Shown here: positions 1 to 64,000 of the stretch, in pieces
How positions within the stretch are numbered: the stretch's first letter is position 1
Layout of the letters: each line of letters opens with the position of its first letter
Assembly (NCBI RefSeq): GCF_014203225.1
Contig: NZ_JACHIO010000008.1
Span: 62,001 to 126,000 of the forward strand
Length of the DNA: 64,000 nucleotides
Direction of reading: 5' to 3'
DNA from: Granulicella mallensis
GTDB taxonomy: Bacteria > Acidobacteriota > Terriglobia > Terriglobales > Acidobacteriaceae
Position numbers and translations under genes: made by a program
Notes under the pieces: generated by a model
Told to the model about the DNA's origin: nothing
What the model saw: the letters and a program-made list of their open reading frames with translations, nothing else
The model's database searches: none

Positions 1-241
1 GCACAGTAAGCTTGACTACCCGTAGCGAAGATGGCACCGCTGGAATCAGTGTTGAGGGGAAAGTGATCTTGCCGCCTGTAGTTCTTATTGCTACTGGCAG
101 TGTCGGCACTCTGCGTGTGGGCGTCTGACTCACGGCATAACCTAAGAGTACGGGTCCCATCAAAATCAGGCCCACGAATATCTTTGCGCCGAGGAGCACA
201 AAGTCAGGGCGTGTCCTGCGCAATGCGTTATATGAATGCAT
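1..241 (-). CDS. Partial membrane-anchored or secreted protein (N-terminus only)
   Basis: A minus-strand reading frame starts at an ATG at 241 and stays open to the window edge, giving 80 residues with the C-terminus missing. An AGGAG ribosome binding site lies just upstream. Residues about 14-38 (FVLLGAKIFVGLILMGPVLL) form one hydrophobic segment after an Arg-containing N-terminus, so this is a signal peptide or membrane anchor. The following segment is Thr/Pro/Val-rich and looks extracytoplasmic. I recognise no family. The start site and hydrophobic segment are seen directly; export is inferred. Confidence 0.55.
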   Translation of the reverse strand, partial: MHSYNALRRTRPDFVLLGAKIFVGLILMGPVLLGYAVSQTPTRRVPTLPVAIRTTGGKITFPSTLIPAVPSSLRVVKLTV

Positions 242-396
242 GGTGATTCTCCTTTGCAGGGACGTCCCATAAAAATTGCGCCGCAGTGCGACACTCAGTT
301 TGTAATCCCTGTTATCTGGATAGTGCTGATAAGTCAGACATCGTTACATCTAGAAATTTCTTTTTTGCGATGCTTGCTCTATGGCTCACCGCAGAT

Positions 397-831
397 CTAT
401 TGCTCAGTAGCTCTACCCGCCGGAACGGTTAAGGATGCCATCTGCTCATCACGCACAAACTCATCCGTGACGATCTGATCGCACCGCATGCAGGCTGCCC
501 TACCGCGCTGGCTGAACCACCGGCAGTTTGCACGGATGGCACAAGACGGCAGTGCGGAATCGGTTGCAGGCATGATCTGAACGATGCGGTCCACAAGGGT
601 GCAGTCCGTTCCATTGAAGTGACCACAGGCTCCTCCCTGACAAGGTGCAGAGATACGAAGCACCTGGGTAGGCAGAAGCGGAGCTGTCATAGCGAGCAGC
701 TCCGGTGTTACCGGCTCGGGGGTGGAGAGATGCTGGATCTTGCCGGATGCAGCATCCACAACACCGTGGATAACCGCACCCGGCATCGCGGGTTGAGCAC
801 TTGGACACTGAACTACGCTCGGCCCCTTCAC
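397..831 (-). CDS. Conserved Cys-rich small protein
   Basis: Encodes 144 residues from a GTG start at 831; an AAGGAG site sits inside the last codons of the upstream gene, so the two are translationally coupled. The protein has eight cysteines in two clusters: C64-x4-C69-x7-C77 and C97-x5-C103-x10-C114-x2-C117, the second within CAIRANCRWFSQRGRAAC. Spacing of this kind suggests metal or iron-sulfur cluster binding. A motif of this style (CxIRxxCRWxxQxGxxACxRC) seems familiar from unnamed bacterial proteins, but I cannot assign a function. No signal peptide or membrane segment is visible, so it is probably cytoplasmic. Confidence 0.75.
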   Translation of the reverse strand: MKGPSVVQCPSAQPAMPGAVIHGVVDAASGKIQHLSTPEPVTPELLAMTAPLLPTQVLRISAPCQGGACGHFNGTDCTLVDRIVQIMPATDSALPSCAIRANCRWFSQRGRAACMRCDQIVTDEFVRDEQMASLTVPAGRATEQ

Positions 832-833
832 GG

Positions 834-1079
834 CTAGATCTCCTTAAGCGTTGAAGGATTGCGAAGGGCTTCGAGGTCATGCGCAGCATAACCAAGTGGT
901 TTTAATTTCACAACTTCGGTGCGCTCTGCCAGTCCCAGTGCGGGCTCCGGATAGATACCGATCGTGAAGGGTTTGTGAAGCAAGGTCTGCAACGTCTCGT
1001 CTGTAATCTGCTTGGTGGCGATTGCGTGTTTAACGGCTGCCGCAATCAGATCGGGCAATTCACTGGTTTTAATCGACAT
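834..1079 (-). CDS. Small conserved protein, partner of the Cys-rich protein
   Basis: Encodes 81 residues starting MSIKTSELPDLI. I chose the ATG at 1079 because AAGGAGAGAG lies directly before it; a start 14 codons further upstream has no such site. The N-terminal half (LIAAAVKHAIATKQITDETLQTLL) is predicted helical, and the rest is mixed and charged with no cysteine. Its stop codon is 2 nt from the GTG of the Cys-rich gene, so the two form an operon. The short helical N-terminus resembles a RiPP leader only superficially: no GG cleavage site or core peptide is visible. Function unknown. Confidence 0.7.
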   Translation of the reverse strand: MSIKTSELPDLIAAAVKHAIATKQITDETLQTLLHKPFTIGIYPEPALGLAERTEVVKLKPLGYAAHDLEALRNPSTLKEI

Positions 1080-1201
1080 CACTCTCTCCTTGGCCAGGGC
1101 TTTCCATCTGGCCGAAGCCAAGCCCCGGTTCCCTGTTGTTTGAATGGTGTAGCGGAGAGGAGGAGCGTTACAGATTAACTGAAAAATAAGAACTGGTGTG
1201 G

Positions 1202-1510
1202 TGAGTCATTAGTTCCTTGAAGAAGGATGTCTGTTCAGCGAAGCGCATTCCGTGACGCTTCAGTGTCGCGGGGCGGAGGGAGCCGTAGCCTTTAGGCTAC
1301 GGATAAGGGGCAGGCGAGAATTGGACTTCAGCCCCAGGCCTTTTGCTCGCAGCCCAAAGAAGGCCCGGGCCTAAAGGCCACATCTTTGCTAAGCCTCTAT
1401 TCCGTAGCCTGAAGGCTACGGCTCCCTCCGTCTCCCTGATGCTGAAGCATCAGGGAATGCGCTTCGCGCTATAGGTGGTCGCACTGATTCTTCAACGAAC
1501 TAAACACTCA
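1202..1510. repeat. Long nested-palindrome element, complete copy with terminal inverted repeats
   Basis: The element begins with a 23-bp sequence at 1202-1224 and ends with its inverted copy at 1488-1510 (20 of 23 match). Inside are nested palindromes: GCG.AGCGC/GCGCTTCGCGC, a GACGCTTCAGTGTC arm, GGAGGGAGCCGTAGCC/GGCTACGGCTCCCTCC, and an innermost CCCGGGCC-rich part. Related copies lie at 20338-20622 and 28053-28335, with internally deleted copies at 9262-9374 and 23744-23798. It carries no coding capacity. It fills most of the 575-bp gap between the small-protein operon and the beta-propeller gene. Confidence 0.85.
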
Positions 1511-1654
1511 CCACTCTGCCTACTTCAATCCCTTTGCATCGCTTCACCCAGTCGATGTGTTTGCGAATATTTCTCGCTAACACTGAAACGCTTTGCGATG
1601 ACTCATCACTATGAAGACATCGCCTGCAAAGGTAGATCTATCTGGAGAAACCCA

Positions 1655-3700
1655 ATGCCAACCACAACACAACTCGCCACCGGCCTCGGCGGCGCAATTG
1701 GATGCGATTTTCGCAACGCACAACAACAACTTGTTTTCGTGGAGTACTCGGGAAAGCTGTCCGCAGTCAACCTGTTCCCTGCCGCGACCACCGTAGACAG
1801 TGGCACGAATACAGTGTTGAAAGGTACCTTTACCTTTGACTTCGATACCGGCGTCCAGGGCGGACCTGCAGCGAGTGCCGATGTCCAGTGGGTGCAGGAC
1901 ACTACCGTCATACGCCAGATGGCGCCACTCAACAGTGCCAAAATCATCAACCTGGGAGCCGTAAGCTTCAACGGTATTACCGCGGCCAATCTGCAGGACC
2001 TGCCTTACGCAACGACTCCCATCATAGGCAACAACAACCCCTCCAATGTTCTTACCGTGAACGATGTGTTCGCTGTGCTGACCACGAACGGCAACTACAC
2101 GAAGGTGCAGGTAGTCGCCTACGGCTATGACCTGACCATCAATTGGGTTACCTACCGTATCGCGTCAGGCTACAGCGTGCTCGGGACCGGCTATAACCAG
2201 CCGGAGGATGTAAAGCTGAGCACCGACGGCGTACACGCCTACGTGACAGAGCGCAGCGGCGATCTGGTCAAGGTCGCGCTCACGAAAGCAAATCGCAGTG
2301 CCGCGACGGTGATCGCCACAGGGCTGACGGCACCACAACAGATGTTCCTCGATGAAGCGCATAATGCGGCGTACGTCGTCGAATACGCTGCTCCCGGTTC
2401 GATCGTCAAGGTCAACCTGACCAACGGACAGAAGACGACGGTTGCCACCGGGCTCGTCAATCCCGTTGGGATCGTGCTCAGCTCCGACCTGCAGTACGCC
2501 TATGTCAGTGAACAGATGACCGCGCCCGCCGTCGGACGAATCAGTTCCATTCAGTTGAGTAACGCTGCGCGAACCACGGTCGCTTCAGGCTTAACCGAGC
2601 CATTCTTCCTGACCTGGGCCGATGCGGGACAAGATGCGCTACTGGTTCCACAGCGAGATCCTGCGAACTCCATCGTGAGTGTAAACGTCACGAGTGGGGC
2701 TACGAATGTCGTTGCCAGTGGCGTGCCAGTGCGTCCCTCCAGTGTAGCTCTGCCGAATCCGGGTGAGATGCTGATCTGCTCCAACACGGAGGTTGAAGAG
2801 ATCGCCTTCACCACCTTTGCCGCGACCGGTGATCTATTGATTGGCATTGGTCTGATTCCCTTTGACAGAATCAACCAGGCTGCTGGCCCGCTCCAGGGTA
2901 TGGCGAACACTTCCGTCGATGTCGACCCACCCTATTGGGTCAAGAACGTTCCCTTCGGCGGCACGCTGCCAATCATGGTCAACTACCAGGCCGCGGCGGA
3001 TGCTGGCGCCGCCTACTACCAGGTCAAAGTAGACAGCGTCCTGCACACCGATAGCTGGACGAACTACTTCTGGGACGGAACGGGGAATGTGTTGGAGACC
3101 ATCACCGCCACCAAGATTGGGTCGTCGACTGGATGCTATCCCGTGCATCCTGTCAGCGAGCTCTTCGTGTGGGAGTCTCCGGCGCTCGGTGACATGCTCG
3201 ACACCACGGTGCTGAGCAATGGGCCGCATACTCTGCAACTGGTCTTCCTCGACACAGCCGGCAATCCGATCTCGGGCCTGGTGAGCGCACCGCTCATCCT
3301 CCTGGTGAACAACCAGTCCTGCATCGCCTCGATCTCAGCGCCGGTGCTTCAGGTGGCTCCGCCCGTAACCGCGGATACCTGCGGAGTCCTGCACTATGGA
3401 AGCAACACAACGGCTAATGTTTCCATCGGCTTTACAGCAAGCCAACCAGCGGGGTTTGGCGACTACTCCACTGAGATTGTCCGGGGCGGAACACAACTCT
3501 CGTTCACGCCTGCTTTGCCAAGCGGCCAGGTCGGCTCACTGACGTCAACCTTCACCGCACAAGTCGGCCAATTGCTGGGGACCTGCCCCACCGCGGGCTT
3601 CGCGGCGGCGCTTTATGTTGCCGCCACCATGACCAACGGACAAGGCAGACAAAGCCAGTACGACGCCTCGGCCCTGACTGCGTTTGTACTCACCACGTAG
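1655..3700 (+). CDS. Beta-propeller (NHL/YVTN-like repeat) protein
   Basis: Encodes 681 residues starting MPTTTQLATGLGGAIG. The ATG at 1655 is preceded by GGAG; upstream in-frame sequence runs into the palindromic element and is not protein-like. Roughly residues 165-400 contain blade-like repeats (for example QPEDVKLSTDGVHAYVTERS, APQQMFLDEAHNAAYVVEYA, NPVGIVLSSDLQYAYVSEQ), typical of NHL/YVTN propellers. The C-terminal 250 residues are Ig/beta-sandwich-like. No signal peptide is visible. It converges on the TPR-CHAT gene across a shared terminator. My recollection is that relatives of this protein co-occur with relatives of the 290-aa protein at 6221-7093, so a functional link is possible but unproven. 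Confidence 0.8.
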   Translation: MPTTTQLATGLGGAIGCDFRNAQQQLVFVEYSGKLSAVNLFPAATTVDSGTNTVLKGTFTFDFDTGVQGGPAASADVQWVQDTTVIRQMAPLNSAKIINLGAVSFNGITAANLQDLPYATTPIIGNNNPSNVLTVNDVFAVLTTNGNYTKVQVVAYGYDLTINWVTYRIASGYSVLGTGYNQPEDVKLSTDGVHAYVTERSGDLVKVALTKANRSAATVIATGLTAPQQMFLDEAHNAAYVVEYAAPGSIVKVNLTNGQKTTVATGLVNPVGIVLSSDLQYAYVSEQMTAPAVGRISSIQLSNAARTTVASGLTEPFFLTWADAGQDALLVPQRDPANSIVSVNVTSGATNVVASGVPVRPSSVALPNPGEMLICSNTEVEEIAFTTFAATGDLLIGIGLIPFDRINQAAGPLQGMANTSVDVDPPYWVKNVPFGGTLPIMVNYQAAADAGAAYYQVKVDSVLHTDSWTNYFWDGTGNVLETITATKIGSSTGCYPVHPVSELFVWESPALGDMLDTTVLSNGPHTLQLVFLDTAGNPISGLVSAPLILLVNNQSCIASISAPVLQVAPPVTADTCGVLHYGSNTTANVSIGFTASQPAGFGDYSTEIVRGGTQLSFTPALPSGQVGSLTSTFTAQVGQLLGTCPTAGFAAALYVAATMTNGQGRQSQYDASALTAFVLTT

Positions 3701-3723
3701 TCTTAGCCTCACGACCGAAGGAC

Positions 3724-3758
3724 AGCCCCGCTCCTGCAGTGATGCAGGAGCGGGGTTC
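3724..3758. terminator. Bidirectional terminator hairpin
   Basis: A perfect 13-bp stem, CCCCGCTCCTGCA (3726-3738) and its complement (3743-3755), with a GTGA loop. It lies between the converging beta-propeller and CHAT genes. The T-tract is weak (TTCGTT). Confidence 0.8.
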
Positions 3759-3761
3759 GTT

Positions 3762-6308
3762 CTAAGAACCCGTATAGAGCTGGAAGGCCGCCCAATACAG
3801 CGGTTTCCGAAACACTCCCTGCGAATGCAGCATCGACAATTTAGCGGCGCGCAGCGCTTGATCCGGCTGCTCGCCTTCTGCGAGACCGTGATACATCTGC
3901 TCCATCAGTTGGGGAGTAGAACTGTCATTCACCTCCCACACCGCTCCGATCACCTGATGCGCGCCTGCGCGCAGAAATGCCCAGGAGAGGCCCACCAGAC
4001 CTTCGCCATCATAGTTACGCAGCCCCGAGCCATAGCAGGCCGAGATGGTTACCAGACGAGCGTGGAGCGGCCGATGGATAACGTCCCGGGCATACAGCTT
4101 GAAGTTGTCCGGATCGGTATGCGGAGGAGAAAGCACGATGGCGGAGTCCAAAGGACGCAGGCTGCTGGCTATTCCATGCGCGACAAAGTGTATGTAAGAG
4201 TATTGCTCTGGATGAGAGTCCGCATATGCCACCGGCACTGCAGCCGACTGGGTCAGCACGGTTCGATCCCCAGGCGGGAAATATCGCTCGACACTCTCCA
4301 CCTCAGAGGCCGCATTCGAAAGCGGAGGATAGCCTTCCCCTGTAGCCACAGGATCTCCGATGAGTAGCAACTTATTAGCAGCTCTCTCTTTACCTGGTGC
4401 AAGCCTAGAGAGCAGTTGAATGGAGCTTGCCATACTCAGGCTGACATCTTCAATCCAGTAGTGTGCTCTCTCTTGAGATCCAGACTGCCCAGGCTTGAGG
4501 AGCATCTCCATGTTGAAATCATTGAGACTGCCGCTCGGAACGATGAAGACACGAGACTCCTTCGGGATGAGAGCCTGGGCAGGTGCGACCAGTGTTGCGT
4601 AAAGCCACTGGGCCTCCGAATTACCCTCACGCAATGGATCATGCGACTTCAGAACATCGGCTTGATAACTCTTCACCCGCGCGGTGATCTCTGCTTCGGG
4701 CGGCAGCACAAACAGATGCGTGCCGTTCCGATCGATAGCCCAGAGATAGGATCTCTGCGGCCCCAACGAATAGAACAGGATGACAGCGTCCAAACGGTGA
4801 GCGGTATGGGATGGCGTCTCGGGCTGCACCTGCGTGGCTTGTACGGACTCACCCAGACCTTCCTTCAACGTTCGCGCACGGGCTCCATCGAGGAACTGTA
4901 GTGCCTCGTCGGAGCGGTGGGACGCGATCAGAAAGTCGGCATAGTCGCGATACAGTTCATCGCCATTGGCAAAGAACGGAAGCCTGAGTTCTTCATCCTG
5001 CACGGAAGACCGCTGCGTCTCAAAGGTCTGGATAGCCCTGCGATACCACAAGCCTGCCTGTCGCACCTCGTGCCTGCTCGCATAGAAATCGGCAAAGGCA
5101 TTCTCGGTCTCCCACTTGAGAGAAGGCGTCCCGGCAGCATCGCGATAGACCTGCGAAAAGATCCGCTCCGTATCAGCCCCACTCGATGCACGCGCGGCGA
5201 TCTGACCCTGCAAGAACAAAGCATCCAGCTCGCTGGCTTTGTCCCCTATCTGTTGGGCTGTCTTCAACGCCTCATCAACACGAGCCTTTGCGGCATCCAG
5301 TTGACCAAGCTGCAACAAGAGCTGCGCAAGCGATGTGTCGGTTACTGCTTTTCTGGCTGCGTCGTGGCTTGCATCGGCAGACCGTAGCGCCTCTTCGTAG
5401 TAAGACTGCGCTTGCTTCAGATCTCCAAGGCGATACAGTGACAGGCCAGCACTCTGCAGCCAGAGAATTTCATTGTCTGTAGCGCCCAAATTCTTGGCCT
5501 GTATCTCGGCTTGTTGAAAACTGATTAGAGCCTTCTCGTAGTCTCCAAGGCTGAAGTAGGCCCAGCCCGCGTTCCCGAGGGCTTCTTCCAAAAACAGATT
5601 GGCATGAATGGCGCTCGCAATGTCCGACGATGCACGGAACCTATCCAGAGCTTCGTCAAAACGCTCCCCGTGTAAGGCCAACGTTCCTAAATCCAATAAG
5701 TCGGTCGACTCTATGAAGAAGTTTTTCTGTCTTCGGGCTAGGTCCAAGCTCTTGCGGAATGACTTTTCCGCATTTAATTCTTGCCCGTAATGGTCTGCGA
5801 GCAAACCCTCCATACAAACTACCTCGCTCTCCAAAGGAGAGTGCGTTGTAGAAGCAAGGTATAGCGCGCTCTGAAGTTCCTCGCTTGATCGTTCCGATTG
5901 TCCAAGACGGGCATGTGCAAGACTAAGCAGCATCTCCTGTTTGATGAGAAGATCTCCGCGAGGAGAGAACAATCGAGCCCCATCCCCTAGTACGTCCACG
6001 ACATCCTGACTGCGGCCTTGAGAAGAAAGAATCTCAGCGTCGAGAAGACAGAATTTGAAGTTCCACTCTGGGTCTCTATTCAAAAGATCTCGACGCGCAG
6101 CAGTTGCTTCCCGCTGCGCGAGATCGAGATGCCCCCCAAGAAAATCTGCATGAATCTGTTCGAACCTAGTGGCTAAATCGGTAGGATGAGGTGCACGACA
6201 CCCAATGCTAAAGCAAAGCCCTAAGAGCCCGGCAATAAGATATTTGGAGGTTGCATTGTGCCATTGCTTGCTACCGATGCCGCACTGGCCTGTCCCGTAA
6301 GAGCGCAA
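3762..6308 (-). CDS. TPR-CHAT caspase-like protease, predicted lipoprotein
   Basis: About 848 residues. A hydrophobic stretch ends in a lipobox (CFSIGC), so the protein is probably lipid-anchored after export. The middle (about 60-480) is a series of TPR repeats (LGNAGWAYFSLGDYEKALIS and similar). The C-terminal 300 residues are a CHAT domain with the caspase-like dyad His711 (HFVAHG) and Cys758 (TISACYGSG), both present. No ATG fits the signal peptide; TTG at 6308 is the best candidate and overlaps the upstream gene by 88 nt, so the start is uncertain. TPR-CHAT proteins are cysteine peptidases or scaffolds whose TPRs sense partners. It is the last gene of the sigma/anti-sigma operon, suggesting sigma-controlled expression. 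Confidence 0.88.
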   Translation of the reverse strand: MRSYGTGQCGIGSKQWHNATSKYLIAGLLGLCFSIGCRAPHPTDLATRFEQIHADFLGGHLDLAQREATAARRDLLNRDPEWNFKFCLLDAEILSSQGRSQDVVDVLGDGARLFSPRGDLLIKQEMLLSLAHARLGQSERSSEELQSALYLASTTHSPLESEVVCMEGLLADHYGQELNAEKSFRKSLDLARRQKNFFIESTDLLDLGTLALHGERFDEALDRFRASSDIASAIHANLFLEEALGNAGWAYFSLGDYEKALISFQQAEIQAKNLGATDNEILWLQSAGLSLYRLGDLKQAQSYYEEALRSADASHDAARKAVTDTSLAQLLLQLGQLDAAKARVDEALKTAQQIGDKASELDALFLQGQIAARASSGADTERIFSQVYRDAAGTPSLKWETENAFADFYASRHEVRQAGLWYRRAIQTFETQRSSVQDEELRLPFFANGDELYRDYADFLIASHRSDEALQFLDGARARTLKEGLGESVQATQVQPETPSHTAHRLDAVILFYSLGPQRSYLWAIDRNGTHLFVLPPEAEITARVKSYQADVLKSHDPLREGNSEAQWLYATLVAPAQALIPKESRVFIVPSGSLNDFNMEMLLKPGQSGSQERAHYWIEDVSLSMASSIQLLSRLAPGKERAANKLLLIGDPVATGEGYPPLSNAASEVESVERYFPPGDRTVLTQSAAVPVAYADSHPEQYSYIHFVAHGIASSLRPLDSAIVLSPPHTDPDNFKLYARDVIHRPLHARLVTISACYGSGLRNYDGEGLVGLSWAFLRAGAHQVIGAVWEVNDSSTPQLMEQMYHGLAEGEQPDQALRAAKLSMLHSQGVFRKPLYWAAFQLYTGS

Positions 6309-7093
6309 CCCAACTCGGCACGAAGCATCGTGAGCGTTACAGCCTGGGGAAAGATCGTCACCTCTCCCAGAAAGATCCTTCCGAGGTCGGGCACGTCGAT
6401 AGAATGGCCAGAACTCCGGTCTGCAGTGAGGCCATCGAGCTTGTCCACCAGAGAGCACAGTGTGTATCCCTCGAGGCTACCTTCACCAGAATTTTCCTTC
6501 GCCGCAATCCAACCGTAGCGAGCGCGAACCCACTCGGGAATGGACCTGTTCTCCAACAGATCGACGCCCTGACGGTGCGCTGCCTGCCAAAGCGTGGGCC
6601 AGGCCAGTTCAGGATTGACGGATGCGTCACGATTATAAACGTCCTCAGAACGATGCTGTTCCGGCAGCAGCGTGGCGTTCAAGACGGGGGTTACCGGCCT
6701 GCCGTCGACGCGAAGATTGCGGATATGCGAACCGGCAAATGAGATCTTCCGTGGACCGCCGCCGGCCTCAGGATGCTCAATAAATACCTGCGCTGCGAGG
6801 CTGTCCGCAGTAACCCTTCCCAGCAAATTGAAGCCTTCCACCACGCTGGAGACGCGCTGCGTCCACGGCCCATTTCTCTTCGCAGGCCTTCCTGAGACAT
6901 GCGTGTAAGAGGCTTTTGCGTGGATACGATCTTCGAAGTGGAAGGGCTCCGCCTTTTGCGTGACGCTGCCTCCGGTAGAGGACAGAGCAACCGAACAGGG
7001 TGTCGGTATATAGCGGAACGGCTCCTCAAGGAACCCGCCCAACGAGTTGGCGTCTGCATGAAAGTAGAAAACCTGTTTTACGTCCGTTTGCAT
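6221..7093 (-). CDS. Conserved 290-aa protein of unknown function
   Basis: The ATG at 7093 has an AGGAG site 9 nt upstream. The protein opens with VFYFHADANSLGGFLEEPF and contains SSVVEGFNLLGRVTAD, FAGSHIRNLRVDGRPV and PDLGRIFLGEV. I recall similar unnamed proteins in other bacteria but no function. No signal peptide or transmembrane helix is seen; the residue pattern suggests a beta-rich fold. Its 3' end overlaps the start of the TPR-CHAT gene and it follows the anti-sigma gene by 29 nt. It could be a substrate or partner of the CHAT protease. It does not look like a gasdermin (no N-terminal Cys). Confidence 0.85.
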   Translation of the reverse strand: MQTDVKQVFYFHADANSLGGFLEEPFRYIPTPCSVALSSTGGSVTQKAEPFHFEDRIHAKASYTHVSGRPAKRNGPWTQRVSSVVEGFNLLGRVTADSLAAQVFIEHPEAGGGPRKISFAGSHIRNLRVDGRPVTPVLNATLLPEQHRSEDVYNRDASVNPELAWPTLWQAAHRQGVDLLENRSIPEWVRARYGWIAAKENSGEGSLEGYTLCSLVDKLDGLTADRSSGHSIDVPDLGRIFLGEVTIFPQAVTLTMLRAELGCALTGQASAASVASNGTMQPPNILLPGS

Positions 7094-7122
7094 GGCATTG
7101 ACTCCTGGTGAGATGGCATTGG

Positions 7123-7833
7123 TTACTGGCCCGACCCGGTGCTCAACGAAAAGCTGTATGTCGCAAGATCGGCGCCGCTGCTGGATGCGGTTCCTTCCTG
7201 ATTTCCTTTGACAGCCAGGGAGTAGATACCCTCCCTCCTGTTCGCGAAAGGAACGCGGATCGAGACCGTGTCCTTCGCCTCCTGGGCCGACACCTTAACC
7301 GTCCAAAGCAGTTGATGATCTGGTGAATACAGCAGACAGGTGTAATCGGAAAAGCGGTCCTGCGTTGGAATATCTACCAGCAGCAGGAGAGCCTGCGCAT
7401 CGCCGGCCTTCGCGGACACAATGTTTCCTCCGCGGCTGTTCCCGTTGACCAGGGAGACTGTAGCTAAGACCTCGGGCTTCTCCAGGCCTGCGACTTCATT
7501 TCGCAGCCGAGGATAGATAACCGTGTTTTGATACACAACGACCAACAGGCATGTCGCGAACGCTGCGACTGCGAACCACTCCCTCCACAGGAACAGCCAG
7601 TTCTGCTTAATCTTTGGCGGCCTGGCATCACTCAGACTTGGGCTGCTTGTCGGCGCCGGCTTCTTGAACTCGCTGCGTGCCGCGTCCATGAATGCGGAGG
7701 TTGCGCGAACTTCGGCCGCACACTCCGGGCATCCGAAGTAGTGGTCCTCAAACTCCTCGCGCAACTCTGGCGACATCTCATTCAGCAGATACTGTTCAAC
7801 CAGATGTTGATCGACGATGCGGTGATGATCCAT
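7123..7833 (-). CDS. Zinc-finger anti-sigma factor (zf-HC2 type), membrane protein
   Basis: Encodes 236 residues. The N-terminus carries the anti-sigma zinc-finger motif with His31, Cys35 and Cys38 (HYFGCPEC). A single transmembrane helix follows at about 86-103 (FAVAAFATCLLVVV), leaving an extracytoplasmic C-terminal domain of about 130 residues. ZAS-type anti-sigma factors bind and silence the cognate ECF sigma factor until a signal releases it. The gene directly follows the sigma gene by 37 nt, the usual arrangement. The sensory domain is beta-rich with no family I recognise. Confidence 0.88.
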   Translation of the reverse strand: MDHHRIVDQHLVEQYLLNEMSPELREEFEDHYFGCPECAAEVRATSAFMDAARSEFKKPAPTSSPSLSDARPPKIKQNWLFLWREWFAVAAFATCLLVVVYQNTVIYPRLRNEVAGLEKPEVLATVSLVNGNSRGGNIVSAKAGDAQALLLLVDIPTQDRFSDYTCLLYSPDHQLLWTVKVSAQEAKDTVSIRVPFANRREGIYSLAVKGNQEGTASSSGADLATYSFSLSTGSGQ

Positions 7834-7870
7834 CCGAATTCATTCCTCGAGTTAATAGTGCGTTGGGGGA

Positions 7871-8467
7871 CTAAAACGTTTCACGCCTGGGGATAGGTTC
7901 TTCTGGAACGGGCGGCCGGTCATAGGTCGACCTGAAGGACTGCTTGGCCCGGTGAAGCAGAACTCGCAGGTACTCGCGGCTCACACCCATCTCTGCACAG
8001 ACAGCATCCTTGTCGCGGTCTTCCATCAGGATGGCTCGCAGCAGGTCCCGGTCGCGGCGGGGCAACTCCTCCAAGGCCTGCTGCACAAGACGCGCCCTGT
8101 CCTTGGCCTCTAACAGATTGAGCGGGCTGGGGTTACGGTCCACATAGACCGTCTCGGGCTCTTCCTCCAGCGAAGATCCAACCTTCTTCTGTGCCCGATA
8201 GTGCTCCTGCAGTACATGATTGCAAACGGAGTTTACGAACGATCCCAGCCGATCCGCATCGCGCAACCCATCGCTCTTCCGCAACATCAGGAAGACGCGC
8301 GTAAAGGTCTCCTGCCTCACATCTTCGACAGCCTCGCGGGAGGCCAGGCGCGAGCGCAATTTCAGGTGGATCAACTCACTAAAGTAAGCAACGAAATGCT
8401 TTTCGGCAAACGGGTCCCCTAGCTGGAGCTTTTCCAGATACTCGGCATCGAACGTGAAGAATTCCAC
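7871..8467 (-). CDS. ECF-type RNA polymerase sigma factor
   Basis: Encodes 198 residues from a GTG start at 8467 with an AGGAG site 8 nt upstream. Region 2 covers about residues 25-95 (EDVRQETFTRVFLML, with the usual VRQETF-type helix). Region 4 covers about 125-180 (LEELPRRDRDLLRAILMED and the HTH CAEMGVSREYLRVLLHRAK). It heads the operon with its anti-sigma factor, the 290-aa protein and the TPR-CHAT protein. ECF factors usually autoregulate, so its promoter just upstream is likely its own target, but I could not identify a -35/-10 pair with confidence. Confidence 0.92.
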   Translation of the reverse strand: MEFFTFDAEYLEKLQLGDPFAEKHFVAYFSELIHLKLRSRLASREAVEDVRQETFTRVFLMLRKSDGLRDADRLGSFVNSVCNHVLQEHYRAQKKVGSSLEEEPETVYVDRNPSPLNLLEAKDRARLVQQALEELPRRDRDLLRAILMEDRDKDAVCAEMGVSREYLRVLLHRAKQSFRSTYDRPPVPEEPIPRRETF

Positions 8468-8651
8468 TCGCCTGCTCCTCTGTTATGGGTTGCTCTGGGA
8501 AGTCTACTTGATTCAGGACAATTGCTGACGATACTCCGGAGCATAAAAACCAAAGCAACCTATTCACAAACGACGATTATCTTCCGCAGCACGTCGAACG
8601 AGATCTTCCACACTGGGCCAACTCTGGAGTAGCCTCTACCTGAGGTGAAAC

Positions 8652-9098
8652 ATGCGCATTTCCAAATTTCTCAGTTTGCTCATTCTTGCTGCTGGATTTT
8701 TGTTCGTCAGCAGCGCTAAAACACCGGCTCAGGTTTCAGTGGATATCGGTGTAGCCCCGGTTTGCCCCTACGGATACTTCGACTACGCTCCGTATGACTG
8801 TGCTCCCTACGGTTACTACGGCCCGGATTGGTTCACCGGCGGCATCTTCATAGGAGCCGGCCCGTGGTTCCACGGTCATCGTGGTTTCTACGGCCACGTC
8901 GATAACCGCTTCGATCCTCGGAATGGCTATCATGGCCCGCTGCCAGGCCGCGGCGAGTCGGCGTTCAACCACTTCCACGCGAACGAGGCACGGGACGGAC
9001 AAGGCCACATCGGCAATGCCGGTCATGATGCAGGCGGCGAACACGCTGGCGGATTCCAGCGTGGCGGTGGTGGCCATGGTGGCGGCGGTCACCGCTAG
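8652..9098 (+). CDS. Small secreted Gly/His/Tyr-rich protein
   Basis: Encodes 148 residues. The start has GAGGTGAAAC upstream. A signal peptide is clear (LSLLILAAGFLFVSSAKTPAQ), with cleavage probably near residue 27. The mature part is rich in Tyr/Pro/Gly at its N-terminus (CPYGYFDYAPYDCAPYGYYG) and ends in a low-complexity tail of Gly and His. Such His/Gly-rich exported proteins are common in Acidobacteria and may bind metals, but no function is known. It is transcribed divergently from the sigma factor and is monocistronic, ending at a hairpin around 9163-9200. Confidence 0.8.
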   Translation: MRISKFLSLLILAAGFLFVSSAKTPAQVSVDIGVAPVCPYGYFDYAPYDCAPYGYYGPDWFTGGIFIGAGPWFHGHRGFYGHVDNRFDPRNGYHGPLPGRGESAFNHFHANEARDGQGHIGNAGHDAGGEHAGGFQRGGGGHGGGGHR

Positions 9099-9162
9099 AT
9101 CGTATTCAACGCTGTCGTGACAGCAAACGTACAGGACCAAGCCACATCGTTTAAATATGAGG

Positions 9163-9200
9163 AAAGGCAGGGCTGATCGATAGCTCTGCCTTTCTTCTTT
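9163..9200 (+). terminator. Rho-independent terminator
   Basis: AAAGGCAGGGCT pairs with AGCTCTGCCTTT (one mismatch) around a 7-nt loop, followed by a T-rich tail. It ends the small secreted protein gene. Confidence 0.75.
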
Positions 9201-9261
9201 GGAGGATGTTTCTCTTGAGGCAGCCTGTATGGAACATTTTCAGCCCTAGTGTGATGTAAGG

Positions 9262-9374
9262 ATGATGATCTGTTCAGCACAGCGCGAAGCGCGTTTCCTG
9301 ATGCTTCAGCGTCATGGTTTGCGCTTCGCGCTAGCTATAAGGTAACCCTGGTTCTTCAACGAACTAAACACTCA
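9262..9374. repeat. Short, internally deleted nested-palindrome element
   Basis: Contains only the outer palindromes of the long family: GCGCGAAGCGC, CTGATGCTTCAGCGTCA and GCGCTTCGCGC. The right end at 9352-9374 is identical to the right terminal repeat of the copy at 1202-1510. The GGAGGGAGCCGTAGCC core is absent. Confidence 0.75.
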
Positions 9375-9379
9375 GCACA

Positions 9380-11311
9380 CTAATGGCACGCCGCAATTAG
9401 AACATCGTCGCTGCCCATCTGCAGCTTCAACTGCTGCCCGTCGACCTCGACCGTCGATGTTCCCTCGCCAAGCTCTGTTTTTCCAACCCGGCATCCCGAA
9501 GCCCAGGTCTGAGTCAGATCGATTGCCAGCGTATCCGTTTTGGAACCGCGATGCACGGCGACTAACATCCGCCGCTCGTCCGCTGCAGCGCTGCAACCTG
9601 GGGTAGCTGCGTGGGAGCTATCGCGCAAAAAGACCAGCCAGTCCTCTTTGCTGCTCAATACCTGCAGTCCCCCACAAGTCAGCGCTGCGTGGTCGTGCCG
9701 AAGAGCCATAAGCCGCGAGACCCAGTCGAACATCGCCGCTTGTTCGGGAGAGCGTACCTCCGCAACAAAAGCACTCGCGTTGGCCCCGGGGAAGCCTCCG
9801 GGAAAATCCTTGCGATTATCCGGATCGTCGCCGCCTTTCATCTCGATCTCGTCGCCATAGTAGAGCTGAGGCATGCCGCGTAAGGTAGCCAGCAGGCCAA
9901 AGGCAAGATGGAGCCCACCGGGACTTGCTCCTGGCTCAGATAGAAACCGCTTCGTGTCATGATTCCCGATAAACGTCACCAGGCGCTCCGGGTGGGCGTA
10001 CAGCCCATCCGACTGAAGTACATCGGCAATGGCGGTCATCGGTTCATGGTGCGTGAGCGCCGCACGCAAGGCGAAGTACATCGGATAGTCGAAGGGAGTA
10101 TAGAGCAGCGTGTCATAGGTCCCATCGCTACCCGCATGAGCTCTTCCGCCTGCAAAGAAGCTGGTAAGGTGTGGGTCCTTGTTGAAGACCTCTCCGACTT
10201 CCGTCAGGTGAGGATAAAACGCCTGTAACTGCTCGTTGTAGTTATGCCAGAAGCTGCGCGGAACATAGGGGAAGGTATCAATGCGCAGACCGTCCAACCC
10301 TGCCGATTCGATCCACCAGACAGCATTTTGCGTCAGGTACTGCGCGACGAGCGGGTTGTCCTGATTCAGGTCAGGCAGAATATCGGCGAACCAACCATTG
10401 AGCAGCACGTTGCGCCGTGCAGCACTGGCGGCCGGATCGGTAACGCTCGCGAAGTCATCGTCTACTTTGATGTGGGAGGCAGCCGTTCCGTGAAACCAGT
10501 CTGGGGTTGGAGAATCTTTCACCCAGGGATGAGCGGGTCCCACATGATTCGGCACGGTGTCCAGCACGACTTTCATCCCGCGCGCATGGGCTGCAGCTAC
10601 GAGCGCTCTGTAGTCCTCCATGCTGCCGAAATGCGGGTCGACAGCATACATGTCGGTCGCGCTATAACCGTGATAACTCTGTCCGGACTGCGCAGCGCTG
10701 TTATCGTAAAGCGGCGTCGTCCACAACGTTGTAACGCCTAGCTGCTGTAAATAATCAAGGTGTTCCTGGATACCGCGTAGGTCGCCACCATGATACGAAC
10801 GGCTAAGGCTGCGGTCGTCCGGATCGCGGAAGTTGGAAAGCTTATCGTTCGCCTTGTCTCCATCTGCAAATCGGTCGGGCATGATGAGGTACATCACATC
10901 CGAAGAGTTGAACCCCTTGGGTTGATCCGCCGCACTTCGCCGTGCCGAAAGCGCATACGGCACAGACGTGCTGCCATGCGTGTTCGTTGCCACGACTTCG
11001 AGCGTACCCGGCTGTGCGGTCGCGGTTACAAAGGTGAGAAACGCCCAATGCCCATTCGGAGAGATCGTCTGTTCCGTGAGCCGGGCAGAAGTATTGTGCA
11101 AAGTAAAGGTCGTGTTCTCCAGGTGCTCCCCGTGAACTAACAAGAGCGAGTCGGGAACTCGTGTAAACCAGTTCGGCGGATCTATTTTTGTAATGACTGG
11201 CTTTGCACTTTGCGCAAAGCTGACAGAAGAACAACAAGCCAGAAACAGCGTCACGACATACAGAGTACGAATAAATATTTGCAGGTTCGTTTTGTGCTCG
11301 TGACGGTACAT
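9380..11311 (-). CDS. Secreted GH13 alpha-amylase / cyclomaltodextrinase-like enzyme
   Basis: About 643 residues. The ATG at 11311 has GAAGGG about 10 nt upstream. A signal peptide (TLYVVTLFLACCSSVSFAQ) is followed by an N-terminal Ig-like domain, a GH13 (beta/alpha)8 barrel and a short C-terminal beta domain. The four conserved regions are visible: VVLDTVPNH, GLDGLRIDTF (Asp nucleophile), EVGEVF (Glu acid/base) and FIGNHD (Asp transition-state stabiliser). The N-terminal domain and architecture match neopullulanase/cyclomaltodextrinases such as SusA, which cleave maltodextrins in the periplasm. It lies downstream of a TonB-dependent receptor gene and near a GH31 glucosidase, forming a maltodextrin locus. 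Confidence 0.92.
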   Translation of the reverse strand: MYRHEHKTNLQIFIRTLYVVTLFLACCSSVSFAQSAKPVITKIDPPNWFTRVPDSLLLVHGEHLENTTFTLHNTSARLTEQTISPNGHWAFLTFVTATAQPGTLEVVATNTHGSTSVPYALSARRSAADQPKGFNSSDVMYLIMPDRFADGDKANDKLSNFRDPDDRSLSRSYHGGDLRGIQEHLDYLQQLGVTTLWTTPLYDNSAAQSGQSYHGYSATDMYAVDPHFGSMEDYRALVAAAHARGMKVVLDTVPNHVGPAHPWVKDSPTPDWFHGTAASHIKVDDDFASVTDPAASAARRNVLLNGWFADILPDLNQDNPLVAQYLTQNAVWWIESAGLDGLRIDTFPYVPRSFWHNYNEQLQAFYPHLTEVGEVFNKDPHLTSFFAGGRAHAGSDGTYDTLLYTPFDYPMYFALRAALTHHEPMTAIADVLQSDGLYAHPERLVTFIGNHDTKRFLSEPGASPGGLHLAFGLLATLRGMPQLYYGDEIEMKGGDDPDNRKDFPGGFPGANASAFVAEVRSPEQAAMFDWVSRLMALRHDHAALTCGGLQVLSSKEDWLVFLRDSSHAATPGCSAAADERRMLVAVHRGSKTDTLAIDLTQTWASGCRVGKTELGEGTSTVEVDGQQLKLQMGSDDVLIAACH

Positions 11312-11349
11312 AGACTTCAACCCTTCTTGAGATTCAGATCAGTTGTCAG

Positions 11350-11391
11350 AAAGAAAGCCGCCGCATGACTGAGGTAAGCCATACGGCGGCA
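11350..11391 (-). terminator. Terminator or attenuator between receptor and amylase genes
   Basis: GCCGCCG (11357-11363) pairs with CGGCGGC (11384-11390); on the minus strand the hairpin is followed by a T-rich tract. It should reduce amylase expression relative to the receptor, or end the receptor transcript. Confidence 0.65.
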
Positions 11392-11406
11392 GGGTTGCAA
11401 CGAACG

Positions 11407-14400
11407 TTAGAACGTGACCCGGTAAGCCAGTTCTACCTCACGAGCACTGCGGAATCGGACGGTGTTGATCGTGACATTGCTATCGACAGCGTCGATTAGA
11501 TTGCTGTTGGAGTAATCGGCAACGGGATTGCCGAATTGCGGATGGTTGAAGAGGTTATAGGCCTGCCCGCGAAGCTGCGATGTCACACGCCCGGCAATAG
11601 GAATGTCCTTGAAGACGGAAAGACCTGTTGTGTTGTAGCCAGGACCGTAGAACTGATTACGCCCGACGGTTCCAACACGAGAGTAGACACCTGCAGTATT
11701 CAAAGGCGGTGCCGCAAAGGCAGATTTATTGAGATAGGTAAAGCCTGAACCCGTAACATTGGAAAAGTTCTTGATCAGACCGGTATGGGGAATACCGACT
11801 AAGTCCGGCCGGACGATCACGCTATCCGTCGGACTGCCCGGAGCGACGATATCAAAGGGTGTGCCTGAACCGATGCTGACAAACGGGCTGAACTGCCAGC
11901 CTCCAACCAGATAGTTCAAGCCTTTGTTGATGCTGGCGCCGTAACGCCGTCCGCGACCATAAGGAACTTCAATCAGCGCTGAGAAGGTCGCCGCGTGGCG
12001 TTGGTCGTCATCAGCATTTCCATGGTTCATACGGAGCTGTGGCCCCGCAGCGGTAATAGGAACAGGCGACTGATTTCCCCCCGCATAGGCGTCGGGAACA
12101 TTATCGGTATTGTGCGACCAGGTATAGGCAGCCGTTACCTGAAGCCCATTCGAAAGCCTGCGATTAAGACTGGTCTGCAGGCCGTTATAGTGCGACGCCC
12201 CTTCAAACAGATTCTCTGTCACATTGAGGCCCTGGGCATGGAAGAACTGAGTACCGGTTCCGAGTTGCGGACCGCTGTAGTTCAACGATGCAAGCAGGTG
12301 ATCCGATTTTGTGCCGACATACGAGATCGTGACCGTAGTGTTATTGGCTATCTGCTGCTGCAACGACAAGTTGTATTGCTGGATAGCTGGGATGTGGCTG
12401 TTTACGGGGTAAGAGATAACATTGGCATTTGTAGGTGCCGCCTCGTTGATCACGTTTCCAGGAGCCGGAAGCGGAGTCGTGGCCAAGGTGCTGTTGTTGA
12501 CCGCATAGGGTCCAGGAGTGGAAGTATTCGGCATCATCGTGCTTGTCTGGCCGGAGAGCGTAATGCGATACCCCGCATAGTCGCTATAGGCCGAAGAGCC
12601 GTTGAAGTCCGGGTTGTTGTTCAACTCGTTGCTGACGCCGCCACGGTCAAGAAAGTAGTAGATGCCAAAGCCGCCGCGCAGTGCGGTCTTTCCATTGCCG
12701 TACGCATCCCAGGCAAAGCCGAGGCGTGGAGCAAAGTTTGTCTTGGGTGTGTTGATCAGCGAGCGGGAGTTACCATTCTTGCCGGCAACATCGAGTTCTC
12801 CTGTTGCGATATTAAAGTTGGACTGCTGGTTATTGACCTCGTACGGGAAGTTGTACAAGTCATACCTCAAACCTATGTTCAAGGTAAGACGAGGAATCAC
12901 CTTCCAGTCGTCCTGGACAAAATAACCCATCTCATAGGTGCGTGTGTCGAAGAACCCACTGGAGTTACCCAGAGTGTAGGTATTGACGAAACCTGCCAGC
13001 ACCTCCGCGGTATCAAAACCGGTATAGTCGCTACCGGTGCCCTGGTAGTTGAAGAAGCCCTTAGCATTGTTTCCCTGGGTAAAGTCAACGTGCCGGAAGA
13101 GAACATTTCCTCCGAACTTCAAGGCATGCTTGCCGAGATTCAGGCTGACTGTGTCGAGGTACTGGTACGAGTGCTGCGGTACTTCGTACGCTCCGCCGTC
13201 GCCAGTGTAGGAGAGGTTTGTATTATTTCCTCCGATGAGCGCGCCGCCACCAAGAAGGGAGTTCCGATTGGCATTCACGATGCCGAGGTTTTGCGAGAAG
13301 GGCTCGCCCTCAAAGGGAGGAATATAGCCATAGAAGGGGCGGCTATATCCAAAGCGGAATTCGTTGACCAGGTTGGGCGTGAAGATGTGCGTTTCGCCCG
13401 TTGCGATACCGCGAGGATGCGTGTTGTTTTCGCCTGCTCCAAAGCCCGACGGCACACCAACCACGGTGATTGTCTTGTTGTCGTTGTCCTGCCCATAGCT
13501 ATAGCGCACGAACATGACATCGCGGGATTTCAGATGATAGTCAAGACGAGCATCGAAGTCGTTGTATTGATTTACGATCTGCGACTGATGCGCGTAGTTA
13601 TCCAGCACATTGCTCGTCGGCGCGCGATTGGGCGCCGGAAACGCCTTCAGATACGCGAGACCTACGCTGTTGAGACGGTTCGTGGGAATGACGTTAGGAG
13701 CAGCCAGAGTACCGAACTGCGCGCATGTCAGTGGATCGAAGATAGCTCCATTGTCTACAGAGGCATTCAGCGCCGATGTGCTGTTGACCTTGACGCCATG
13801 CACGGTAGTGAAGTTGGTGCAGCCTGTCGGATCGAAGCTACCGAGGCCGTTATAGGGAACGCTGGTCAGCCCACTGCCGAGCAGTTCGGAGAAGTCGCCT
13901 GACTCCATCTTGGCCGTGGGAACGGTGTTGATCGTCGCACCGCCATTGGGAATGGCTTCCCGAAGACCCTGGTAGTCAAAAAAGAGGAAGAGGTTGTTCT
14001 TCAGGATCGGCCCACCGATCGAAGCACCAAACTGATTGCGATGAAAGTGGGCCTCGGGAATGTCGGGGCTGAAGTAGTTTTCGCTGGCTCCGCCCAAGGC
14101 GATGTCGCGATAGAAGGCAAACGCCGAACCATGGAACTGATTCGTTCCGCTCTTGATAGCAGCCTGAATAATGACGCCGCCTGCACGGCCGAACTCTGCC
14201 GGAGCCAGGGAGTTCGTCACACGAAACTCGCTCATGGCTTCTACCGGCGGAAAGAAGTTGATGGTATTGACCAGGGCTTCGTTGTTATCCAGGCCATCCA
14301 GGATGAAGTTGTTGGCCTGCGGACGAAGACCGTTGGCCGACAGCGAAGCGCCGCCGGTATCGTTGTAGCGTAGCGTCTCCGTATTGCTGGCGGTACCCGA

Positions 14401-14940
14401 GGCCTGGTTGCCATAAGCACCACGGGTTACACCGGGAACCAGCAGCGCGAGCTGGGTAAAGTTGCGGCCATTGAGCGGCAGATCGGTCAACTGCCGGTCA
14501 TTGATTACCGTTCCGGTCTCTGAACTCTGGGTCTGGACGATGGGAGCTGCGTCCGTTACTTCAACGGTCGTCGAGGTAGCACCCACCGTGAGCTTGAAGT
14601 CGAGTTCCTGAACCTGAGAGACATCCAGGGAGAAGGACTGCACAACGGATGAGAATCCATTGGCCTTGACCTCCACGCGATACTTACCCGGGAGCAGCGC
14701 ATTCACGGTAAAGTTGCCGTCACCCCCTGAAGTAACCACCCGGACAGCGTTGTTCTGCAGGTTGGTAACGGTGATGGCTGCTCCGGGGATTGCTGCGCCG
14801 CTTGGGTCAGTCGCGGAACCAGTGATACGTCCGGTATCGGTCTGTGCCTGCAGGCCGGACCAGCCCGCCAATAGACATATTACGAGGAGTGCGCGGAATA
14901 TGATTTTCCCCGTCGAACTCGATCCAAAGTTTCCTTGCAT
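11407..14940 (-). CDS. TonB-dependent receptor, Oar-like, of the maltodextrin locus
   Basis: About 1177 residues. The ATG at 14940 is preceded by TTGGAGG; the longer open frame upstream has no such site. A signal peptide ends near LQAQ. A carboxypeptidase-regulatory-like domain (about 35-120; DPSGAAIPGAAITVTN) is followed by a plug (LPLNGRNFTQL, NNFILDGLDNNE) and a long beta-barrel ending in an aromatic residue (ELAYRVTF), as expected for an outer-membrane barrel. Such proteins take up polymers or oligosaccharides using TonB energy. Between an amylase gene and a divergent regulator gene, maltodextrin is the likely substrate (inference). Confidence 0.9.
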   Translation of the reverse strand: MQGNFGSSSTGKIIFRALLVICLLAGWSGLQAQTDTGRITGSATDPSGAAIPGAAITVTNLQNNAVRVVTSGGDGNFTVNALLPGKYRVEVKANGFSSVVQSFSLDVSQVQELDFKLTVGATSTTVEVTDAAPIVQTQSSETGTVINDRQLTDLPLNGRNFTQLALLVPGVTRGAYGNQASGTASNTETLRYNDTGGASLSANGLRPQANNFILDGLDNNEALVNTINFFPPVEAMSEFRVTNSLAPAEFGRAGGVIIQAAIKSGTNQFHGSAFAFYRDIALGGASENYFSPDIPEAHFHRNQFGASIGGPILKNNLFLFFDYQGLREAIPNGGATINTVPTAKMESGDFSELLGSGLTSVPYNGLGSFDPTGCTNFTTVHGVKVNSTSALNASVDNGAIFDPLTCAQFGTLAAPNVIPTNRLNSVGLAYLKAFPAPNRAPTSNVLDNYAHQSQIVNQYNDFDARLDYHLKSRDVMFVRYSYGQDNDNKTITVVGVPSGFGAGENNTHPRGIATGETHIFTPNLVNEFRFGYSRPFYGYIPPFEGEPFSQNLGIVNANRNSLLGGGALIGGNNTNLSYTGDGGAYEVPQHSYQYLDTVSLNLGKHALKFGGNVLFRHVDFTQGNNAKGFFNYQGTGSDYTGFDTAEVLAGFVNTYTLGNSSGFFDTRTYEMGYFVQDDWKVIPRLTLNIGLRYDLYNFPYEVNNQQSNFNIATGELDVAGKNGNSRSLINTPKTNFAPRLGFAWDAYGNGKTALRGGFGIYYFLDRGGVSNELNNNPDFNGSSAYSDYAGYRITLSGQTSTMMPNTSTPGPYAVNNSTLATTPLPAPGNVINEAAPTNANVISYPVNSHIPAIQQYNLSLQQQIANNTTVTISYVGTKSDHLLASLNYSGPQLGTGTQFFHAQGLNVTENLFEGASHYNGLQTSLNRRLSNGLQVTAAYTWSHNTDNVPDAYAGGNQSPVPITAAGPQLRMNHGNADDDQRHAATFSALIEVPYGRGRRYGASINKGLNYLVGGWQFSPFVSIGSGTPFDIVAPGSPTDSVIVRPDLVGIPHTGLIKNFSNVTGSGFTYLNKSAFAAPPLNTAGVYSRVGTVGRNQFYGPGYNTTGLSVFKDIPIAGRVTSQLRGQAYNLFNHPQFGNPVADYSNSNLIDAVDSNVTINTVRFRSAREVELAYRVTF

Positions 14941-15158
14941 AGTAATGCCTCCAAAACGCTCTAAATCCTGCATGTCTTGCACCATCTCTGGCGCGACGCT
15001 ATGGACTGTCAAGCTACGTCGCACACCTTGGAAGATTCCTTCCCATCAGCGCAATCCTTTCGCGTCCCTTTGTCTTTCAATTTTTCATCCACAACTAAAC
15101 TATCTGCAATCAATTATTTGAACCCGGTTAATCATCCGGTAACAAGGGTGGGTCCGGG

Positions 15159-17393
15159 ATGATAAAGTCTATGACGCACCTGTTTCATATCCCAATGCAA
15201 ACCCCGATTGCCAATTCGAGACTTACCTTCGGACTCTATGAAGTCGATCTTCAGGCGGGGGAACTTTGGAAAGCAGGCTTTCGCATCAAGCTGCAGGGAC
15301 AGCCCTTTAAAGTCCTGACGGCACTTCTTGAACGGCCAGGCCAGGTCATTACCCGTGAGGAACTTCAGCTTCGGCTTTGGGGAAAAGATACGGTCGTCGA
15401 TTTCGACCACTCGCTGGGCACAGCTATTAATAAGATCCGCGAAGCCCTGGGCGACTCCGCCGAAAATCCCCGCTTCATTGAAACGCTCGCGAGGCGGGGT
15501 TACCGATTCATCGCGCCTGTCGGCTATGTACCAGTAGAGGGGACGCCCCCACCTGTCTCCGAACCGGATAAAGAAGCTGCAGCTACTGAAAGCGCGGCCC
15601 CGGCTTTAGCTGCCATCGGAGTTCAGGCAGATTCCCGCGCTTCGGTTGTTGTTCCGGTGATTCAAACCTCCACCGCGCGGCCCCTCTGGTGGGCGATCGC
15701 TGCTGTGGCTCTCGTTTCGGTGGCAGTAGCCGGATACCTCGCAGGCACCTCCCGAGCTACGACGGCCCCACCCCACATTACGCAGATCACCCACGACGGC
15801 CACCTGGCTCCCAGCGTCAACACCATAGAAAATCACATGGCAAGCGCAACAGACGGCGTTCGTTTGTTTGCTCCCACATTAGAAAGCGGCCATGCAGGGT
15901 TGGCTGCCGTGTCTCTCTCGGGAGGCTCGGTCACCCCCATGAGCATTCCGCCCGAGGTAGCGAGTCCAGCGCTGGGGAACATCTCTCCCGATGGCTCTCA
16001 GTTGTTACTGCGCGACCATCTCTCGCCGGAGTCCGAGCAACCGCTCTGGATAGTTCCCACGCTCGGCGGTTCGGCCCTGCGCGTGGGGAATATCCTGGCC
16101 CACGACGCTACCTGGATGCCCGACGGCAAAGAGATTCTCTACGCCATCGGCAACGATCTTTACCTGACCCACCTGACCGGCAACAAGCCTGAACTCTATG
16201 CCTCGCTTCCAGGCCGCGCCTTTTGGCTGCGCTGGGAGCCGAACGGCAAGCTGCTTCGGTTCAGCATGATCGACCCCATCTCGCACACGCTCTCGCTCTG
16301 GCAACTGGCCGCGTCCGATCGCAAGCCGGAGCCCGTGCTCGCAGGATTCAGCAACCCCTCGTCCGAGTGCTGCGGGGTCTGGGCCAATGGGGGACGCACC
16401 TTCGTCTTTCAGTCCTCGCACGGCGGAAATACCGATCTCTGGAAGCTCTCGGGCGAATCGACAAAGAACCCAGTGCGCCTGACCGATGGGCCGCTCGAGT
16501 TCCAGTCTCCCGTGGCCGCTCCCAACGGCAGCCGCGTCTTCTTCCTGGGAGTCGATGCGCGCTCGGAGCTTGAACGTGTGACTCCCAGTGGCGAGCTCGT
16601 TCCCGAAAAAGGCTTCCTCTCCTCAGCGGTTCGGGTCGACTACACCCGCGACGGCAAATGGGTCGCCTGGACCGACAGCGCCGGTCAACTCTGGAGAGCC
16701 AACGCAAGCGGTGAAGAGAAGCTGTTGCTTACCCCCGACACCTTCGATGTCTTCCTGGCCCACTGGTCGCCGGATGGCTCACGACTCGCCCTGATGGCGC
16801 GCGAGCCCGGCAAGGCATGGCAGATCTACCTGGTCGGCGCAAACGGTAACGATCTCGCGCCGCTCCTGCAGGAATCGCGCAACGCCGCCGACCCCTCCTG
16901 GTCGCCCGACGGGCAGTCGCTTGTCTTTGGCCGCATCAACGACGCGATGGGCAAGGAAAATGCCTCTCGCACACTGCATATCTTTCACCTGAAGACGAAC
17001 CAGATGGAGCAGGTCCCTGCCTCGGAGGGGCTCTTCAGCCCGCGCTGGTCCCCGGACGGTCACTACATTGCCGCGCTTACGCTCGATCAGCGGCAGGTCA
17101 AGCTTTACGACGTTGCGGATCATACATGGAAGGCGCTCTCCGTTCCCTCCGGCGCCGACCCGGTCTGGGCATCCGACAGCCGCTCGCTCTACGTGCATGG
17201 CTCGCTCGTTCCGGCACAGCCTATCTACCGCGTCAGCATCCCCGATGGCCACGTGCAGGAGATCGTCCGCCTAGCCGACTCGCGAGAAAACGATGCGGTT
17301 GATTACGTCTTCGGCGGCCTGACTCAGGACAACACCCCCCTGATCCGCGCTCGAATCTTTGCCGGAAACTTCTACTCGCTCGATCTGAAGTAA
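15159..17393 (+). CDS. CadC-like winged-helix regulator with TolB-type beta-propeller sensor
   Basis: Up to 744 residues. An OmpR/PhoB-type winged helix spans about 22-121 (EELQLRLWGKDTVVDFDHSL; RRGYRFIAPV). A Pro/Ala linker leads to one transmembrane helix at about 177-195, then PD40/TolB-like propeller repeats (WSPDGSRLALMAR, WSPDGQSLVFGR, WSPDGHYIAALT). This ToxR/CadC plan puts DNA binding inside and sensing outside the inner membrane. Start candidates are 15159, 15171 and 15195; the first is given. It is divergent from the receptor gene over a 218-bp region and upstream of the GH31 glucosidase, so it is the likely regulator of this locus. Confidence 0.9.
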   Translation: MIKSMTHLFHIPMQTPIANSRLTFGLYEVDLQAGELWKAGFRIKLQGQPFKVLTALLERPGQVITREELQLRLWGKDTVVDFDHSLGTAINKIREALGDSAENPRFIETLARRGYRFIAPVGYVPVEGTPPPVSEPDKEAAATESAAPALAAIGVQADSRASVVVPVIQTSTARPLWWAIAAVALVSVAVAGYLAGTSRATTAPPHITQITHDGHLAPSVNTIENHMASATDGVRLFAPTLESGHAGLAAVSLSGGSVTPMSIPPEVASPALGNISPDGSQLLLRDHLSPESEQPLWIVPTLGGSALRVGNILAHDATWMPDGKEILYAIGNDLYLTHLTGNKPELYASLPGRAFWLRWEPNGKLLRFSMIDPISHTLSLWQLAASDRKPEPVLAGFSNPSSECCGVWANGGRTFVFQSSHGGNTDLWKLSGESTKNPVRLTDGPLEFQSPVAAPNGSRVFFLGVDARSELERVTPSGELVPEKGFLSSAVRVDYTRDGKWVAWTDSAGQLWRANASGEEKLLLTPDTFDVFLAHWSPDGSRLALMAREPGKAWQIYLVGANGNDLAPLLQESRNAADPSWSPDGQSLVFGRINDAMGKENASRTLHIFHLKTNQMEQVPASEGLFSPRWSPDGHYIAALTLDQRQVKLYDVADHTWKALSVPSGADPVWASDSRSLYVHGSLVPAQPIYRVSIPDGHVQEIVRLADSRENDAVDYVFGGLTQDNTPLIRARIFAGNFYSLDLK

Positions 17394-17457
17394 TCCTGCC
17401 AGCCCTTTTCACTGTCTTTGAAGTAGAGCCGAGCAAAGGACAAAATCACCCAGGAAT

Positions 17458-17608
17458 TGTCATCTCGACCGGAGTCTCGCGGCTTTATGCGAGGCGCAGC
17501 GGAGAGAGATGCAGCTTGTTCCGGTTGGCGATAGTGCCTGCATAGGCAAACTGCAGGTCTCTCCACTCCGCATGACGATAAAGCCATCATGCTCCGGTCG
17601 AGATGACA
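17458..17608. repeat. 151-bp palindromic extragenic element
   Basis: A perfect 17-bp inverted repeat, TGTCATCTCGACCGGAG at 17458-17474 and its complement at 17592-17608. Inner arms also pair (GGCTTTATGCG against ATAAAGCC; GGAGAGA against TCTCTCC). It occupies the 388-bp gap between the regulator and glucosidase genes. No coding sequence is seen. Confidence 0.75.
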
Positions 17609-17782
17609 CGGTATGGGGGACGCAATACCCGTCCCGTAGACATCCGTAGGCAAGCACATTGAAAGGTCAGGGCCTCGAAGGGCTTAATCTATCCCCCTAA
17701 CCCACTGATCCTAAAACGCTTACCTGTTGACTCAAAAATGAGTAACTGAGGGAGAACCTTGCATTGCAGTGATCCACGACGA

Positions 17783-20332
17783 ATGCCGACTCTATTGCCC
17801 ATGTCTGCATTCCTACCGAGGAAGACCACGCTCTGCTTCGCTCTCTCCGTTCTTTCGCTGGCGAGTTTAAGGGCCGCCGCGCAATCCGCTCCCGCTACCC
17901 TTAGCGGATTCCAGGCCACGGCACCGCTTACCGGCCTCACCCATACCGCCAGCGGCATCGAGCTATCGAATGCGGTCTCGACGCTGAAGATCGACGCCAT
18001 GCGCCCGGATGTTCTGCGGGTGCGGATCTATCCCAACGGACATCCCGCCGAAGACGCCTCCTGGGCGGTACTGCCGGAGGCCCGCCCATCACGGATCGCC
18101 GTGGCAGCAGAGGACACAGGCTTCAGCACCACCGCACTCCGGATAGCGGTGGACGCCGAGCTGCGCATCGTCGTGTCCGACCTTGCCGGCAACGTGCTGC
18201 AAAAGGACGCTGCACCGGCCTCGTGGGATGGAACGGGATTTAAAGTCAGCAAGCAGAAGACCGGCGACGACCACTTCTTCGGCCTGGGCGATAAGCCCGG
18301 CCCGCTCGACCGCGCCGGGGAGTCCTTCGTCATGTGGAACACCGACACCTTCGGGTGGCAGGAGTCCACCGACCCTATCTACAAGTCAATCCCCTTCTTC
18401 CTGGAGATGCACGGCGGCAGAACCATCGGCGTCCTCTTCGACAACACCTTCCGCACCTACTTCGACTTCGGCCACGAACGCGCCGACCGCTATACGTTCA
18501 GCGCTCCGGACGGCCCGCTCGACTACTACCTGCTCTACGGGCCTGAGCCGAAACGCGTCATCGAGACTTATGCCTGGCTCACCGGCCCGACACCGCTGCC
18601 GCCGCTCTGGGCGCTTGGCTTTCAGCAGTCACGCTATACCTATATCCCACGCGCCAAAGTGGAAGAGATCGCCTCCCGCCTGCGCGCCGACAAGATTCCT
18701 TCGGACGCTATCTATCTCGACATCGACTATCAGGACCACAACCGCCCCTTTACCGTCGACCAAGCGAGTTACCCCGACTTTCCCGGCCTCATCCATGAGC
18801 TTGCGGCAGAGCACTTCCATACGGTACTCATCACCGATCCGCATATCGCCAACCTGCCCCATCAGGGATATAAAGCCTACGACACCGGCGAGGCGGGCGA
18901 CCACTTCGTGAAACGCAACGGAGAGAACTATGTCGGCCCCGTCTGGCCCGGCCCCTCCGTCTTTCCCGACTTCACTCGTCAGCAGACGCGCGCATGGTGG
19001 GGCACCCTCTACAAGGACTTCGTCGCCGATGGCGTCGCAGGCTTCTGGAACGATATGAACGAGCCCGCGGTCTTCACCTATCCCACCAAGACCATGCCTG
19101 ACGATGTGCAGTACCGCATCGACGAGCCTGGCTTCTCTCCGCGCACGGCGACTCATCTCGAAATCCACAACATCTACGGACTGGAGAACTCACGCGGCAC
19201 ACGGGAGGGTCTGCTCGCACTGCAGCCGAACGTGCGTCCCTTTGTGCTGACCCGCGCCAGCTATGCCGGAGGCCAGCGCTACGCCGCGACGTGGACCGGC
19301 GATAACTCCTCGACCTGGAACCACCTTCGCCAGACCACGCCGCAGCTTCTCAATCTCGGCCTCAGCGGTTTTTCGATGTCCGGTGCGGACGTTGGCGGCT
19401 TTGCGGGTTCTCCTTCCCCCGAGCTGCTCACGCACTGGCTGGTGCTGGCGGCGTTTCAGCCCATCGACCGCAGCCACGCCGCGAAAGGCACGCGCGACCA
19501 CGAGCCCTGGGTCGACGGCCCGGAACAGGAGAACATTCGCCGCCGCTACATCGAAGAGCGCTACCGGCTGATGCCCTATCTCTACACCACGGCTGAAGAG
19601 ACTTCGCACGACGGTGTTCCGATCCTCCGCCCACTCTTCCTGGAGTTCCCGCACGCAACAAGCGATAGCCATCCGCTCGATCAGGACGCGCCGGGCGAGT
19701 TCTTCTTCGGCCCGTCCATTCTGGTTGCGGCTTCGCCTTCGCCGGAAGAGGTCGCACCTTACACGGTCATCCTGCCGTCAGGGCTTTGGTACAACTACTG
19801 GACCGGAGAGAAGCTCGATCGTCGTGCGCCGCTCGGCTCACGCGATCTCGAAATCCGCGACCCGACCGTGACCGATACTCCTGCATTGCAGCCCATCATG
19901 GTGCAGCCCAGCCTGGGAGAACTGCCCCTCTACGTTCGCGCAGGCTCGATCGTTCCGATGCAGCCACTGGTGCAGTCCACCGAAGAAAAGCCCAGCGGGC
20001 CGCTCACGCTGCGCGTCTTTCCCGGTGACAACTGTCATGGCGATCTCTACCAGGATGACGGCAAGAGCTTTGACTATCGCAAAGGTGCGTACCTGCGACT
20101 GCACTTCACTTGCAATGTCGAGGCAGATGGTTCGTTGACCGTCAATATTCCCAAACGCGAAGGCAGCTTCACGCCCTGGTGGACAGCGTTTCGCATCGAG
20201 GCTGTGGGCTGGACACCTTCGGCGACACAAGCCGTTGTTGGCGGGCATCGTTCCGCGCTCGAGCACACGCCGTTGGGATGGGCTGTGACGATTGGCGATA
20301 CCGGCAAGCCGCAGACGGTCGTGCTGCGGTAG
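17783..20332 (+). CDS. Secreted GH31 alpha-glucosidase
   Basis: About 849 residues. The start is uncertain: ATG at 17783 or 17801, or TTG at 17759; none has an ideally spaced ribosome site. A signal peptide (TTLCFALSVLSLASLRAAAQ) is present. The GH31 barrel shows the nucleophile motif WNDMNEP and the acid/base motif WTGDNSSTW, preceded by an N-terminal beta-sandwich (MWNTDTFGW loop) and followed by beta domains (LYVRAGSIVPMQP). GH31 enzymes release glucose from maltose and maltodextrins, matching the SusB role. It lies downstream of the CadC-like regulator and completes the starch locus with the amylase and receptor. Confidence 0.92.
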   Translation: MPTLLPMSAFLPRKTTLCFALSVLSLASLRAAAQSAPATLSGFQATAPLTGLTHTASGIELSNAVSTLKIDAMRPDVLRVRIYPNGHPAEDASWAVLPEARPSRIAVAAEDTGFSTTALRIAVDAELRIVVSDLAGNVLQKDAAPASWDGTGFKVSKQKTGDDHFFGLGDKPGPLDRAGESFVMWNTDTFGWQESTDPIYKSIPFFLEMHGGRTIGVLFDNTFRTYFDFGHERADRYTFSAPDGPLDYYLLYGPEPKRVIETYAWLTGPTPLPPLWALGFQQSRYTYIPRAKVEEIASRLRADKIPSDAIYLDIDYQDHNRPFTVDQASYPDFPGLIHELAAEHFHTVLITDPHIANLPHQGYKAYDTGEAGDHFVKRNGENYVGPVWPGPSVFPDFTRQQTRAWWGTLYKDFVADGVAGFWNDMNEPAVFTYPTKTMPDDVQYRIDEPGFSPRTATHLEIHNIYGLENSRGTREGLLALQPNVRPFVLTRASYAGGQRYAATWTGDNSSTWNHLRQTTPQLLNLGLSGFSMSGADVGGFAGSPSPELLTHWLVLAAFQPIDRSHAAKGTRDHEPWVDGPEQENIRRRYIEERYRLMPYLYTTAEETSHDGVPILRPLFLEFPHATSDSHPLDQDAPGEFFFGPSILVAASPSPEEVAPYTVILPSGLWYNYWTGEKLDRRAPLGSRDLEIRDPTVTDTPALQPIMVQPSLGELPLYVRAGSIVPMQPLVQSTEEKPSGPLTLRVFPGDNCHGDLYQDDGKSFDYRKGAYLRLHFTCNVEADGSLTVNIPKREGSFTPWWTAFRIEAVGWTPSATQAVVGGHRSALEHTPLGWAVTIGDTGKPQTVVLR

Positions 20333-20337
20333 TGTCC

Positions 20338-20622
20338 TGAGTCGTTAGTTCGTTGAGTAATCCGTGCGGCCATCTATAGCGCGAAGCGCAAACCGTGACG
20401 CTTTAGCGTCGCGGGTCGGAGGGAGCCGTAGCCTTTAGGCTACGGAAATAGGGGCCTAGCGAGAATTGGCCTTTAGGCCCGGGCCTTCTTTCAGCTACGA
20501 ACAAGAGGCCCGGGGCTAAAGCCCGATTTTTGCCTGCCCTTGATTCCGTAGCCTAAAGGCTACGGCTCCCTCCGTCTCCCTGACGCTAAAGCGTTAGGGA
20601 ACGCGCTTCGCGCTGTATCGAA
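20338..20622. repeat. Long nested-palindrome element, right end missing
   Basis: Left terminal sequence at 20338-20360 (TGAGTCGTTAGTTCGTTGAG...), then GCGCGAAGCGC, GTGACGCTTTAGCGTC, GGAGGGAGCCGTAGCC with its inverted copy, and GCGCTTCGCGC near 20610. The right terminal repeat of the copy at 1202-1510 is not recognisable. It fills the gap between the convergent glucosidase and VWFA genes. Confidence 0.8.
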
Positions 20623-20669
20623 CTCAATATCCGGACAGGGTGACACCTCTTAGCCAGCGACAACACGCC

Positions 20670-21809
20670 CTAAGGCTTGTCCGCGGGCGGCGTTGTAACC
20701 GTCGTATCGCCATCCACCCAATAACTGCTTCTGGCCTGCACGACAAGATCGGAATAGTTCCTGAGCTGCAACGTGACGGAATGCAGCCCCGGATGCGGCG
20801 ACTGCGGATGGAAGCTCAGAACGTAGCGATTCGGGATGTGGTTGGAGATCGTGAAGAGGTCGCGCTGCAGAGTCTTGGCGTCCTTGTACTTGAAGTGCTC
20901 GCCGCCTGTAAATTTAGCGACGTTCTCGGACGCATTCGAGCGCATCGCATTGGTCGCGGCAATCACGGCCATCTTAATCAGCCGCAAAGGAGGAGCCAGT
21001 TCGGCGAAGCAATCGAAGTTCTGCGTCGCGCGACCTTCGTAGGTAGCGGGGTCTGCATTGGGGTCTTTGCTGAAGCACCCATGAGGAGGTCCAGGCTCGT
21101 TGGAGCTGAATTTAGAGGCCTCGTGCTTGATCTCAGCCTTGGTGCTCGCAAAGCCCACGCTGTAGATGGCGGTGTTGGTATCGCTGATCGCCTTCAGCGC
21201 GTCTTCGAGCTTCGTGTGGCTGCCGTGATCGATCGTCTCGCTCAATAGGAGAATGGCGCGCCGGTAGGTCGTCGGCTGCTTGCGCAACATGTCGACGGCG
21301 TAAGAGAGCGCGTCGAAGATAGCCCCCTTCTGGTCGCCCGGATCGAGGTCGGCGAGAACGCCGGCCGCTCCATCGATATTGCGGGTGAAGTTCTGAAGCA
21401 GCTGCGGTTCGCTATCGAAACCGACAACAGCTACTCGATGCTCGATGCCCCCCAGCACGTTGTCGAGCATCGGTGCGAGGTCGCGATAATCGTTGAGGTG
21501 CTGGGCGCCATCGCTGCCCGTCTCGACGAGGACGACCAGAGCCAGGGGTTGACTGCCGGAATCTTCCTCCAGCGAAAGCTTCTGCTCGACCCCATCGTCC
21601 GTAAGCACAAAGTCGTCGGCTTTAAGCGTGTAGACGAGCTGCCCCGATTTCGTTCTGACGAGCGCCGGGACAAGCACCAGCGTCGAGTGCACGGTAAGGG
21701 TCGCGGTCTGCGAGTCCGGCTGTTGCTCGGGTTGGGGAGAGGGGGGCGCAGGGGTCTGTGCCAGCAGGGCTGGCATTCCCAGAAGCGCGACGGCGGCAAG
21801 GAGCTTCAT
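20670..21809 (-). CDS. Secreted VWFA-domain protein of the acidobacterial type
   Basis: About 379 residues from the ATG at 21809, which gives a compact signal peptide (MKLLAAVALLGMPALLAQ); upstream sequence in frame is not protein-like. A beta domain (VHSTLVLVPALVRTKSGQLV; LKADDFVLTDDG) precedes a von Willebrand A fold (ALVVLVETGSDG; YRRAILLLSETIDHGS; AIYSVGFAS). The classical DxSxS metal site is not intact (ETGSDG), so metal binding is doubtful. This matches the family of VWFA-related proteins that is strongly expanded in Acidobacteria; the role is unknown, probably protein-protein interaction outside the inner membrane. Confidence 0.85.
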   Translation of the reverse strand: MKLLAAVALLGMPALLAQTPAPPSPQPEQQPDSQTATLTVHSTLVLVPALVRTKSGQLVYTLKADDFVLTDDGVEQKLSLEEDSGSQPLALVVLVETGSDGAQHLNDYRDLAPMLDNVLGGIEHRVAVVGFDSEPQLLQNFTRNIDGAAGVLADLDPGDQKGAIFDALSYAVDMLRKQPTTYRRAILLLSETIDHGSHTKLEDALKAISDTNTAIYSVGFASTKAEIKHEASKFSSNEPGPPHGCFSKDPNADPATYEGRATQNFDCFAELAPPLRLIKMAVIAATNAMRSNASENVAKFTGGEHFKYKDAKTLQRDLFTISNHIPNRYVLSFHPQSPHPGLHSVTLQLRNYSDLVVQARSSYWVDGDTTVTTPPADKP

Positions 21810-21949
21810 GAACACGCTGGGATCAGTGTAAACGGAGTGACAGAACCACCCCGAAAGCAGAACGCTTAAATAAATGTGTGGTGCGATTCTTAATCCGGGG
21901 ATGATGACTAATCCCTCTACAGACAGAAGACTGCGTAACATTAGTCGAT

Positions 21950-22564
21950 ATGAAGGCTGAAGACAATCCAGTCCTGATCGATGTTCCGATGCCAATTCGC
22001 ACGCCTCGCTTGCTGATCCGGCCGCCACAGCCCGGCGACGGAGTCGCCACTGCCTCTGCGGTGAGTGAAACATGGGAAGATTTGCATCGATGGATGGCCT
22101 GGGCAGAGAGCCTGGACAATCACAGTGCCGAGCAAATGGAGATTCGCACCCGCCAGATCATGGCGAAGTTCGTTTTGCGTGAAGAGTTCAATTTGCTCGG
22201 CGTCGAGATCGCGAGCGGCCAGCCTGTCATCCGGTGCGGCTTTCATGGTGTGGATTGGAAGGCTCGCCAGTGTGAAACAGGTTTTTGGGTGCGCAAGAGC
22301 GCGCAAGGATGTGGCTTTGCAACGGAATCGACCAATGCCCTATTGCGCTATGCCTTTGGTGCCCTCGGTATGCGCCGTGTAGGCATCACTCATTCAAGTG
22401 GCAATGAGGCTAGTCGCCGCGTCGTTGAAAAACTGGGTTTTGCGCCAGAAGGCATTCAGCGGGCAGCCAATCTGTTACCCGGAGGACGCATTGCGGACAG
22501 ACACCTCTATGCGCGTTTCGATACGGCCGGATTACCGCCTTTAGATGTGCAATGGGACACGTGA
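21950..22564 (+). CDS. GNAT acetyltransferase, RimJ/RimL-like
   Basis: Encodes 204 residues. It starts with the substrate-side region typical of the RimL group (MPIRTPRLLIRPPQPGDG), has the acetyl-CoA segment WVRKSAQGCGFATESTNALL (the QGCGFA motif equals Q/RxxGxA) and ends with the beta5-alpha4 region RRVGITHSSGNEASRRVVEK and KLGFAPEG. These proteins acetylate N-terminal or side-chain amines; the target here cannot be told. No ribosome site is obvious. It is divergent from the VWFA gene and precedes tdh by about 110 nt. Confidence 0.88.
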   Translation: MKAEDNPVLIDVPMPIRTPRLLIRPPQPGDGVATASAVSETWEDLHRWMAWAESLDNHSAEQMEIRTRQIMAKFVLREEFNLLGVEIASGQPVIRCGFHGVDWKARQCETGFWVRKSAQGCGFATESTNALLRYAFGALGMRRVGITHSSGNEASRRVVEKLGFAPEGIQRAANLLPGGRIADRHLYARFDTAGLPPLDVQWDT

Positions 22565-22672
22565 TGAATCACTGAGAATGTACTTCGGGACAACTGAAAG
22601 CGCGATACCATGGAATGTTTGCCGCTCGCTTTCTCAAATCAGGCGCACAACAGATGGAGCACCAAGACCAAG

Positions 22673-23722
22673 ATGATTCCGAAGACCATGCAGGCCCTTG
22701 TAAAAGCAACCGCCGCACCAGGAATGGAGATGCGCGAGATGCCGGTTCCGACCCTTGGAGCCAGCGATGTACTCGTTGCAGTAGAGACAGCCTCCGTCTG
22801 TGGCACCGACCTGCACATCTATCACTGGGACGAGTGGGCCCAGGCCCGCATCAAGCCTCCCTACATCCCGGGACATGAGTTCTGCGGCACCGTAGCGGCT
22901 ATCGGCGAACTGGTACAGGATGTGCAGGTGGGCGACTTCGTCTCCGCCGAGATGCACGTTGCCTGCGGCCACTGCCTGCAATGCCGCAGCGGACAGGCGC
23001 ATGTCTGCCAGTTCGTGAAGATCCTCGGCGTCGATGCCGATGGAGCCTTCGCCGATTACGTCCGCATTCCGGCAACAAACATCTGGAAGCTCAGCCCGGC
23101 GATCCCGCGCGACTTCGGCTCGCTCTTCGATCCGTTCGGGAACGCAGTGCATACGGTCCTGTCAGGGCCCATCGCCGGACAGACGGTTGCGGTGACCGGA
23201 TGCGGCCCCATTGGGCTGTTCTCGATCGCCGTGGCCAAGGCCTGCGGCGCCGCACATATCTTCGCCATCGAGCCGAATGCGCAACGCCGGGAACTCGCTC
23301 GACGCATGGGAGCCCGCACCCTGCTGGATCCCGCAAGCGGAGATATCGAGCAGCAGGTGAAGACCGCGACCGGCGGCAACGGTGTCGATGTACTGCTGGA
23401 GATGTCAGGCCATCCCTCTGCGATCGCACAAGGCTTCCGTCTGCTGCGTATGGGCGGACGCGCGTCGCTGCTGGGCATTCCGTCGCGTCCCGTGGAGATG
23501 GACCTTGCAAACGCCGTCATCTTCAAGGGAGCGACGGTGCACGGCATCAACGGACGCAAGATGTATGAGACCTGGTTCCAGGCCGAGGCGCTGCTGCGCG
23601 AGAGCGGCATCGACCTCGCTCCGGTCATTACACATCGGCTTCCATTGGGACAGTTCGACGAGGCCATGCATCTGCTTGAGTCGGGTGAGGCAAGCAAGAT
23701 TTTGTTGACGGTAAAGCGGTAG
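22673..23722 (+). CDS. tdh: L-threonine 3-dehydrogenase
   Basis: About 349 residues. Zinc-dependent medium-chain dehydrogenase that oxidises L-threonine to 2-amino-3-ketobutyrate with NAD+. Catalytic zinc ligands are seen at Cys43, His68 and Glu69 (CGTDLHIYHWDEW; GHEF), and the structural zinc cysteines at 98, 101, 104 and 112. The Rossmann motif is VTGCGPIGLFSI. Similarity to E. coli Tdh is visible throughout (FDPFGNAVHT, EMSGHPSA, INGRKMYETW). Start at 22673 or 22688; the in-frame sequence upstream is not Tdh-like. kbl, its pathway partner, is 2.6 kb downstream rather than adjacent. Confidence 0.93.
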   Translation: MIPKTMQALVKATAAPGMEMREMPVPTLGASDVLVAVETASVCGTDLHIYHWDEWAQARIKPPYIPGHEFCGTVAAIGELVQDVQVGDFVSAEMHVACGHCLQCRSGQAHVCQFVKILGVDADGAFADYVRIPATNIWKLSPAIPRDFGSLFDPFGNAVHTVLSGPIAGQTVAVTGCGPIGLFSIAVAKACGAAHIFAIEPNAQRRELARRMGARTLLDPASGDIEQQVKTATGGNGVDVLLEMSGHPSAIAQGFRLLRMGGRASLLGIPSRPVEMDLANAVIFKGATVHGINGRKMYETWFQAEALLRESGIDLAPVITHRLPLGQFDEAMHLLESGEASKILLTVKR

Positions 23723-23743
23723 AACAATTCCACCGTGAATGCA

Positions 23744-23798
23744 ATGGCGCGAAGCGCAAACCGTGACGCTTTAGCGTCAGGAACGCGCTTCGCGCCAT
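23744..23798. repeat. Short nested-palindrome element
   Basis: Consists only of GGCGCGAAGCGC, GTGACGCTTTAGCGTCA and GCGCTTCGCGCC, the outer layers of the long element with the roughly 185-bp core missing. It lies between tdh and the alginate-lyase-like gene. Confidence 0.8.
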
Positions 23799-23892
23799 CT
23801 TCGTGTTCAAACGGTAACGACAGATCAATCAGCTTTACATCACCGAACAAAGCAACCTATCGCATTCAAGCGCGTGACAAGAGCACAAGAAA

Positions 23893-25098
23893 ATGAATAA
23901 GCTGCTCTGCATGAGATTCACTGCTTGCGTCGTTCTCTTCGTCCTGGGTGTGCCGGCTCTTGTTGCCCAGGCACCCAAACCGCGCGTCTTTCTTATCGAT
24001 GCCTCTGCCCTGGCCCATGAAAAGCAGCATCCCAACGCAGACCTCCTGAAGCTGGTGCGGAAAGACGCAGACGCGGCTCTGCAGACTCCGCCCTTGACCA
24101 TCACGGTCAAGACAAAGACCCCGCCCAGCGGCGACAAGCACGACTACATGAGCATGGCGCGCTACTGGTGGCCTAATCCGGACACCAAGGACCACCTGCC
24201 GTACGTACGGCACGATGGCCTATCGAACCCCGAGATCAAAGGCATCACCGACCACGAACTTCTGGATCGTGTCGCCGGAAGCTCGCGAGCACTGGCTCTG
24301 GGCTGGTACCTGACCGGCGATGAGCGTTATGCCGCCCACGCGACCCTGCTGCTGCGCACGTTCTTTCTCGACAAGGCGACAGCGATGAATCCGAATCTGG
24401 AGTTTGCACAGTACGTCGCTGGCGTGAACACGGGCCGAGGCACTGGCGTCCTCGATGCACGAGGCCTCTCGATCGCAGTCGATGCAGTAGGCATGCTCGC
24501 TGGATCGAAGAGCTGGACGCCCGAAGATCAGGCCGCGCTACAGCACTGGTTCGGTGAGTACTACACGTGGCTCACGACCTCGACGAACGGCAAAGAAGAA
24601 GCTGCTGCCGCGAATAATCATGGCTCCTGGTATGCGGTACAAGCCGCATCGATTGCCATGTTCCTGGGCAAGACCGATGACGCGCAGAAGATTGCGGAGC
24701 GGTTGCGCGATCAGCGGATTCCCTCGCAGTTCGATGCGCAGGGGATGCAGAAGTATGAGCTCGTGCGAACCAACTCGTTCTCTTACAGCGCCTTCAATCT
24801 CGACGCCTTGACGAACCTCGCTGCAATCGTTGCGCCTACCGGCATCGACCTCTATAAGCCGGTGAAACCGGGCACTCCGGGCATTCTGACAGGAGTCGAT
24901 GCCCTGCTGCCCTACGACGCACAGCATCCGTGGCCTCACGACCAAATCAGCAAGGGTAAGGAAGATTCTCTCTGCCCCGCTCTGATTCGTACCGCCGCAC
25001 ATACACAGGATGCAAAGTACACCGAAGCCGAGAGACGGTTCGATTGCAAGCAAACAGCAGTGACACTGCTTGAATCACCCAACGCTCCAACTAACTGA
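23893..25098 (+). CDS. Secreted alginate-lyase-family protein
   Basis: Encodes 401 residues. A signal peptide (FTACVVLFVLGVPALVAQ) leads to an alpha/alpha-toroid-type alginate lyase domain: ARYWWPNPDTKDHLPYVRHDG near the N-terminus, and NNHGSWYAVQ at about 237-246, the conserved Asn-Asn-His segment carrying the catalytic His in this fold. ELVRTNSFSYSAFNLDAL supplies a conserved Arg and Tyr. PL5-like enzymes cleave alginate or other uronic-acid polymers by beta-elimination; the true substrate here is unknown. No polysaccharide genes adjoin it. The stop codon lies inside the following long hairpin. Confidence 0.85.
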   Translation: MNKLLCMRFTACVVLFVLGVPALVAQAPKPRVFLIDASALAHEKQHPNADLLKLVRKDADAALQTPPLTITVKTKTPPSGDKHDYMSMARYWWPNPDTKDHLPYVRHDGLSNPEIKGITDHELLDRVAGSSRALALGWYLTGDERYAAHATLLLRTFFLDKATAMNPNLEFAQYVAGVNTGRGTGVLDARGLSIAVDAVGMLAGSKSWTPEDQAALQHWFGEYYTWLTTSTNGKEEAAAANNHGSWYAVQAASIAMFLGKTDDAQKIAERLRDQRIPSQFDAQGMQKYELVRTNSFSYSAFNLDALTNLAAIVAPTGIDLYKPVKPGTPGILTGVDALLPYDAQHPWPHDQISKGKEDSLCPALIRTAAHTQDAKYTEAERRFDCKQTAVTLLESPNAPTN

Positions 25099-25156
25099 AG
25101 ATGCAAACGCAACGAGGCCGCCTGCATAGGCGGCCTCGTTGCGTTTGCATCTTCAG
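25095..25156. terminator. 28-bp perfect hairpin, bidirectional terminator
   Basis: Arms 25095-25122 and 25129-25156 are perfectly complementary with a TGCATA loop. The left arm includes the stop codon of the alginate-lyase-like gene, and the right arm ends 6 nt from the stop of the convergent lipoprotein gene. There is no T-run, so it may act as a transcript-end stabiliser as well as a terminator. Confidence 0.8.
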
Positions 25157-25162
25157 TCTTCG

Positions 25163-26155
25163 CTATGGATTCTGTACAACAAGTTGGTCTGCAAGCCGGA
25201 AGCGCACGATGGACTCGGCGGGAATTACGATGTCGCGATTGCCTGTCGTACCGGCGATCAACGTACCTGCACCGGCGCCCGCGGCGCCACCGATCGCCAG
25301 TCCTACGCCGCCGGTAGCAATGCCGCCGATCAACATGCCCGCACCGGTCATGCCACCGATGAAGCCTGAAGAACGCCGGCCCTTCCCGCGCTTCGTACGC
25401 ACGTTGTCATGCGTATCGATTCCATATTGATTGCCATTCAGCGTCATCGAGGTCAGGCGCAGTTCAAGGATCGAGCTGCCTTTGAAGTGACCGCGACGGT
25501 GCGAAGCATCCACCCGGCCGGAGACCGGCGTGCCGCGCGGGATCACGACTGTACCGCCCTGCACCACGGGTTCGACGACCTCGCCGGAGAAGCGATCGCC
25601 AGTGCGGCTTGTCTTGACACTGATGCGCTGATTGACCCGAATGGACAGATCCGTACCCGCAGGGACAGTGAGTTGCAGAGGAGCCGCCGGGGAAGCCGAC
25701 GAGGGCTGAGCAGGCTGACTGGCCGCCGCTGCCGATTGCACCGATTCATTCTGCTGAGACGTATTACCCTGCGGAGACATCGTGCCCTGGGGAGACATGG
25801 CACCGTTGCTGCCATCGTTGGGAACCGGTGCATTCCCTACCATCTGCCCTCCTGCGGGAGGAGCCCCAACGACGGTGATTACCGGATCCGTTTGATGCGG
25901 CTTGGTTCCGGCCGGAGGCGGTGTCGTAGAGGTCTGGACGACTGGCCCCTGCCCTGCTACCGGAGCCTGTACCGTAGTGGTGACAGAGTTGCCGTTTGCA
26001 TCGACGTAGTTAATCTGCTGAGGAGTATTGGTAGAGGTGGCCTGGGCTTTCGCCTGGTCCAGTGCCTGCTGCTCTTTGTTCTTGCACCCTGCAAGCAGGG
26101 CCAGGGTAATAAGCCCTGCGCCTGCCATAAAACGAATCTGTCTGGTGAACGCCAT
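25163..26155 (-). CDS. Glycine-zipper lipoprotein
   Basis: Encodes 330 residues from the ATG at 26155 with GGAGAAGATCA upstream. A lipoprotein signal ends in LALLAGC (Cys at about 24). A long low-complexity Gln/Pro/Ala/Ser linker follows, then a domain of about 100 residues (TVPAGTDLSIRVNQRISVKT; VVIPRGTPVSGRVD; ILELRLTSMTLNG) and a Gly-rich zipper (FIGGMTGAGMLIGGIATGGV) able to insert into membranes, then a short beta end. Related acidobacterial envelope proteins have no known role. It converges with the alginate-lyase-like gene. Confidence 0.8.
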   Translation of the reverse strand: MAFTRQIRFMAGAGLITLALLAGCKNKEQQALDQAKAQATSTNTPQQINYVDANGNSVTTTVQAPVAGQGPVVQTSTTPPPAGTKPHQTDPVITVVGAPPAGGQMVGNAPVPNDGSNGAMSPQGTMSPQGNTSQQNESVQSAAAASQPAQPSSASPAAPLQLTVPAGTDLSIRVNQRISVKTSRTGDRFSGEVVEPVVQGGTVVIPRGTPVSGRVDASHRRGHFKGSSILELRLTSMTLNGNQYGIDTHDNVRTKRGKGRRSSGFIGGMTGAGMLIGGIATGGVGLAIGGAAGAGAGTLIAGTTGNRDIVIPAESIVRFRLADQLVVQNP

Positions 26156-26306
26156 TGATCTTCTCCTCGCCGCATTGAGCCCGTGCGGCCTTTCGGGGAG
26201 TTGCTGGCTCGAGTAGCTTTCCTTTGAGTGAGATGCCCTATTTCCGGTCACTGTCGCCTAGTCCGAAGCGAAAGATGGAGAGAAAGAGTTAAGATCGTGA
26301 ACAGCC

Positions 26307-27527
26307 ATGAGCCCGACATCGACACCCAGCACGCGTCCGCAACTCGCCCACCTCTCCGCACAACTCGACGATCTGCGAGCCCGCGGCACCTACTTTCGTC
26401 TGCGTGTTCTGGAGGACGAGCAGGCTCCCGTATGCCACTATGACGGTCGAGAGGTCATCAATCTTGCCTCGAACAATTACCTCGGGTTGTGCAATCACCC
26501 GAAGCTGCGCGAGGCAGCGATTGCCGCTACCGAAAAATACGGCGTAGGCTCAGGCGCGGTGCGCACCATCGCCGGAACCATGCGCATTCACATGGAACTC
26601 GAAGAGAAGATCGCGGCGTTCAAGGGCGTGGAGGCCTGCGTGGTCTTCCAGTCCGGTTTCGCAGCCAATGCCGGCACGGTGTCGAGCATCCTCGGCAAAG
26701 AAGACTTCATCCTCTCCGACGAGCTGAATCACGCGAGCATCATCGATGGAGCCCGGCTCTCACGCGCGAAGATCAAGGTCTTCCGCCACAAGGACGTCGC
26801 GCACGCCGAGGAGTTGTTGAAGGAGATTCAGAACGAACCCGGCCGCAAGCTCGTCATCACCGACGGCGTATTTTCGATGGACGGTGACATCGGCCCGGTC
26901 GCGCAGCTTTGCGACCTCTGCGACAAGTACGGCGCGATCATGATGGTCGACGACGCGCATGCCTCGGGCGTGCTGGGCCGCAATGGCCGCGGCAGTGTCG
27001 ACCACTTCGGCTGCACACAGCGCGTCGACGTCCAGGTAGGCACTCTGTCGAAGGCCATTGGCGCACTGGGCGGCTATGTCTGCGGCTCCAGGGACCTGAT
27101 CGACTATCTCTATCACCGCGCACGGCCCTTTCTGTTTTCAACGTCGCATCCGCCCTCCGTAGCTGCAACCTGCATCGCCGCATTCGACCTGCTGGAAAGT
27201 GAGCCAGAGCGCATTGAGCGGCTGTGGTCGAACACGCGCTACTTCCAGGAGCAGTTGAAGACAGCCGGGTTCGACATCGGCGGCAGGAGCACGCCTGCCA
27301 GCGAGACTCCGATCACGCCCATCCTCATCGGCGATGGACGCAAGACGATGGACTTCAGCCGTGCGCTCTTCGAGCAGGGTCTGATGGCAACCGGCATCGC
27401 CTTCCCTACGGTTCCGGAGGGCAAGGCACGCATCCGCTGCATCATGACCAGCGAGCATACCCGCCAGCAGATCGATCAGGCTCTGGAGATCCTGACGGCC
27501 ACGGCAAAACGGCTGGAGATTTTGTAG
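26307..27527 (+). CDS. kbl: Glycine C-acetyltransferase (2-amino-3-ketobutyrate CoA ligase)
   Basis: Encodes 406 residues. PLP enzyme of the alpha-oxoamine synthase family; it cleaves 2-amino-3-ketobutyrate with CoA to glycine and acetyl-CoA, the step after Tdh. The PLP lysine is Lys249 in GTLSKAIGALGG; DDAHASGVLG carries the cofactor-contacting Asp and His; NNYLGLCNHP and GSGAVRTIAGT are typical of Kbl. Length fits the family (about 395-400) with a short N-terminal extension. No adjacent tdh: two unrelated genes lie between. Confidence 0.92.
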   Translation: MSPTSTPSTRPQLAHLSAQLDDLRARGTYFRLRVLEDEQAPVCHYDGREVINLASNNYLGLCNHPKLREAAIAATEKYGVGSGAVRTIAGTMRIHMELEEKIAAFKGVEACVVFQSGFAANAGTVSSILGKEDFILSDELNHASIIDGARLSRAKIKVFRHKDVAHAEELLKEIQNEPGRKLVITDGVFSMDGDIGPVAQLCDLCDKYGAIMMVDDAHASGVLGRNGRGSVDHFGCTQRVDVQVGTLSKAIGALGGYVCGSRDLIDYLYHRARPFLFSTSHPPSVAATCIAAFDLLESEPERIERLWSNTRYFQEQLKTAGFDIGGRSTPASETPITPILIGDGRKTMDFSRALFEQGLMATGIAFPTVPEGKARIRCIMTSEHTRQQIDQALEILTATAKRLEIL

Positions 27528-27600
27528 TGAATTTTCATCTTCCAGGGGAGCGCGACTGCATCTCAGTCTGGTAGAAAGTCACTAACAAGGAGATTTCGCA

Positions 27601-27993
27601 ATGGCTGATTTGGATGCTCTGAAGCAGAAGTATGCCCCTGTGATTGAGACGATTGAGAGCTTTTCCGACTATGGCGCAAAGCTGGACTCAGTCGATCTCG
27701 ATGGAGAAAAGCTGCACCTGAAGGGCGAGGTTCCGTCGACCGTGATCGCGAACCGCGTCTGGGACGTCATCAAGGAAGTCGACCCGACCTACAGCGACCT
27801 CGAGCACGAGATTGCCACCACCGGCGGCGAGACGCAGCCCTACACCATCAAGGCCGGCGACAACCTCAGCACAGTGAGCAAGCTGTTCTACGGCCATGCG
27901 AACAAGTACCAGGAGATCGCGTCCGCCAACGGCATCGACAACCCTGACCACATCCAGGTGGGCCAGGAGATCAATATCCCTGTGCTGTCGTAG
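27601..27993 (+). CDS. BON-LysM domain protein
   Basis: Encodes 130 residues with AAGGAG before the ATG. Residues 5-65 resemble a BON-like domain (YGAKLDSVDLDGEKLHLKG); 80-129 are a LysM module (YTIKAGDNLSTVSKLFYG; IQVGQEINIPVL) that binds peptidoglycan or other N-acetylglucosamine-containing polymers. There is no signal peptide. The plan matches the YgaU/Kbp (K+-binding) protein group of E. coli in order and length, so a cytoplasmic K+-sensing role is possible but unproven. It is followed by a terminator. Confidence 0.85.
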   Translation: MADLDALKQKYAPVIETIESFSDYGAKLDSVDLDGEKLHLKGEVPSTVIANRVWDVIKEVDPTYSDLEHEIATTGGETQPYTIKAGDNLSTVSKLFYGHANKYQEIASANGIDNPDHIQVGQEINIPVLS

Positions 27994-28007
27994 GTTTTGT
28001 CTGTACC

Positions 28008-28035
28008 CCAAAAGGCCGCTTCGGCGGCCTTTTTC
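28008..28035 (+). terminator. Rho-independent terminator
   Basis: AAAGGCCGC, TTCG tetraloop, GCGGCCTTT and a T-run (28011-28034). It ends the LysM gene. Confidence 0.92.
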
Positions 28036-28052
28036 ATTTGTATCTAGTGTTG

Positions 28053-28335
28053 TGAGTCGTAAATTCTTCGACGAATCAGAATGTTCCGAATGGCGCGAAG
28101 CGCAAACCGTGACGCTTTAGCGTCGCGGGGCGGAGGGAGCCGTAGCCTTTAGGCTACGGAATTAGAGCCAGGCAAGAATTGGGCTTTAGCCCTGGGCCTT
28201 TTGTTCGCAGCCGAAAGAAGGCCCGGGCCTAAAGGCCACATCTCTCCTAAGCCTGAATTCCGTAGCCTAAAGGCTACGGCTCCCTCCGTCTCCCTGACGC
28301 TAAAGCATCAGGGAACGCGCTTCACGCGATTTGAT
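28053..28335. repeat. Long nested-palindrome element, third copy
   Basis: A left end resembling the terminal repeat (TGAGTCGTAAATTC) at 28053, then GCGCGAAGCGC, GTGACGCTTTAGCGTCG, the GGAGGGAGCCGTAGCC core in both orientations and a final GCGCTTCACGCG with one change in the palindrome. The right terminal repeat is missing. It lies between the LysM gene and the Rel/SpoT gene in an otherwise empty stretch of about 310 bp. Confidence 0.8.
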
Positions 28336-28343
28336 GAAGATAT

Positions 28344-30842
28344 TTAAATCTTTTGCACGCGCATCACTTCACGAACACCGGGCACTTTGCGCAGATTCTG
28401 TGTCAGCCGCGTGAGATGGCGAAGGTCGACCGTCTCAATGACAAAGTCGACATTGACGATCCCATCCTGCGAGGGTCTGGTATCCAGCGAGCGGATGTTG
28501 GTGCCGTCTTCGGAGATGATGGCCGTAAACTCTTTCAGCAGGCCGGCGCGGTCGTCGCACACCACGGTCAGCTTTACCGGATAGGTCGTAGGCTTCGGCC
28601 CCTGCTTCGTACCGGCTACAACGGGCGCCAGTGCGGCCCAATCGACATCGATGCGGCGATCGGCTTCGTAGAGCAGATTCTGCACATTCGGACAGCTTCG
28701 CGCATGGACGGCCACACCCTTGCCGCGCGTGACATAGCCGATAATCTCTTCGCCGCGAATCGGGTTGCAACATCGTGCGCGGTACACCAGCAGGTCATCC
28801 TGCCCTTCCACCTGCAGCGAATCCGAGCCCTTGCCGAAGAAGACGCGCTTCACAGCATCGGACATGTGTGCGAGCGTATTGCCCACCGCTCCCGGTTCCG
28901 TATGTGCGGCTTCGGCGGTCATCGTGCTGCCGGGCTCCAGCTTGTTCAATACCTGCCGGGCTGAATACTTTCCGAAGCCAATGCCCGCCAGCAGATCCTG
29001 CTCGCCGCCCAGGCCATAGTCGTTCGCGATGCGGTCGAAGTCGGCGGTCTTGAACTTGTCGAGCGACAGCTTGTACTTGCGCGCCTCGCGGTCCAGCAGC
29101 TTCCGGCCGATCTCAAGGGCGCGGGCCCTCTGGTTCTCATTGAGCCAATGCTTGATCTTGTTGCGGGCGCGCGAGCTCTTCGTAAAACTCAGCCAGTCGC
29201 GCGAAGGCGCATGGCCAGCCTGCGTGCTGATCTCGACGATATCTCCGTTGCGCAGCTTGTGCCGCAGCGGAACGATGCGACCGTTCACCTTCGCACCCGT
29301 CGTCGTATGGCCGACGTCGGTGTGAATCGCGTAGGCAAAATCGACCGGCGTGCCGTCCTTGGGCAGCACGATGACCTTGCCCTTGGGCGTAAAGGTGTAG
29401 ACCTCCGCGGGGTACAGGTCGATGCGCAGCGTCGACATGAACTCGTTGGGATCGGTCATCTCGCGCTGCCATTCCATCAACTGCCGGACCCACGCCAGCC
29501 GCTGTTCATCCGCGGCGCTGACGTTGTCGCTGGCCTTGTACTTCCAGTGTGCGGCGATGCCCTCTTCCGCCACCTGGTGCATGTCTTCGGTGCGAATCTG
29601 CACCTCGAACTGATGCGCGCCTTCGGCGATCAGCGTCGTATGCAACGACTGATACATATTCGGCCGCGGCATTGCGATGAAGTCTTTAAAGCGCCCCGGC
29701 ACAGGACGCCAGGTGCTGTGCAGCAGACCGAGCGCGGCGTAGCAATCCTGCTCCGTCTGTGTAATCACGCGGATAGCAAAAAGATCGTAGACCTGGTCGA
29801 CCGGAATCTGGTGGGCCGTAAGCTTTTGCTGGATCGAGTAGAGCCGCTTGATGCGCGACTCCACGCGGGCATTGATGTTCGCCTCGCGCAGCTTGGTCTC
29901 AAGCGTGCTCACGATGCGATGCAGAAACGCTTCACCCTCACCACGCAGCGAGTCGACTTCAGTCGTAAGCTGCGTGTACTGGAAGGGATCGGTGTAGCGG
30001 AAGGCGAGGTCTTCGAGCTCGCCGCGCAATTTGCCCATGCCCAACCGATGCGCCAACGGAGCGTAGATTTCGAGGGTCTCGCGCGCGATGCGCTGTTGCT
30101 TCTCGGGCTTCAGGTGCTCGAGCGTGCGCATGTTGTGCAGGCGGTCGGCGAGCTTGATGATGACTACGCGAACGTCCGTGACCATGGCCAGCAGCATCTT
30201 GCGAATGTTCTCGGCCTGGTGATCTTCGCGATTGGCAAACTTGATCTTATCGAGCTTGGTGACGCCCTCGACGATGTGCGCCACCTGCTCGCCAAAGCGC
30301 TTGGAGATCTCCTCAGGGGTCACGTCGGTGTCTTCCACCGCGTCGTGCAGCAGTCCTGCCGCGATGGCAGTCGAGTCCATCTTCAACTCCGCGAGCACCT
30401 GCGCAACCTCAAGCGGATGGATGATGTACGGCTCGCCCGAGGCGCGCTTTTGCGTCGCATGCTGCTGCATGCAGAAGATCCATGCTGAGCGGATTATCGC
30501 GAGATCGTCTGCGGGCCGGTTGGCACGTACCGTTGCGAGCATGCGCTCAAAACGAGCGTCCAGTGCCACATCGCCGGAGAGTACACGGGTGCTGGGCTCT
30601 ACCGGAGGCAGCGCCGGGTCAGGAGAAAGGAAGACGCCGGAGGGCTCATCGAGATCTGTGGTCTTTAGATCGGCGATATCACTTGCAGACAGAGGATGGC
30701 CAAGCGAGGCGGGGGGGAGCGTTGCTTCGAGCTCCACGCCAGTTTCGCTGATTGGTGGCGCGTACGATCTCTCTGAGCCGGCCCCCGGGAAGTGGCCTTC
30801 CCCTGATTCAGGACCGGGTACAACCGGCCGCGCTATAGCCAT
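28344..30842 (-). CDS. Bifunctional (p)ppGpp synthetase/hydrolase (Rel/SpoT)
   Basis: Encodes 832 residues. It makes and breaks the stringent-response alarmones. The HD hydrolase motif is GLLHDAVEDT (His166, Asp167). The synthetase domain shows GRFKDFIAMPRPNMYQSLHT. TGS (VYTFTPKGKVIVLPKDGTPV) and a C-terminal ACT domain (TVVCDDRAGLLKEFTAIIS) follow, the full Rel order. The first about 95 residues are a Pro/Glu-rich extension not typical of the family; a later start near residue 95 cannot be ruled out, as no ribosome site is seen at 30842. Confidence 0.93.
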   Translation of the reverse strand: MAIARPVVPGPESGEGHFPGAGSERSYAPPISETGVELEATLPPASLGHPLSASDIADLKTTDLDEPSGVFLSPDPALPPVEPSTRVLSGDVALDARFERMLATVRANRPADDLAIIRSAWIFCMQQHATQKRASGEPYIIHPLEVAQVLAELKMDSTAIAAGLLHDAVEDTDVTPEEISKRFGEQVAHIVEGVTKLDKIKFANREDHQAENIRKMLLAMVTDVRVVIIKLADRLHNMRTLEHLKPEKQQRIARETLEIYAPLAHRLGMGKLRGELEDLAFRYTDPFQYTQLTTEVDSLRGEGEAFLHRIVSTLETKLREANINARVESRIKRLYSIQQKLTAHQIPVDQVYDLFAIRVITQTEQDCYAALGLLHSTWRPVPGRFKDFIAMPRPNMYQSLHTTLIAEGAHQFEVQIRTEDMHQVAEEGIAAHWKYKASDNVSAADEQRLAWVRQLMEWQREMTDPNEFMSTLRIDLYPAEVYTFTPKGKVIVLPKDGTPVDFAYAIHTDVGHTTTGAKVNGRIVPLRHKLRNGDIVEISTQAGHAPSRDWLSFTKSSRARNKIKHWLNENQRARALEIGRKLLDREARKYKLSLDKFKTADFDRIANDYGLGGEQDLLAGIGFGKYSARQVLNKLEPGSTMTAEAAHTEPGAVGNTLAHMSDAVKRVFFGKGSDSLQVEGQDDLLVYRARCCNPIRGEEIIGYVTRGKGVAVHARSCPNVQNLLYEADRRIDVDWAALAPVVAGTKQGPKPTTYPVKLTVVCDDRAGLLKEFTAIISEDGTNIRSLDTRPSQDGIVNVDFVIETVDLRHLTRLTQNLRKVPGVREVMRVQKI

Positions 30843-30884
30843 AGGCCATTATACGTGGGCGGTGGTTCGTAAGGATAAGGGAGG

Positions 30885-31036
30885 AGTGGCAAGTGATAAG
30901 TGACAAGTGGTAAGTACAGGGGCAAAAGCAGATTCCCTGCGGGAATGACAACCAGAAAAGCAAGTGCAAAGGCAAAAGCAACTACTGGGCTAGACCGCTC
31001 TACCCACTTACCACTTATCACTTATCACTTGCCACT
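30885..31036. repeat. 152-bp inverted-repeat element
   Basis: A 31-bp left arm (30885-30915) and right arm (31006-31036) match at 30 of 31 positions when inverted. The arms are built of GTGATAAGTG-like words. Between them is the extragenic repeat GCAGATTCCCTGCGGGAATG... (30928-30962). It separates the Rel/SpoT and hydrolase genes. Confidence 0.75.
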
Positions 31037-31039
31037 GTC

Positions 31040-32230
31040 TTATCGCAGCAATCCAGGCGTCGGCCTGGGCCCTTGATGCGTCCATCGCACCAGTTCGTCG
31101 AACGCCCGCCCAATCTCTTCCGGGGCAATGACGCAGTGGCCCTCGCGATGCACGTATTTCTGCACGAGGTTTTGTTCGAAGCCCGCGGCCATCACCAGGT
31201 GGTCATAAGCCGAGAGTGTCGTAGCGGGGACCAGGGGGTCGTAGATCGTATGGAGCGCGAGCATGGGCTTCGCCAGGTGGCCATTCGGGGTGTAGTGGCG
31301 GAAGAGATACTCCTTGGCCTTCGGGTCGGCGGCATAGCGGCGAACGCCGTCGTTCAAAGCATAATCGCTGGCGGACGAAGCAGGATTCGTCCCGGTATAG
31401 ATGTAGTTGCGATTGTCGAAGGGGTTCCCCCCGGCTCGGCGCTGCATGTCGCCAATCACGAAGGTGAAGTAAGAGATACCACTGGCCAGCCCGGCATCGG
31501 TATGCAGTCCCGTGAGGGCCCGCATCTCTTCGGCGGCCTCGGGATTGGCGCGCAGGGCGGCCATAATCTTCTCGTGCATGGCGATCGAATTGATGTAGTC
31601 GGCGGGCGTAGGAACCAATGGAGGCATCAGGCCGGGAAAGTAGAAGTCGAAGGCCGCACGCCAGGCAAACCGCCGCTCAAAAGACTCGGATGTTGCCCCC
31701 ACAGCGCCGCAAAGATCCAGCCCCCCGAGATAGGGCTTCGGATTCAACTCCAGCGTAATCATGGTGAGCGCACCGCCCATCGACTCGCCCGCAACGTACG
31801 TTTCGTGCGGCTGGCCATAGGCCTTCGTAAAGTAGCGGCGCAACTGCTCCGTCTCCGGATAAGCCTGCGGCAGGGCCCAGCCGGGCTGCGAGTAGGCGCT
31901 CTGCGCGATGGCATAGTGCCGATCGAAGAGCGGTATCTGCCGTGACTCCAGGCGCTCAGCGAGGTGGAACGTCACTCCCTGCGTGGCGTAACCGTGGTAG
32001 TAGACGATCAGAGAGTGGTTCCAGTCGTTGGGAATGTCGATGCGGTATGCCGCCCCTGACAGTACACCGATCTCAGTAGTTCCAAAGGGCGTCTTTAGCA
32101 CCGCAGGCCGGGACTCCGGCTTCTGAGCATGAAGGAGCGATGCGCCGGCCAGCGCAAAGACGATCACTGATTTCAGCGCAGACAGGCCTGTCTTGTGCGT
32201 TGAAAGACGATCTCGCGAAGTAAGAAGCAT
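31040..32230 (-). CDS. Secreted alpha/beta hydrolase
   Basis: About 396 residues. A signal peptide (VIVFALAGASLLHAQ) is present. The alpha/beta hydrolase triad can be read: nucleophile Ser in GESMGG, Asp in TIYDPLVP, His in REGHC. The oxyanion strand is SLIVYYHGYATQG. Length and the helical cap (about 180-300) suggest an esterase or peptidase, but the substrate is unknown. The ATG at 32230 is preferred over 32242 because GGAACCC lies before it. It does not overlap miaA. Confidence 0.85.
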   Translation of the reverse strand: MLLTSRDRLSTHKTGLSALKSVIVFALAGASLLHAQKPESRPAVLKTPFGTTEIGVLSGAAYRIDIPNDWNHSLIVYYHGYATQGVTFHLAERLESRQIPLFDRHYAIAQSAYSQPGWALPQAYPETEQLRRYFTKAYGQPHETYVAGESMGGALTMITLELNPKPYLGGLDLCGAVGATSESFERRFAWRAAFDFYFPGLMPPLVPTPADYINSIAMHEKIMAALRANPEAAEEMRALTGLHTDAGLASGISYFTFVIGDMQRRAGGNPFDNRNYIYTGTNPASSASDYALNDGVRRYAADPKAKEYLFRHYTPNGHLAKPMLALHTIYDPLVPATTLSAYDHLVMAAGFEQNLVQKYVHREGHCVIAPEEIGRAFDELVRWTHQGPRPTPGLLR

Positions 32231-32308
32231 GTAGGGTTCCAACCGATTCTATCGCACACGGTTCTTCCCCTTTGGCATCGCCCAGCTTCGGCTTTCTGCT
32301 CTTGTCTT

Positions 32309-32376
32309 TGCTTTTCTGGTTGTCATTCCGACCCTGAGCGTAGTCGAAGGGGAGGAACCTGCTTCCCGAATCACCC
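32309..32376 (-). repeat. Extragenic repeat, GCAGATTC family
   Basis: The reverse strand reads GGAAGCAGG...GGAATGACAACCAGAAAAGCA, matching copies at 30928-30962, 58805-58839 and 62515-62556. It occupies the gap between the hydrolase and miaA. The middle is variable. Confidence 0.6.
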
Positions 32377-32390
32377 CAAACGCCTGTGCC

Positions 32391-33341
32391 TCACCCAAAC
32401 AACTTCCGAGCCAGCGCAAGCGCCTCCGCCTGCACGCCAGCCTCATCCCCGCACCCCGCCAGCCAATGCATCTCCGTCTCTCGGCGAAACCACGTCATCT
32501 GCCGCTTGGCATAGTTGCGATGCCCCTGCTGCGCCGCTGCAACGGCAGCATCCGACGTAAGCTCTCCACGCAGAACCGCCACCGCCTGCGCATAGCCAAG
32601 CGAGGTCAGGGCACGGCAATCCTCCCCAAAGCGAGAACGCAACATCTCCGTCTCCGCGACAAGGCCGCGTTCGAACATCGCCGCAGCACGCTGGTTGATG
32701 CGCTCATAAAGAAGCTCGCGCGGAGGCCCGAGCGCAAACTGCAGCACGCGATAGCCCTGCAGGGCATCCCGCCCGGCCTGCCACTGTTCCGTCTGGGGCT
32801 GCTTGGCTGCGAGCGTGACCTCAATACTGCGGATCAGCTTCGGAGTATCGTTCGCGTGGATGGCCCGTGCCGCCTGGGCATCGAGCCGCTGCAGCATGCG
32901 ATGCAGATACGTCGACCCGCGCTTCGCCGCAAGCTCTCGCAACCGCTCGCGCAGTGCCTCATCGCGAGGAGGAGCGGGCGCGAGCCCCTGCAGCAGCGCG
33001 CGCAGATAGAGCCCCGTTCCACCGGCAACGATAGGTACAAGCCCCCGGTCGCGAATATCGGCGATAGCCGCACGCGCATGCCTGGCGTAGTCGCCTGCGG
33101 TACAGGCTTCATCCGGCCAGTAGAGATCGAGGCAGTGGTGCGGCACGCGGGCGCGCTCTTCGGCCGTCGGTTTGGCCGAGCCGATATCCATCAGCCGGTA
33201 GACCGCGACCGAATCGCAACTCACAATCTCGCCGCCAAGTTGCGCAGCAAGCGCCATCGCCAGGGCTGTCTTTCCGCTTGCTGTGGGCCCTGCGACGACG
33301 AGCAGTGGAGTCTCCCCCTGCCCGCTCACGGCCGCCACCAT
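32391..33341 (-). CDS. miaA: tRNA dimethylallyltransferase
   Basis: Encodes 316 residues. It transfers the dimethylallyl group to A37 of tRNAs that read U-starting codons. The P-loop is GPTASGKT (18-25). DSVAVYRLMDIGSAKP is the conserved DSxQxYxxLxIGTAKP motif, with Val in place of the usual Gln. GGTGLYLRALLQGL and the C-terminal YAKRQMTWFRRE are diagnostic. Length is normal. Its start overlaps the end of the small membrane-protein gene by 16 nt. Confidence 0.95.
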   Translation of the reverse strand: MVAAVSGQGETPLLVVAGPTASGKTALAMALAAQLGGEIVSCDSVAVYRLMDIGSAKPTAEERARVPHHCLDLYWPDEACTAGDYARHARAAIADIRDRGLVPIVAGGTGLYLRALLQGLAPAPPRDEALRERLRELAAKRGSTYLHRMLQRLDAQAARAIHANDTPKLIRSIEVTLAAKQPQTEQWQAGRDALQGYRVLQFALGPPRELLYERINQRAAAMFERGLVAETEMLRSRFGEDCRALTSLGYAQAVAVLRGELTSDAAVAAAQQGHRNYAKRQMTWFRRETEMHWLAGCGDEAGVQAEALALARKLFG

Positions 33342-33553
33342 CCAGGAACGAAGACACGTCCCAGCCCAGCCCGTGCCATGCTCACAACCAGCACCAGCGC
33401 AGCCAGCCAGAGCAAGCCACGCACCAGGCTGCGATGCTCCAGTTGCTCACGCTCACGAAAGTAGGCTTTTCGCTCCTGCTCCGCGCGCTCCAGCGTGCGC
33501 GTGGACGCAGGAATGCGAGGCGGTTCAGCACGGTGTTCAGACTGCTGTGGCAT
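33326..33553 (-). CDS. Small single-pass membrane protein
   Basis: Encodes 75 residues. A charged, coil-like N-terminus (RTLERAEQERKAYFREREQL) is followed by one transmembrane helix (LLWLAALVLVVSMARAGLG). It overlaps miaA by 16 nt and follows the TonB-like gene by 4 nt, so the three are probably co-transcribed. I recognise no family. Confidence 0.7.
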   Translation of the reverse strand: MPQQSEHRAEPPRIPASTRTLERAEQERKAYFREREQLEHRSLVRGLLWLAALVLVVSMARAGLGRVFVPGWWRP

Positions 33554-33557
33554 GCGT

Positions 33558-34667
33558 TTAGCGCTGCGGCTCGTTGACCAGGTAGAGGAACCTCAACTCG
33601 AGGTTGGGCAATCCCTTAGGCAGAGGCGGAAACTGGCCTTCGCTGATAATGGAACCCCACGCGGCCTTGTTGATCGCATCATCGTGCGTCGAGCCCTCAA
33701 GATGCATAGCGCCGATACGGCCATCGGGGAGAATCGTAAAGCGAATATACGTCTCGCCCGACTTTGACAAAGGCGGCTGAGTCTCCTCCGGCAACAGGGG
33801 TATCCAGTTGCGGTAGATATCGTCTTTAAGATGGCGCAGGTACTCACTGATGTTGACCCCGTGCGTATCGGAAAGAACCTCGACACCACCAAAGTTGTCG
33901 GCTTTGGACGGGCTGCGGGCAAAGCCCCCGCCACCACCCGCGTTGGCTGCCCCACGTTCCGCGTTCCGAATATTGTCGCCTGCGGTCCCGGAGTTCGTAT
34001 TGAAGTCCGGCCGGGACGAAGGCTGCGGTGTCGGAGCGTCAGCAAGGGCAGGGGCCGGAGTACGCGGCTGTGGCTGCGGCGTTGCGGGGATCGGCGTTGT
34101 TGGAGCTGGATTGATCGGAGTGGGCGCGGTCGGCATGGGAGCCGGAGCAGGGGTCGGCGGCTTCGGCGGGGCCTCTCGCGCCATCGTACGCAGATGCTCC
34201 AGCGTACGGTTGTCCACAGACCTCGGCTTTGGCGCCGGCTTGGGCGAAGGCGCGCGGGACGTCAGCACCGGCAAATTCAACTGTGTAAGTTCACGATTTT
34301 TCAGGACATCCGTCGGGCTGACCAGCACCGGTGCATGCCACAGATAGCGCGGGCCGTAGAAGACAACCCAGGCCACGACCAGCCAGATGAAGACCGATAT
34401 GTAGATCGACTCGCGAAATCGTCCGCGCGCGCGCTCGTCCTCAATGCTGTCGAGCAGGCGAACCAGCTCGTGCTCTTCGAGTTCGCCGTAGCGGTTGGTG
34501 CGAATGCGGATCGGCTTTACCGGGACCTGACCCGACGGATCGTGCGGCACAAAGGAGAGCGGCGCACTGGAATCGGGCGTGGGAACAGGGGTAGAGGTCT
34601 GGGACTCAGGTGAGTCCTGCTCCGGCGTCGGCTGTCCGGGTTCGATCGGGCTTTGGGTAGGAGGCAT
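33558..34667 (-). CDS. TonB/TolA-like energy-transducer protein
   Basis: About 369 residues. A cytoplasmic N-terminal region, one transmembrane helix (YISVFIWLVVAWVVFYGP), a long Pro-rich periplasmic linker (PTPAPAPMPTAPTPINPAP) and a C-terminal TonB-like domain (YLRHLKDDIYRNWIPLLPEE; IRFTILPDGRIGAMHLEGST) give the classical TonB order. TonB proteins couple the proton gradient to outer-membrane receptors. The N-terminal cytoplasmic stretch is unusually long. Start at 34667 or the GTG at 34703. It is divergent from mogA. Confidence 0.85.
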   Translation of the reverse strand: MPPTQSPIEPGQPTPEQDSPESQTSTPVPTPDSSAPLSFVPHDPSGQVPVKPIRIRTNRYGELEEHELVRLLDSIEDERARGRFRESIYISVFIWLVVAWVVFYGPRYLWHAPVLVSPTDVLKNRELTQLNLPVLTSRAPSPKPAPKPRSVDNRTLEHLRTMAREAPPKPPTPAPAPMPTAPTPINPAPTTPIPATPQPQPRTPAPALADAPTPQPSSRPDFNTNSGTAGDNIRNAERGAANAGGGGGFARSPSKADNFGGVEVLSDTHGVNISEYLRHLKDDIYRNWIPLLPEETQPPLSKSGETYIRFTILPDGRIGAMHLEGSTHDDAINKAAWGSIISEGQFPPLPKGLPNLELRFLYLVNEPQR

Positions 34668-34851
34668 CAACTGTCTAGAAGTCTGTGACGGTTTCGCGAG
34701 CACAAAGTTTCGCCGGCGTACCGGTCGCCAGACCTGAGTGGATGCTGGCTCGTTCTATTTTCGCATCTTTCGGCCTAAGTGAGCAGCAGGGAAAGAGTTC
34801 CTCTTCAAGCTCTCCTCTCCCCCAACGCCACCCGTCGTCTATGCTGCCAAC

Positions 34852-35391
34852 ATGGCTCTCCCCGCTGACATCCCTGATGCCCTCACAGCCGCCCTCACTG
34901 ACGCCCTCGCCGGACGTACCGCCGTCGTTCTGACCGCCAGTGACCGCTGCTTTGCCGGAACGCAGACCGACCTCTCCGGGCCGGTGATCGCACAACTGCT
35001 GACAGAGGCTGGCGCCAAGGTGCTGGCAATGCAGGTCGTCCCCGATGAGCTGTCAGATATCACGGCAGCCTTGCGCCAGGCAGCCGGACAGGCCTCTCTG
35101 ATCGTCACCACCGGCGGAACGGGCCTCGCCGCCCGCGACGTCACCCCTGAGGCCACCCTGGCCGTCTGTGACCGGCTGGTTCCAGGCCTGGCGGAGCTGA
35201 TCCGCCAGGATGGCGCCCGGCACACGCTGTTCGCGGCACTGAGCCGCGGGATCTGCGGCGTTGCGGGTAAAGCCTTGATTCTCAACCTGCCCGGAAGCCC
35301 TTCCGGGGCAGAGAGTTCGCTGCGCGCGGTGCTTCCGGTCCTGCCGCATGCCCTCGATCTATTGGCCGGAAACACGGCACATGAAGGCTGA
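34852..35391 (+). CDS. mogA: Molybdopterin adenylyltransferase / MogA-MoaB family
   Basis: Encodes 179 residues. It activates molybdopterin with ATP ahead of molybdate insertion. Key motifs are [33 protein letters not shown] and LNLPGSPSG, which place it in the MogA/MoaB group; the two cannot be separated by eye. No other molybdenum-cofactor gene adjoins it. A short IR follows its stop. Confidence 0.88.
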
Positions 35392-35402
35392 AAACCGGCT
35401 CT

Positions 35403-35511
35403 CGCAAATCTCCTGTAGGGGTACAGCGAAACCACGATATTTATGGCCGTTTTCCCCCAGAAAGACGGTACTGCACGTTCGATTCAACTTCTCAGTAACA
35501 GGAGATTTGCG
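35403..35511. repeat. 14-bp inverted repeat in the mogA/DedA gap
   Basis: CGCAAATCTCCTGT at 35403-35416 and its exact complement at 35498-35511 are separated by 81 nt. The pair flanks a segment that carries no gene. It could be a leader structure for the downstream membrane-protein gene. Confidence 0.6.
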
Positions 35512-35534
35512 CTCAGGCGGTAGAATAAAACCTC

Positions 35535-36194
35535 GTGATCATTGGACCTCTTGCACTTCTGCACAAAGTCTCGACCACCTTGCTGGCCGTAATGAAGCCC
35601 CTCGGCATCTGGGGTGTTGGCGGGCTTGCGTTTATCGACTCCGCCCTGATTCCGATCCCGGTCTCGATGGACGGCGTGATCATCGGCTACGTTGCCACCA
35701 ACCACAGCCTCTTCTTCGTCTACTGCCTGATTGCGGCAGTGGCCTCGGCGATCGGGTCACTGGTTCCCTTCTACATCGGGCGCGCGGGCGGCGAGCTGGT
35801 ATTGCTCAAGCGCATCAACCGCGAACGCTACGAGAAGATTCGCGACCGCTTCGAGCGTCAGGAGTTCTTCGCCATCATGATCCCGGCGATGCTCCCGCCC
35901 CCAACTCCGCTGAAGCTGTTCGAGTTCGCCGCAGGCGTCTTCGAGATGAAGCCCATCACCTTCGTGCTGGCGATCTTCACCGGCAAGTTCGTGCAGTTCC
36001 TCATCTGCTCGCTGCTGACGATCTGGTTCGGCCCCAAGCTGGTGCACACCATGCACGGCATGCTGCATCGCCACCTGAGCGTGATGATCGGCATCGCCAT
36101 CGGCGCTCTGTTGATCCTGCTGTTCTACATCACCCGCAAGATCTTCGACCGGCGCAAGGGTGAGAATCTGCCATCGGAAGACGCTGGCGAGTAG
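35535..36194 (+). CDS. DedA/VTT-family membrane protein
   Basis: Encodes 219 residues, GTG start. Multiple hydrophobic helices; the VTT/DedA signature includes GGLAFIDSALIPIPVSMDG, a re-entrant helix region (SAIGSLVPFYIGRAGGE), then MIPAMLPPPTPLKLFEFAAG. DedA proteins act as undecaprenyl-phosphate or phosphatidylethanolamine flippases in bacteria. Which substrate applies here cannot be inferred. The ribosome site is weak. Confidence 0.88.
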   Translation: MIIGPLALLHKVSTTLLAVMKPLGIWGVGGLAFIDSALIPIPVSMDGVIIGYVATNHSLFFVYCLIAAVASAIGSLVPFYIGRAGGELVLLKRINRERYEKIRDRFERQEFFAIMIPAMLPPPTPLKLFEFAAGVFEMKPITFVLAIFTGKFVQFLICSLLTIWFGPKLVHTMHGMLHRHLSVMIGIAIGALLILLFYITRKIFDRRKGENLPSEDAGE

Positions 36195-36412
36195 ACATTT
36201 CTTGTCTTAGATCTTTGCTTTTCCAGTTATTCTTCCGCCCCCAGAGCCTAGGCGAAGGGGGAACCTTCTTTCTCCGCATGTCGGCCTCCCCTTTCCATCG
36301 CGCCAATCAATGGGCCTGGATTTTTACGCACGCTTGTAGACACGGCCTGCCCCTCGACGCTACTATGGCGAAGAAACGGCGACAATCTAAACAAATTCAA
36401 AAGAGGTTACGA

Positions 36413-37735
36413 ATGCAATTTCCACGCAACCCACTGTCCGCCCTTGTGGTGTGCGGACTTCTTTCATTGAGCCATACGGCTTGTGCCAGCGATAGAAAGT
36501 TGTTCATCAACTCAACGCCTGAAGGTGCGCAAGTTGAAATCAATGGGAACATCACCTGTACCACTCCCTGCGAGCTGCCTATGGCGAGCACCTATTTCGA
36601 CCAGACGCATCCCGCAGTTACCGGGCATCTCGACCAGCCTTTTACAATACGGCTTCTAAAAGATGGTTTTATCCCGAAGGATGTCAACCTGACCACAGGT
36701 CCTCATCCCTGGAGAAGCCACAATGGAAGAAATTACTTCGAGTACTACACCTTTGCGATCGATCATTTCAATTTTCGTTTAGATCCGGTACAGGCATTTC
36801 TGGGGCACGAAACGAAATCGGATAGCACTACAGAGGCTTCGCCGACGACGAGTTCTGAAGCTCTGCCGATAGAACAAATCGTTCGCAAGACGCTGCCCGC
36901 AATTGTCCAAATTCGCGCCGGTCAGTTTAGCGGGAGCGGCTTTTTCATCACACCTGCAGGTCTGGTGGCGACAAATGCTCATGTTGTCGAGGGCCAACAA
37001 GCGGTGACCGTTATCACCTCCGATGGAATAACCCTCCAAAGCAATAGCATTTATATAGATCACGACCGCGATTTGGCCCTGGTCAAAGTAGAGGCTCACG
37101 ATGTCTCGTTTCTGACACTAAGCCTCTCACTCCCCCTGCAGGGAGCTGAAGTCATCGCTGTCGGAACGCCCGGAATCAATGATGTAGCCGGAACGGGCTT
37201 ACTGCCGAACTCCGTCAGCAAAGGAATTATCAGTGGTATTCGAACCTTTTCAGAGACTACTGTCGCAAATGCCCCAGGACGTGCCGGCACCTGGCTCCAA
37301 ACAGACACGACCATTAACCACGGAAACTCCGGCGGTCCTCTCATTAACCGCTCAGGACTTGTCGTAGGCATCAACACTTTAGGGTTTGCCGGCAGCGGAA
37401 CACCAGGAATCAATTTCGCATTAGCTTCGTCCGAACTGATCCAGGTTGTTCAACAACGGCTAGGTGTCACGCTAGGCCCCGGTAAGGACGCGGTACAACA
37501 TTCAGAAACAGCCGAGGAGAAGAGACTTTCTATTACTTCCACCCCCTCAGGCGCAGATATCGAGATAGACGGCGTCTTTCTCGGCAATACCCCCACTAGC
37601 CTATCGATTGCCGAAGGGAAAAGAGTTATCAGGATCACGAAGAAGGGGTATCAATCCTACGAGCGAACGCTACAAATACAACCCAACAGCTCGCAGAGAA
37701 TCTCCGCGGAACTCGATCCAGTTACTACGCCATAA
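36413..37735 (+). CDS. Secreted HtrA-like serine protease with PEGA domains
   Basis: 440 residues from the ATG at 36413 (AGAGG upstream). A signal peptide (LSALVVCGLLSLSHTACA) precedes a PEGA domain (about 28-125), a trypsin-like protease domain (about 155-340) with catalytic His190 (NAHVV), Asp220 (DHDRDLALV) and Ser306 (NHGNSGGPL), and a second PEGA domain (375-437; ITSTPSGADIEIDGVFLGN). No PDZ is seen; PEGA domains bind S-layer or envelope polymers. It is monocistronic, and its gap to the next gene holds two hairpins. Confidence 0.88.
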   Translation: MQFPRNPLSALVVCGLLSLSHTACASDRKLFINSTPEGAQVEINGNITCTTPCELPMASTYFDQTHPAVTGHLDQPFTIRLLKDGFIPKDVNLTTGPHPWRSHNGRNYFEYYTFAIDHFNFRLDPVQAFLGHETKSDSTTEASPTTSSEALPIEQIVRKTLPAIVQIRAGQFSGSGFFITPAGLVATNAHVVEGQQAVTVITSDGITLQSNSIYIDHDRDLALVKVEAHDVSFLTLSLSLPLQGAEVIAVGTPGINDVAGTGLLPNSVSKGIISGIRTFSETTVANAPGRAGTWLQTDTTINHGNSGGPLINRSGLVVGINTLGFAGSGTPGINFALASSELIQVVQQRLGVTLGPGKDAVQHSETAEEKRLSITSTPSGADIEIDGVFLGNTPTSLSIAEGKRVIRITKKGYQSYERTLQIQPNSSQRISAELDPVTTP

Positions 37736-37893
37736 AGAAGTGCTACAAAACCGGTAAGAATTTTGGGGTTGAAAGCGTTCGATCTATATTGGCAAATAGA
37801 ACTCTTTGAGGTTCCTTCGACTACGTAGTTCGCAACGCAACTCGAACTATTTCGCTCCGGATGACGGATTTTCTGGCGGGTGGAAGAAACAAA

Positions 37894-37922
37894 GTGAGTT
37901 GTACAACTTTTGTACAACTCAC
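37894..37922. other. 13-bp perfect palindrome, hairpin or operator
   Basis: GTGAGTTGTACAA, a 3-nt loop and its exact complement. It lies between two converging genes, with no T-run. Confidence 0.6.
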
Positions 37923-37961
37923 CTGACACTGCGACGAAATGAGTAGAAGAGATCGGAACTT

Positions 37962-38002
37962 AAATAAAAAAGCCGACGCCATAGCGTCGGCCTTTTTATT
38001 TA
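37962..38002. terminator. Bidirectional terminator
   Basis: GCCGACGC, CATA loop, GCGTCGGC, flanked by A-run and T-run, serving both the PEGA-protease gene and the second TonB receptor gene. Confidence 0.92.
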
Positions 38003-38008
38003 ATGCGG

Positions 38009-41000
38009 TTAGAAGTGGAACTTGCCTGAGAACTGAGCGACCCGGGCATCCGGTGATTCCGCTGCAATTCCCGATCCACCAAAGCGTGTACTGGATATTT
38101 GTCCGAAGCCGGATCCTACCGTTGTATTTGGAGGACCGTACGTTGGAGTATTGAGCGCGTTGTACAAATCTGCACGGAAGTCCAGTGAGGTTTGATGCCA
38201 CAGCAGGAAGGTCTTGGAAAGAGACAGGTCGACGCGGTTGTAGCCCGGCCCATAAACAACCTGGCGCAGAGGAGGGCCATAGGCTGCGATTCCACCGTTG
38301 TCAGCAATCGATACCTGATTGGGACCGAGCGGAACTCCAGGCGCAGGAGGTGCAACAGCGACAGGCGGGTTGGTATAGGCACAAGGATTGAACCAGGTCT
38401 TCACCGTACGAGTCTTCGTAGCGCAGACTACGCTGGGATCGGGGTTGGAGCCACCAGCCGCGAAAGGATCACTAATCCTTACAGCGTCTGCATTGCCCAC
38501 CCCATTGGTAGGATTATTGCCTGCGCCCACCAGATTTGGCTGACCAGTCTCAACACGGAAGAGGAGACTCAGGTTGAAACCGCCCACAAGCGCATCCAAC
38601 ACCCTCGACTGATTCAGGTATTTGCGCCCACTCCCAACAGGCAATTGATACTGCGTGTTCAAGACGAAGCGGTGACGAGTGTCTGTTGCGGTTGGGCCAT
38701 AATCAAAGCCATAGCCCAACTGTCTCCAGTTGCGATAATTCGAGCTGTTTGTTCCACCGAGTGGCTGGGTGGTGTCATCCAGGCTCTTCGACCAGGTGTA
38801 GTTGGCCATGAAATACAGACCGCCCCTGGAGCGATGTTCGCCGGTAACCTGGAGGCTGTTGAAGTTGGAGCTGCCTTCGTTGTCTTCAAGGCTCCCTCCG
38901 GAGAATTGATTGAACGGCCGGGCATTCTGCACGGAAGCGCCAGGAGCAAGAAGATTAGGGATCTGGTTGGCGCTGGGATTTGAAGTGATGTGAACGCCTA
39001 AGGCTCCAACATAAGCAACGGTTACCGTTGAGTTGCCGGCAAGCTGCTCCTGCACCGCAAGGTTGAATCCCTGCGTATAGGCAGTCTTCAACGTCTTGGG
39101 ATACATATTGATGCCCGGAGTCGTTATGAAATTGGACAGCCCAGCCGCTAGAGCTGCGCTGAATCCATCCTTAAGGGTGAGGCCATTCGTAGCGCAGTTG
39201 CCCGGCGTGCAGACACCACTGTTGAAGTTCGAGGTAAAAAGAAACGGAGCATTGAGTGCAAGATTTGGACTAAAGCCCACATTCTCAAAGCCGCCGAAGA
39301 AGATCCCGTATCCGCCGCGAACCACCAGCTTGTCCGTTGCAGAGTAAGCAAAACCGATACGTGGCCCAAAATTCGCTTTTTGTGCGTTCGTCAACGCAGG
39401 ATTACTGTCGTACACAACGGGCACATTGTTAGCTGCGAGTTCGTTGAGAAACGCCTGCGGCAAGGGGTTTTGCTTTGCCGCATTGGGAAGCAGATAGGTC
39501 GCAGTGTTGTTGGAGTAATCAATCAAGAAGTTAGCTTGCCGGCCATTCAACTCTACAAAGGGCTGGAAGTAGTCATAGCGAACTCCCATGTTCAGGGTCA
39601 GGTTTGCGCTTACACGCCAATCGTCTTGAAAGTACGCACTGCGATACCAGCGTTGATCGTGTACCAACGAGAAGTTTGAAACCGAAGCCGTATCCATCTG
39701 GTCGAGCAGGAAGTCAGCCCCGCCAAAGCCGGAGTGGGCTTGATTGGCTTGATCTTCCGTGTACTTGCCGTCGAACTTGTAGTACCCACGTGCCTGCGGT
39801 ATCTGCAGAGTCTGAATACGGATCCGCTGTAGATTGAATCCGACCTTCAGGCTGTGCTTGCCAATCGTCTTGGAGACGTTATCCAGAAGCTGCGCCACAT
39901 TCTCGAATTCGTTGGTAGGAAGATACTGTGCTGAGCCGAAGGAGGTAGGGTTCGGATTGGTACTGGTTCCGAGGTTTTGGCCACCGCCAAAATCGAAGAA
40001 TGGCAAACCGCCATTCCCCGGCTCGAACGGAATGCCTCCGAGCCCAAACTGGGGTGAAAGATCCGTATTGGAGTTTGGCTGTGCGTACTGCGCGTTGATC
40101 CAGTTATAACCAACTCGAAATTCGTTGGCCAAAGTCGACGTGAAGAAGTGCGTCTCCGACAGGGTGAACTGGCGCGCCTTGTCCGTGACGTTACCGCTCG
40201 TGCCAAAGCCTGAACCATCGAGTATGCCGAAGGGGCTGGGATATGTTTGCTGCTCATTGACTACGCTGTATTTAGTAAAGATCTGATCTTTCTGGCTTAG
40301 GTTCCAGTCCAGGCGTCCATCGTACTGGACGGTGTTGTCTAACGCTCCGCCCTGAAACTGATAGTTACTGTAAGTCTGGCCGGGAGCACCGAAGTTCGGG
40401 GCTGGTAGAAGGTTGAAAAGGTTTTGCGCTACGGGGTCGATGAGCGCCGGGTCAATGACATTGACCTGACCGTTGTACTGTATTGGTACAGGGTTAGGGT
40501 TGATGCTGCTGTTTGTACCCGCTGCATAGAGTGTCTTCGGGTTGCCGCCTGTATCCGCGGCACTGAGCAGTTCGCTGAAGTCACCCGTTCTCATTTTGAG
40601 GGTGGGAACTGTATTGATGGAACTCTGTCCGAAGATAACGCGGTTTCCTTCCACATCGCCGAAGAAAAAGAGTTTGTCCTTGAGGATCGGCCCGCCGATG
40701 GCTGCACCAAACTGGTTCTGGCGATACTTCGGTTTGGTGGCTTCAAAGTAGTCACGGGCATTAAGAATGTCGTTCCGCCAGTACTCCCACAAAGTGCCGT
40801 GAATCTGGTTGGACCCGGATTTGATACTCGCGATCACCACGGCACCGGCTGCCCGGCCAAGCTCCGCGTTGTAGCTCGACGTCTGAACTTTGAATTCAGC
40901 AAGCGATTCAGGAATCGGCTTGATGACGTACATGGCACCGCTTGGTTCATCGACCAGCATGGCATTGTTATCGACGCCATCAAAGATGTAGTTGTTTTGT

Positions 41001-41701
41001 CCGGTGCGTTGTCCGTTGGCCGAGAAATCACCGCCGTTCGTGCCGCGGGTTCCCTGCGCGGCTGGAGCCACTCCAGGAGTAAGTTGTGCGATGAAGATAG
41101 GATTCCGATTCACCAAAGGCGTCTGGACGATTGCCGCTGCCGGGATGGTTGCCCCCGTAGAAGAATTGTCAGTCTGTAAGGCTGCAGGGTCGGTGGTGAC
41201 CTCAACGGTCTCCGTAACAGAACCGGCCGCAAGCGTTATCGGCACCTCAATACGTGCGGAAGCATTGACGACAAGTCCCTTTTGTTCGGCCTTGGAGAAG
41301 CCCTGCGCAGAGACAGTGACCTTATAGCTGCCGATTTTGATCGGGGTGAAGGTAAAGATTCCCTCGCCATCGGACTTGCGGACAAGAGAGAGCCCTGTCG
41401 CTTCATCGACCAGGGTGACGGTGGCGTTGGGGATGGAAGCGCCGGTACTATCGTGTACCGTTCCAGCAAGCGTGCCCTGATCCAACTGGGCATAAGCTGC
41501 AGTTCCGCTCAGCAGGGCGGAAATCATCGCAAAGACGAATATAAAAAGGCTCAATTTAAAAGAGCTTTTTCGGAGATGCAGATTGAGATTGGAGAGAGAT
41601 TGATTCCACAACGGACGAAACTGCAAGCTTGTTTTAGAGAGCGTGGTCGATCGCGTTGAGCAAGCGATATAAGAAGTTTGCGCAGTCTTTAGATCCCTCA
41701 T
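38009..41701 (-). CDS. TonB-dependent receptor, Oar-like (second copy)
   Basis: About 1230 residues from the ATG at 41701 (CAGGAG 12 nt upstream). An unusually long 45-residue region precedes the hydrophobic signal (LSLFIFVFAMISALLSGTAA), so a downstream start is possible. The carboxypeptidase-regulatory-like domain (DSTGASIPNATVTLVDEATG) is followed by a plug (NNYIFDGVDNNAMLVDEPS) and a barrel ending AQFSGKFHF. No enzyme or regulator gene adjoins it, so the substrate is unknown. Confidence 0.9.
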   Translation of the reverse strand: MRDLKTAQTSYIACSTRSTTLSKTSLQFRPLWNQSLSNLNLHLRKSSFKLSLFIFVFAMISALLSGTAAYAQLDQGTLAGTVHDSTGASIPNATVTLVDEATGLSLVRKSDGEGIFTFTPIKIGSYKVTVSAQGFSKAEQKGLVVNASARIEVPITLAAGSVTETVEVTTDPAALQTDNSSTGATIPAAAIVQTPLVNRNPIFIAQLTPGVAPAAQGTRGTNGGDFSANGQRTGQNNYIFDGVDNNAMLVDEPSGAMYVIKPIPESLAEFKVQTSSYNAELGRAAGAVVIASIKSGSNQIHGTLWEYWRNDILNARDYFEATKPKYRQNQFGAAIGGPILKDKLFFFGDVEGNRVIFGQSSINTVPTLKMRTGDFSELLSAADTGGNPKTLYAAGTNSSINPNPVPIQYNGQVNVIDPALIDPVAQNLFNLLPAPNFGAPGQTYSNYQFQGGALDNTVQYDGRLDWNLSQKDQIFTKYSVVNEQQTYPSPFGILDGSGFGTSGNVTDKARQFTLSETHFFTSTLANEFRVGYNWINAQYAQPNSNTDLSPQFGLGGIPFEPGNGGLPFFDFGGGQNLGTSTNPNPTSFGSAQYLPTNEFENVAQLLDNVSKTIGKHSLKVGFNLQRIRIQTLQIPQARGYYKFDGKYTEDQANQAHSGFGGADFLLDQMDTASVSNFSLVHDQRWYRSAYFQDDWRVSANLTLNMGVRYDYFQPFVELNGRQANFLIDYSNNTATYLLPNAAKQNPLPQAFLNELAANNVPVVYDSNPALTNAQKANFGPRIGFAYSATDKLVVRGGYGIFFGGFENVGFSPNLALNAPFLFTSNFNSGVCTPGNCATNGLTLKDGFSAALAAGLSNFITTPGINMYPKTLKTAYTQGFNLAVQEQLAGNSTVTVAYVGALGVHITSNPSANQIPNLLAPGASVQNARPFNQFSGGSLEDNEGSSNFNSLQVTGEHRSRGGLYFMANYTWSKSLDDTTQPLGGTNSSNYRNWRQLGYGFDYGPTATDTRHRFVLNTQYQLPVGSGRKYLNQSRVLDALVGGFNLSLLFRVETGQPNLVGAGNNPTNGVGNADAVRISDPFAAGGSNPDPSVVCATKTRTVKTWFNPCAYTNPPVAVAPPAPGVPLGPNQVSIADNGGIAAYGPPLRQVVYGPGYNRVDLSLSKTFLLWHQTSLDFRADLYNALNTPTYGPPNTTVGSGFGQISSTRFGGSGIAAESPDARVAQFSGKFHF

Positions 41702-41969
41702 CGATGTTGGGACTCCTGAAAGTTTGAAGAAATCTATTGGCCGGGAGCTTATAGGCCCAGTCAAGTTCTTGTCAATTGCGTAATCGTTTACCCATGTGCA
41801 AAACCCCATATCGTAATCGCTTACGTGACTTCTCGGCATCCACCGAAGACCCGCAACAGATGAGTCAGAACTTCCGCCCTTAGATGTCATGGCAGTCCGC
41901 ATGGCTGTCTAACGTTTTGCTATTTTTAGGTGTCTTATAGGTCGATAACATGCCCGGCATAGCAGCGCA

Positions 41970-42060
41970 TCTCTATGAGCCTCATCCTCTCGTAGAGGCA
42001 CGAACGAAAGGGTGAGGCTCCTATTTGCCTCGATAGAAGTGAAGGCGCGGAACGGCTCCT
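41970..42060. other. Hairpin-rich stretch upstream of the RAYT repeat copies
   Basis: A stem formed by GAGCCTCATCCT and AGGGTGAGGCTC (41976-42020) is seen, followed by short words recurring in the REP copies (GAGGCACGAA). No gene is visible in 41702-42340. Confidence 0.5.
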
Positions 42061-42183
42061 ATTTCCACGGCGCATAGAGAGGCACGAATCGGAAGAACGA
42101 AGAGCATGGTTCAGTCGGCCACGCTGTATCGTGAGGCACGCCCCGGAAGGACATGCTTCCTATTGCCACAATGTATGGGGAGG

Positions 42184-42294
42184 CACGAACCGGAAGGGCA
42201 CGGTTTCAACCGTGCCATAAAGCGCGGGCCGAAGGCCCATACCGCTCTGCCGAAGGCCGGAGTGAAGGCGCAGCCGCAACGACTAAATTGCCTT
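42184..42294. repeat. REP element, copy A (upstream of the RAYT)
   Basis: Contains ACGAACCGGAAGGGCACGG, a GGCACGGTTTCAACCGTGCC hairpin, a GGGCCGAAGGCCC hairpin, then CCGAAGGCCGGAGTGAAGGC and GCAGCCGCAACGACT. Copy B (42813-42925) repeats it directly and copy C (43090-43203) inversely. Confidence 0.8.
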
Positions 42295-42340
42295 CTTCCG
42301 TGCTACCCAGATACACGAGGACAACGGATAAAATGCGCCC

Positions 42341-42754
42341 ATGGCCACCCCGCCGAGAACCGCCATTGCCGGCACCTTCTTCGTCACCGCGATCACCTAC
42401 AACGGCCGCCGACTCTTCCAGGTAGACACCAACGCCCAACTCCTTATCGCAACCTTGCAACACTATCGCGCCGAAGGTCTCTACAAGCTCTACTCCTTTG
42501 TAGTCATGCCGGACCACGTCCATCTGCTGCTAACGACAGACGATCTACCTAAGACCATGCAGCACATCAAAGGCGGCTTCTCCCGCCGCATTGAATCGAA
42601 GCTCCCGGTTTGGCAGCTTGGGTTTACAGACCATCTCGTTCTCGATCGCGAGCACTTTGAATCGCGCCGCCATTACATCCACGAAAACCCGGTTCGCGAA
42701 CGCCTCGTGGAGAGCGCCGAAAAGTATCCGTATTCCTCGGCGTTTCGCGGATGA
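42341..42754 (+). CDS. REP-associated tyrosine transposase (RAYT, Y1/IS200-like)
   Basis: Encodes 137 residues. HUH motif His59-x-His61 in MPDHVHLLL and a candidate nucleophile Tyr112 in HYIHENPVRERL, the RAYT signature. FFVTAITYNGRRLF is typical of the family N-terminus. RAYTs move or tidy REP sequences by single-strand chemistry; this one lies between copies A and B of one repeat, the expected arrangement. The protein is short for the family (usually 150-180 residues). Confidence 0.92.
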   Translation: MATPPRTAIAGTFFVTAITYNGRRLFQVDTNAQLLIATLQHYRAEGLYKLYSFVVMPDHVHLLLTTDDLPKTMQHIKGGFSRRIESKLPVWQLGFTDHLVLDREHFESRRHYIHENPVRERLVESAEKYPYSSAFRG

Positions 42755-42812
42755 ATCGGCAATCTGTTTCGCCGCAACGAAAGAAACACCCTGAACAGTA
42801 ATCAGGCAAAAC

Positions 42813-42925
42813 CACGAACCGGAAGGGCATAGCTTCAGCTATGCCGTAAATGCCGCTCCAAAGGAGCCAACCGCTCTGCCGAAGGCCGGAGTGAAGGCGC
42901 AGCCGCAACGACTGAATTGCCTTCT
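42813..42925. repeat. REP element, copy B (directly repeated)
   Basis: Same order of motifs as copy A. The inner hairpins differ but keep pairing (GGCATAGCTTCAGCTATGCC; compensatory changes). The shared GCAGCCGCAACGACT end is intact. Confidence 0.8.
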
Positions 42926-43089
42926 TCGACACAACCGATACATGTAACGTCCAACACCACCTGACGCCAATAGGGGGGATTGAAATATAGAGGCATATCT
43001 TCTCGTGAACTCCGGGCCTCTTGCCGCAACAGAACAGGCCAGGCTAAAAGATGAGGTGATCGCCACTGCCGTATCGGTGGCATAGCAGA

Positions 43090-43203
43090 AAGCAATTCAG
43101 TCGTTGCGGCTACGCCTTCACTCCAGCCTTCGGCAGAGCGGTACGGGCCTTTGGCCCAGCTTTTGCGGCACGGTTGAAACCGTGCCCTTCCGGTTCGTGG
43201 TGG
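43090..43203. repeat. REP element, copy C (inverted)
   Basis: The reverse complement of copy A, including GGCACGGTTTCAACCGTGCC. With copy B it makes an inverted pair downstream of the transposase. Confidence 0.8.
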
Positions 43204-43281
43204 ACCTAATCTATCAGCAGGAGCGGTCGCGCTTTGCGCGATGGTCCACATCTCAGAAGTTAGGTATGGGAGTGCATGACT

Positions 43282-44181
43282 CTACTTAAATGCGTCGGGA
43301 TAGGCCAACCGAATGCGTCGGGTGTCCACGTCATCAATAACACCATAGAAAATTTCTTGCCCTAGAAGCGATTTTGCCGTCGCTAATTGCTGCATCTGGT
43401 ACGGGACACTATCTTCGATTTCGCCTTCATACTGCACGAAGTGGATCTGTCCTGGCGACTGAAAGAGGCGTTGTATTTGTTCGCCCTTCTTTCCCATTTT
43501 CCCAGGAACCAACTTTCCCTTCTTGGCAGGCCCCTTAAGTGCAAAAGACGCTGGATAACGTCTGCCACGAATAGATATCCGCGAAGTGTAGATGTCAGAA
43601 GTTTCCCCAGGCCAGTCCTTAGCTATATGGGGTTCAGCAAGAATTTTGTGAAATCCGACTTTCGTCTTCTCCTCAGATAGACGATCCGTAATCTCCTCAG
43701 TATCGCTGGCCTTGATCGTTTTAACTTTAATGAACTGGTCGATATCATCTATGCTAATCATGCGAATTTTCGGTCGACCGATGCCTTTAATCGTCACCGA
43801 AGTTGTAACCCGAACGGTCGGATTTGTCTTCGTTGCGTAATTCTTTCGCTTAGTTGGATGCGTCGCGAGACGAAAAATCTCATCTCTGTTTGCGACGAAA
43901 AATAAATCCTTGCTGTAAGCAGTCGTCATCTTTCCGTTGATTCTGACGCGACTCTGAGTAAAGATGTGCTGACTTGCCATTGGCCTCGCAATGGTCAAAA
44001 TATCCTTTTCACTCTTTTTGAGAGCCTCGGCAATTTCGCCAACGGTTTTGATGGCCTTTTTGCCACGATATACAACTCTCGCAATGTTGAGATATCGTGC
44101 GCTCTTTGAAAGCAACTCAACGAAATTAGCGATTTGATCGCGGCGGTGAGATGCAGAATCGGATACAGATGTGGACGACAT
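43282..44181 (-). CDS. 299-aa protein ending the tiny-HTH operon (possible effector)
   Basis: 299 residues. Residues 30-100 look like a winged helix (KTVGEIAEALKKSEKDILTI; the HTH segment), 120-160 is a beta-rich linker, and 170-299 is a basic C-terminal domain with ETSDIYTSRI (193-202), SFALKGPAKKGK (212-223), KGEQIQRLF and FYGVIDDVDTRRI. E193/D197 before a strand ending in K216 recall the layout of a PD-(D/E)xK nuclease, but the residue two before K216 is Ala, so this assignment is weak. It starts by a TAATG overlap with the last HTH gene. GC is lower than the surrounding genes, suggesting transfer. Confidence 0.7.
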   Translation of the reverse strand: MSSTSVSDSASHRRDQIANFVELLSKSARYLNIARVVYRGKKAIKTVGEIAEALKKSEKDILTIARPMASQHIFTQSRVRINGKMTTAYSKDLFFVANRDEIFRLATHPTKRKNYATKTNPTVRVTTSVTIKGIGRPKIRMISIDDIDQFIKVKTIKASDTEEITDRLSEEKTKVGFHKILAEPHIAKDWPGETSDIYTSRISIRGRRYPASFALKGPAKKGKLVPGKMGKKGEQIQRLFQSPGQIHFVQYEGEIEDSVPYQMQQLATAKSLLGQEIFYGVIDDVDTRRIRLAYPDAFK

Positions 44182-44357
44182 TACAATTGACCACCCTTGC
44201 TCTGAAAGACACGCAGCATCTCTGATACGACTTGACGCTTTTTGCCAATAAATTTAGCTATGTTGGCCTGCGAAACTCCAGTGTCCTTCAACTGAAGAAC
44301 TATGAGCTTTTCTAACAGCTCATTTGTCCTTTGAGCCTCCGTTTTTTGCTTTTCCAT
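44181..44357 (-). CDS. Tiny HTH protein, type B (second copy)
   Basis: 58 residues, starting MEKQKTEAQRTNELLEKL. GGAGCC precedes the ATG at 44357. Residues 20-50 form an HTH-like pair of helices (VSQANIAKFIGKKRQVVSEM). It resembles the protein at 44591-44767 (LxxLVxQ...GxxQxxIAxxVGK...EML), with about the same length. It overlaps the 94-aa gene by 38 nt and the 299-aa gene by 1 nt. No known family. Confidence 0.75.
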   Translation of the reverse strand: MEKQKTEAQRTNELLEKLIVLQLKDTGVSQANIAKFIGKKRQVVSEMLRVFQSKGGQL

Positions 44358-44604
44358 TTTTGGCTCCTTTGGTCTTTTGTGCCTGGCTGATCAATTCCGC
44401 TACGCTGCCGGGTGTCGATCCAATGATTAACGCGATGTCTGGATTTCGGAACCCAAACGCTCTGAGAAGAACTGCTTCGCTACCCAGATTTCTCTTGAGA
44501 CCGTCCTTGGCATCTAACCGCGCTCGGAGTTGTAAGGCGATGGCAATCAACGCTTCGATTGGTCGCGCTTCGGTTGCCACAAACGAAGATTCATTTGATT
44601 TCAT
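44320..44604 (-). CDS. Tiny HTH protein, type A (94 aa)
   Basis: 94 residues. A helical N-terminus (PIEALIAIALQLRARLD) precedes an HTH of the sigma-region-4 style (EAVLLRAFGFRNPDIALIIG, then STPGSVAELIS) and a Lys/Gly-rich tail (KTKGAKNGKAKNGG). It shares its layout with the proteins at 44764, 44960 and 45195. It overlaps the preceding 58-aa gene by 14 nt. Confidence 0.75.
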   Translation of the reverse strand: MKSNESSFVATEARPIEALIAIALQLRARLDAKDGLKRNLGSEAVLLRAFGFRNPDIALIIGSTPGSVAELISQAQKTKGAKNGKAKNGGSKDK

Positions 44605-44767
44605 TCTTCTTCCCTTTTTGGAGAGGCTTCAGCATTTCGTTGATGGTACCTTTGCTCTTTCCGACATAGGCCGCAATTGCGTCTTGCGTACACCCAGCGG
44701 TGTGCATTTGGAATACGAGTGCTTTCAATTCAAGACTTGTATCCAAACTGGAAACGGATGGCTTCAT
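44591..44767 (-). CDS. Tiny HTH protein, type B (first copy)
   Basis: 58 residues, MKPSVSSLDTSLELKALVFQ. An HTH is seen in CTQDAIAAYVGKSKGTINEM, followed by a short Lys-rich tail. It is paralogous with the 58-aa protein at 44181-44357. It overlaps the upstream 67-aa gene by ATGA and the next gene by 14 nt. Confidence 0.75.
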   Translation of the reverse strand: MKPSVSSLDTSLELKALVFQMHTAGCTQDAIAAYVGKSKGTINEMLKPLQKGKKNEIK

Positions 44768-44967
44768 TTCGTCCCCTTTTTCTTTAACTTAAGTTTTCGG
44801 AGGCCGACCGCATTCGCAGTCATCCCCGTTAAATCTGCAACGTCCACGTTCGAGAATCCGGCACGAAGAAGGGTTTCAACCTGCGCGTCTACATCCAACC
44901 CCTTGAGAGAGATCAACAGCAAGGCACGCATCGTAAGTTCTAGTGAAATCTTTGGCTCATCAGGCAT
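44764..44967 (-). CDS. Tiny HTH protein, type A (67 aa)
   Basis: 67 residues. Helical N-terminus (ISLELTMRALLLISLKGL), an HTH (AGFSNVDVADLTGMTANAVG) and a Lys tail (LRKLKLKKKGTK). It overlaps the preceding gene by 8 nt. Same layout as the other type A proteins, the shortest of them. Confidence 0.75.
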   Translation of the reverse strand: MPDEPKISLELTMRALLLISLKGLDVDAQVETLLRAGFSNVDVADLTGMTANAVGLRKLKLKKKGTK

Positions 44968-45208
44968 CTTCTTTAGCTCCTTCTGATTTGAGATTCAATT
45001 GACTTTTCTTTCGCAGAGCAGTCAAGGCGACGTTTACCGTATTGGACGTCGTACCTACCAAATCTGCTATCTCCTTCGGGCCCATACCAGCCATTGATAG
45101 CAGTTTGATTTGCTCTCTCTGACTCTTTCCACTCACTAACCCAATCGCTACCAAACGCGTGAGCAAATCAATCTTCTTGTCCAACCCCTCGCGGTCACTT
45201 GTTGGCAT
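44960..45208 (-). CDS. Tiny HTH protein, type A (82 aa)
   Basis: 82 residues. Helical N-terminus (LDKKIDLLTRLVAIGLVSG), a clear HTH (AGMGPKEIADLVGTTSNTVN, the most canonical of the set), and a Lys-rich end. It overlaps the first gene by 14 nt. The HTH recalls sigma-70 region 4 or LuxR-type helices. Confidence 0.78.
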   Translation of the reverse strand: MPTSDREGLDKKIDLLTRLVAIGLVSGKSQREQIKLLSMAGMGPKEIADLVGTTSNTVNVALTALRKKSQLNLKSEGAKEDA

Positions 45209-45434
45209 TCTGCTTCCCCTTTTTCTTCTGTTGGTTCATTGAGGCTGATACATAGTTCGCCTCTCGACCGACAATTCGGCCTATCTCTGCCCCCGACAAG
45301 CCGTGAGTAGCCAGCAGCGCTATCTGATCACTAATCGCCGGGATCTTGTTCTGGTCCACCAACAAGCATAGAAGGTGTGCAATGACATCCAAGCGATCCC
45401 GAATTTGCTCAAATTCCGTATTTTCTCTTGCCAT
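45195..45434 (-). CDS. Tiny HTH protein, type A (79 aa), first gene of the operon
   Basis: 79 residues. The helical N-terminus (IRDRLDVIAHLLCLLVDQ), the HTH (HGLSGAEIGRIVGREANYVS) and the KKKGKQNANK tail follow the type A layout. Upstream lie AGGAG and an 11-bp palindrome CTAATNATTAG (45436-45446), a possible operator. Candidate promoter elements TTGAAA-17-TTTAAG lie before it in a 220-bp AT-rich gap. Confidence 0.75.
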   Translation of the reverse strand: MARENTEFEQIRDRLDVIAHLLCLLVDQNKIPAISDQIALLATHGLSGAEIGRIVGREANYVSASMNQQKKKGKQNANK

Positions 45435-45435
45435 A

Positions 45436-45446
45436 CTAATGATTAG
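45436..45446. promoter_or_regulatory. Candidate operator of the tiny-HTH operon
   Basis: Palindrome CTAATNATTAG between the ribosome site and the start codon of the first gene. A product of this operon could bind it. Short and only suggestive. Confidence 0.35.
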
Positions 45447-45590
45447 ACTCCTGCATCTTACTTAAAGCAAGGAAGTTACAAAATTTCAATTAGGCAATAT
45501 CAAAACATATTTTCAAAACAAGATTTGAGGCCACTTGAATGTCATCACATACCTTCAACACTTGCGGGTAGGCCAGAACCAATTCCGAAC

Positions 45591-45620
45591 GAAAAGGCCC
45601 CGCCTAACGGCGGGGCCCTT
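45591..45620 (-). terminator. Terminator of nrdJ
   Basis: GGCGGGGCC / GGCCCCGCC stem with a 4-nt loop; the minus strand then reads TTTT. Confidence 0.9.
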
Positions 45621-45657
45621 GTAACTACGCGAAGCACGTCTAACTGAACAGCTAGTC

Positions 45658-48600
45658 CTAGCTGCAACCACTCGTGCTTCCGCACTCCATGCAGCGATAG
45701 CAAGACCCATTCCTCGTCATGATGCTGCCGCAGGTTCCGCACGACGGAGCATCGCCCATGTCATAGAGATCCTTCATCGCTTCGGCTGCGTGGTAGACAC
45801 CGCGATCCGCCGTAGCCAAGATGCCTGAACCCGCACCCTCCGTCGTGAGGCCGGAGTTTGCCGTCAGGTCGGGAGCGATTCCCTGCTGCGGCGGCGTGCG
45901 ATCGTTGCGCTCGAAGGCCTCGCCGAGCATGGTGTGCTGGGCGGGTTCGGCGCTTTCCGAAGCATGGGCAGGAGCAAATACAGGGGTCTCACCACTGCGC
46001 TGCGCTTCGGTCGAGATGACAGCGTCAGAGGCAGGCTTGAGGCCCGCGAAGAGGTCCAACTGCGTTCCGCTGAGGAAGCGCAACTGCATCCAGCGGAACA
46101 GGTAGTCCATGATCGACTTCGCATAGCCGATCTGCTCGTTGCCCGTCCAGCCCGAGGGCTCGAAGCGGGTGTGCGCGAACTTCTCGCAGAGCAGCTTGAG
46201 CGGCACGCCGTGCTGCAGGCACATCGAGATCGCCGTGGCGAACGAGTCCATTAGGCCGGAGATCGTCGAGCCCTCCTTCGCCATCCGGATGAAGATCTCA
46301 CCCGGGACGCCGTTGGGGTAGAGGCCGACCGTCACATAGCCCTCATGTCCGGAGAGCGAGAACTTGTGCGTGATCGAAGCCCGCTCCGCCGGCAAGCGGT
46401 GACGCATCGCACGGGGAGGAGCCTGTGCGTCGAGAGCGTCGGCGTTCTGCGTCGAGGAGAGCAGCAGCGCCGTGAGCTTGGCTTCGAGAGCAGCAACCTG
46501 CTGCTTCACCACAGCGGTCTCAGCCTGCGAGGCGGCGAGAGCGGCGGCGGAGATCGTCACCTCTTCGTTCACCTTGGTCGAGTCAACGGAAGTGCCCTTC
46601 TTGTCGGCATCCGTCTGCGCCGCGACGTTCAGCGGCTGGGTGCCCTTGGAGTTGTCGCGGTAGATCGCGACCGCCTTCAGGCCGAGACGCCAGGCCTCGG
46701 TGTAGGCCTCGGCGATGTCGTCCACCGAGCAGTCGTTGGGCAGGTTCACCGTCTTCGAGATCGCGCCCGAGAGGAACGGCTGCGTCGCCGACATCATCTT
46801 GACGTGACCGGTCCAGGCGATCGTGCGGGTTCCCTTCGCAGGCTTGAAGGAGCAATCGAACACGGCGAGGTGCTCCGGCTTGAGGGACGGTGCGCCTTCG
46901 ATGGTGCCGGTGGCGTCGATGTAGTTGACGATGCCTTCGACCTCGGACTCCTTATAGCCGAGCTTGAAGAGAGCACCGGGGACCGTGTTGTTCACGATCT
47001 TGATCATGCCGCCGCCGACCAGCTTCTTGTACTTGACCAGAGCGAGGTCAGGCTCGATGCCGGTGGTGTCGCAGTCCATCATGAAGCCGATGGTGCCGGT
47101 GGGCGCGAGCACGGTGACCTGCGAGTTGCGGTAGCCGTGCTTTTCGCCGAGCGCGAGCGCGGTGTCCCAGGCGTTCTGGCTGGCGGCCTTGAGCTCGTCG
47201 AGCTGCGGAGCAACAAACGGCTCCTTGGACGACTTCAAGCTCTTGTCGATGTTGTTGACCTCCGCGCGGTGCATGCGGATGACATCGAGGAAGGGCTCAC
47301 GGTTGACGTAGAAGCCAGGGCAGGCTCCGCCCTGCACGCCGGTCTGCTGCGTGAGCGGGGTGGCTGCGCCGAGCGGCGGGCAGTCGCCGGCGATACGCGC
47401 GGACTGCGCATAGGCATCGCCGCAGAGGATCGCGGTCAACGTAGCGGCATAGGCACGGCCGGCGTCGGAGTCGTAGGGCAGGCCGCGGTCCATCAGCAGC
47501 GCGCCGAGGTTCGCGTAGCCAAGGCCGAGCGGGCGGTAGTCGTGCGAGTTCTTTGCGATCTGCTCGGTCGGGTAGCCGGCCGCGTCCACGATGATCTCCA
47601 TCGCGGTGGTAAGGACAGCCACCGCATGGCGATAGCTGGGAATATCGAACTGGCCGCCGGGCGTCAGGAACTTCAGCAGGTTGAAGCTGGCCAGGTTGCA
47701 GGCGGAGTCATCGAGGAACATGTACTCCGAGCAGGGGTTGCTGGCGTTGATGCGCGCGGTGTTCTTGCTGGTGTGCCAGCGGTTGATGGTGGTGTCGTAC
47801 TGCATGCCCGGGTCGCCGCACTGCCAGGTGGCCTCGGCGATCTGGTGCATCAGGTCGCGAGCGCGGATCTCCTTGACCGGCTGCTTGTCCTTGACGGTGC
47901 GCGTGGTGAACATGCCGTCGTTCTCGACCGCCTGCATGAACTCATCCGTAACGCGGACGGAGTTGTTGGCGTTCTGGAAGAAGATCGAGGTGAAGGCCTC
48001 GGAGTCGGGGCTGGAACCGTCGTAACCCGCCTGCATCAGGCTCCAGGCCTTGCGCTCTTCCTTGACCTTGCACTGGATGAAGTCTTCGACGTCGGGGTGG
48101 TCGACGTTGAGGATGACCATCTTGGCCGCACGGCGGGTCTTGCCGCCGCTCTTGATGACGCCGGCGAAGGCATCGAAGCCGCGCATGAAGCTGAGCGGGC
48201 CGGAGGCCGTGCCGCCGCCCGAGAGGGTCTCCATTGAGCCACGGATCGCCGAGAGGTTCGAGCCTGCGCCCGAGCCCCACTTGAAGAGCATGCCCTCGGT
48301 CTTGGCCAGGGTCAGGATGCTATCGAGGGAGTCGTTCACCGAGTTGATGAAGCACGCCGAGCACTGCGGGCGTGTGTAGCCGGTGACGGAGAAGGCAACC
48401 TCGCCCTGCGTCGCGTCCCAGTGCCAGTTCTGCGCGTCGGAGTTCGGCTCGAGGCGGTCGCAGCCGACGTTGAACCAGACGGGCGAGTTAAATGCCGCCT
48501 TCTGATTGAGCAGCAGGTGAGCGAGCTCGTCGAAGAAGATGCTGGCAGCTTCCTCGGAGGCGAAGTAGCCGTCGCGCAGACCCCAGTCGCGGATGCTCTC

Positions 48601-48930
48601 AGCGACACGGGTGATCAGGGCGCGGACGCCGCTCTCGCGCTCCGGCGTTCCAATCCGGCCATGCAGGTACTTGCTGGCGACGATGTTGGTCGCGGTCATC
48701 GACCAGTCACTGGGCACGTCGACGTTCTTCTGCTCGAAGATGAGCTTGCCCTTGTAGTCCTGAATGACGGCATCGCGAAGCTCCCAGGTGAGCTCATCGA
48801 AGGGCGAGATCCCGGGTTTGGTGAAATGGCGACTAAATTCCAGACCGCGTGCGCTGGACGTGCGTGTAGATGCCATCGCGGCTTGTTTGCCATTCTGGAC
48901 GGGGGTGGCGGCGGTGATTGTTTTGGCCAT
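45658..48930 (-). CDS. nrdJ: Adenosylcobalamin-dependent ribonucleotide reductase (class II)
   Basis: 1090 residues. It reduces ribonucleotides to deoxyribonucleotides with a B12-derived radical. Active-site features are CSACFINSVNDSLD, NPCSEYMFLDDSACNL (with the radical-site Cys), and APTGTIGFMMDCDTTGIEPD. The C-terminal tail carries the redox cysteines and a small zinc-ribbon (CGTCGSIMTRNGSCYRCMEC). Length fits the long vitamin-B12-dependent family. Its 5' region (48931-49140) holds tandem repeats. Confidence 0.95.
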   Translation of the reverse strand: MAKTITAATPVQNGKQAAMASTRTSSARGLEFSRHFTKPGISPFDELTWELRDAVIQDYKGKLIFEQKNVDVPSDWSMTATNIVASKYLHGRIGTPERESGVRALITRVAESIRDWGLRDGYFASEEAASIFFDELAHLLLNQKAAFNSPVWFNVGCDRLEPNSDAQNWHWDATQGEVAFSVTGYTRPQCSACFINSVNDSLDSILTLAKTEGMLFKWGSGAGSNLSAIRGSMETLSGGGTASGPLSFMRGFDAFAGVIKSGGKTRRAAKMVILNVDHPDVEDFIQCKVKEERKAWSLMQAGYDGSSPDSEAFTSIFFQNANNSVRVTDEFMQAVENDGMFTTRTVKDKQPVKEIRARDLMHQIAEATWQCGDPGMQYDTTINRWHTSKNTARINASNPCSEYMFLDDSACNLASFNLLKFLTPGGQFDIPSYRHAVAVLTTAMEIIVDAAGYPTEQIAKNSHDYRPLGLGYANLGALLMDRGLPYDSDAGRAYAATLTAILCGDAYAQSARIAGDCPPLGAATPLTQQTGVQGGACPGFYVNREPFLDVIRMHRAEVNNIDKSLKSSKEPFVAPQLDELKAASQNAWDTALALGEKHGYRNSQVTVLAPTGTIGFMMDCDTTGIEPDLALVKYKKLVGGGMIKIVNNTVPGALFKLGYKESEVEGIVNYIDATGTIEGAPSLKPEHLAVFDCSFKPAKGTRTIAWTGHVKMMSATQPFLSGAISKTVNLPNDCSVDDIAEAYTEAWRLGLKAVAIYRDNSKGTQPLNVAAQTDADKKGTSVDSTKVNEEVTISAAALAASQAETAVVKQQVAALEAKLTALLLSSTQNADALDAQAPPRAMRHRLPAERASITHKFSLSGHEGYVTVGLYPNGVPGEIFIRMAKEGSTISGLMDSFATAISMCLQHGVPLKLLCEKFAHTRFEPSGWTGNEQIGYAKSIMDYLFRWMQLRFLSGTQLDLFAGLKPASDAVISTEAQRSGETPVFAPAHASESAEPAQHTMLGEAFERNDRTPPQQGIAPDLTANSGLTTEGAGSGILATADRGVYHAAEAMKDLYDMGDAPSCGTCGSIMTRNGSCYRCMECGSTSGCS

Positions 48931-48960
48931 GTTCGATCAAACCTTTCGGGTAAAGCTAAA

Positions 48961-49105
48961 GCTGATTCCTGCAAAATAACGAACACCGATAAACCCGGGT
49001 AGCGGGACTTATCGGGTTTAGAAAAAGACTTGGCGGACGAAATCCGGAAGAAAACTTGTCGGGTCGTGATCCGAGAAGAAGACTTGGCGGTCTTTCCAGT
49101 GCCTC
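48961..49105. repeat. Tandem degenerate 27-bp repeats in the nrdJ leader
   Basis: Three units of about 27 bp each (49021-49046, 49047-49073, 49074-49100) share AAAGACTTGGCGGAC-like and ATCCG words. A TAAACCCG/CGGGTTTA hairpin lies next to them. They could be binding sites or a structured leader; no NrdR box or convincing cobalamin riboswitch core could be identified. The rest of 49106-49530 holds no gene I can support. Confidence 0.6.
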
Positions 49106-49531
49106 CAGTGGCGATGCTTTGCCAACACGTTCCTGGCTGCTAAATAAACGCGCTACGATAACTGGCTGGCAGAGCCAACCAAGGGTCGAAGGTTCCTTCT
49201 AAGCGGTGTGGCCGTGGCTACGGGCGCTTCACCAGGAACTGCGGGTGAGCTTGAAAGTACCGCCCCATCTGGTACGAGTCAAGTATAAAACAACAAGATC
49301 TAGTGGTGTCGAAGTAGATACTCCCGGGACGCGACGATTCACAGGGTCAACCTCGGTTTTTCTGGGGTTTTCTTGTGGAAAGCTCCGGATAGGTGCGCCG
49401 TTTGCGGGTTTTTGTAACTCCTCATTCACACGGCTTTCACAGACTATCGCCGTACACAGTCGAGGGCAAGACGCAAGAACAGTGCAATCGCGATTTTTCG
49501 GGGTGGAAATGTGGGAAAGGGGGTCGAGATC

Positions 49532-49625
49532 AGGAAGTAGGAAGCAGCAAACAGGAAACAGCAAAGACAAAGGCCCGAGTTGAGACCTCGAGCCTTGTCG
49601 GCGATTTAGCTGTTTCCTACTTCCT
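49532..49625. repeat. Inverted repeat with terminator-like hairpin after the ABC permease gene
   Basis: AGGAAGTAGGAA.CAGC at 49532-49548 and its inverted copy at 49609-49625 (one mismatch) enclose a hairpin AAGGCCCGAG/CTCGAGCCTT. It lies downstream of the 49643-51178 gene. Confidence 0.55.
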
Positions 49626-49642
49626 GTTTCCTGTCTTCTGCC

Positions 49643-51178
49643 TTAGGTCCTTGGAGGCAGGAGATAGTGTTGGGGGTCGATGGGAGGTAGCGTGATCTCG
49701 ACGAGGCGGCGGCGGACGAATCGATAGCGCGTGAAGGTTAGAGGCTCACCTGGACAGACTTCGCCATCATCCGTCTTGCGGCCGAGCGGGTCGGCATTCA
49801 GGATGTTGTTGACGGAGACGATCGGACTGAAACCTGTTTCACTAGCCTCTTCGCCGCCGATCCACTTCTCATCGGCACGGTCTGCAGAGGATGAGGCATC
49901 ACAGGTTGGATGGAGATGCCAGGTGATACGCGTAAGCTGGGGTTTCTTAATCGCGTATTGGCAGTTCACCTCGCCGAACAGCTCGGTCTTGAAGCAGTGG
50001 CCGTTCTGGGGTACGTCCATCTGCGCTTCGTTGAAAGGCGTAGTAAAAGACATCGGCTCAGCTTCCAGTTCGGTGACCGCATAGGCGAGGTGCAGAGTGA
50101 TGGACTTACCTTCGGTCTCGCGATAGATATCTTGCGGCAGATAGATTTCCTCACGGATCTGGGCATCGCCAACCAGCGGGTCACGACTGTCCTGGTACCA
50201 GGTCGTCGTCCCGTGGACACCGCCTGCGTCTTCATACGTGATGGACTTGCCGACCACGTCAATCGCGTGGCTGTGCGCGATGCCCAAAACCTTTATGGGG
50301 ACTAAGAGAGTAACCGACTCCACGCCTCTTTTCGGCAGGCTGCTAATAGCAGCCAACTGGTAGGCCGGATCGGGATTGAACTCCATGCGCAAGGGAGGCG
50401 CCTCGCCTGATGCAGAAGGAGGAAAGGAAACGACAACCTTGCGCTTCACATAGACGCTGCCGATGCAGGCGAAGGTAAGTAAGCCAATCAGACCAATGAG
50501 AAGCCAGTTCGATATCGGAGTGCGTCTGCGAGCATACTGCAGCAGCGTAACCGCCACTGCGATCACAGGAATCAGGAAGATGAATGCGGCCCAGATCTGG
50601 CGATCTCCCATCGGAACCCAGAGAGGAGCAGTGGGGCCAAAGGCGCTGGTGAGATAGATGGCGAGAAGCGCATAGATAATGACCGCGAGAAAGATAAGCA
50701 ACATGCGGGTCAAGGATGGCGTAACCGTGGAGAGCGCCAGCAGCGGCAGCAGCACAAAGGCAAACAGCAGAACCAGTTTCAACAGCAGGCCGGGAAAGAC
50801 GACGAGTGGATGAAGCCCGGCCTGATGAAGAATGAAGCACTGCGCCAGCAGGAATGGCAGCAGGATGAAAGTGGCAAGGAAGATGATCTTCGCGCCGAGT
50901 ACGCGCTGCCAGGAGTAGGGACGAGTGATCCAGAACTGCCTGTCGCCGACGAGCGATTCGTCATGAACGGCGCGCGCGACCAGGAGCCACCAGGAGAGGG
51001 GCATCAGAGCGTTCATCCAGGCACTGAGGATCTGGGACTCGCGAAGACCGCTAGATTGGCCGACCTGCCAGCCGAAGTGCTCCGTGGCGGCAAAGCCAGC
51101 GGTAAGCGCAAGCGTAAGCAGGACCTCAGGCCAGAGATGGCGGATGTCCTTGGCGACGATACGAAGTGTCTTGCTCAC
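49643..51178 (-). CDS. ABC transporter permease
   Basis: 511 residues. Six or more hydrophobic helices in two blocks (WPEVLLTLALTAGFA; IIFLATFILLPFLLAQ; LLLKLVLLFAFVLLPLL; LLIFLAVIIYALLAIYL) plus a large soluble C-terminal region. It overlaps the ATPase gene stop by ATGA and is the final gene of the GntR operon. ABC-2-type permease; the substrate is unknown. Confidence 0.85.
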   Translation of the reverse strand: MSKTLRIVAKDIRHLWPEVLLTLALTAGFAATEHFGWQVGQSSGLRESQILSAWMNALMPLSWWLLVARAVHDESLVGDRQFWITRPYSWQRVLGAKIIFLATFILLPFLLAQCFILHQAGLHPLVVFPGLLLKLVLLFAFVLLPLLALSTVTPSLTRMLLIFLAVIIYALLAIYLTSAFGPTAPLWVPMGDRQIWAAFIFLIPVIAVAVTLLQYARRRTPISNWLLIGLIGLLTFACIGSVYVKRKVVVSFPPSASGEAPPLRMEFNPDPAYQLAAISSLPKRGVESVTLLVPIKVLGIAHSHAIDVVGKSITYEDAGGVHGTTTWYQDSRDPLVGDAQIREEIYLPQDIYRETEGKSITLHLAYAVTELEAEPMSFTTPFNEAQMDVPQNGHCFKTELFGEVNCQYAIKKPQLTRITWHLHPTCDASSSADRADEKWIGGEEASETGFSPIVSVNNILNADPLGRKTDDGEVCPGEPLTFTRYRFVRRRLVEITLPPIDPQHYLLPPRT

Positions 51179-52110
51179 AGGCGGCCTCCTTCCGTCGTGC
51201 CGACGGTTCGGCCTGATTTGGCAATGGCGAGGAAGATCGAGCGCAGGTTCATGGGGTCCATGTCAATGGCTGTCACAGAGGGGAAGGCTTCCCTCACCTG
51301 CTGCTCGACGGGCTCGCTGTCGGCCCTGGTGTGGATGAAGTGCGCGGTATGGGCTGAGTGCTGGAGCTGCAGCCATGTAGCGGGAGTGGCGAAACCTTTG
51401 GCGACTTCCCCCTCGGCTGCCGGCGCCAGCGTGACCGTAACCTCGCGGAAGCGCGCGGAGAGCTCCGGCATCTCCTCGCTGAAGAGCAGGCTGCCGTTGT
51501 GCAGAAACGCTACGTGGGTCGCGAAGCTTTCGATCTCGGCGAGATCGTGTGAGGAGAGCAGGATCGTCGTCGGCTGCGATGCAGCGGTGTCGAGCAGGGC
51601 TTCGATGAGTTCGTCGCGGACCAGCGGATCAAGACCGGAGAAGGGCTCATCCAGCACGATGAGCGAAGGACGAAACGCAAGCACGCTGGCGAGAGCCGCC
51701 TTCATGCGCTGGCCACGCGAGAGGTGCTTGAGCTTGCGGTCGAGCGGTAACTCGAAACGCTGGATGAGCGAGGCGTCGTCCCAGTTTGGATAGAAGCCGC
51801 TCTGATATTGCAGGAAGGCTCGAACGGTCATCCAGCCAGGCAGGTCCTGATTCTCGGAGACATAGCCGATGCTCGTGAAGTCGTCACCGGCAATCTGCGA
51901 GGACGGGCGGCCAAGGACGGTCGCGCTGCCCGCACTTGGGCGAAAGATGTTGACCAGCAGCTTGATGAGCGTGGTCTTGCCCGCGCCATTGTGTCCGAGC
52001 AGAGCGAAGATACTGCCCTGCGGCACGGCAAGCGAGACAGGATGCAAGGCCTGGGTCTTGCCGTAGGTCTTGGCGAGGCCCGAGGTTTCAATGGCAGAGG
52101 CGACGGTCAT
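51175..52110 (-). CDS. ABC transporter ATPase
   Basis: About 311 residues from the ATG at 52110, overlapping the GntR stop (TGATG). Walker A is GHNGAGKTT, the signature LSRGQRMKAALASVL, and Walker B LIVLDEPFSG; the switch His is in LLSSHDLAE. This is the ABC-2/YtrB-like ATPase of an exporter or antibiotic-response system. Confidence 0.92.
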   Translation of the reverse strand: MTVASAIETSGLAKTYGKTQALHPVSLAVPQGSIFALLGHNGAGKTTLIKLLVNIFRPSAGSATVLGRPSSQIAGDDFTSIGYVSENQDLPGWMTVRAFLQYQSGFYPNWDDASLIQRFELPLDRKLKHLSRGQRMKAALASVLAFRPSLIVLDEPFSGLDPLVRDELIEALLDTAASQPTTILLSSHDLAEIESFATHVAFLHNGSLLFSEEMPELSARFREVTVTLAPAAEGEVAKGFATPATWLQLQHSAHTAHFIHTRADSEPVEQQVREAFPSVTAIDMDPMNLRSIFLAIAKSGRTVGTTEGGRL

Positions 52111-52535
52111 CACTTGGTGTCTCCTGCGATATCGGTAGGCTTGGGGTCCGGCGTGGATTGGGAGAGGCGTTGCCAATGGTCGGAGACGGCTTCCAGAACT
52201 TCTTCGCGACGCAGGCCAAGATGCATGGCTTCGACCACCAGCGGCTCGACCTGCCGCTGCAGCAGGTCGCGGCGGGCGCGAAGTGTCGAGTTCTGGGGGG
52301 AAGCGACGATCGTGCCGACACCGGGGCGCGATTCGAGAAGGCCTTCCGCGAGCAACGCGGCGATGACCTTATGCGCGGTGTTGGGATTGATGTGCTGCTC
52401 TCGACTAAGGGCTCGCACCGAAGGAAAGGGATCGCCTGCACAGAGCTGGCCGGAGACGATCGCACGCTTGGCCGCGTAGACGATCTGCTCGAATACGGGA
52501 ACGCCGGGCCGAAGCTGGATGCGGAATGGTGTCAC
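52110..52535 (-). CDS. GntR-family repressor, YtrA subfamily
   Basis: About 141 residues. The winged helix (VFEQIVYAAKRAIVSGQLCA; FPSVRALSREQHINPNTAHK) is followed by the short YtrA-type dimerisation helices. I chose the GTG at 52535: the longer frame starts at TTG 52571, upstream of the predicted promoter -10. It is the first gene of its operon and likely represses it. Confidence 0.88.
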   Translation of the reverse strand: MTPFRIQLRPGVPVFEQIVYAAKRAIVSGQLCAGDPFPSVRALSREQHINPNTAHKVIAALLAEGLLESRPGVGTIVASPQNSTLRARRDLLQRQVEPLVVEAMHLGLRREEVLEAVSDHWQRLSQSTPDPKPTDIAGDTK

Positions 52536-52571
52536 ATGCGTACTATTACAGATAGTACAGTTGGAGTGCAA
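52536..52571 (-). promoter_or_regulatory. Promoter and operator of the GntR/ABC operon, probably leaderless
   Basis: TTGCAC, 17 bp, TAATAG on the minus strand. Palindrome GTACTAT-N5-ATAGTAC (52540-52558) overlaps the -10. Transcription should start at or next to the GTG at 52535, so the mRNA would have no leader. Confidence 0.65.
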
Positions 52572-52594
52572 GCATTTATTTCGCCGTTAGAGCG

Positions 52595-53416
52595 TTAAAG
52601 TTCGACGGTATGAAGAATTCGCCAGCAGCCAAAGACAATAGCGGCAGCAAAGACAAAGTGCAGCGCAATGCCGAGCGTGGAAGGCACATACGTAAGCGCC
52701 GCGCTGCGGTTGACCGAGAGAAAGATAATCGTGGCGAGATAATGCTGTTTGAAGAAACTGAAGGCAGGAAAATAGACCAGAGCGGGAGGGATGGCTCCAA
52801 GAATTCGAAGCTTTTTATTCGAGCTGATGAACAACCAGCGCTGCGACGCCATCACCGCATAAAAGCAGAGGCCAATGGATATCCCCGCGAGGTAGCGGCG
52901 GGGAAAATCAATGGCGCCAAGCAGCCCGAAGAACGTGGGGTGGGGACCAAGCGCGGCGACGGCCGGCATCTGTTGGATGGTCGCCAGTAGATGGCCGAGC
53001 GAGGGAGCGTGAACCAGGCGCAGCCATCCCAGCAATAGAAGTACAGCCAGCAGGGGAATCACCGCAATGGCTACCGAAGCTACGGCGAGCGGGACGAGCA
53101 GAGCGGCAGCACGCAGAATAGGGCGTGTCAGCAAAAAGCGCGTGTGTCCGGCGAATGCGTTGGTCTGCGAGTACGCCACTCCAAAGTTAAGACCAAGTAC
53201 GATTCCGATCAAGACTGCAGGGGCGAAGAATGTGTTCAGAAGGATCGATACGTCGTTCGGATCGACGGGGCACCCGCAGAAGTGGTGCCAGAAAATACCG
53301 ATATCGGTGAAGTTTTCTGCGCTGACCCAGAAGTGCACGATGAGGACGAGCCCCATCGCCCCCAAAAGAGCAACGATCAGGCGACGGCGAGCAAGGATAA
53401 GCCAGGGACGGATCAT
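52595..53416 (-). CDS. ABC-2-type membrane protein, third permease of the upstream operon
   Basis: 273 residues. Hydrophobic helices include LIVALLGAMGLVLIVHFWV, VLIGIVLGLNFGVAY and VPLAVASVAIAVIPLLAVLL. The AFAGHTRFLLTRPI segment recalls the FWxTRP region of ABC-2 permeases. It follows the 352-aa permease gene by 24 nt. No ATPase part; it probably forms a complex with its neighbours. Confidence 0.8.
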   Translation of the reverse strand: MIRPWLILARRRLIVALLGAMGLVLIVHFWVSAENFTDIGIFWHHFCGCPVDPNDVSILLNTFFAPAVLIGIVLGLNFGVAYSQTNAFAGHTRFLLTRPILRAAALLVPLAVASVAIAVIPLLAVLLLLGWLRLVHAPSLGHLLATIQQMPAVAALGPHPTFFGLLGAIDFPRRYLAGISIGLCFYAVMASQRWLFISSNKKLRILGAIPPALVYFPAFSFFKQHYLATIIFLSVNRSAALTYVPSTLGIALHFVFAAAIVFGCWRILHTVEL

Positions 53417-53440
53417 GCGGTGAAGCCTCAGAGGTTGGCG

Positions 53441-54499
53441 TTAGATCTCAAGACGGCGATAGAAGTAGCCGGCGAGCCATAAGAAGGCTGCCGACAGAAC
53501 GATGGGAATGAGAAAGACGGCATACGGTGGTGGCGGCCCGGCGTCCATGTAGAGAAAACGAAACCAGGCAGAAAACCTGTGGCCGGCGTGGGCAAGATAT
53601 CCGCCGAGGATACCCTCGCTCGCGCCGACGATCAGTATCAGGAAGATCGTGGAAGGCTTGATGTTGCCGGGCGCCGAAGTTTTCTTTCCCTTTCCCCACG
53701 GTTGCAGGTAGAGGGCGAGCAAAGCACTGAAGATCAGCGTGGCAGTCGTGAGAAGGGAGAGCATCAAGCGCGGGAGCGATGATTGCAGCAATCGGATCAA
53801 GTGCCATGCCTGGAGTGAACTCGTGTTGCCGAGGAAAACCATTCTGACGGGATGCGAACCGGAGGCCGAGCCAGGGGGAACGTGCGTTGCTATGTCCATA
53901 AGATGCCGCCAGACAGGACCGTAAACGGCGAGCAGAAGAAGAAACGAGACGAGGAGCGCGAAGATGATTCCGGAGAGAAGACTTGCGAGCGCGAGGCCAA
54001 CGCGGCTCCAGAAAAGGAACGACAACGAGAGTGGGCGGGTACGGAAGAAGTCGGCCTGCTTCGGGACCTTCAGGGGAGCGACAGCGATTGCGCCGGTAAG
54101 GAAGGCGAAAAAAGCCGCAACCATCGTGACGGAAAGAAAGTTATGGAGGTAGCTATACCAGACACGTTGCGATAGCGTGAGGTCGATCCCTGAGCGGTCC
54201 ACACTACTCGGCAAAAGGCTGGCACTAAGGAAGATGAAGAAAATCCAGGCAAGGAGGGATCCCCCTATCCGAGCGAGCGCCGCTTGCTGACGAAGATACG
54301 TCCGCTGCGGGAGCGGGAATCGACGGAGGAAGATTCCAGGTGTGGCTTCAGGAGCTGGATCGAAGGGCTTTGGCGGTACATCGCCGGCTAACCCGAGTGC
54401 GGCACGCTTACGGAGCACCCTGATGCGGCCAAAGACGATGAGCACAATCAGAGGTGCGAAAAGAGCCAGGACAATGGCGAAAGCGGAATCGATATTCAT
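53441..54499 (-). CDS. ABC-2-type membrane protein, second permease (paralogue of the next)
   Basis: 352 residues with about seven transmembrane helices. It shares a clear motif with the 54509 protein: FLRRFPLPQRTYLRQQ against LLRRFTPPQRVYLRQQ, and YRTRPLS/FRTRPLSLSFLFWSR. It arose by duplication. C-terminal PPPPYAVFLIPIVLSAAFL equals the paralogue end. It begins 9 nt after the previous gene's stop. Confidence 0.82.
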   Translation of the reverse strand: MNIDSAFAIVLALFAPLIVLIVFGRIRVLRKRAALGLAGDVPPKPFDPAPEATPGIFLRRFPLPQRTYLRQQAALARIGGSLLAWIFFIFLSASLLPSSVDRSGIDLTLSQRVWYSYLHNFLSVTMVAAFFAFLTGAIAVAPLKVPKQADFFRTRPLSLSFLFWSRVGLALASLLSGIIFALLVSFLLLLAVYGPVWRHLMDIATHVPPGSASGSHPVRMVFLGNTSSLQAWHLIRLLQSSLPRLMLSLLTTATLIFSALLALYLQPWGKGKKTSAPGNIKPSTIFLILIVGASEGILGGYLAHAGHRFSAWFRFLYMDAGPPPPYAVFLIPIVLSAAFLWLAGYFYRRLEI

Positions 54500-54508
54500 G
54501 CGAGGGTC

Positions 54509-55489
54509 TCAGACCTCCAGCCGGGTTACGAGATAGCGGGCAAGAGCCATGAAGATGACCGAAAGAGCAATCGGAACAAGGGCAAATCCATAAGGCGGTG
54601 GCGGACCGAGATAGTCATAAATAAACAACTCCTGCGGAAGGTGGGCATGCTCGAAAATATTGAAGAGGTTCCAAAGAGACGGGGCGGCAGCACCCACGAT
54701 AAAGATCGGCACTAGGAAGCGGACTCCGGAGGTACCTGGGTTCTTGCGGGGAATAGTAACCATGACGAGCATGGCGCTAAAAAGCATCAGGATGGTCGTG
54801 AGAGTGGAAAGAAGCACACGTGGAACAGAGGTAACGAGGAGGTTGAGGTAATCCCGCGCAATATCGGCATCCTCGGGACCGAGAGACCGTGGAATAGCGC
54901 TGGGAAGATGCTGCCATATGGGTCCCTTGAGCGCGAAAACCAACCCATAGCCGATAGCAAGGCTTGTTGCCACGGCGACGATGAGTGCAAACAGGAGAGG
55001 AAGTAAGCGCGCCCAGAAAAGGAAATCGATGCTAAGTGGGCGTGTGCGATAGTAGCGGGCTTCTCCCCCCAAGCAGAGCGGAGATATCGTTATAAAAGCG
55101 TCGAAAAACAACATACTGCCCATCACATGGACAGCGCTGACCTCGCCGCCAAGGAACCGGAACCAGAAAAGCGCCGATGGATTAAACCAGAGGCTGGCTG
55201 TCGCCGGCTGTCCTAAAAAAGGCAGACTCAGCATAAAGAGGAAGATCCAGCCAAGAAAGAGATAGACCCAGGCAGACAACTTCAGCTGTTGCCTGAGATA
55301 GACACGTTGTGGAGGAGTAAAGCGACGAAGCAACGCTCCGGGAGACTCTGCTCGAGGCTCAAAGGGAGCAGCGTAGCGTTCGGCTTCCTTCATTGATCTG
55401 TTGATGCGCCAGATTTGGTAAAAGAGCGCACAGAGGAGCGGCGCTGCAAAGATAGTCAGGCCTATTGCAATGGCATAGGTAGAGCTCAT
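54509..55489 (-). CDS. ABC-2-type membrane protein, first permease
   Basis: About 326 residues from the ATG at 55489, which overlaps the ATPase stop (ATGA). Helices include AIAIGLTIFAAPLLCALF and WVYLFLGWIFLFMLSLPFL. LLRRFTPPQRVYLRQQLKL and YYRTRPLSIDFLFWARLL are shared with its paralogue. It likely pairs with the paralogue as a heterodimer. Confidence 0.85.
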   Translation of the reverse strand: MSSTYAIAIGLTIFAAPLLCALFYQIWRINRSMKEAERYAAPFEPRAESPGALLRRFTPPQRVYLRQQLKLSAWVYLFLGWIFLFMLSLPFLGQPATASLWFNPSALFWFRFLGGEVSAVHVMGSMLFFDAFITISPLCLGGEARYYRTRPLSIDFLFWARLLPLLFALIVAVATSLAIGYGLVFALKGPIWQHLPSAIPRSLGPEDADIARDYLNLLVTSVPRVLLSTLTTILMLFSAMLVMVTIPRKNPGTSGVRFLVPIFIVGAAAPSLWNLFNIFEHAHLPQELFIYDYLGPPPPYGFALVPIALSVIFMALARYLVTRLEV

Positions 55490-56418
55490 GCAGAAACCTC
55501 TTCCCTGGTCTCTTCCGTCTTTTCGCTCCTGCGGCACACCTCGAGGAAGATTTCAGTGAGCGAGAGCGGCGCAGCATCGAGGATGATGGCGCCGTTGCGC
55601 TGCAGGTTTTGTGCAAAGGTGTCGGGCGCATCGCGAACGATGTATTGTGTCGCGTGCCCCTCTCGCTTCGTCGAGAGGATGGAGGGATCTTCAGCAGGCA
55701 GCGCGGCTCCGGTAACCGTGAGCCGGCGGAAGCTGGAGCGGATGTCGTCCAAGGAGCCTTCGAGGAGAATCTTGCCGCGATCCATAATGCCGATATGGTC
55801 GGCAATCTGTTCGATCTCGGGAAGCTGGTGCGTGGAGAGAAAGATGGTGCGCCCTTCCGCAGTGCAGTCTTCGACGAGCAGGCGAAGGAGTTCGTCCATG
55901 ACCACAGGATCGAGACCTGTAGTGGGCTCATCGAGGATCAGCAGGCGCGAGCGCTGTGCGATGGCAGCAGCAAGCGTGGACTTGGTCTTGTTGCCCAGCG
56001 AAAGCCGCGGATAGATCGTATCGAGGGGCAGTTCGAGACGGTCGCAAACCTTGCGGGCAAGCGCGTCGGACCAGGTCGCGGGATAAAAGCTGCGGTTGAG
56101 CTCCAGAAGCTTGCGCGCGGTGAGAGACCCGACCAGCGTCTTGTCCTCGGGCACATAACCAACCTGTTCGAGGACACGGACACGCTCGGGATCTTTCGCC
56201 GGGTTGAGGCCGAAGACCTCGATGGAGCCGGAGGTGGGCCGGGCAAGCCCCATCGCCATGCGGATGGTGGTAGTCTTACCGGCGCTGTTGCGGCCGAGCA
56301 GCCCGTAGATGGAACCTTCCGGCACGTTGAGCGAAAGTCCATCGACGGCGCGGATCTGCTTGCGGCCGGTGCCGTAAGTTTTGACGAGAGAGTGCGTCTG
56401 AATGGCGAAGGTCGTCAT
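55486..56418 (-). CDS. ABC transporter ATPase (second system)
   Basis: 310 residues. Walker A is GRNSAGKTTT (a Ser where Gly is usual), the signature LSLGNKTKSTLAAAIA, Walker B LLILDEPTTGLD; the switch His is in STHQLPE. It overlaps the GntR stop by ATGA. The Walker A variant is conservative and should still bind ATP. Confidence 0.92.
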   Translation of the reverse strand: MTTFAIQTHSLVKTYGTGRKQIRAVDGLSLNVPEGSIYGLLGRNSAGKTTTIRMAMGLARPTSGSIEVFGLNPAKDPERVRVLEQVGYVPEDKTLVGSLTARKLLELNRSFYPATWSDALARKVCDRLELPLDTIYPRLSLGNKTKSTLAAAIAQRSRLLILDEPTTGLDPVVMDELLRLLVEDCTAEGRTIFLSTHQLPEIEQIADHIGIMDRGKILLEGSLDDIRSSFRRLTVTGAALPAEDPSILSTKREGHATQYIVRDAPDTFAQNLQRNGAIILDAAPLSLTEIFLEVCRRSEKTEETREEVSA

Positions 56419-56861
56419 TGGTCTCCTTCTGGCGAATCTGAAGTGGAGGGGGGAATGTGGCTGAGGCGGGACTGCTCGAGCTCCTGCAGCTCGAAGTCGA
56501 GCAGCTTATGGAGATCGGCGGAGGAGAAGCGGAGTTGCGAGGCTTCGACAGCCAACTGGGCCACGAGGGGACGCAGGCGGCGAAGCTTTTCGGCCTTCAA
56601 CAGGCCGGGCCCGAGAGCAGTAAGGCTGGCAACGAAGGTTCCGCCGCCAGGTACGGTACGAATGACGCCTTCGCGTTCGAGGTTCTGGAAAGCACGAGCG
56701 ACGGTGTTGGGATTGATCCGAAGATCGGCGGCGGTGCGGCGCGTGGAAGGCAGTGGGTCGCCGGCGTGCAGGACTCCGGAGGCGATTGCCTGCTTGATCT
56801 GCTGCTCCAGCTGCAGATAGACAGGAACGCCGGAGCTCGCGGAGATGCGCAACGACAGCAT
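56415..56861 (-). CDS. GntR-family repressor, YtrA subfamily (second)
   Basis: 148 residues. GVPVYLQLEQQIKQAIASGV and PSTRRTAADLRINPNTVARA give the wHTH; the C-terminal helix is short. It is the first gene of an operon with an ATPase and three permeases, overlapping the ATPase by ATGA. A direct parallel to the GntR gene at 52110, and probably autoregulatory. Confidence 0.9.
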   Translation of the reverse strand: MLSLRISASSGVPVYLQLEQQIKQAIASGVLHAGDPLPSTRRTAADLRINPNTVARAFQNLEREGVIRTVPGGGTFVASLTALGPGLLKAEKLRRLRPLVAQLAVEASQLRFSSADLHKLLDFELQELEQSRLSHIPPSTSDSPEGDQ

Positions 56862-56889
56862 GACTGTACTAATACAATAATACGGTCAA
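56862..56889 (-). promoter_or_regulatory. Promoter and operator of the second GntR/ABC operon
   Basis: TTGACC at 56884-56889 (minus strand), a TACAGT about 15 bp later, and an imperfect palindrome GTACTA-N6-TAATAC (56866-56883). The leader would be only a few nt, as in the sister operon. Confidence 0.5.
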
Positions 56890-57013
56890 GAAATGCAACA
56901 CCGTTTCGCGAAAAGGCACAAAGTTAGAGGACATACGCCCTATAGAGCAAGCACGGAACTAAGCCCTGCAGGGGCGGCCCATCATAGCTTTTGCTTATTC
57001 CCGCCACAAAGAC

Positions 57014-57233
57014 GTCATCCTGAGCGAAGCGTCCCGGCCCTTTGGGGACGCGGAGTCGAAGGACCCCGAGGATTGCAGTCTTGCCCATGCCCGTCGGAAC
57101 CTTTTCCACTTCAAGCGCTCGAGCCTGCGCCTTCGTGCTGGAGAAGGTCCCAACATCATGGGCAAGATCAAATCCCTCGGGGTCCTTCGACTCCGCACCT
57201 CGCAAAAGCGCGAGGCGCTACGCTCAGGATGAC
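57014..57233. repeat. 220-bp palindromic element
   Basis: GTCATCCTGAGCG (57014) and its complement (57221-57233) are the ends. Inner arms GGAGTCGAAGGACCCCGAGG (about 57051-57070) and the inverse (about 57175-57194) pair too. It lies in the gap between the GntR and YceI genes, flanked by a 16-bp direct repeat at 56887 and 57381. Confidence 0.7.
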
Positions 57234-57458
57234 GATTCTGGGGGAGAGATGAACAAGGCCCTTCGCTCTATCTGCAACATCTTCATTCTTCGATGAAACT
57301 GACACTCACCGCTCCGACGCAGGAGTTTAACAATCGCCAAAAATTGACGGAATCTTGTAGTCTGTCTGCGCATCCAATCGCAAGAAATGCAACACCTGTT
57401 GCGTAAAATGCATGTGTTGCTTATATTTCAAGTGTTGTCCAAGTTTCGAGGAGAGATT

Positions 57459-58058
57459 ATGAAGAGTTTTGCAATGGCAGGTCTGGCCGCAGCAATCGTG
57501 CTGGCGGTGGGTGCGGGTTCGATGAGCGCGCAGGTGACGACGTGGAAGATCGATCCGATGCACTCGGAGAGCGATTTTGCCATCAAGCATATGGCGATCA
57601 ACACAGTACACGGCTCGTTCCGCGGAGTTTCGGGAGTCATCACTCTGGATGAGAAGAACCTGTCGAAGTCAGGCGTGGAAGCCACGATCGATGTGACCAC
57701 CGTGGATACCGGCGTGGCGCAGCGCGACGGCCACCTGAAGAGCCCGGACTTCTTCGACGTGGCGAAGTTCCCGACCATGACCTTCAAGAGCACCGGCGTG
57801 ACCAAGGCCGGCGATCACTTTGACGTCGCCGGATTACTGACGATCCACGGCGTGACCAAGCCAGTCGTGCTGTCGCTCGAAGCACTAGCCAAGCCGCAGA
57901 CGATGGACGGCAAGAGCCTGCATCGTGGATTTACCGCTACGACGGTCATCAACCGGCAGGACTTCGGCCTGACCTGGAATGGCCCGCTCCAGAGTGGCGA
58001 CAAGGTCCTCGGAGACCAGGTCAAGATCGAACTGGATATCGAAGCAGTACAGCAGTAA
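57459..58058 (+). CDS. Secreted YceI-family protein
   Basis: 199 residues. The ATG at 57459 has AGGAGAG upstream; a start 24 codons earlier is in the promoter region. A signal peptide (AMAGLAAAIVLAVGAGSMSAQ) precedes a lipocalin-like YceI beta-barrel (WKIDPMHSESDFAIKHM; VHGSFRGVSGVI; DFFDVAKFPTMTFKST; GLLTIHGVTKPVVL). These bind polyisoprenoids. It is monocistronic and ends at a strong terminator. Confidence 0.93.
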   Translation: MKSFAMAGLAAAIVLAVGAGSMSAQVTTWKIDPMHSESDFAIKHMAINTVHGSFRGVSGVITLDEKNLSKSGVEATIDVTTVDTGVAQRDGHLKSPDFFDVAKFPTMTFKSTGVTKAGDHFDVAGLLTIHGVTKPVVLSLEALAKPQTMDGKSLHRGFTATTVINRQDFGLTWNGPLQSGDKVLGDQVKIELDIEAVQQ

Positions 58059-58083
58059 GAGCAGGAAACAGGAAACAGTTGGG

Positions 58084-58114
58084 AGGGCGGACACTTCGGT
58101 GTCCGCCCTTTTTG
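58084..58114 (+). terminator. Rho-independent terminator
   Basis: AGGGCGGACAC, TTCG, GTGTCCGCCCT, T-run. Ends the YceI gene. Confidence 0.95.
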
Positions 58115-58157
58115 TTTGTGGGCACAGATCGAAGAGGCTGTTGGATCAGATCGTGTG

Positions 58158-58390
58158 TTGTTGTATGTTTTTCGTCGTCATCCTGAAGCGTAGCTGAAGG
58201 CCCCCGCATTGGTAGTGGCACAGCCGCTCGGGGGCCCCTAGACGAACGTGTTGGGCTGGTGAGCAGCATTCGCTCCAGTGGCAACGTGCAGAATGCGGGG
58301 GTCCTTCGCCGATCCACCCCAGCAAGCGCAAAATGCGCGCTCGCCGGGGACCCCGGTATGGCTCAGGATGACGACGAAAAACAAACAACG
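58158..58390. repeat. Palindromic element with long AT-rich ends
   Basis: The 28-nt ends at 58158-58185 and 58363-58390 match inverted at about 25 positions and include the CGTCATCCT word found in the 57014 element. Inner CCCCCGCATT/AATGCGGGGG pairing is also seen. No gene lies in it. Confidence 0.65.
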
Positions 58391-58513
58391 GCAAAACAAC
58401 AGGCAACGGCAACAACATCCGTAGCTTATGGACAGACTCTTGGGAAGGCCTTTCAGGCGGCGCGTAAGACAGCCTCAGCATCGTATGAGCAGGTTTGCCG
58501 GGAGGATTTGGAT

Positions 58514-58756
58514 ATGGCTACTTCTGCTGAGACGAAGGAACAACTCGGAGGAAAGACGATGCAGGGAGATCATGGGGACGCCAAGGCACAGCCCTCAGGG
58601 CCTCGTGGAGATAATCCTGCTACCGCTGGGCAGGGAGAGACCCAGGTGAAATCGAAGACCTCTGAAAATGCTGAGGAGAAGATTAATCCCTCTGCTCCGG
58701 GAGAGACGGGAACGACTCCGGGGACGAACGGGAAGGCGATCGCGGCGAAGGAATGA
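58514..58756 (+). CDS. Small hydrophilic, disordered protein
   Basis: 80 residues. GGAGG is 7 nt before the ATG at 58514; the frame is open further upstream but that part lies in a repeat. The protein is rich in Gly, Glu, Lys, Thr and Ala with no hydrophobic core (for example SENAEEKINPSAPGETGTTP). This suggests intrinsic disorder, as in stress proteins. No family recognised. Confidence 0.6.
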   Translation: MATSAETKEQLGGKTMQGDHGDAKAQPSGPRGDNPATAGQGETQVKSKTSENAEEKINPSAPGETGTTPGTNGKAIAAKE

Positions 58757-58804
58757 GGGTTCTTTCGTACTGATGCTGGATAGCTGTGTCTCCGCGAGCG
58801 GGAA

Positions 58805-58839
58805 GCAGATTCCCTCCGGGAATGACAACAAGAAAAGCA
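58805..58839 (+). repeat. Extragenic repeat, GCAGATTC family
   Basis: GCAGATTCCCTCCGGGAATG followed by ACAACAAGAAAAGCA. The same word occurs at 30928, 62515 and, inverted, 32309. Confidence 0.65.
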
Positions 58840-58933
58840 AAGGCAAGAACTGTGACGCGCCGTTCATTCATCCAAGAGTAGCTCGTTCAACGAACTAAAG
58901 GCTCAAGACAACATAACGGCAGAAACAAGAGCA

Positions 58934-58980
58934 AAAATAAAACGTCCCTGCCTTGCTACAAAGGAGGGACGTTTTATTTT
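58934..58980. terminator. Bidirectional terminator
   Basis: A 16-nt arm (AAAATAAAACGTCCCT) and its exact complement, joined by a loop that pairs as CCTT/AAGG. It ends the third receptor gene and the small disordered-protein transcript. Confidence 0.88.
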
Positions 58981-58992
58981 TACGGTTGACGT

Positions 58993-61848
58993 TTAGTGGT
59001 TGTGACCAGGTGAGAAGCCGAAGATCACCGAGAACATAACACTGCGACCCGGCAGAATGCTGACAGCGTCCTGGCCGTTGATGGGTGTAGGCCCAATGGT
59101 ATTGAGGTTGTCAGGATACGTCGTTCCATTCGCCAGGAGGTTCGCTGCCGGGACAGCCTTAGCAGAATACGAGATACCCGTGACATTGTGCTCGTCGAAG
59201 AGGTTATTGAAGCTCACGCGCAGTTTGGTCTGATCGAAGCGACCACCTGTGCGAAGAGTGTAGTTGATGAACGCGTTGGTCAGGCTGAAAGGTTGAACCG
59301 TTCCTTGATTATGATAGGCGCCGTTATCGAGATAGAAGGTACCGACGCGCTTGTTGAAGAGACCGAGGTCCCAGGCTTTGTGCTGATAGGTGAGAGCTTC
59401 TGTCTCGGTATCGGAGGGCGTCTGCTGCACCCAGAACGTACTCTTGGGGACTGGTTGAATCAGTTGCGGGGTTGTAGCGGTGCAAGCTGGCGCTTTGCCG
59501 CTGCAGGTGTCGTACTGATTGCCGGTGTAGTAGGCCCTGGCAACGGTGGCATTGAGATAGAGGCTGAGGCCGTTGTAGATATAGATGTTGCTCTCAGCCT
59601 CAAAGCCCTTGGTAATGGAGGGAGGCTGAAGGAAGTAGACCTCGGCGTTGGCATCTTCCTGATCGCTTCCTGAAGAGTAGCTGTTGTCGAAGCGGACGTG
59701 GTAGAAGTCCGCATCGAAGGTAGCGCGCTTCAGCTTGAGGACCGTGCCGGTCTGGTAGGTGGTGGACTTCTGTTGCTTGGGCAAGGTCTCGACGGGAATG
59801 AAGGCAGCGCCGGGAGTCGTCGATTGAGCGTAGTCGAAGGTGCTGCTCGGCGGAACGATGCTGCCTGTAGCCACCTGGCCATAGACGGACCAGTTGTTCA
59901 TGATGCGGTAGTTTCCGTCGAGGGAGGGGAGCGTCTTGTAGTAGTTTCCGCCGTTGATGATGAAGGCATTTGGATTGCCAGTGCCGGCCGTACCAGGCGT
60001 AGGACCAGTGCCGAGGTTACCGATCGTCTTGCCGTCGTCCGCGTACTGTTTGGTGGAGATGGTGTAGTAAGAGAACTTCGTGCCAGCGGTTATATCGAGA
60101 CGCTTAGTGACATGGAACTGATACTCGAGATAGGGCTGATAGGAGTTCGTCACAAACTTCTCGTTGAAGTTGGAGAGCGCCTGATCGGCCCAGTTGTTGA
60201 GCGGGTCGGAGGGAAACTGGTGACGGTTGGTGTTCGCCCACTCATACCAGGCGCCAGCGCGGAAGATGCCGAACTTTGAAGACTGACTGACCTGTCCGAC
60301 TTCACCGTACTTGCGATAGCTGTTGTACTTGTCGACGCCGCAGGGCAGTTTGCCTTTGACCTGCACGTTGCAAGGCGCAACAGTGATTCCATACCAGGTC
60401 TTCGAGTTTGGATTGCCGTTGTAAGCAACCGTGGTGGATTCCGTAATCGGAGCGACGTTGCTGTACTTTTCAGAGTTGTCGTAGTCGTAGGTGTAGGGCT
60501 TGAAGTCGAACACGATACCGTGGCCGAAGGTCTTGTTTACATCGACGTATTCGAAGTCGGTGGGCACATGGTAGTAGTTGTACTTGTAGTCGAGGTAGTT
60601 GACCGGATCGGAGTTATTGGCATTGAGGAACTGGATGCCCGCACCGGTATACGGAAGAACGGGGGTTGTATCGCCTTTAGCGACAGGCCCTCCTGCTGAG
60701 GCTACCGTGCAACCATACGCGTTGGTTGCCGAGACACCGTACATCTGGCAGCGTGTGGCGCTGAAGTTCGGGGTATTGGCATCGAGCCAGATCACGCCGG
60801 AGAAACCAGTGATGACCATGCTGTCGGAAGGCCGGTACTGCACCTGGATGGCGCCGGCGTTGCGGGTCTGGTAGTTGAAGGTCTCATAGCCGTCCGATTG
60901 CAGATGATGGACATCGACCATCACATTGAACTTGTGGCCAGGGCCAAACTGTCCGCTGTCATACTCTCCGTCATAGAGAAAGGTATGGAAAGAACCGCCG
61001 GAGAACTCGCCGCGAACGTTCTGAATAGGATCAAACGGCTTGGAGAGCAGATGAATGGAGCCACCGAAGGGCGTGGGTCCGATGGTTGAGGCTGTGCCGG
61101 GGCTGCGATCGAAGTCGATGCCGCCGAGCCACTGCGAGGGGAAGAACGCCCAGGAGTGATGCGTCGGGCTATTCGTGTCGTAGAAGGGGATGCCATCGAA
61201 GTCGATGTCGTAGAAGCCATCGGGAAAGCCGCGGAAGAAGGTCTTCGACTGACCGAGGCCGACGCCGTTGCCGTTGGTGGTGAAGGTTCCGGGAGCCATC
61301 TCAACGGCTTCGCCGAAGTCGGCGACCGGTGACATGAAATTCTGGATGGTAGCTTCGGTGATCTCGGTGCGAGCGGAGCGCTCGTCGAGCAGAGCGTCCA
61401 TGGGCGCGAGCGCCGCGGCGATGGAGCCTGTGGTGTCGGCATCGACCGTAACCTCGGTGGTGGTGGAACCGATCGCGAGGGTGAGGGAGACTTCACTCGG
61501 CTGGCCGTCGGCAACCTGCACCGACTTGCGGGTTACACCCTGAAAGCCGGGGGCGACGGCTACAACGGTGTACGATCCTGCACGCAGGCCGGAGATGGAG
61601 AAGTGTCCCTGGCCGTCGGCAGTGGTAGTTGAAGCGTGACTGGTGGCGTCGTTGCGAACCGTGATGCTGGCGTTGGCGATCAGGCCGCCTTTGGAGTCGG
61701 CGACGGTTCCCTGCAGCGTGTCGCCGGCAGTCTGGGCCGCGGCCTGCGAAAGCATTCCCACAGCGGAGAACAGAAACAGGCAAACGGTAACGGCGATCCG
61801 GAGAGCTCGACGATAGGGTTTGTTCGATTGAACTTCAAAAACTTTCAC
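58993..61848 (-). CDS. TonB-dependent receptor (third)
   Basis: 951 residues, GTG start at 61848 after AGGAAATACAC. A signal peptide (AVTVCLFLFSAVGMLSQAAAQ) is followed by a carboxypeptidase-regulatory-like domain (DSKGGLIANASITVRNDATS), a plug of the conventional TBDR type (LGQSKTFFRGFPDGFYDIDF; GTASTIGPTPFGGSIHLLSK) and a barrel. It is shorter than the other two and closer to classical receptors. It ends in GFSPGHNH rather than an aromatic residue. No partner gene adjoins it; the substrate is unknown. Confidence 0.92.
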   Translation of the reverse strand: MKVFEVQSNKPYRRALRIAVTVCLFLFSAVGMLSQAAAQTAGDTLQGTVADSKGGLIANASITVRNDATSHASTTTADGQGHFSISGLRAGSYTVVAVAPGFQGVTRKSVQVADGQPSEVSLTLAIGSTTTEVTVDADTTGSIAAALAPMDALLDERSARTEITEATIQNFMSPVADFGEAVEMAPGTFTTNGNGVGLGQSKTFFRGFPDGFYDIDFDGIPFYDTNSPTHHSWAFFPSQWLGGIDFDRSPGTASTIGPTPFGGSIHLLSKPFDPIQNVRGEFSGGSFHTFLYDGEYDSGQFGPGHKFNVMVDVHHLQSDGYETFNYQTRNAGAIQVQYRPSDSMVITGFSGVIWLDANTPNFSATRCQMYGVSATNAYGCTVASAGGPVAKGDTTPVLPYTGAGIQFLNANNSDPVNYLDYKYNYYHVPTDFEYVDVNKTFGHGIVFDFKPYTYDYDNSEKYSNVAPITESTTVAYNGNPNSKTWYGITVAPCNVQVKGKLPCGVDKYNSYRKYGEVGQVSQSSKFGIFRAGAWYEWANTNRHQFPSDPLNNWADQALSNFNEKFVTNSYQPYLEYQFHVTKRLDITAGTKFSYYTISTKQYADDGKTIGNLGTGPTPGTAGTGNPNAFIINGGNYYKTLPSLDGNYRIMNNWSVYGQVATGSIVPPSSTFDYAQSTTPGAAFIPVETLPKQQKSTTYQTGTVLKLKRATFDADFYHVRFDNSYSSGSDQEDANAEVYFLQPPSITKGFEAESNIYIYNGLSLYLNATVARAYYTGNQYDTCSGKAPACTATTPQLIQPVPKSTFWVQQTPSDTETEALTYQHKAWDLGLFNKRVGTFYLDNGAYHNQGTVQPFSLTNAFINYTLRTGGRFDQTKLRVSFNNLFDEHNVTGISYSAKAVPAANLLANGTTYPDNLNTIGPTPINGQDAVSILPGRSVMFSVIFGFSPGHNH

Positions 61849-62679
61849 GTGTATTTCCTTCCACGGTTTGTCGTACGTTGGTCGGGCCCGGCGGCGTTAC
61901 TTTGGGTGAGAGCAGAGAAACTCAAAGGGCTCTTGTTCGCTACGCGTAGACGCAGAAAGTCGAGCATGGCCCATGGGCCTGCCTTCCAATCCGAGAGATA
62001 CAAATCTCTCCTGAACCGATATTGCGTTTTAACAAGAGTGCGTGCGCCCTATGAATAAAGCGTTAAAAAGAGGTGAATCTGTGTTAAATACAAAAGGTAA
62101 GTTATTCAAAACAGAGGACTTACATTTAAGGAAAACTTAAGGTTTGGGTGCTTTCTTAAGAAACGCTGAAGGCGGCTTTCAGGCGTTCTTCAACAGTGAA
62201 GGAATGGGTGCATAGGGCACTGATGCCTGCGGGAGACGGGGATGCCGGAGGGAGGCTTCAGGAGATAAGTTCTTCTCTTCCAGAGGCATCCATCTGGCAT
62301 TGGTCACGATAGAACGCTGCTGGCTGGCGCGCTCTTACGGTATGTTCGCGCGCGCCGTCGGCTTGAGTGGGGGCTTCTCTGGCTGATTCGGCACGGTATT
62401 TGGGGAGAGATTTTCTGGTAGCAGGCTTTTTCGCTTCGATCAACACAGTCGTGTGAGTCTCTGTCGCGGCAGGGGCCGACACTTCTGGGTGACACGGGCG
62501 AAGAACGGGAGGAAGCAGATTCACTCGCTACGCTCGGAATGACAACCAGAAAAGCAAAGACAAAGGCGAGAGCAAGGTCGTGGAGGTGCGGAGATTTTGT
62601 ACTGCACTCCTTACGCCATACAATATTGACTTGGCTCGCTGAATCGATGGAGTTGCTTCATCGGCTGTAAGTCATTGCG
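61849..62679. other. Intergenic region, structured leader and AT-rich stretch
   Basis: No gene supported. On the minus strand a possible receptor leader holds the hairpins GAGAGATTTGTATCTCTC (61994-62011) and GGCCCATGGGCC (about 61969). An AT-rich stretch at 62050-62160 may hold promoters. A GCAGATTC-family repeat lies at 62515-62556. Confidence 0.5.
62515..62556 (+). repeat. Extragenic repeat, GCAGATTC family (variant centre)
   Basis: Starts GCAGATTCACTCGCTACGCT and ends GGAATGACAACCAGAAAAGC. The centre differs from the other copies. Confidence 0.6.
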
Positions 62680-62755
<76 letters not shown>

Positions 62756-62922
62756 AATTTCAAAAACCTAGCGAATACATCTAAACATCACAAAATAATA
62801 TATTTACAATGCCATATCGCCTTACAAGGGTGCTAGGTCAGCTTTAGCAAAAGTCACTTGATTTTGCGCTTCGGTACAATTGCGGTACAGCGCTCGGTGA
62901 GCCGGCCTGTCCAGGAGGTACC
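62756..62922. other. Putative attL side, between tRNA and integrase gene
   Basis: 167 bp, AT-rich, with the direct repeat CGGTACAATTGCGGTACAG near the end. The att core, if the tRNA is the target, should start in the tRNA 3' end and extend here; the matching attR is beyond the window. Confidence 0.45.
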
Positions 62923-64000
62923 GTGGCGACTATCGTCAAGACTCCATCTGCTACGTGGAAAGCAGTCATCCGCAAGACCGGCTGGCCCACGACAGCGAAG
63001 ACCTTTCGCACCAAACGAGACGCTGAAGATTGGTCGCGACGCACTGAGGACGAGATGGTGCGTGGCGCGTACATTCAGCGGGCAGGCGCTGATCGCCTTA
63101 CAGTAGCTGATGCTCTGACGCGATACCTAGCGGAGATAACTCCAAGCAAGCGGCCAAGCTCTCAAATATCAGATCGGCAGAGATCGGCAATCCTCACGAA
63201 GCACTTGGGCAAATACTCCCTGGCCGCAGTAACTCCCGAAGTCGCCGCGAAGTTTCGAGACCTACGGCTTGCCGGCGAAGATCGGAAGGACGCCATAGGC
63301 GGGCCCGTTCCACGCTCAAACGACACTGTTCGGCTCGACCTGGCATTATTGGGACACCTCTTCACAATTGCGATAAAAGAGTGGGGTATCGGTCTACCCG
63401 CGAATCCAGTCATGAACATCCGTAGACCAACGCCCGCTCCTGGTCGCAACCGTCGCCTCACTGCTGGCGAGGAAGCTAAGCTCCTTAAGGCTGTGGCTCT
63501 CCACAGTAACCCCATGCTCCGCTGGATCGTGGGCATCGCCCTCGAGACAGGGATGCGCTCCTCCGAGATCACCGGGCTTCGTCGAGTGCAAGTGGACTTG
63601 GATCGTCGAATTGTGCGGTTGCTGGAGACCAAAAACACGACACCGCGTACTGTCCCTCTAAGCAAAGATGCCGTCGAGATTTTCCGTGAGGCGATAACGC
63701 ATCCTGTGCGCCCCATAGACACCGATCTGATCTTCTTCGGAGAACCCGGTCGAGATGGCAAGCGTCGTCCATACAACTTCAATCCTGTATGGCTGAACAT
63801 CAAGCGCGAACAGGGGCTTGCCGATGTCCGCTTCCACGATCTGCGGCATGAGGCAGTAAGCCGATTCGTCGAAGCAGGCTTCTCGGACCAAGAGGTCTCC
63901 GCAATCAGTGGTCACAAGTCGATGCAAATGTTGAAGCGTTACACACATCTGCGAGCCGAGGACTTAGTGGCTCGTATGGACGAAGCCGCGTTACGACATA
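62923..64000 (+). CDS. Tyrosine recombinase (integrase), C-terminus cut by the window end
   Basis: At least 359 residues; the GTG at 62923 has AGGAGG 4 nt upstream. An N-terminal Arm-type DNA-binding domain (ATWKAVIRKTGW) and a SAM-like core-binding domain precede the catalytic domain. The full set is present: Arg212 (ETGMRSSEI), Lys237, His305 and Arg308 (HDLRHE), His331 (SGHKS) and Tyr340 (RYTHL). It faces away from the tRNA. Site-specific recombinases of this type insert phages and islands at tRNA 3' ends. Confidence 0.93.
   Translation, partial: MATIVKTPSATWKAVIRKTGWPTTAKTFRTKRDAEDWSRRTEDEMVRGAYIQRAGADRLTVADALTRYLAEITPSKRPSSQISDRQRSAILTKHLGKYSLAAVTPEVAAKFRDLRLAGEDRKDAIGGPVPRSNDTVRLDLALLGHLFTIAIKEWGIGLPANPVMNIRRPTPAPGRNRRLTAGEEAKLLKAVALHSNPMLRWIVGIALETGMRSSEITGLRRVQVDLDRRIVRLLETKNTTPRTVPLSKDAVEIFREAITHPVRPIDTDLIFFGEPGRDGKRRPYNFNPVWLNIKREQGLADVRFHDLRHEAVSRFVEAGFSDQEVSAISGHKSMQMLKRYTHLRAEDLVARMDEAALRH

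What the first reader, a model, noticed from the sequence alone, without database searches (positions are those of the whole stretch)
43282..45434. Operon of six overlapping tiny HTH proteins ending in a 299-aa protein
Seen: seven minus-strand genes, of which the first six encode only 79, 82, 67, 58, 94 and 58 residues. Each overlaps the next (14, 8, 4, 14, 38 and 1 nt), so all are translationally coupled. Each tiny protein holds one HTH-like unit, most with Lys-rich tails, and none has a usual sensor domain. The block has lower GC than its neighbours and lies beside a RAYT/REP hot spot. I know of no described system with this layout. A multi-subunit DNA-binding complex that controls or recruits the 299-aa protein, for defence or mobile-element control, is a hypothesis.
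Basis: partly seen in the sequence, partly recalled or inferred. Interest (0 to 1): 0.9.

Follow-up and report, generated by a model that had tools for sequence, protein, structure and literature searches.

The report
Tiny DNA-binding protein arrays arming swappable effectors
A row of six very small DNA-binding proteins followed by a probable DNA-cutting enzyme belongs to an apparently undescribed gene system, found in bacteria and archaea, in which the same kind of small-protein array is attached to different enzymes that resemble known virus-defence weapons.

Summary
It is not unique. The 299-aa protein (winged helix plus an unnamed, nuclease-like C-terminal domain) has 27 relatives under titles naming some 14 bacterial and archaeal groups (many are metagenome bins). 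A leave-one-locus-out profile finds 1-6 tiny HTH genes within 2.2 kb of it in 27 of 28 loci, against 0 of 47 control loci. Where comparable, tiny genes show purifying selection; gene sets look reshuffled. Searching the window's class with the tiny profile led to arrays beside other effectors: SIR2, TIR (CAP12), Ymh and HEPN-like proteins (10 of 10 readable arrays adjoin an effector or the nuclease; an eleventh precedes a second nuclease by two genes). In the two closest relatives the window's site holds other defence-type genes (dCTP deaminase; toxin-antitoxin-chaperone). Best reading: a modular immune system in which tiny HTH arrays are the sensor or targeting part and the last gene a swappable effector. 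DNA as trigger, complex formation, nuclease activity and phage protection are inferred. A repressor/antitoxin role remains possible. I found no description in the libraries and open papers searched.

The parts
45195..45434 (-). tiny HTH gene t1, 79 aa
   Evidence: found by leave-out profile E 2e-13; 85% identical to first tiny gene of L031
44960..45208 (-). tiny HTH gene t2, 82 aa (subfamily with TTxNTVxVAL-type recognition helix)
   Evidence: leave-out E 6e-17; structure model m8009ca4ad211, pLDDT 82; 68% to L031 t2; subfamily alignment
44764..44967 (-). tiny HTH gene t3, 67 aa
   Evidence: leave-out E 1e-7; 55% to L031 t3
44591..44767 (-). tiny HTH gene t4, 58 aa
   Evidence: leave-out E 1e-8; 66% to L031 t4
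44320..44604 (-). tiny HTH gene t5, 94 aa
   Evidence: leave-out E 2e-9; only 30% to L031 t5
44181..44357 (-). tiny HTH gene t6, 58 aa, last before the effector
   Evidence: leave-out E 6e-8; AAAGGAG before its ATG
43282..44181 (-). 299-aa effector: winged helix (about residues 12-115) plus nuclease-like C-terminal domain (about 140-299)
   Evidence: 27 relatives; model mac85b7ed92e2 pLDDT 90.4; ArsR/MarR-like N-terminal fold
43531..43674 (-). codons of residues 170-217, which hold invariant E170, D189, W190, G192, E193, D196, K216 and G217 of the putative active site
   Evidence: 28-protein alignment; 26-protein alignment
42341..42754 (+). RAYT/IS200-like transposase beside the block (context, not part of the system)
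   Evidence: Pfam Y1_Tnp E 1.1e-7
45658..48930 (-). conserved neighbour (1090 aa, B12-type ribonucleotide reductase by my reading) that marks the insertion site
   Evidence: matched in 31 of 31 genomes searched, own included, some only in part; other cargo at the same site

Best explanation
The block is one member of a modular immune system. Several tiny HTH proteins, made in one coupled operon, assemble (probably through their N-terminal helix) into a multi-HTH unit that reads foreign DNA. The last gene is the effector that this unit arms. In the window the effector is a winged-helix protein with a PD-(D/E)XK-like nuclease domain, so DNA binding would place the nuclease on the invader DNA. 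In other loci the same kind of array arms SIR2 or TIR proteins (NAD+ depletion), HEPN-like proteins (RNA cleavage) or another nuclease. Shown here: the genes are real, and the four that could be compared are under purifying selection; the linkage recurs across two domains of life; tiny genes look reassorted; effectors differ between loci, once behind a recognisably orthologous three-gene cassette; the site carries known defence-type genes in close relatives. Inferred: complex formation, DNA as trigger, all enzyme activities, antiviral outcome.
For: Tiny genes within 2.2 kb of the nuclease in 27 of 28 loci by leave-one-locus-out profile; 0 of 47 control loci / 3011 ORFs. A nuclease directly follows a tiny gene in 25 of 28. 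Constraint. E170, D189, E193, D196, K216, Q235 and R238 invariant in 28 of 28, on a model whose helix-strand-strand-helix-strand order resembles that fold. Effector swap: SIR2_2 in two loci (31.6 and 29.3 bits, cutoff 24.5), CAP12-TIR (49.6, cutoff 24.7), Hypoth_Ymh in two (62.4 and 40.9, cutoff 25); five HEPN-like proteins match PADLOC PDC-M34B at E 1e-9 or better; all seven HEPN-like or Ymh proteins keep RNxxxH. The two SIR2 effectors, from different families, are 38% identical. Cassette reuse: three tiny genes in the order of L006, 62, 62 and 75% identical to it, lie in G653 before a separate winged-helix gene, a 101-aa gene and a nuclease with an ELK motif. In 250 genomes of one class one search lists 10 arrays in 9 genomes; 9 are readable and 9 of 9 adjoin an effector or the nuclease; reading G512 showed a second array, with the nuclease, so 10 of 10. 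Same site in relatives: dCTP deaminase E 1e-161, PD-T4-9 chaperone 2.7e-12, CBASS cyclase 7e-96, type II RM.
Against: No experiment. The C-terminal domain has no Pfam or PDB sequence match and lacks a conserved acid two residues before K216. The structural matches of high probability covered only the winged helix. One full-length locus (L028) has no tiny gene within 5 kb. Several extra tiny genes in nuclease loci have no recognised gene after them (L012, L013, L025), and the divergent arrays of L019 and L026 face the nuclease rather than precede it. Most flanks that I could read are housekeeping genes. Pattern scans of viral contigs confirmed no full-length relative and no t2-subfamily relative. 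Effectors other than nuclease, Ymh and HEPN-like were found only in the window's class, where I could search with the tiny profile. In 8 of 14 same-site relatives I saw no defence gene (by eye), and no random-site control was run. The tiny gene beside the SIR2 in G601 lies downstream of it and its matched stretch holds an in-frame TAG. In L031 a 10-nt near-palindrome overlaps the first tiny start, as an operator might.
Confidence: 0.62

Rival explanations
1. Regulated toxin: the tiny HTH proteins are repressors and/or antitoxins that keep a toxic last gene silent, like a type II toxin-antitoxin system with several antitoxins; invasion relieves the block.
For: HTH proteins upstream of a toxin-like gene, overlapping genes and effector types also known from toxin systems are usual for toxin-antitoxin operons; a 10-nt near-palindrome overlaps the first tiny start of L031.
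Against: One to six different HTH proteins per locus, mostly not recent duplicates of each other, is more than a repressor needs; some tiny genes are divergent from or downstream of the nuclease (L019, L026, L012); the nuclease carries its own winged helix; no clear operator palindrome was seen upstream of the window operon. None of these excludes it.
Confidence: 0.23
2. Selfish or genome-editing element: the array directs the nuclease to a fixed site for homing, transposition or plasmid exclusion rather than defence of the host.
For: Patchy distribution (2 of 396 phylum genomes), different cargo at the same site, REP/RAYT neighbour, integrase-like ORFs beside the G653 locus (by eye).
Against: SIR2, TIR and HEPN-type effectors have no obvious use in DNA mobility; I saw no recombinase common to the flanks that I could read; element ends were not compared.
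Confidence: 0.08
3. Ordinary transcription regulators that happen to lie beside a DNA-modifying protein.
For: HTH and sigma-4-like matches below cutoff; sigma-4-like structural neighbours.
Against: The linkage and the variety of attached effectors are not expected of independent regulators.
Confidence: 0.07

Closest known systems
Short prokaryotic Argonaute systems with SIR2, TIR or nuclease partners (recalled, not tested beyond family scans)
   Same: One nucleic-acid-recognising module is paired with interchangeable SIR2, TIR or nuclease effectors.
   Different: No Argonaute match in the block; recognition would be by an array of tiny HTH proteins, without a guide RNA or DNA.
CBASS / Pycsar / type III CRISPR ancillary effectors (recalled)
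   Same: Modular use of TIR (CAP12), SIR2, HEPN and nuclease effectors; the TIR here matches Pfam CAP12-PCTIR_TIR.
   Different: I saw no cyclase or CRISPR gene in the array operons that I read; no second messenger is implied.
PADLOC candidate PDC-M34
   Same: Its component PDC-M34B is a relative of the HEPN-like effector in five loci.
   Different: Its partner PDC-M34A (208 positions) was not found in 9 of 9 genomes, though the control rang nowhere; tiny HTH genes stand beside the effector instead.
SIR2-HerA
   Same: A protein with the C-terminal domain of the window nuclease lies beside SIR2 and HerA genes in MT837022 (L005).
   Different: That protein has another N-terminal region and no tiny HTH genes near it.
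Type II toxin-antitoxin operons (recalled)
   Same: Small DNA-binding proteins overlapping a toxin-like gene.
   Different: Variable number of different HTH proteins; effectors of several unrelated folds.

Membership tests
PD-(D/E)XK nuclease superfamily (299-aa C-terminal domain) | core alpha-beta-beta-beta-alpha-beta fold | tested here: inconclusive
   Model pLDDT 90.4 shows helix 170-180, strands 197-204 and 207-218, helix 235-241, strand 246-252; the fold searches gave winged-helix matches as their high-probability rows.
PD-(D/E)XK nuclease superfamily (299-aa C-terminal domain) | conserved D and (D/E)xK | tested here: not met
   D196 and K216 are invariant in 28 of 28, but the residue two before K216 is not a conserved acid; E193 could substitute (inference). 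Hence 'works like', not filed as a member.
Winged-helix proteins of ArsR/MarR type (299-aa N-terminal part) | winged-helix fold | tested here: met
Sigma-70 region 4 / LuxR / ParB HTH (tiny proteins) | curated Pfam cutoff | tested here: not met
   Matches are below cutoff, e.g. Sigma70_r4_2 20.5 bits against 25.7 for P0006; structural neighbours are of this type at weak E-values.
Restriction-modification | methyltransferase in the operon | tested here: not met
   I recognised none in the ORF list of 41-48 kb (by eye).
SIR2 effector (G058, G601 arrays) | Pfam SIR2_2 above cutoff | tested here: met
   31.6 and 29.3 bits, cutoff 24.5.
TIR effector of CAP12 type (G477 array) | Pfam cutoff | tested here: met
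   49.6 bits, cutoff 24.7.
HEPN RNase effectors | RNxxxH motif | tested here: met
   In 7 of 7.
HEPN RNase effectors | membership of a named HEPN family | tested here: inconclusive
   Hypoth_Ymh above cutoff in two (that Ymh is a HEPN family is recalled). The other five match PADLOC PDC-M34B; L024 is just below the Swt1-HEPN cutoff (26.3 against 27.5 bits), L011 far below, L160 no match (L161 and L162 not scanned with Pfam). Profiles of L160-L162 and of L011+L024 align at 98.9% probability.
Type II toxin-antitoxin | toxicity of the last gene neutralised by the small protein | not testable with these tools
   needs expression
PDC-M34 | PDC-M34A partner | tested here: inconclusive
   0 of 9 genomes, but the control rang in 0 of 14.
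Short Argonaute system | Argonaute gene | tested here: not met
   None of the 7 block proteins matches an Argonaute family in Pfam, NCBIfam or PADLOC.

The most novel reading that the evidence does not exclude
Protein-only, guide-free, sequence-specific immunity. Each tiny HTH subunit reads a short DNA word, and the set carried by a locus, drawn from a pool shared by bacteria and archaea, spells a long composite address present in an invader but absent from the host chromosome, so no methylation is needed. One array then arms a nuclease, SIR2, TIR or HEPN effector.
Probability: 0.3. Interest if true: 0.96.

Novelty: categorically new. Interest (0 to 1): 0.88.

Why it matters
If the reading holds, prokaryotes have a widespread immune architecture in which recognition is built from a handful of 60-90-residue proteins and reused with unrelated weapons. 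It would explain a class of tiny ORFs that match no curated family above cutoff, add an unnamed nuclease-like family, and offer small, recombinable DNA-recognition parts. It also makes an open question testable: how can a defence system recognise foreign DNA without a guide or a self-methylation mark?

Tried and rejected
Single-protein family scans of the window block gave only sub-cutoff matches; the MACPF_D2 match of the 299-aa protein (E 0.01; 1 of 26 members) and the BSAP5a match (E 0.02) were dismissed as chance. Close-relative scan of viral contigs: none confirmed. A1 in viral contigs: one C-terminal-only relative. t2 subfamily in viral contigs: none confirmed of 57 pattern matches. t2 in plasmids: none. 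SIR2 relatives on Rhizobium plasmids (2 of 3 records read) and in G194 have no tiny genes near them. Promoter-like sites in the region are at chance and none is on the operon's strand; terminator-like sites 5 against 3.0 expected. Repeats upstream: the window shows a terminator-like inverted repeat and a short direct repeat, L031 a 10-nt near-palindrome at the first tiny start. A domain shared by the N-termini of the TIR, Ymh and L015 proteins was suspected: weak for TIR/L015 (E 3e-5), absent for TIR/Ymh, so not claimed. The fold of the C-terminal domain alone could not be searched (both prediction jobs spent); the missing match is no evidence of a new fold. PADLOC was run on chosen ORFs of 6 of the 14 same-site loci; the other 8 were only read as ORF lists. 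G004's stretch was too short to read, and G011, G012 and G013 were not fetched. The L171 nuclease was never run against a family library (cap reached); it is called by eye from its D...ELK...Q pattern. Paper searches: nine ran and brought no description; I saw listings and abstract starts only, plus passages of PMC8195603 and PMC7159879. Only open-licence PMC papers were searchable. Names and functions of defence systems without a call number are recalled.
Full report
OBSERVATION. GC of the block is 0.472 against 0.574 for the window. The flanks are a REP/RAYT region (Y1_Tnp) and a long conserved gene that I read as a B12-type ribonucleotide reductase (nrdJ; recalled name). The window lies in G000, contig C8. 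I take the phylum to be Acidobacteriota because G509, of the same class, carries the same sequence as the Acidobacteria record L007.

RELATIVES OF THE LAST GENE. Among 61 close genomes only G000 has it; among 396 genomes of the phylum only G000 and G132. A pattern-and-tblastn scan of genome contigs (one genome for each of 84,980 species) gave 69 loci. Of these, 26 (L007-L031 and L034) encode proteins that I used as full-length, although L024 is short (255 aa); with L006 (G132) and the window they make 28. Titles name Acidobacteria, Armatimonadetes, Planctomycetes, Thaumarchaeota, Bathyarchaeota, Bacteroidetes, KSB1, Verrucomicrobia, Alphaproteobacteria, Ignavibacteria, Omnitrophota, Nitrospirales, Chloroflexi and Doudnabacteria; the Bacteroidetes name is my reading of Chryseolinea. 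Many are metagenome bins, whose labels can be wrong, but the Chryseolinea, Afipia, Bradyrhizobium and Mesorhizobium records bear strain names without the MAG mark. The other loci, plus plasmid and phage-collection hits and L076, match only in the C-terminal part or are truncated (L032, L033).

THE LAST PROTEIN. The model (pLDDT 90.4) has a winged helix at about 12-115, ArsR/MarR-like by fold and weakly by profile (CzrA, E 0.0045). The C-terminal part has no Pfam match. Invariant in 28 of 28: E170, D189, W190, G192, E193, D196, K216, G217, G230, G233, Q235, R238 among others. Their order on helix, strands and helix resembles PD-(D/E)XK nucleases, but the acid two before the lysine is not conserved. 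I therefore call it nuclease-like and do not file it as a member.

TINY GENES. I built a tiny-HTH profile from hand-picked genes and tested it by leaving out each locus and, for five close pairs, its twin: 27 of 28 loci have hits at E 1e-3 or better (87 tiny ORFs, 1-6 per locus; L028 has none), while 47 control loci with 3011 ORFs, scanned with the full profile, have none. The controls are relatives with only the C-terminal domain, plus L032 and L033. The profile found genes that I had not picked: divergent arrays in L019 and L026, and extra tiny genes in L011, L012, L013, L018, L023, L024, L025, L029, L030 and L034. In 25 of 28 loci the nuclease directly follows a tiny gene; the exceptions are L019 (divergent), L023 (transposase ORFs in between) and L028. 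Some arrays also hold 94-145-aa genes that I read as winged-helix (L013, L014, L027, L029). In G000 the only hits of the tiny profile at E 1e-3 are the six of the block.

SELECTION AND SHUFFLING. Against L031 the first four tiny proteins are 85, 68, 55 and 66% identical, dN 0.09-0.40 with dS too high to compute, but the fifth is 30% and the nuclease 35%. In six other pairs the nuclease is about as similar as the tiny proteins (75 vs 65-84; 51 vs 55-62; 49 vs 44-64; 74 vs 75; 63 vs 58; 48 vs 58), so the window/L031 contrast looks like an exchange of the 3' end. Three looser pairs in that call gave 46 vs 51, 67 vs 52 and 38 vs 54. The window nuclease is closer to several others (45% to L034) than to L031's. 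Of 89 tiny proteins (87 plus two of G058), 83 have their best match in another locus, often under another phylum or domain name, and 6 in the same locus. There are more other-locus candidates than same-locus ones, so the count alone is biased. Tails are basic (median 30% K+R, 5% D+E in the last 20 residues).

OTHER EFFECTORS. The tiny profile in 61 relatives pointed to G058, which lacks the nuclease: two tiny genes, the second overlapping a SIR2 gene. In 347 phylum genomes at E 1e-5 only G000 and G132 gave multi-gene arrays; other hits lay inside larger ORFs. A 250-genome sample of G058's class, which is the window's class, gave 9 genomes with hits at E 1e-7. Reading around them: nuclease in G132, G509 (the L007 sequence, so not new) and G512; SIR2 in G058 and G601; TIR in G477; Ymh in G525; HEPN-like 170-aa protein in G546, G570 and G512 (which has both kinds, divergently). 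That is 10 of 10 readable arrays; the array at G601:C43 runs into the contig end. In G601:C70 the tiny gene lies downstream of the SIR2; its matched stretch holds an in-frame TAG, and the ORF after it alone scores E 2.3e-14. A search of G512's family (89 genomes) then gave G653: five tiny genes, then a 152-aa winged-helix gene, a 101-aa gene and a 125-aa protein with an ELK nuclease pattern. Three of its tiny genes match the L006 cassette in order at 62, 62 and 75%, and its winged helix weakly matches the nuclease family's (E 1e-4). Nuclease loci themselves carry second effectors directly after tiny genes: HEPN-like in L011 and L024, Ymh in L030. Library support: SIR2_2, CAP12-TIR and Ymh above Pfam cutoffs; the five HEPN-like proteins match PDC-M34B, and two groups of them align as profiles at 98.9% probability; RNxxxH in all seven. 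The two SIR2 proteins are 38% identical.

THE SITE. In G002 (neighbour protein 99% identical) and G010 (93%) both flanks align and the block is replaced: a dCTP deaminase-type defence gene (PADLOC E 1e-161), and HicB- and SecB-like genes forming a toxin-antitoxin-chaperone-like set (PD-T4-9_C 2.7e-12). Next to the same gene in other same-genus genomes lie a CBASS cyclase (G005), a type II RM pair (G018), a CapH/CapP-like pair (G009) and DUF4238 (G016). So 6 of 14 readable sites hold PADLOC-recognised genes; in the other 8 I saw none by eye. For 12 of the 14 only the nrdJ side of the site was checked. No random-site control was run.

MECHANISM. A DNA-binding array is directly useful to a nuclease, but not to an NADase or RNase. 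That the same kind of array serves all of them suggests that it is the sensor, or a repressor. Multiplicity, diversity and reassortment favour sensing of a composite DNA feature; toxin-like effectors, gene overlap and a possible operator in L031 keep the repressor/antitoxin rival alive (23%). No tool here can decide.

NOVELTY. None of the block proteins is in Pfam or NCBIfam above cutoff, and PADLOC gave only weak matches for two of the tiny proteins. Nine paper searches showed no such system. Subscription journals and preprints were not searchable, so an existing description cannot be excluded.

Noticed in passing
window 45658 boundary; L087, L088, L095, L097, L099, L101: The site beside the nrdJ-like gene carries varied defence-type genes in this genus (dCTP deaminase, TAC-like, CBASS cyclase, RM, CapHP-like, DUF4238).
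   Followed up: partly
L003, L004, L005, L035-L076: A sister family has the same C-terminal nuclease-like domain, a different N-terminal region (seen in L003-L005) and no tiny genes; in L005 it lies beside SIR2 and HerA.
   Followed up: partly
L171:6381-7270: Integrase-like ORFs (read by eye) lie next to the five-tiny array of G653, hinting at a mobile element.
   Followed up: no
L018:3011-3457 and L034:3307-3762: IS200-like/RAYT-type transposases (read by eye) also lie near these two nuclease loci, as in the window.
   Followed up: no
L163:4400-5083 and L015:3319-4260: The TIR protein and a 313-aa protein upstream of the L015 array share a weak N-terminal similarity (E 3e-5), perhaps an adaptor that contacts the tiny proteins.
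   Followed up: partly
L105:2009-2341: A 110-aa ORF directly upstream of the G058 array looks by eye like a cut-off nuclease-type fragment.
   Followed up: no
L010:1687-4641: A 984-aa Eco57I/MmeI-type restriction-methylase lies directly upstream of the single-tiny nuclease locus in a planctomycete.
   Followed up: partly
window 42184-42216 and 43167-43247: REP-like repeats flank the RAYT gene and recur at the same site in G002 and G010.
   Followed up: partly
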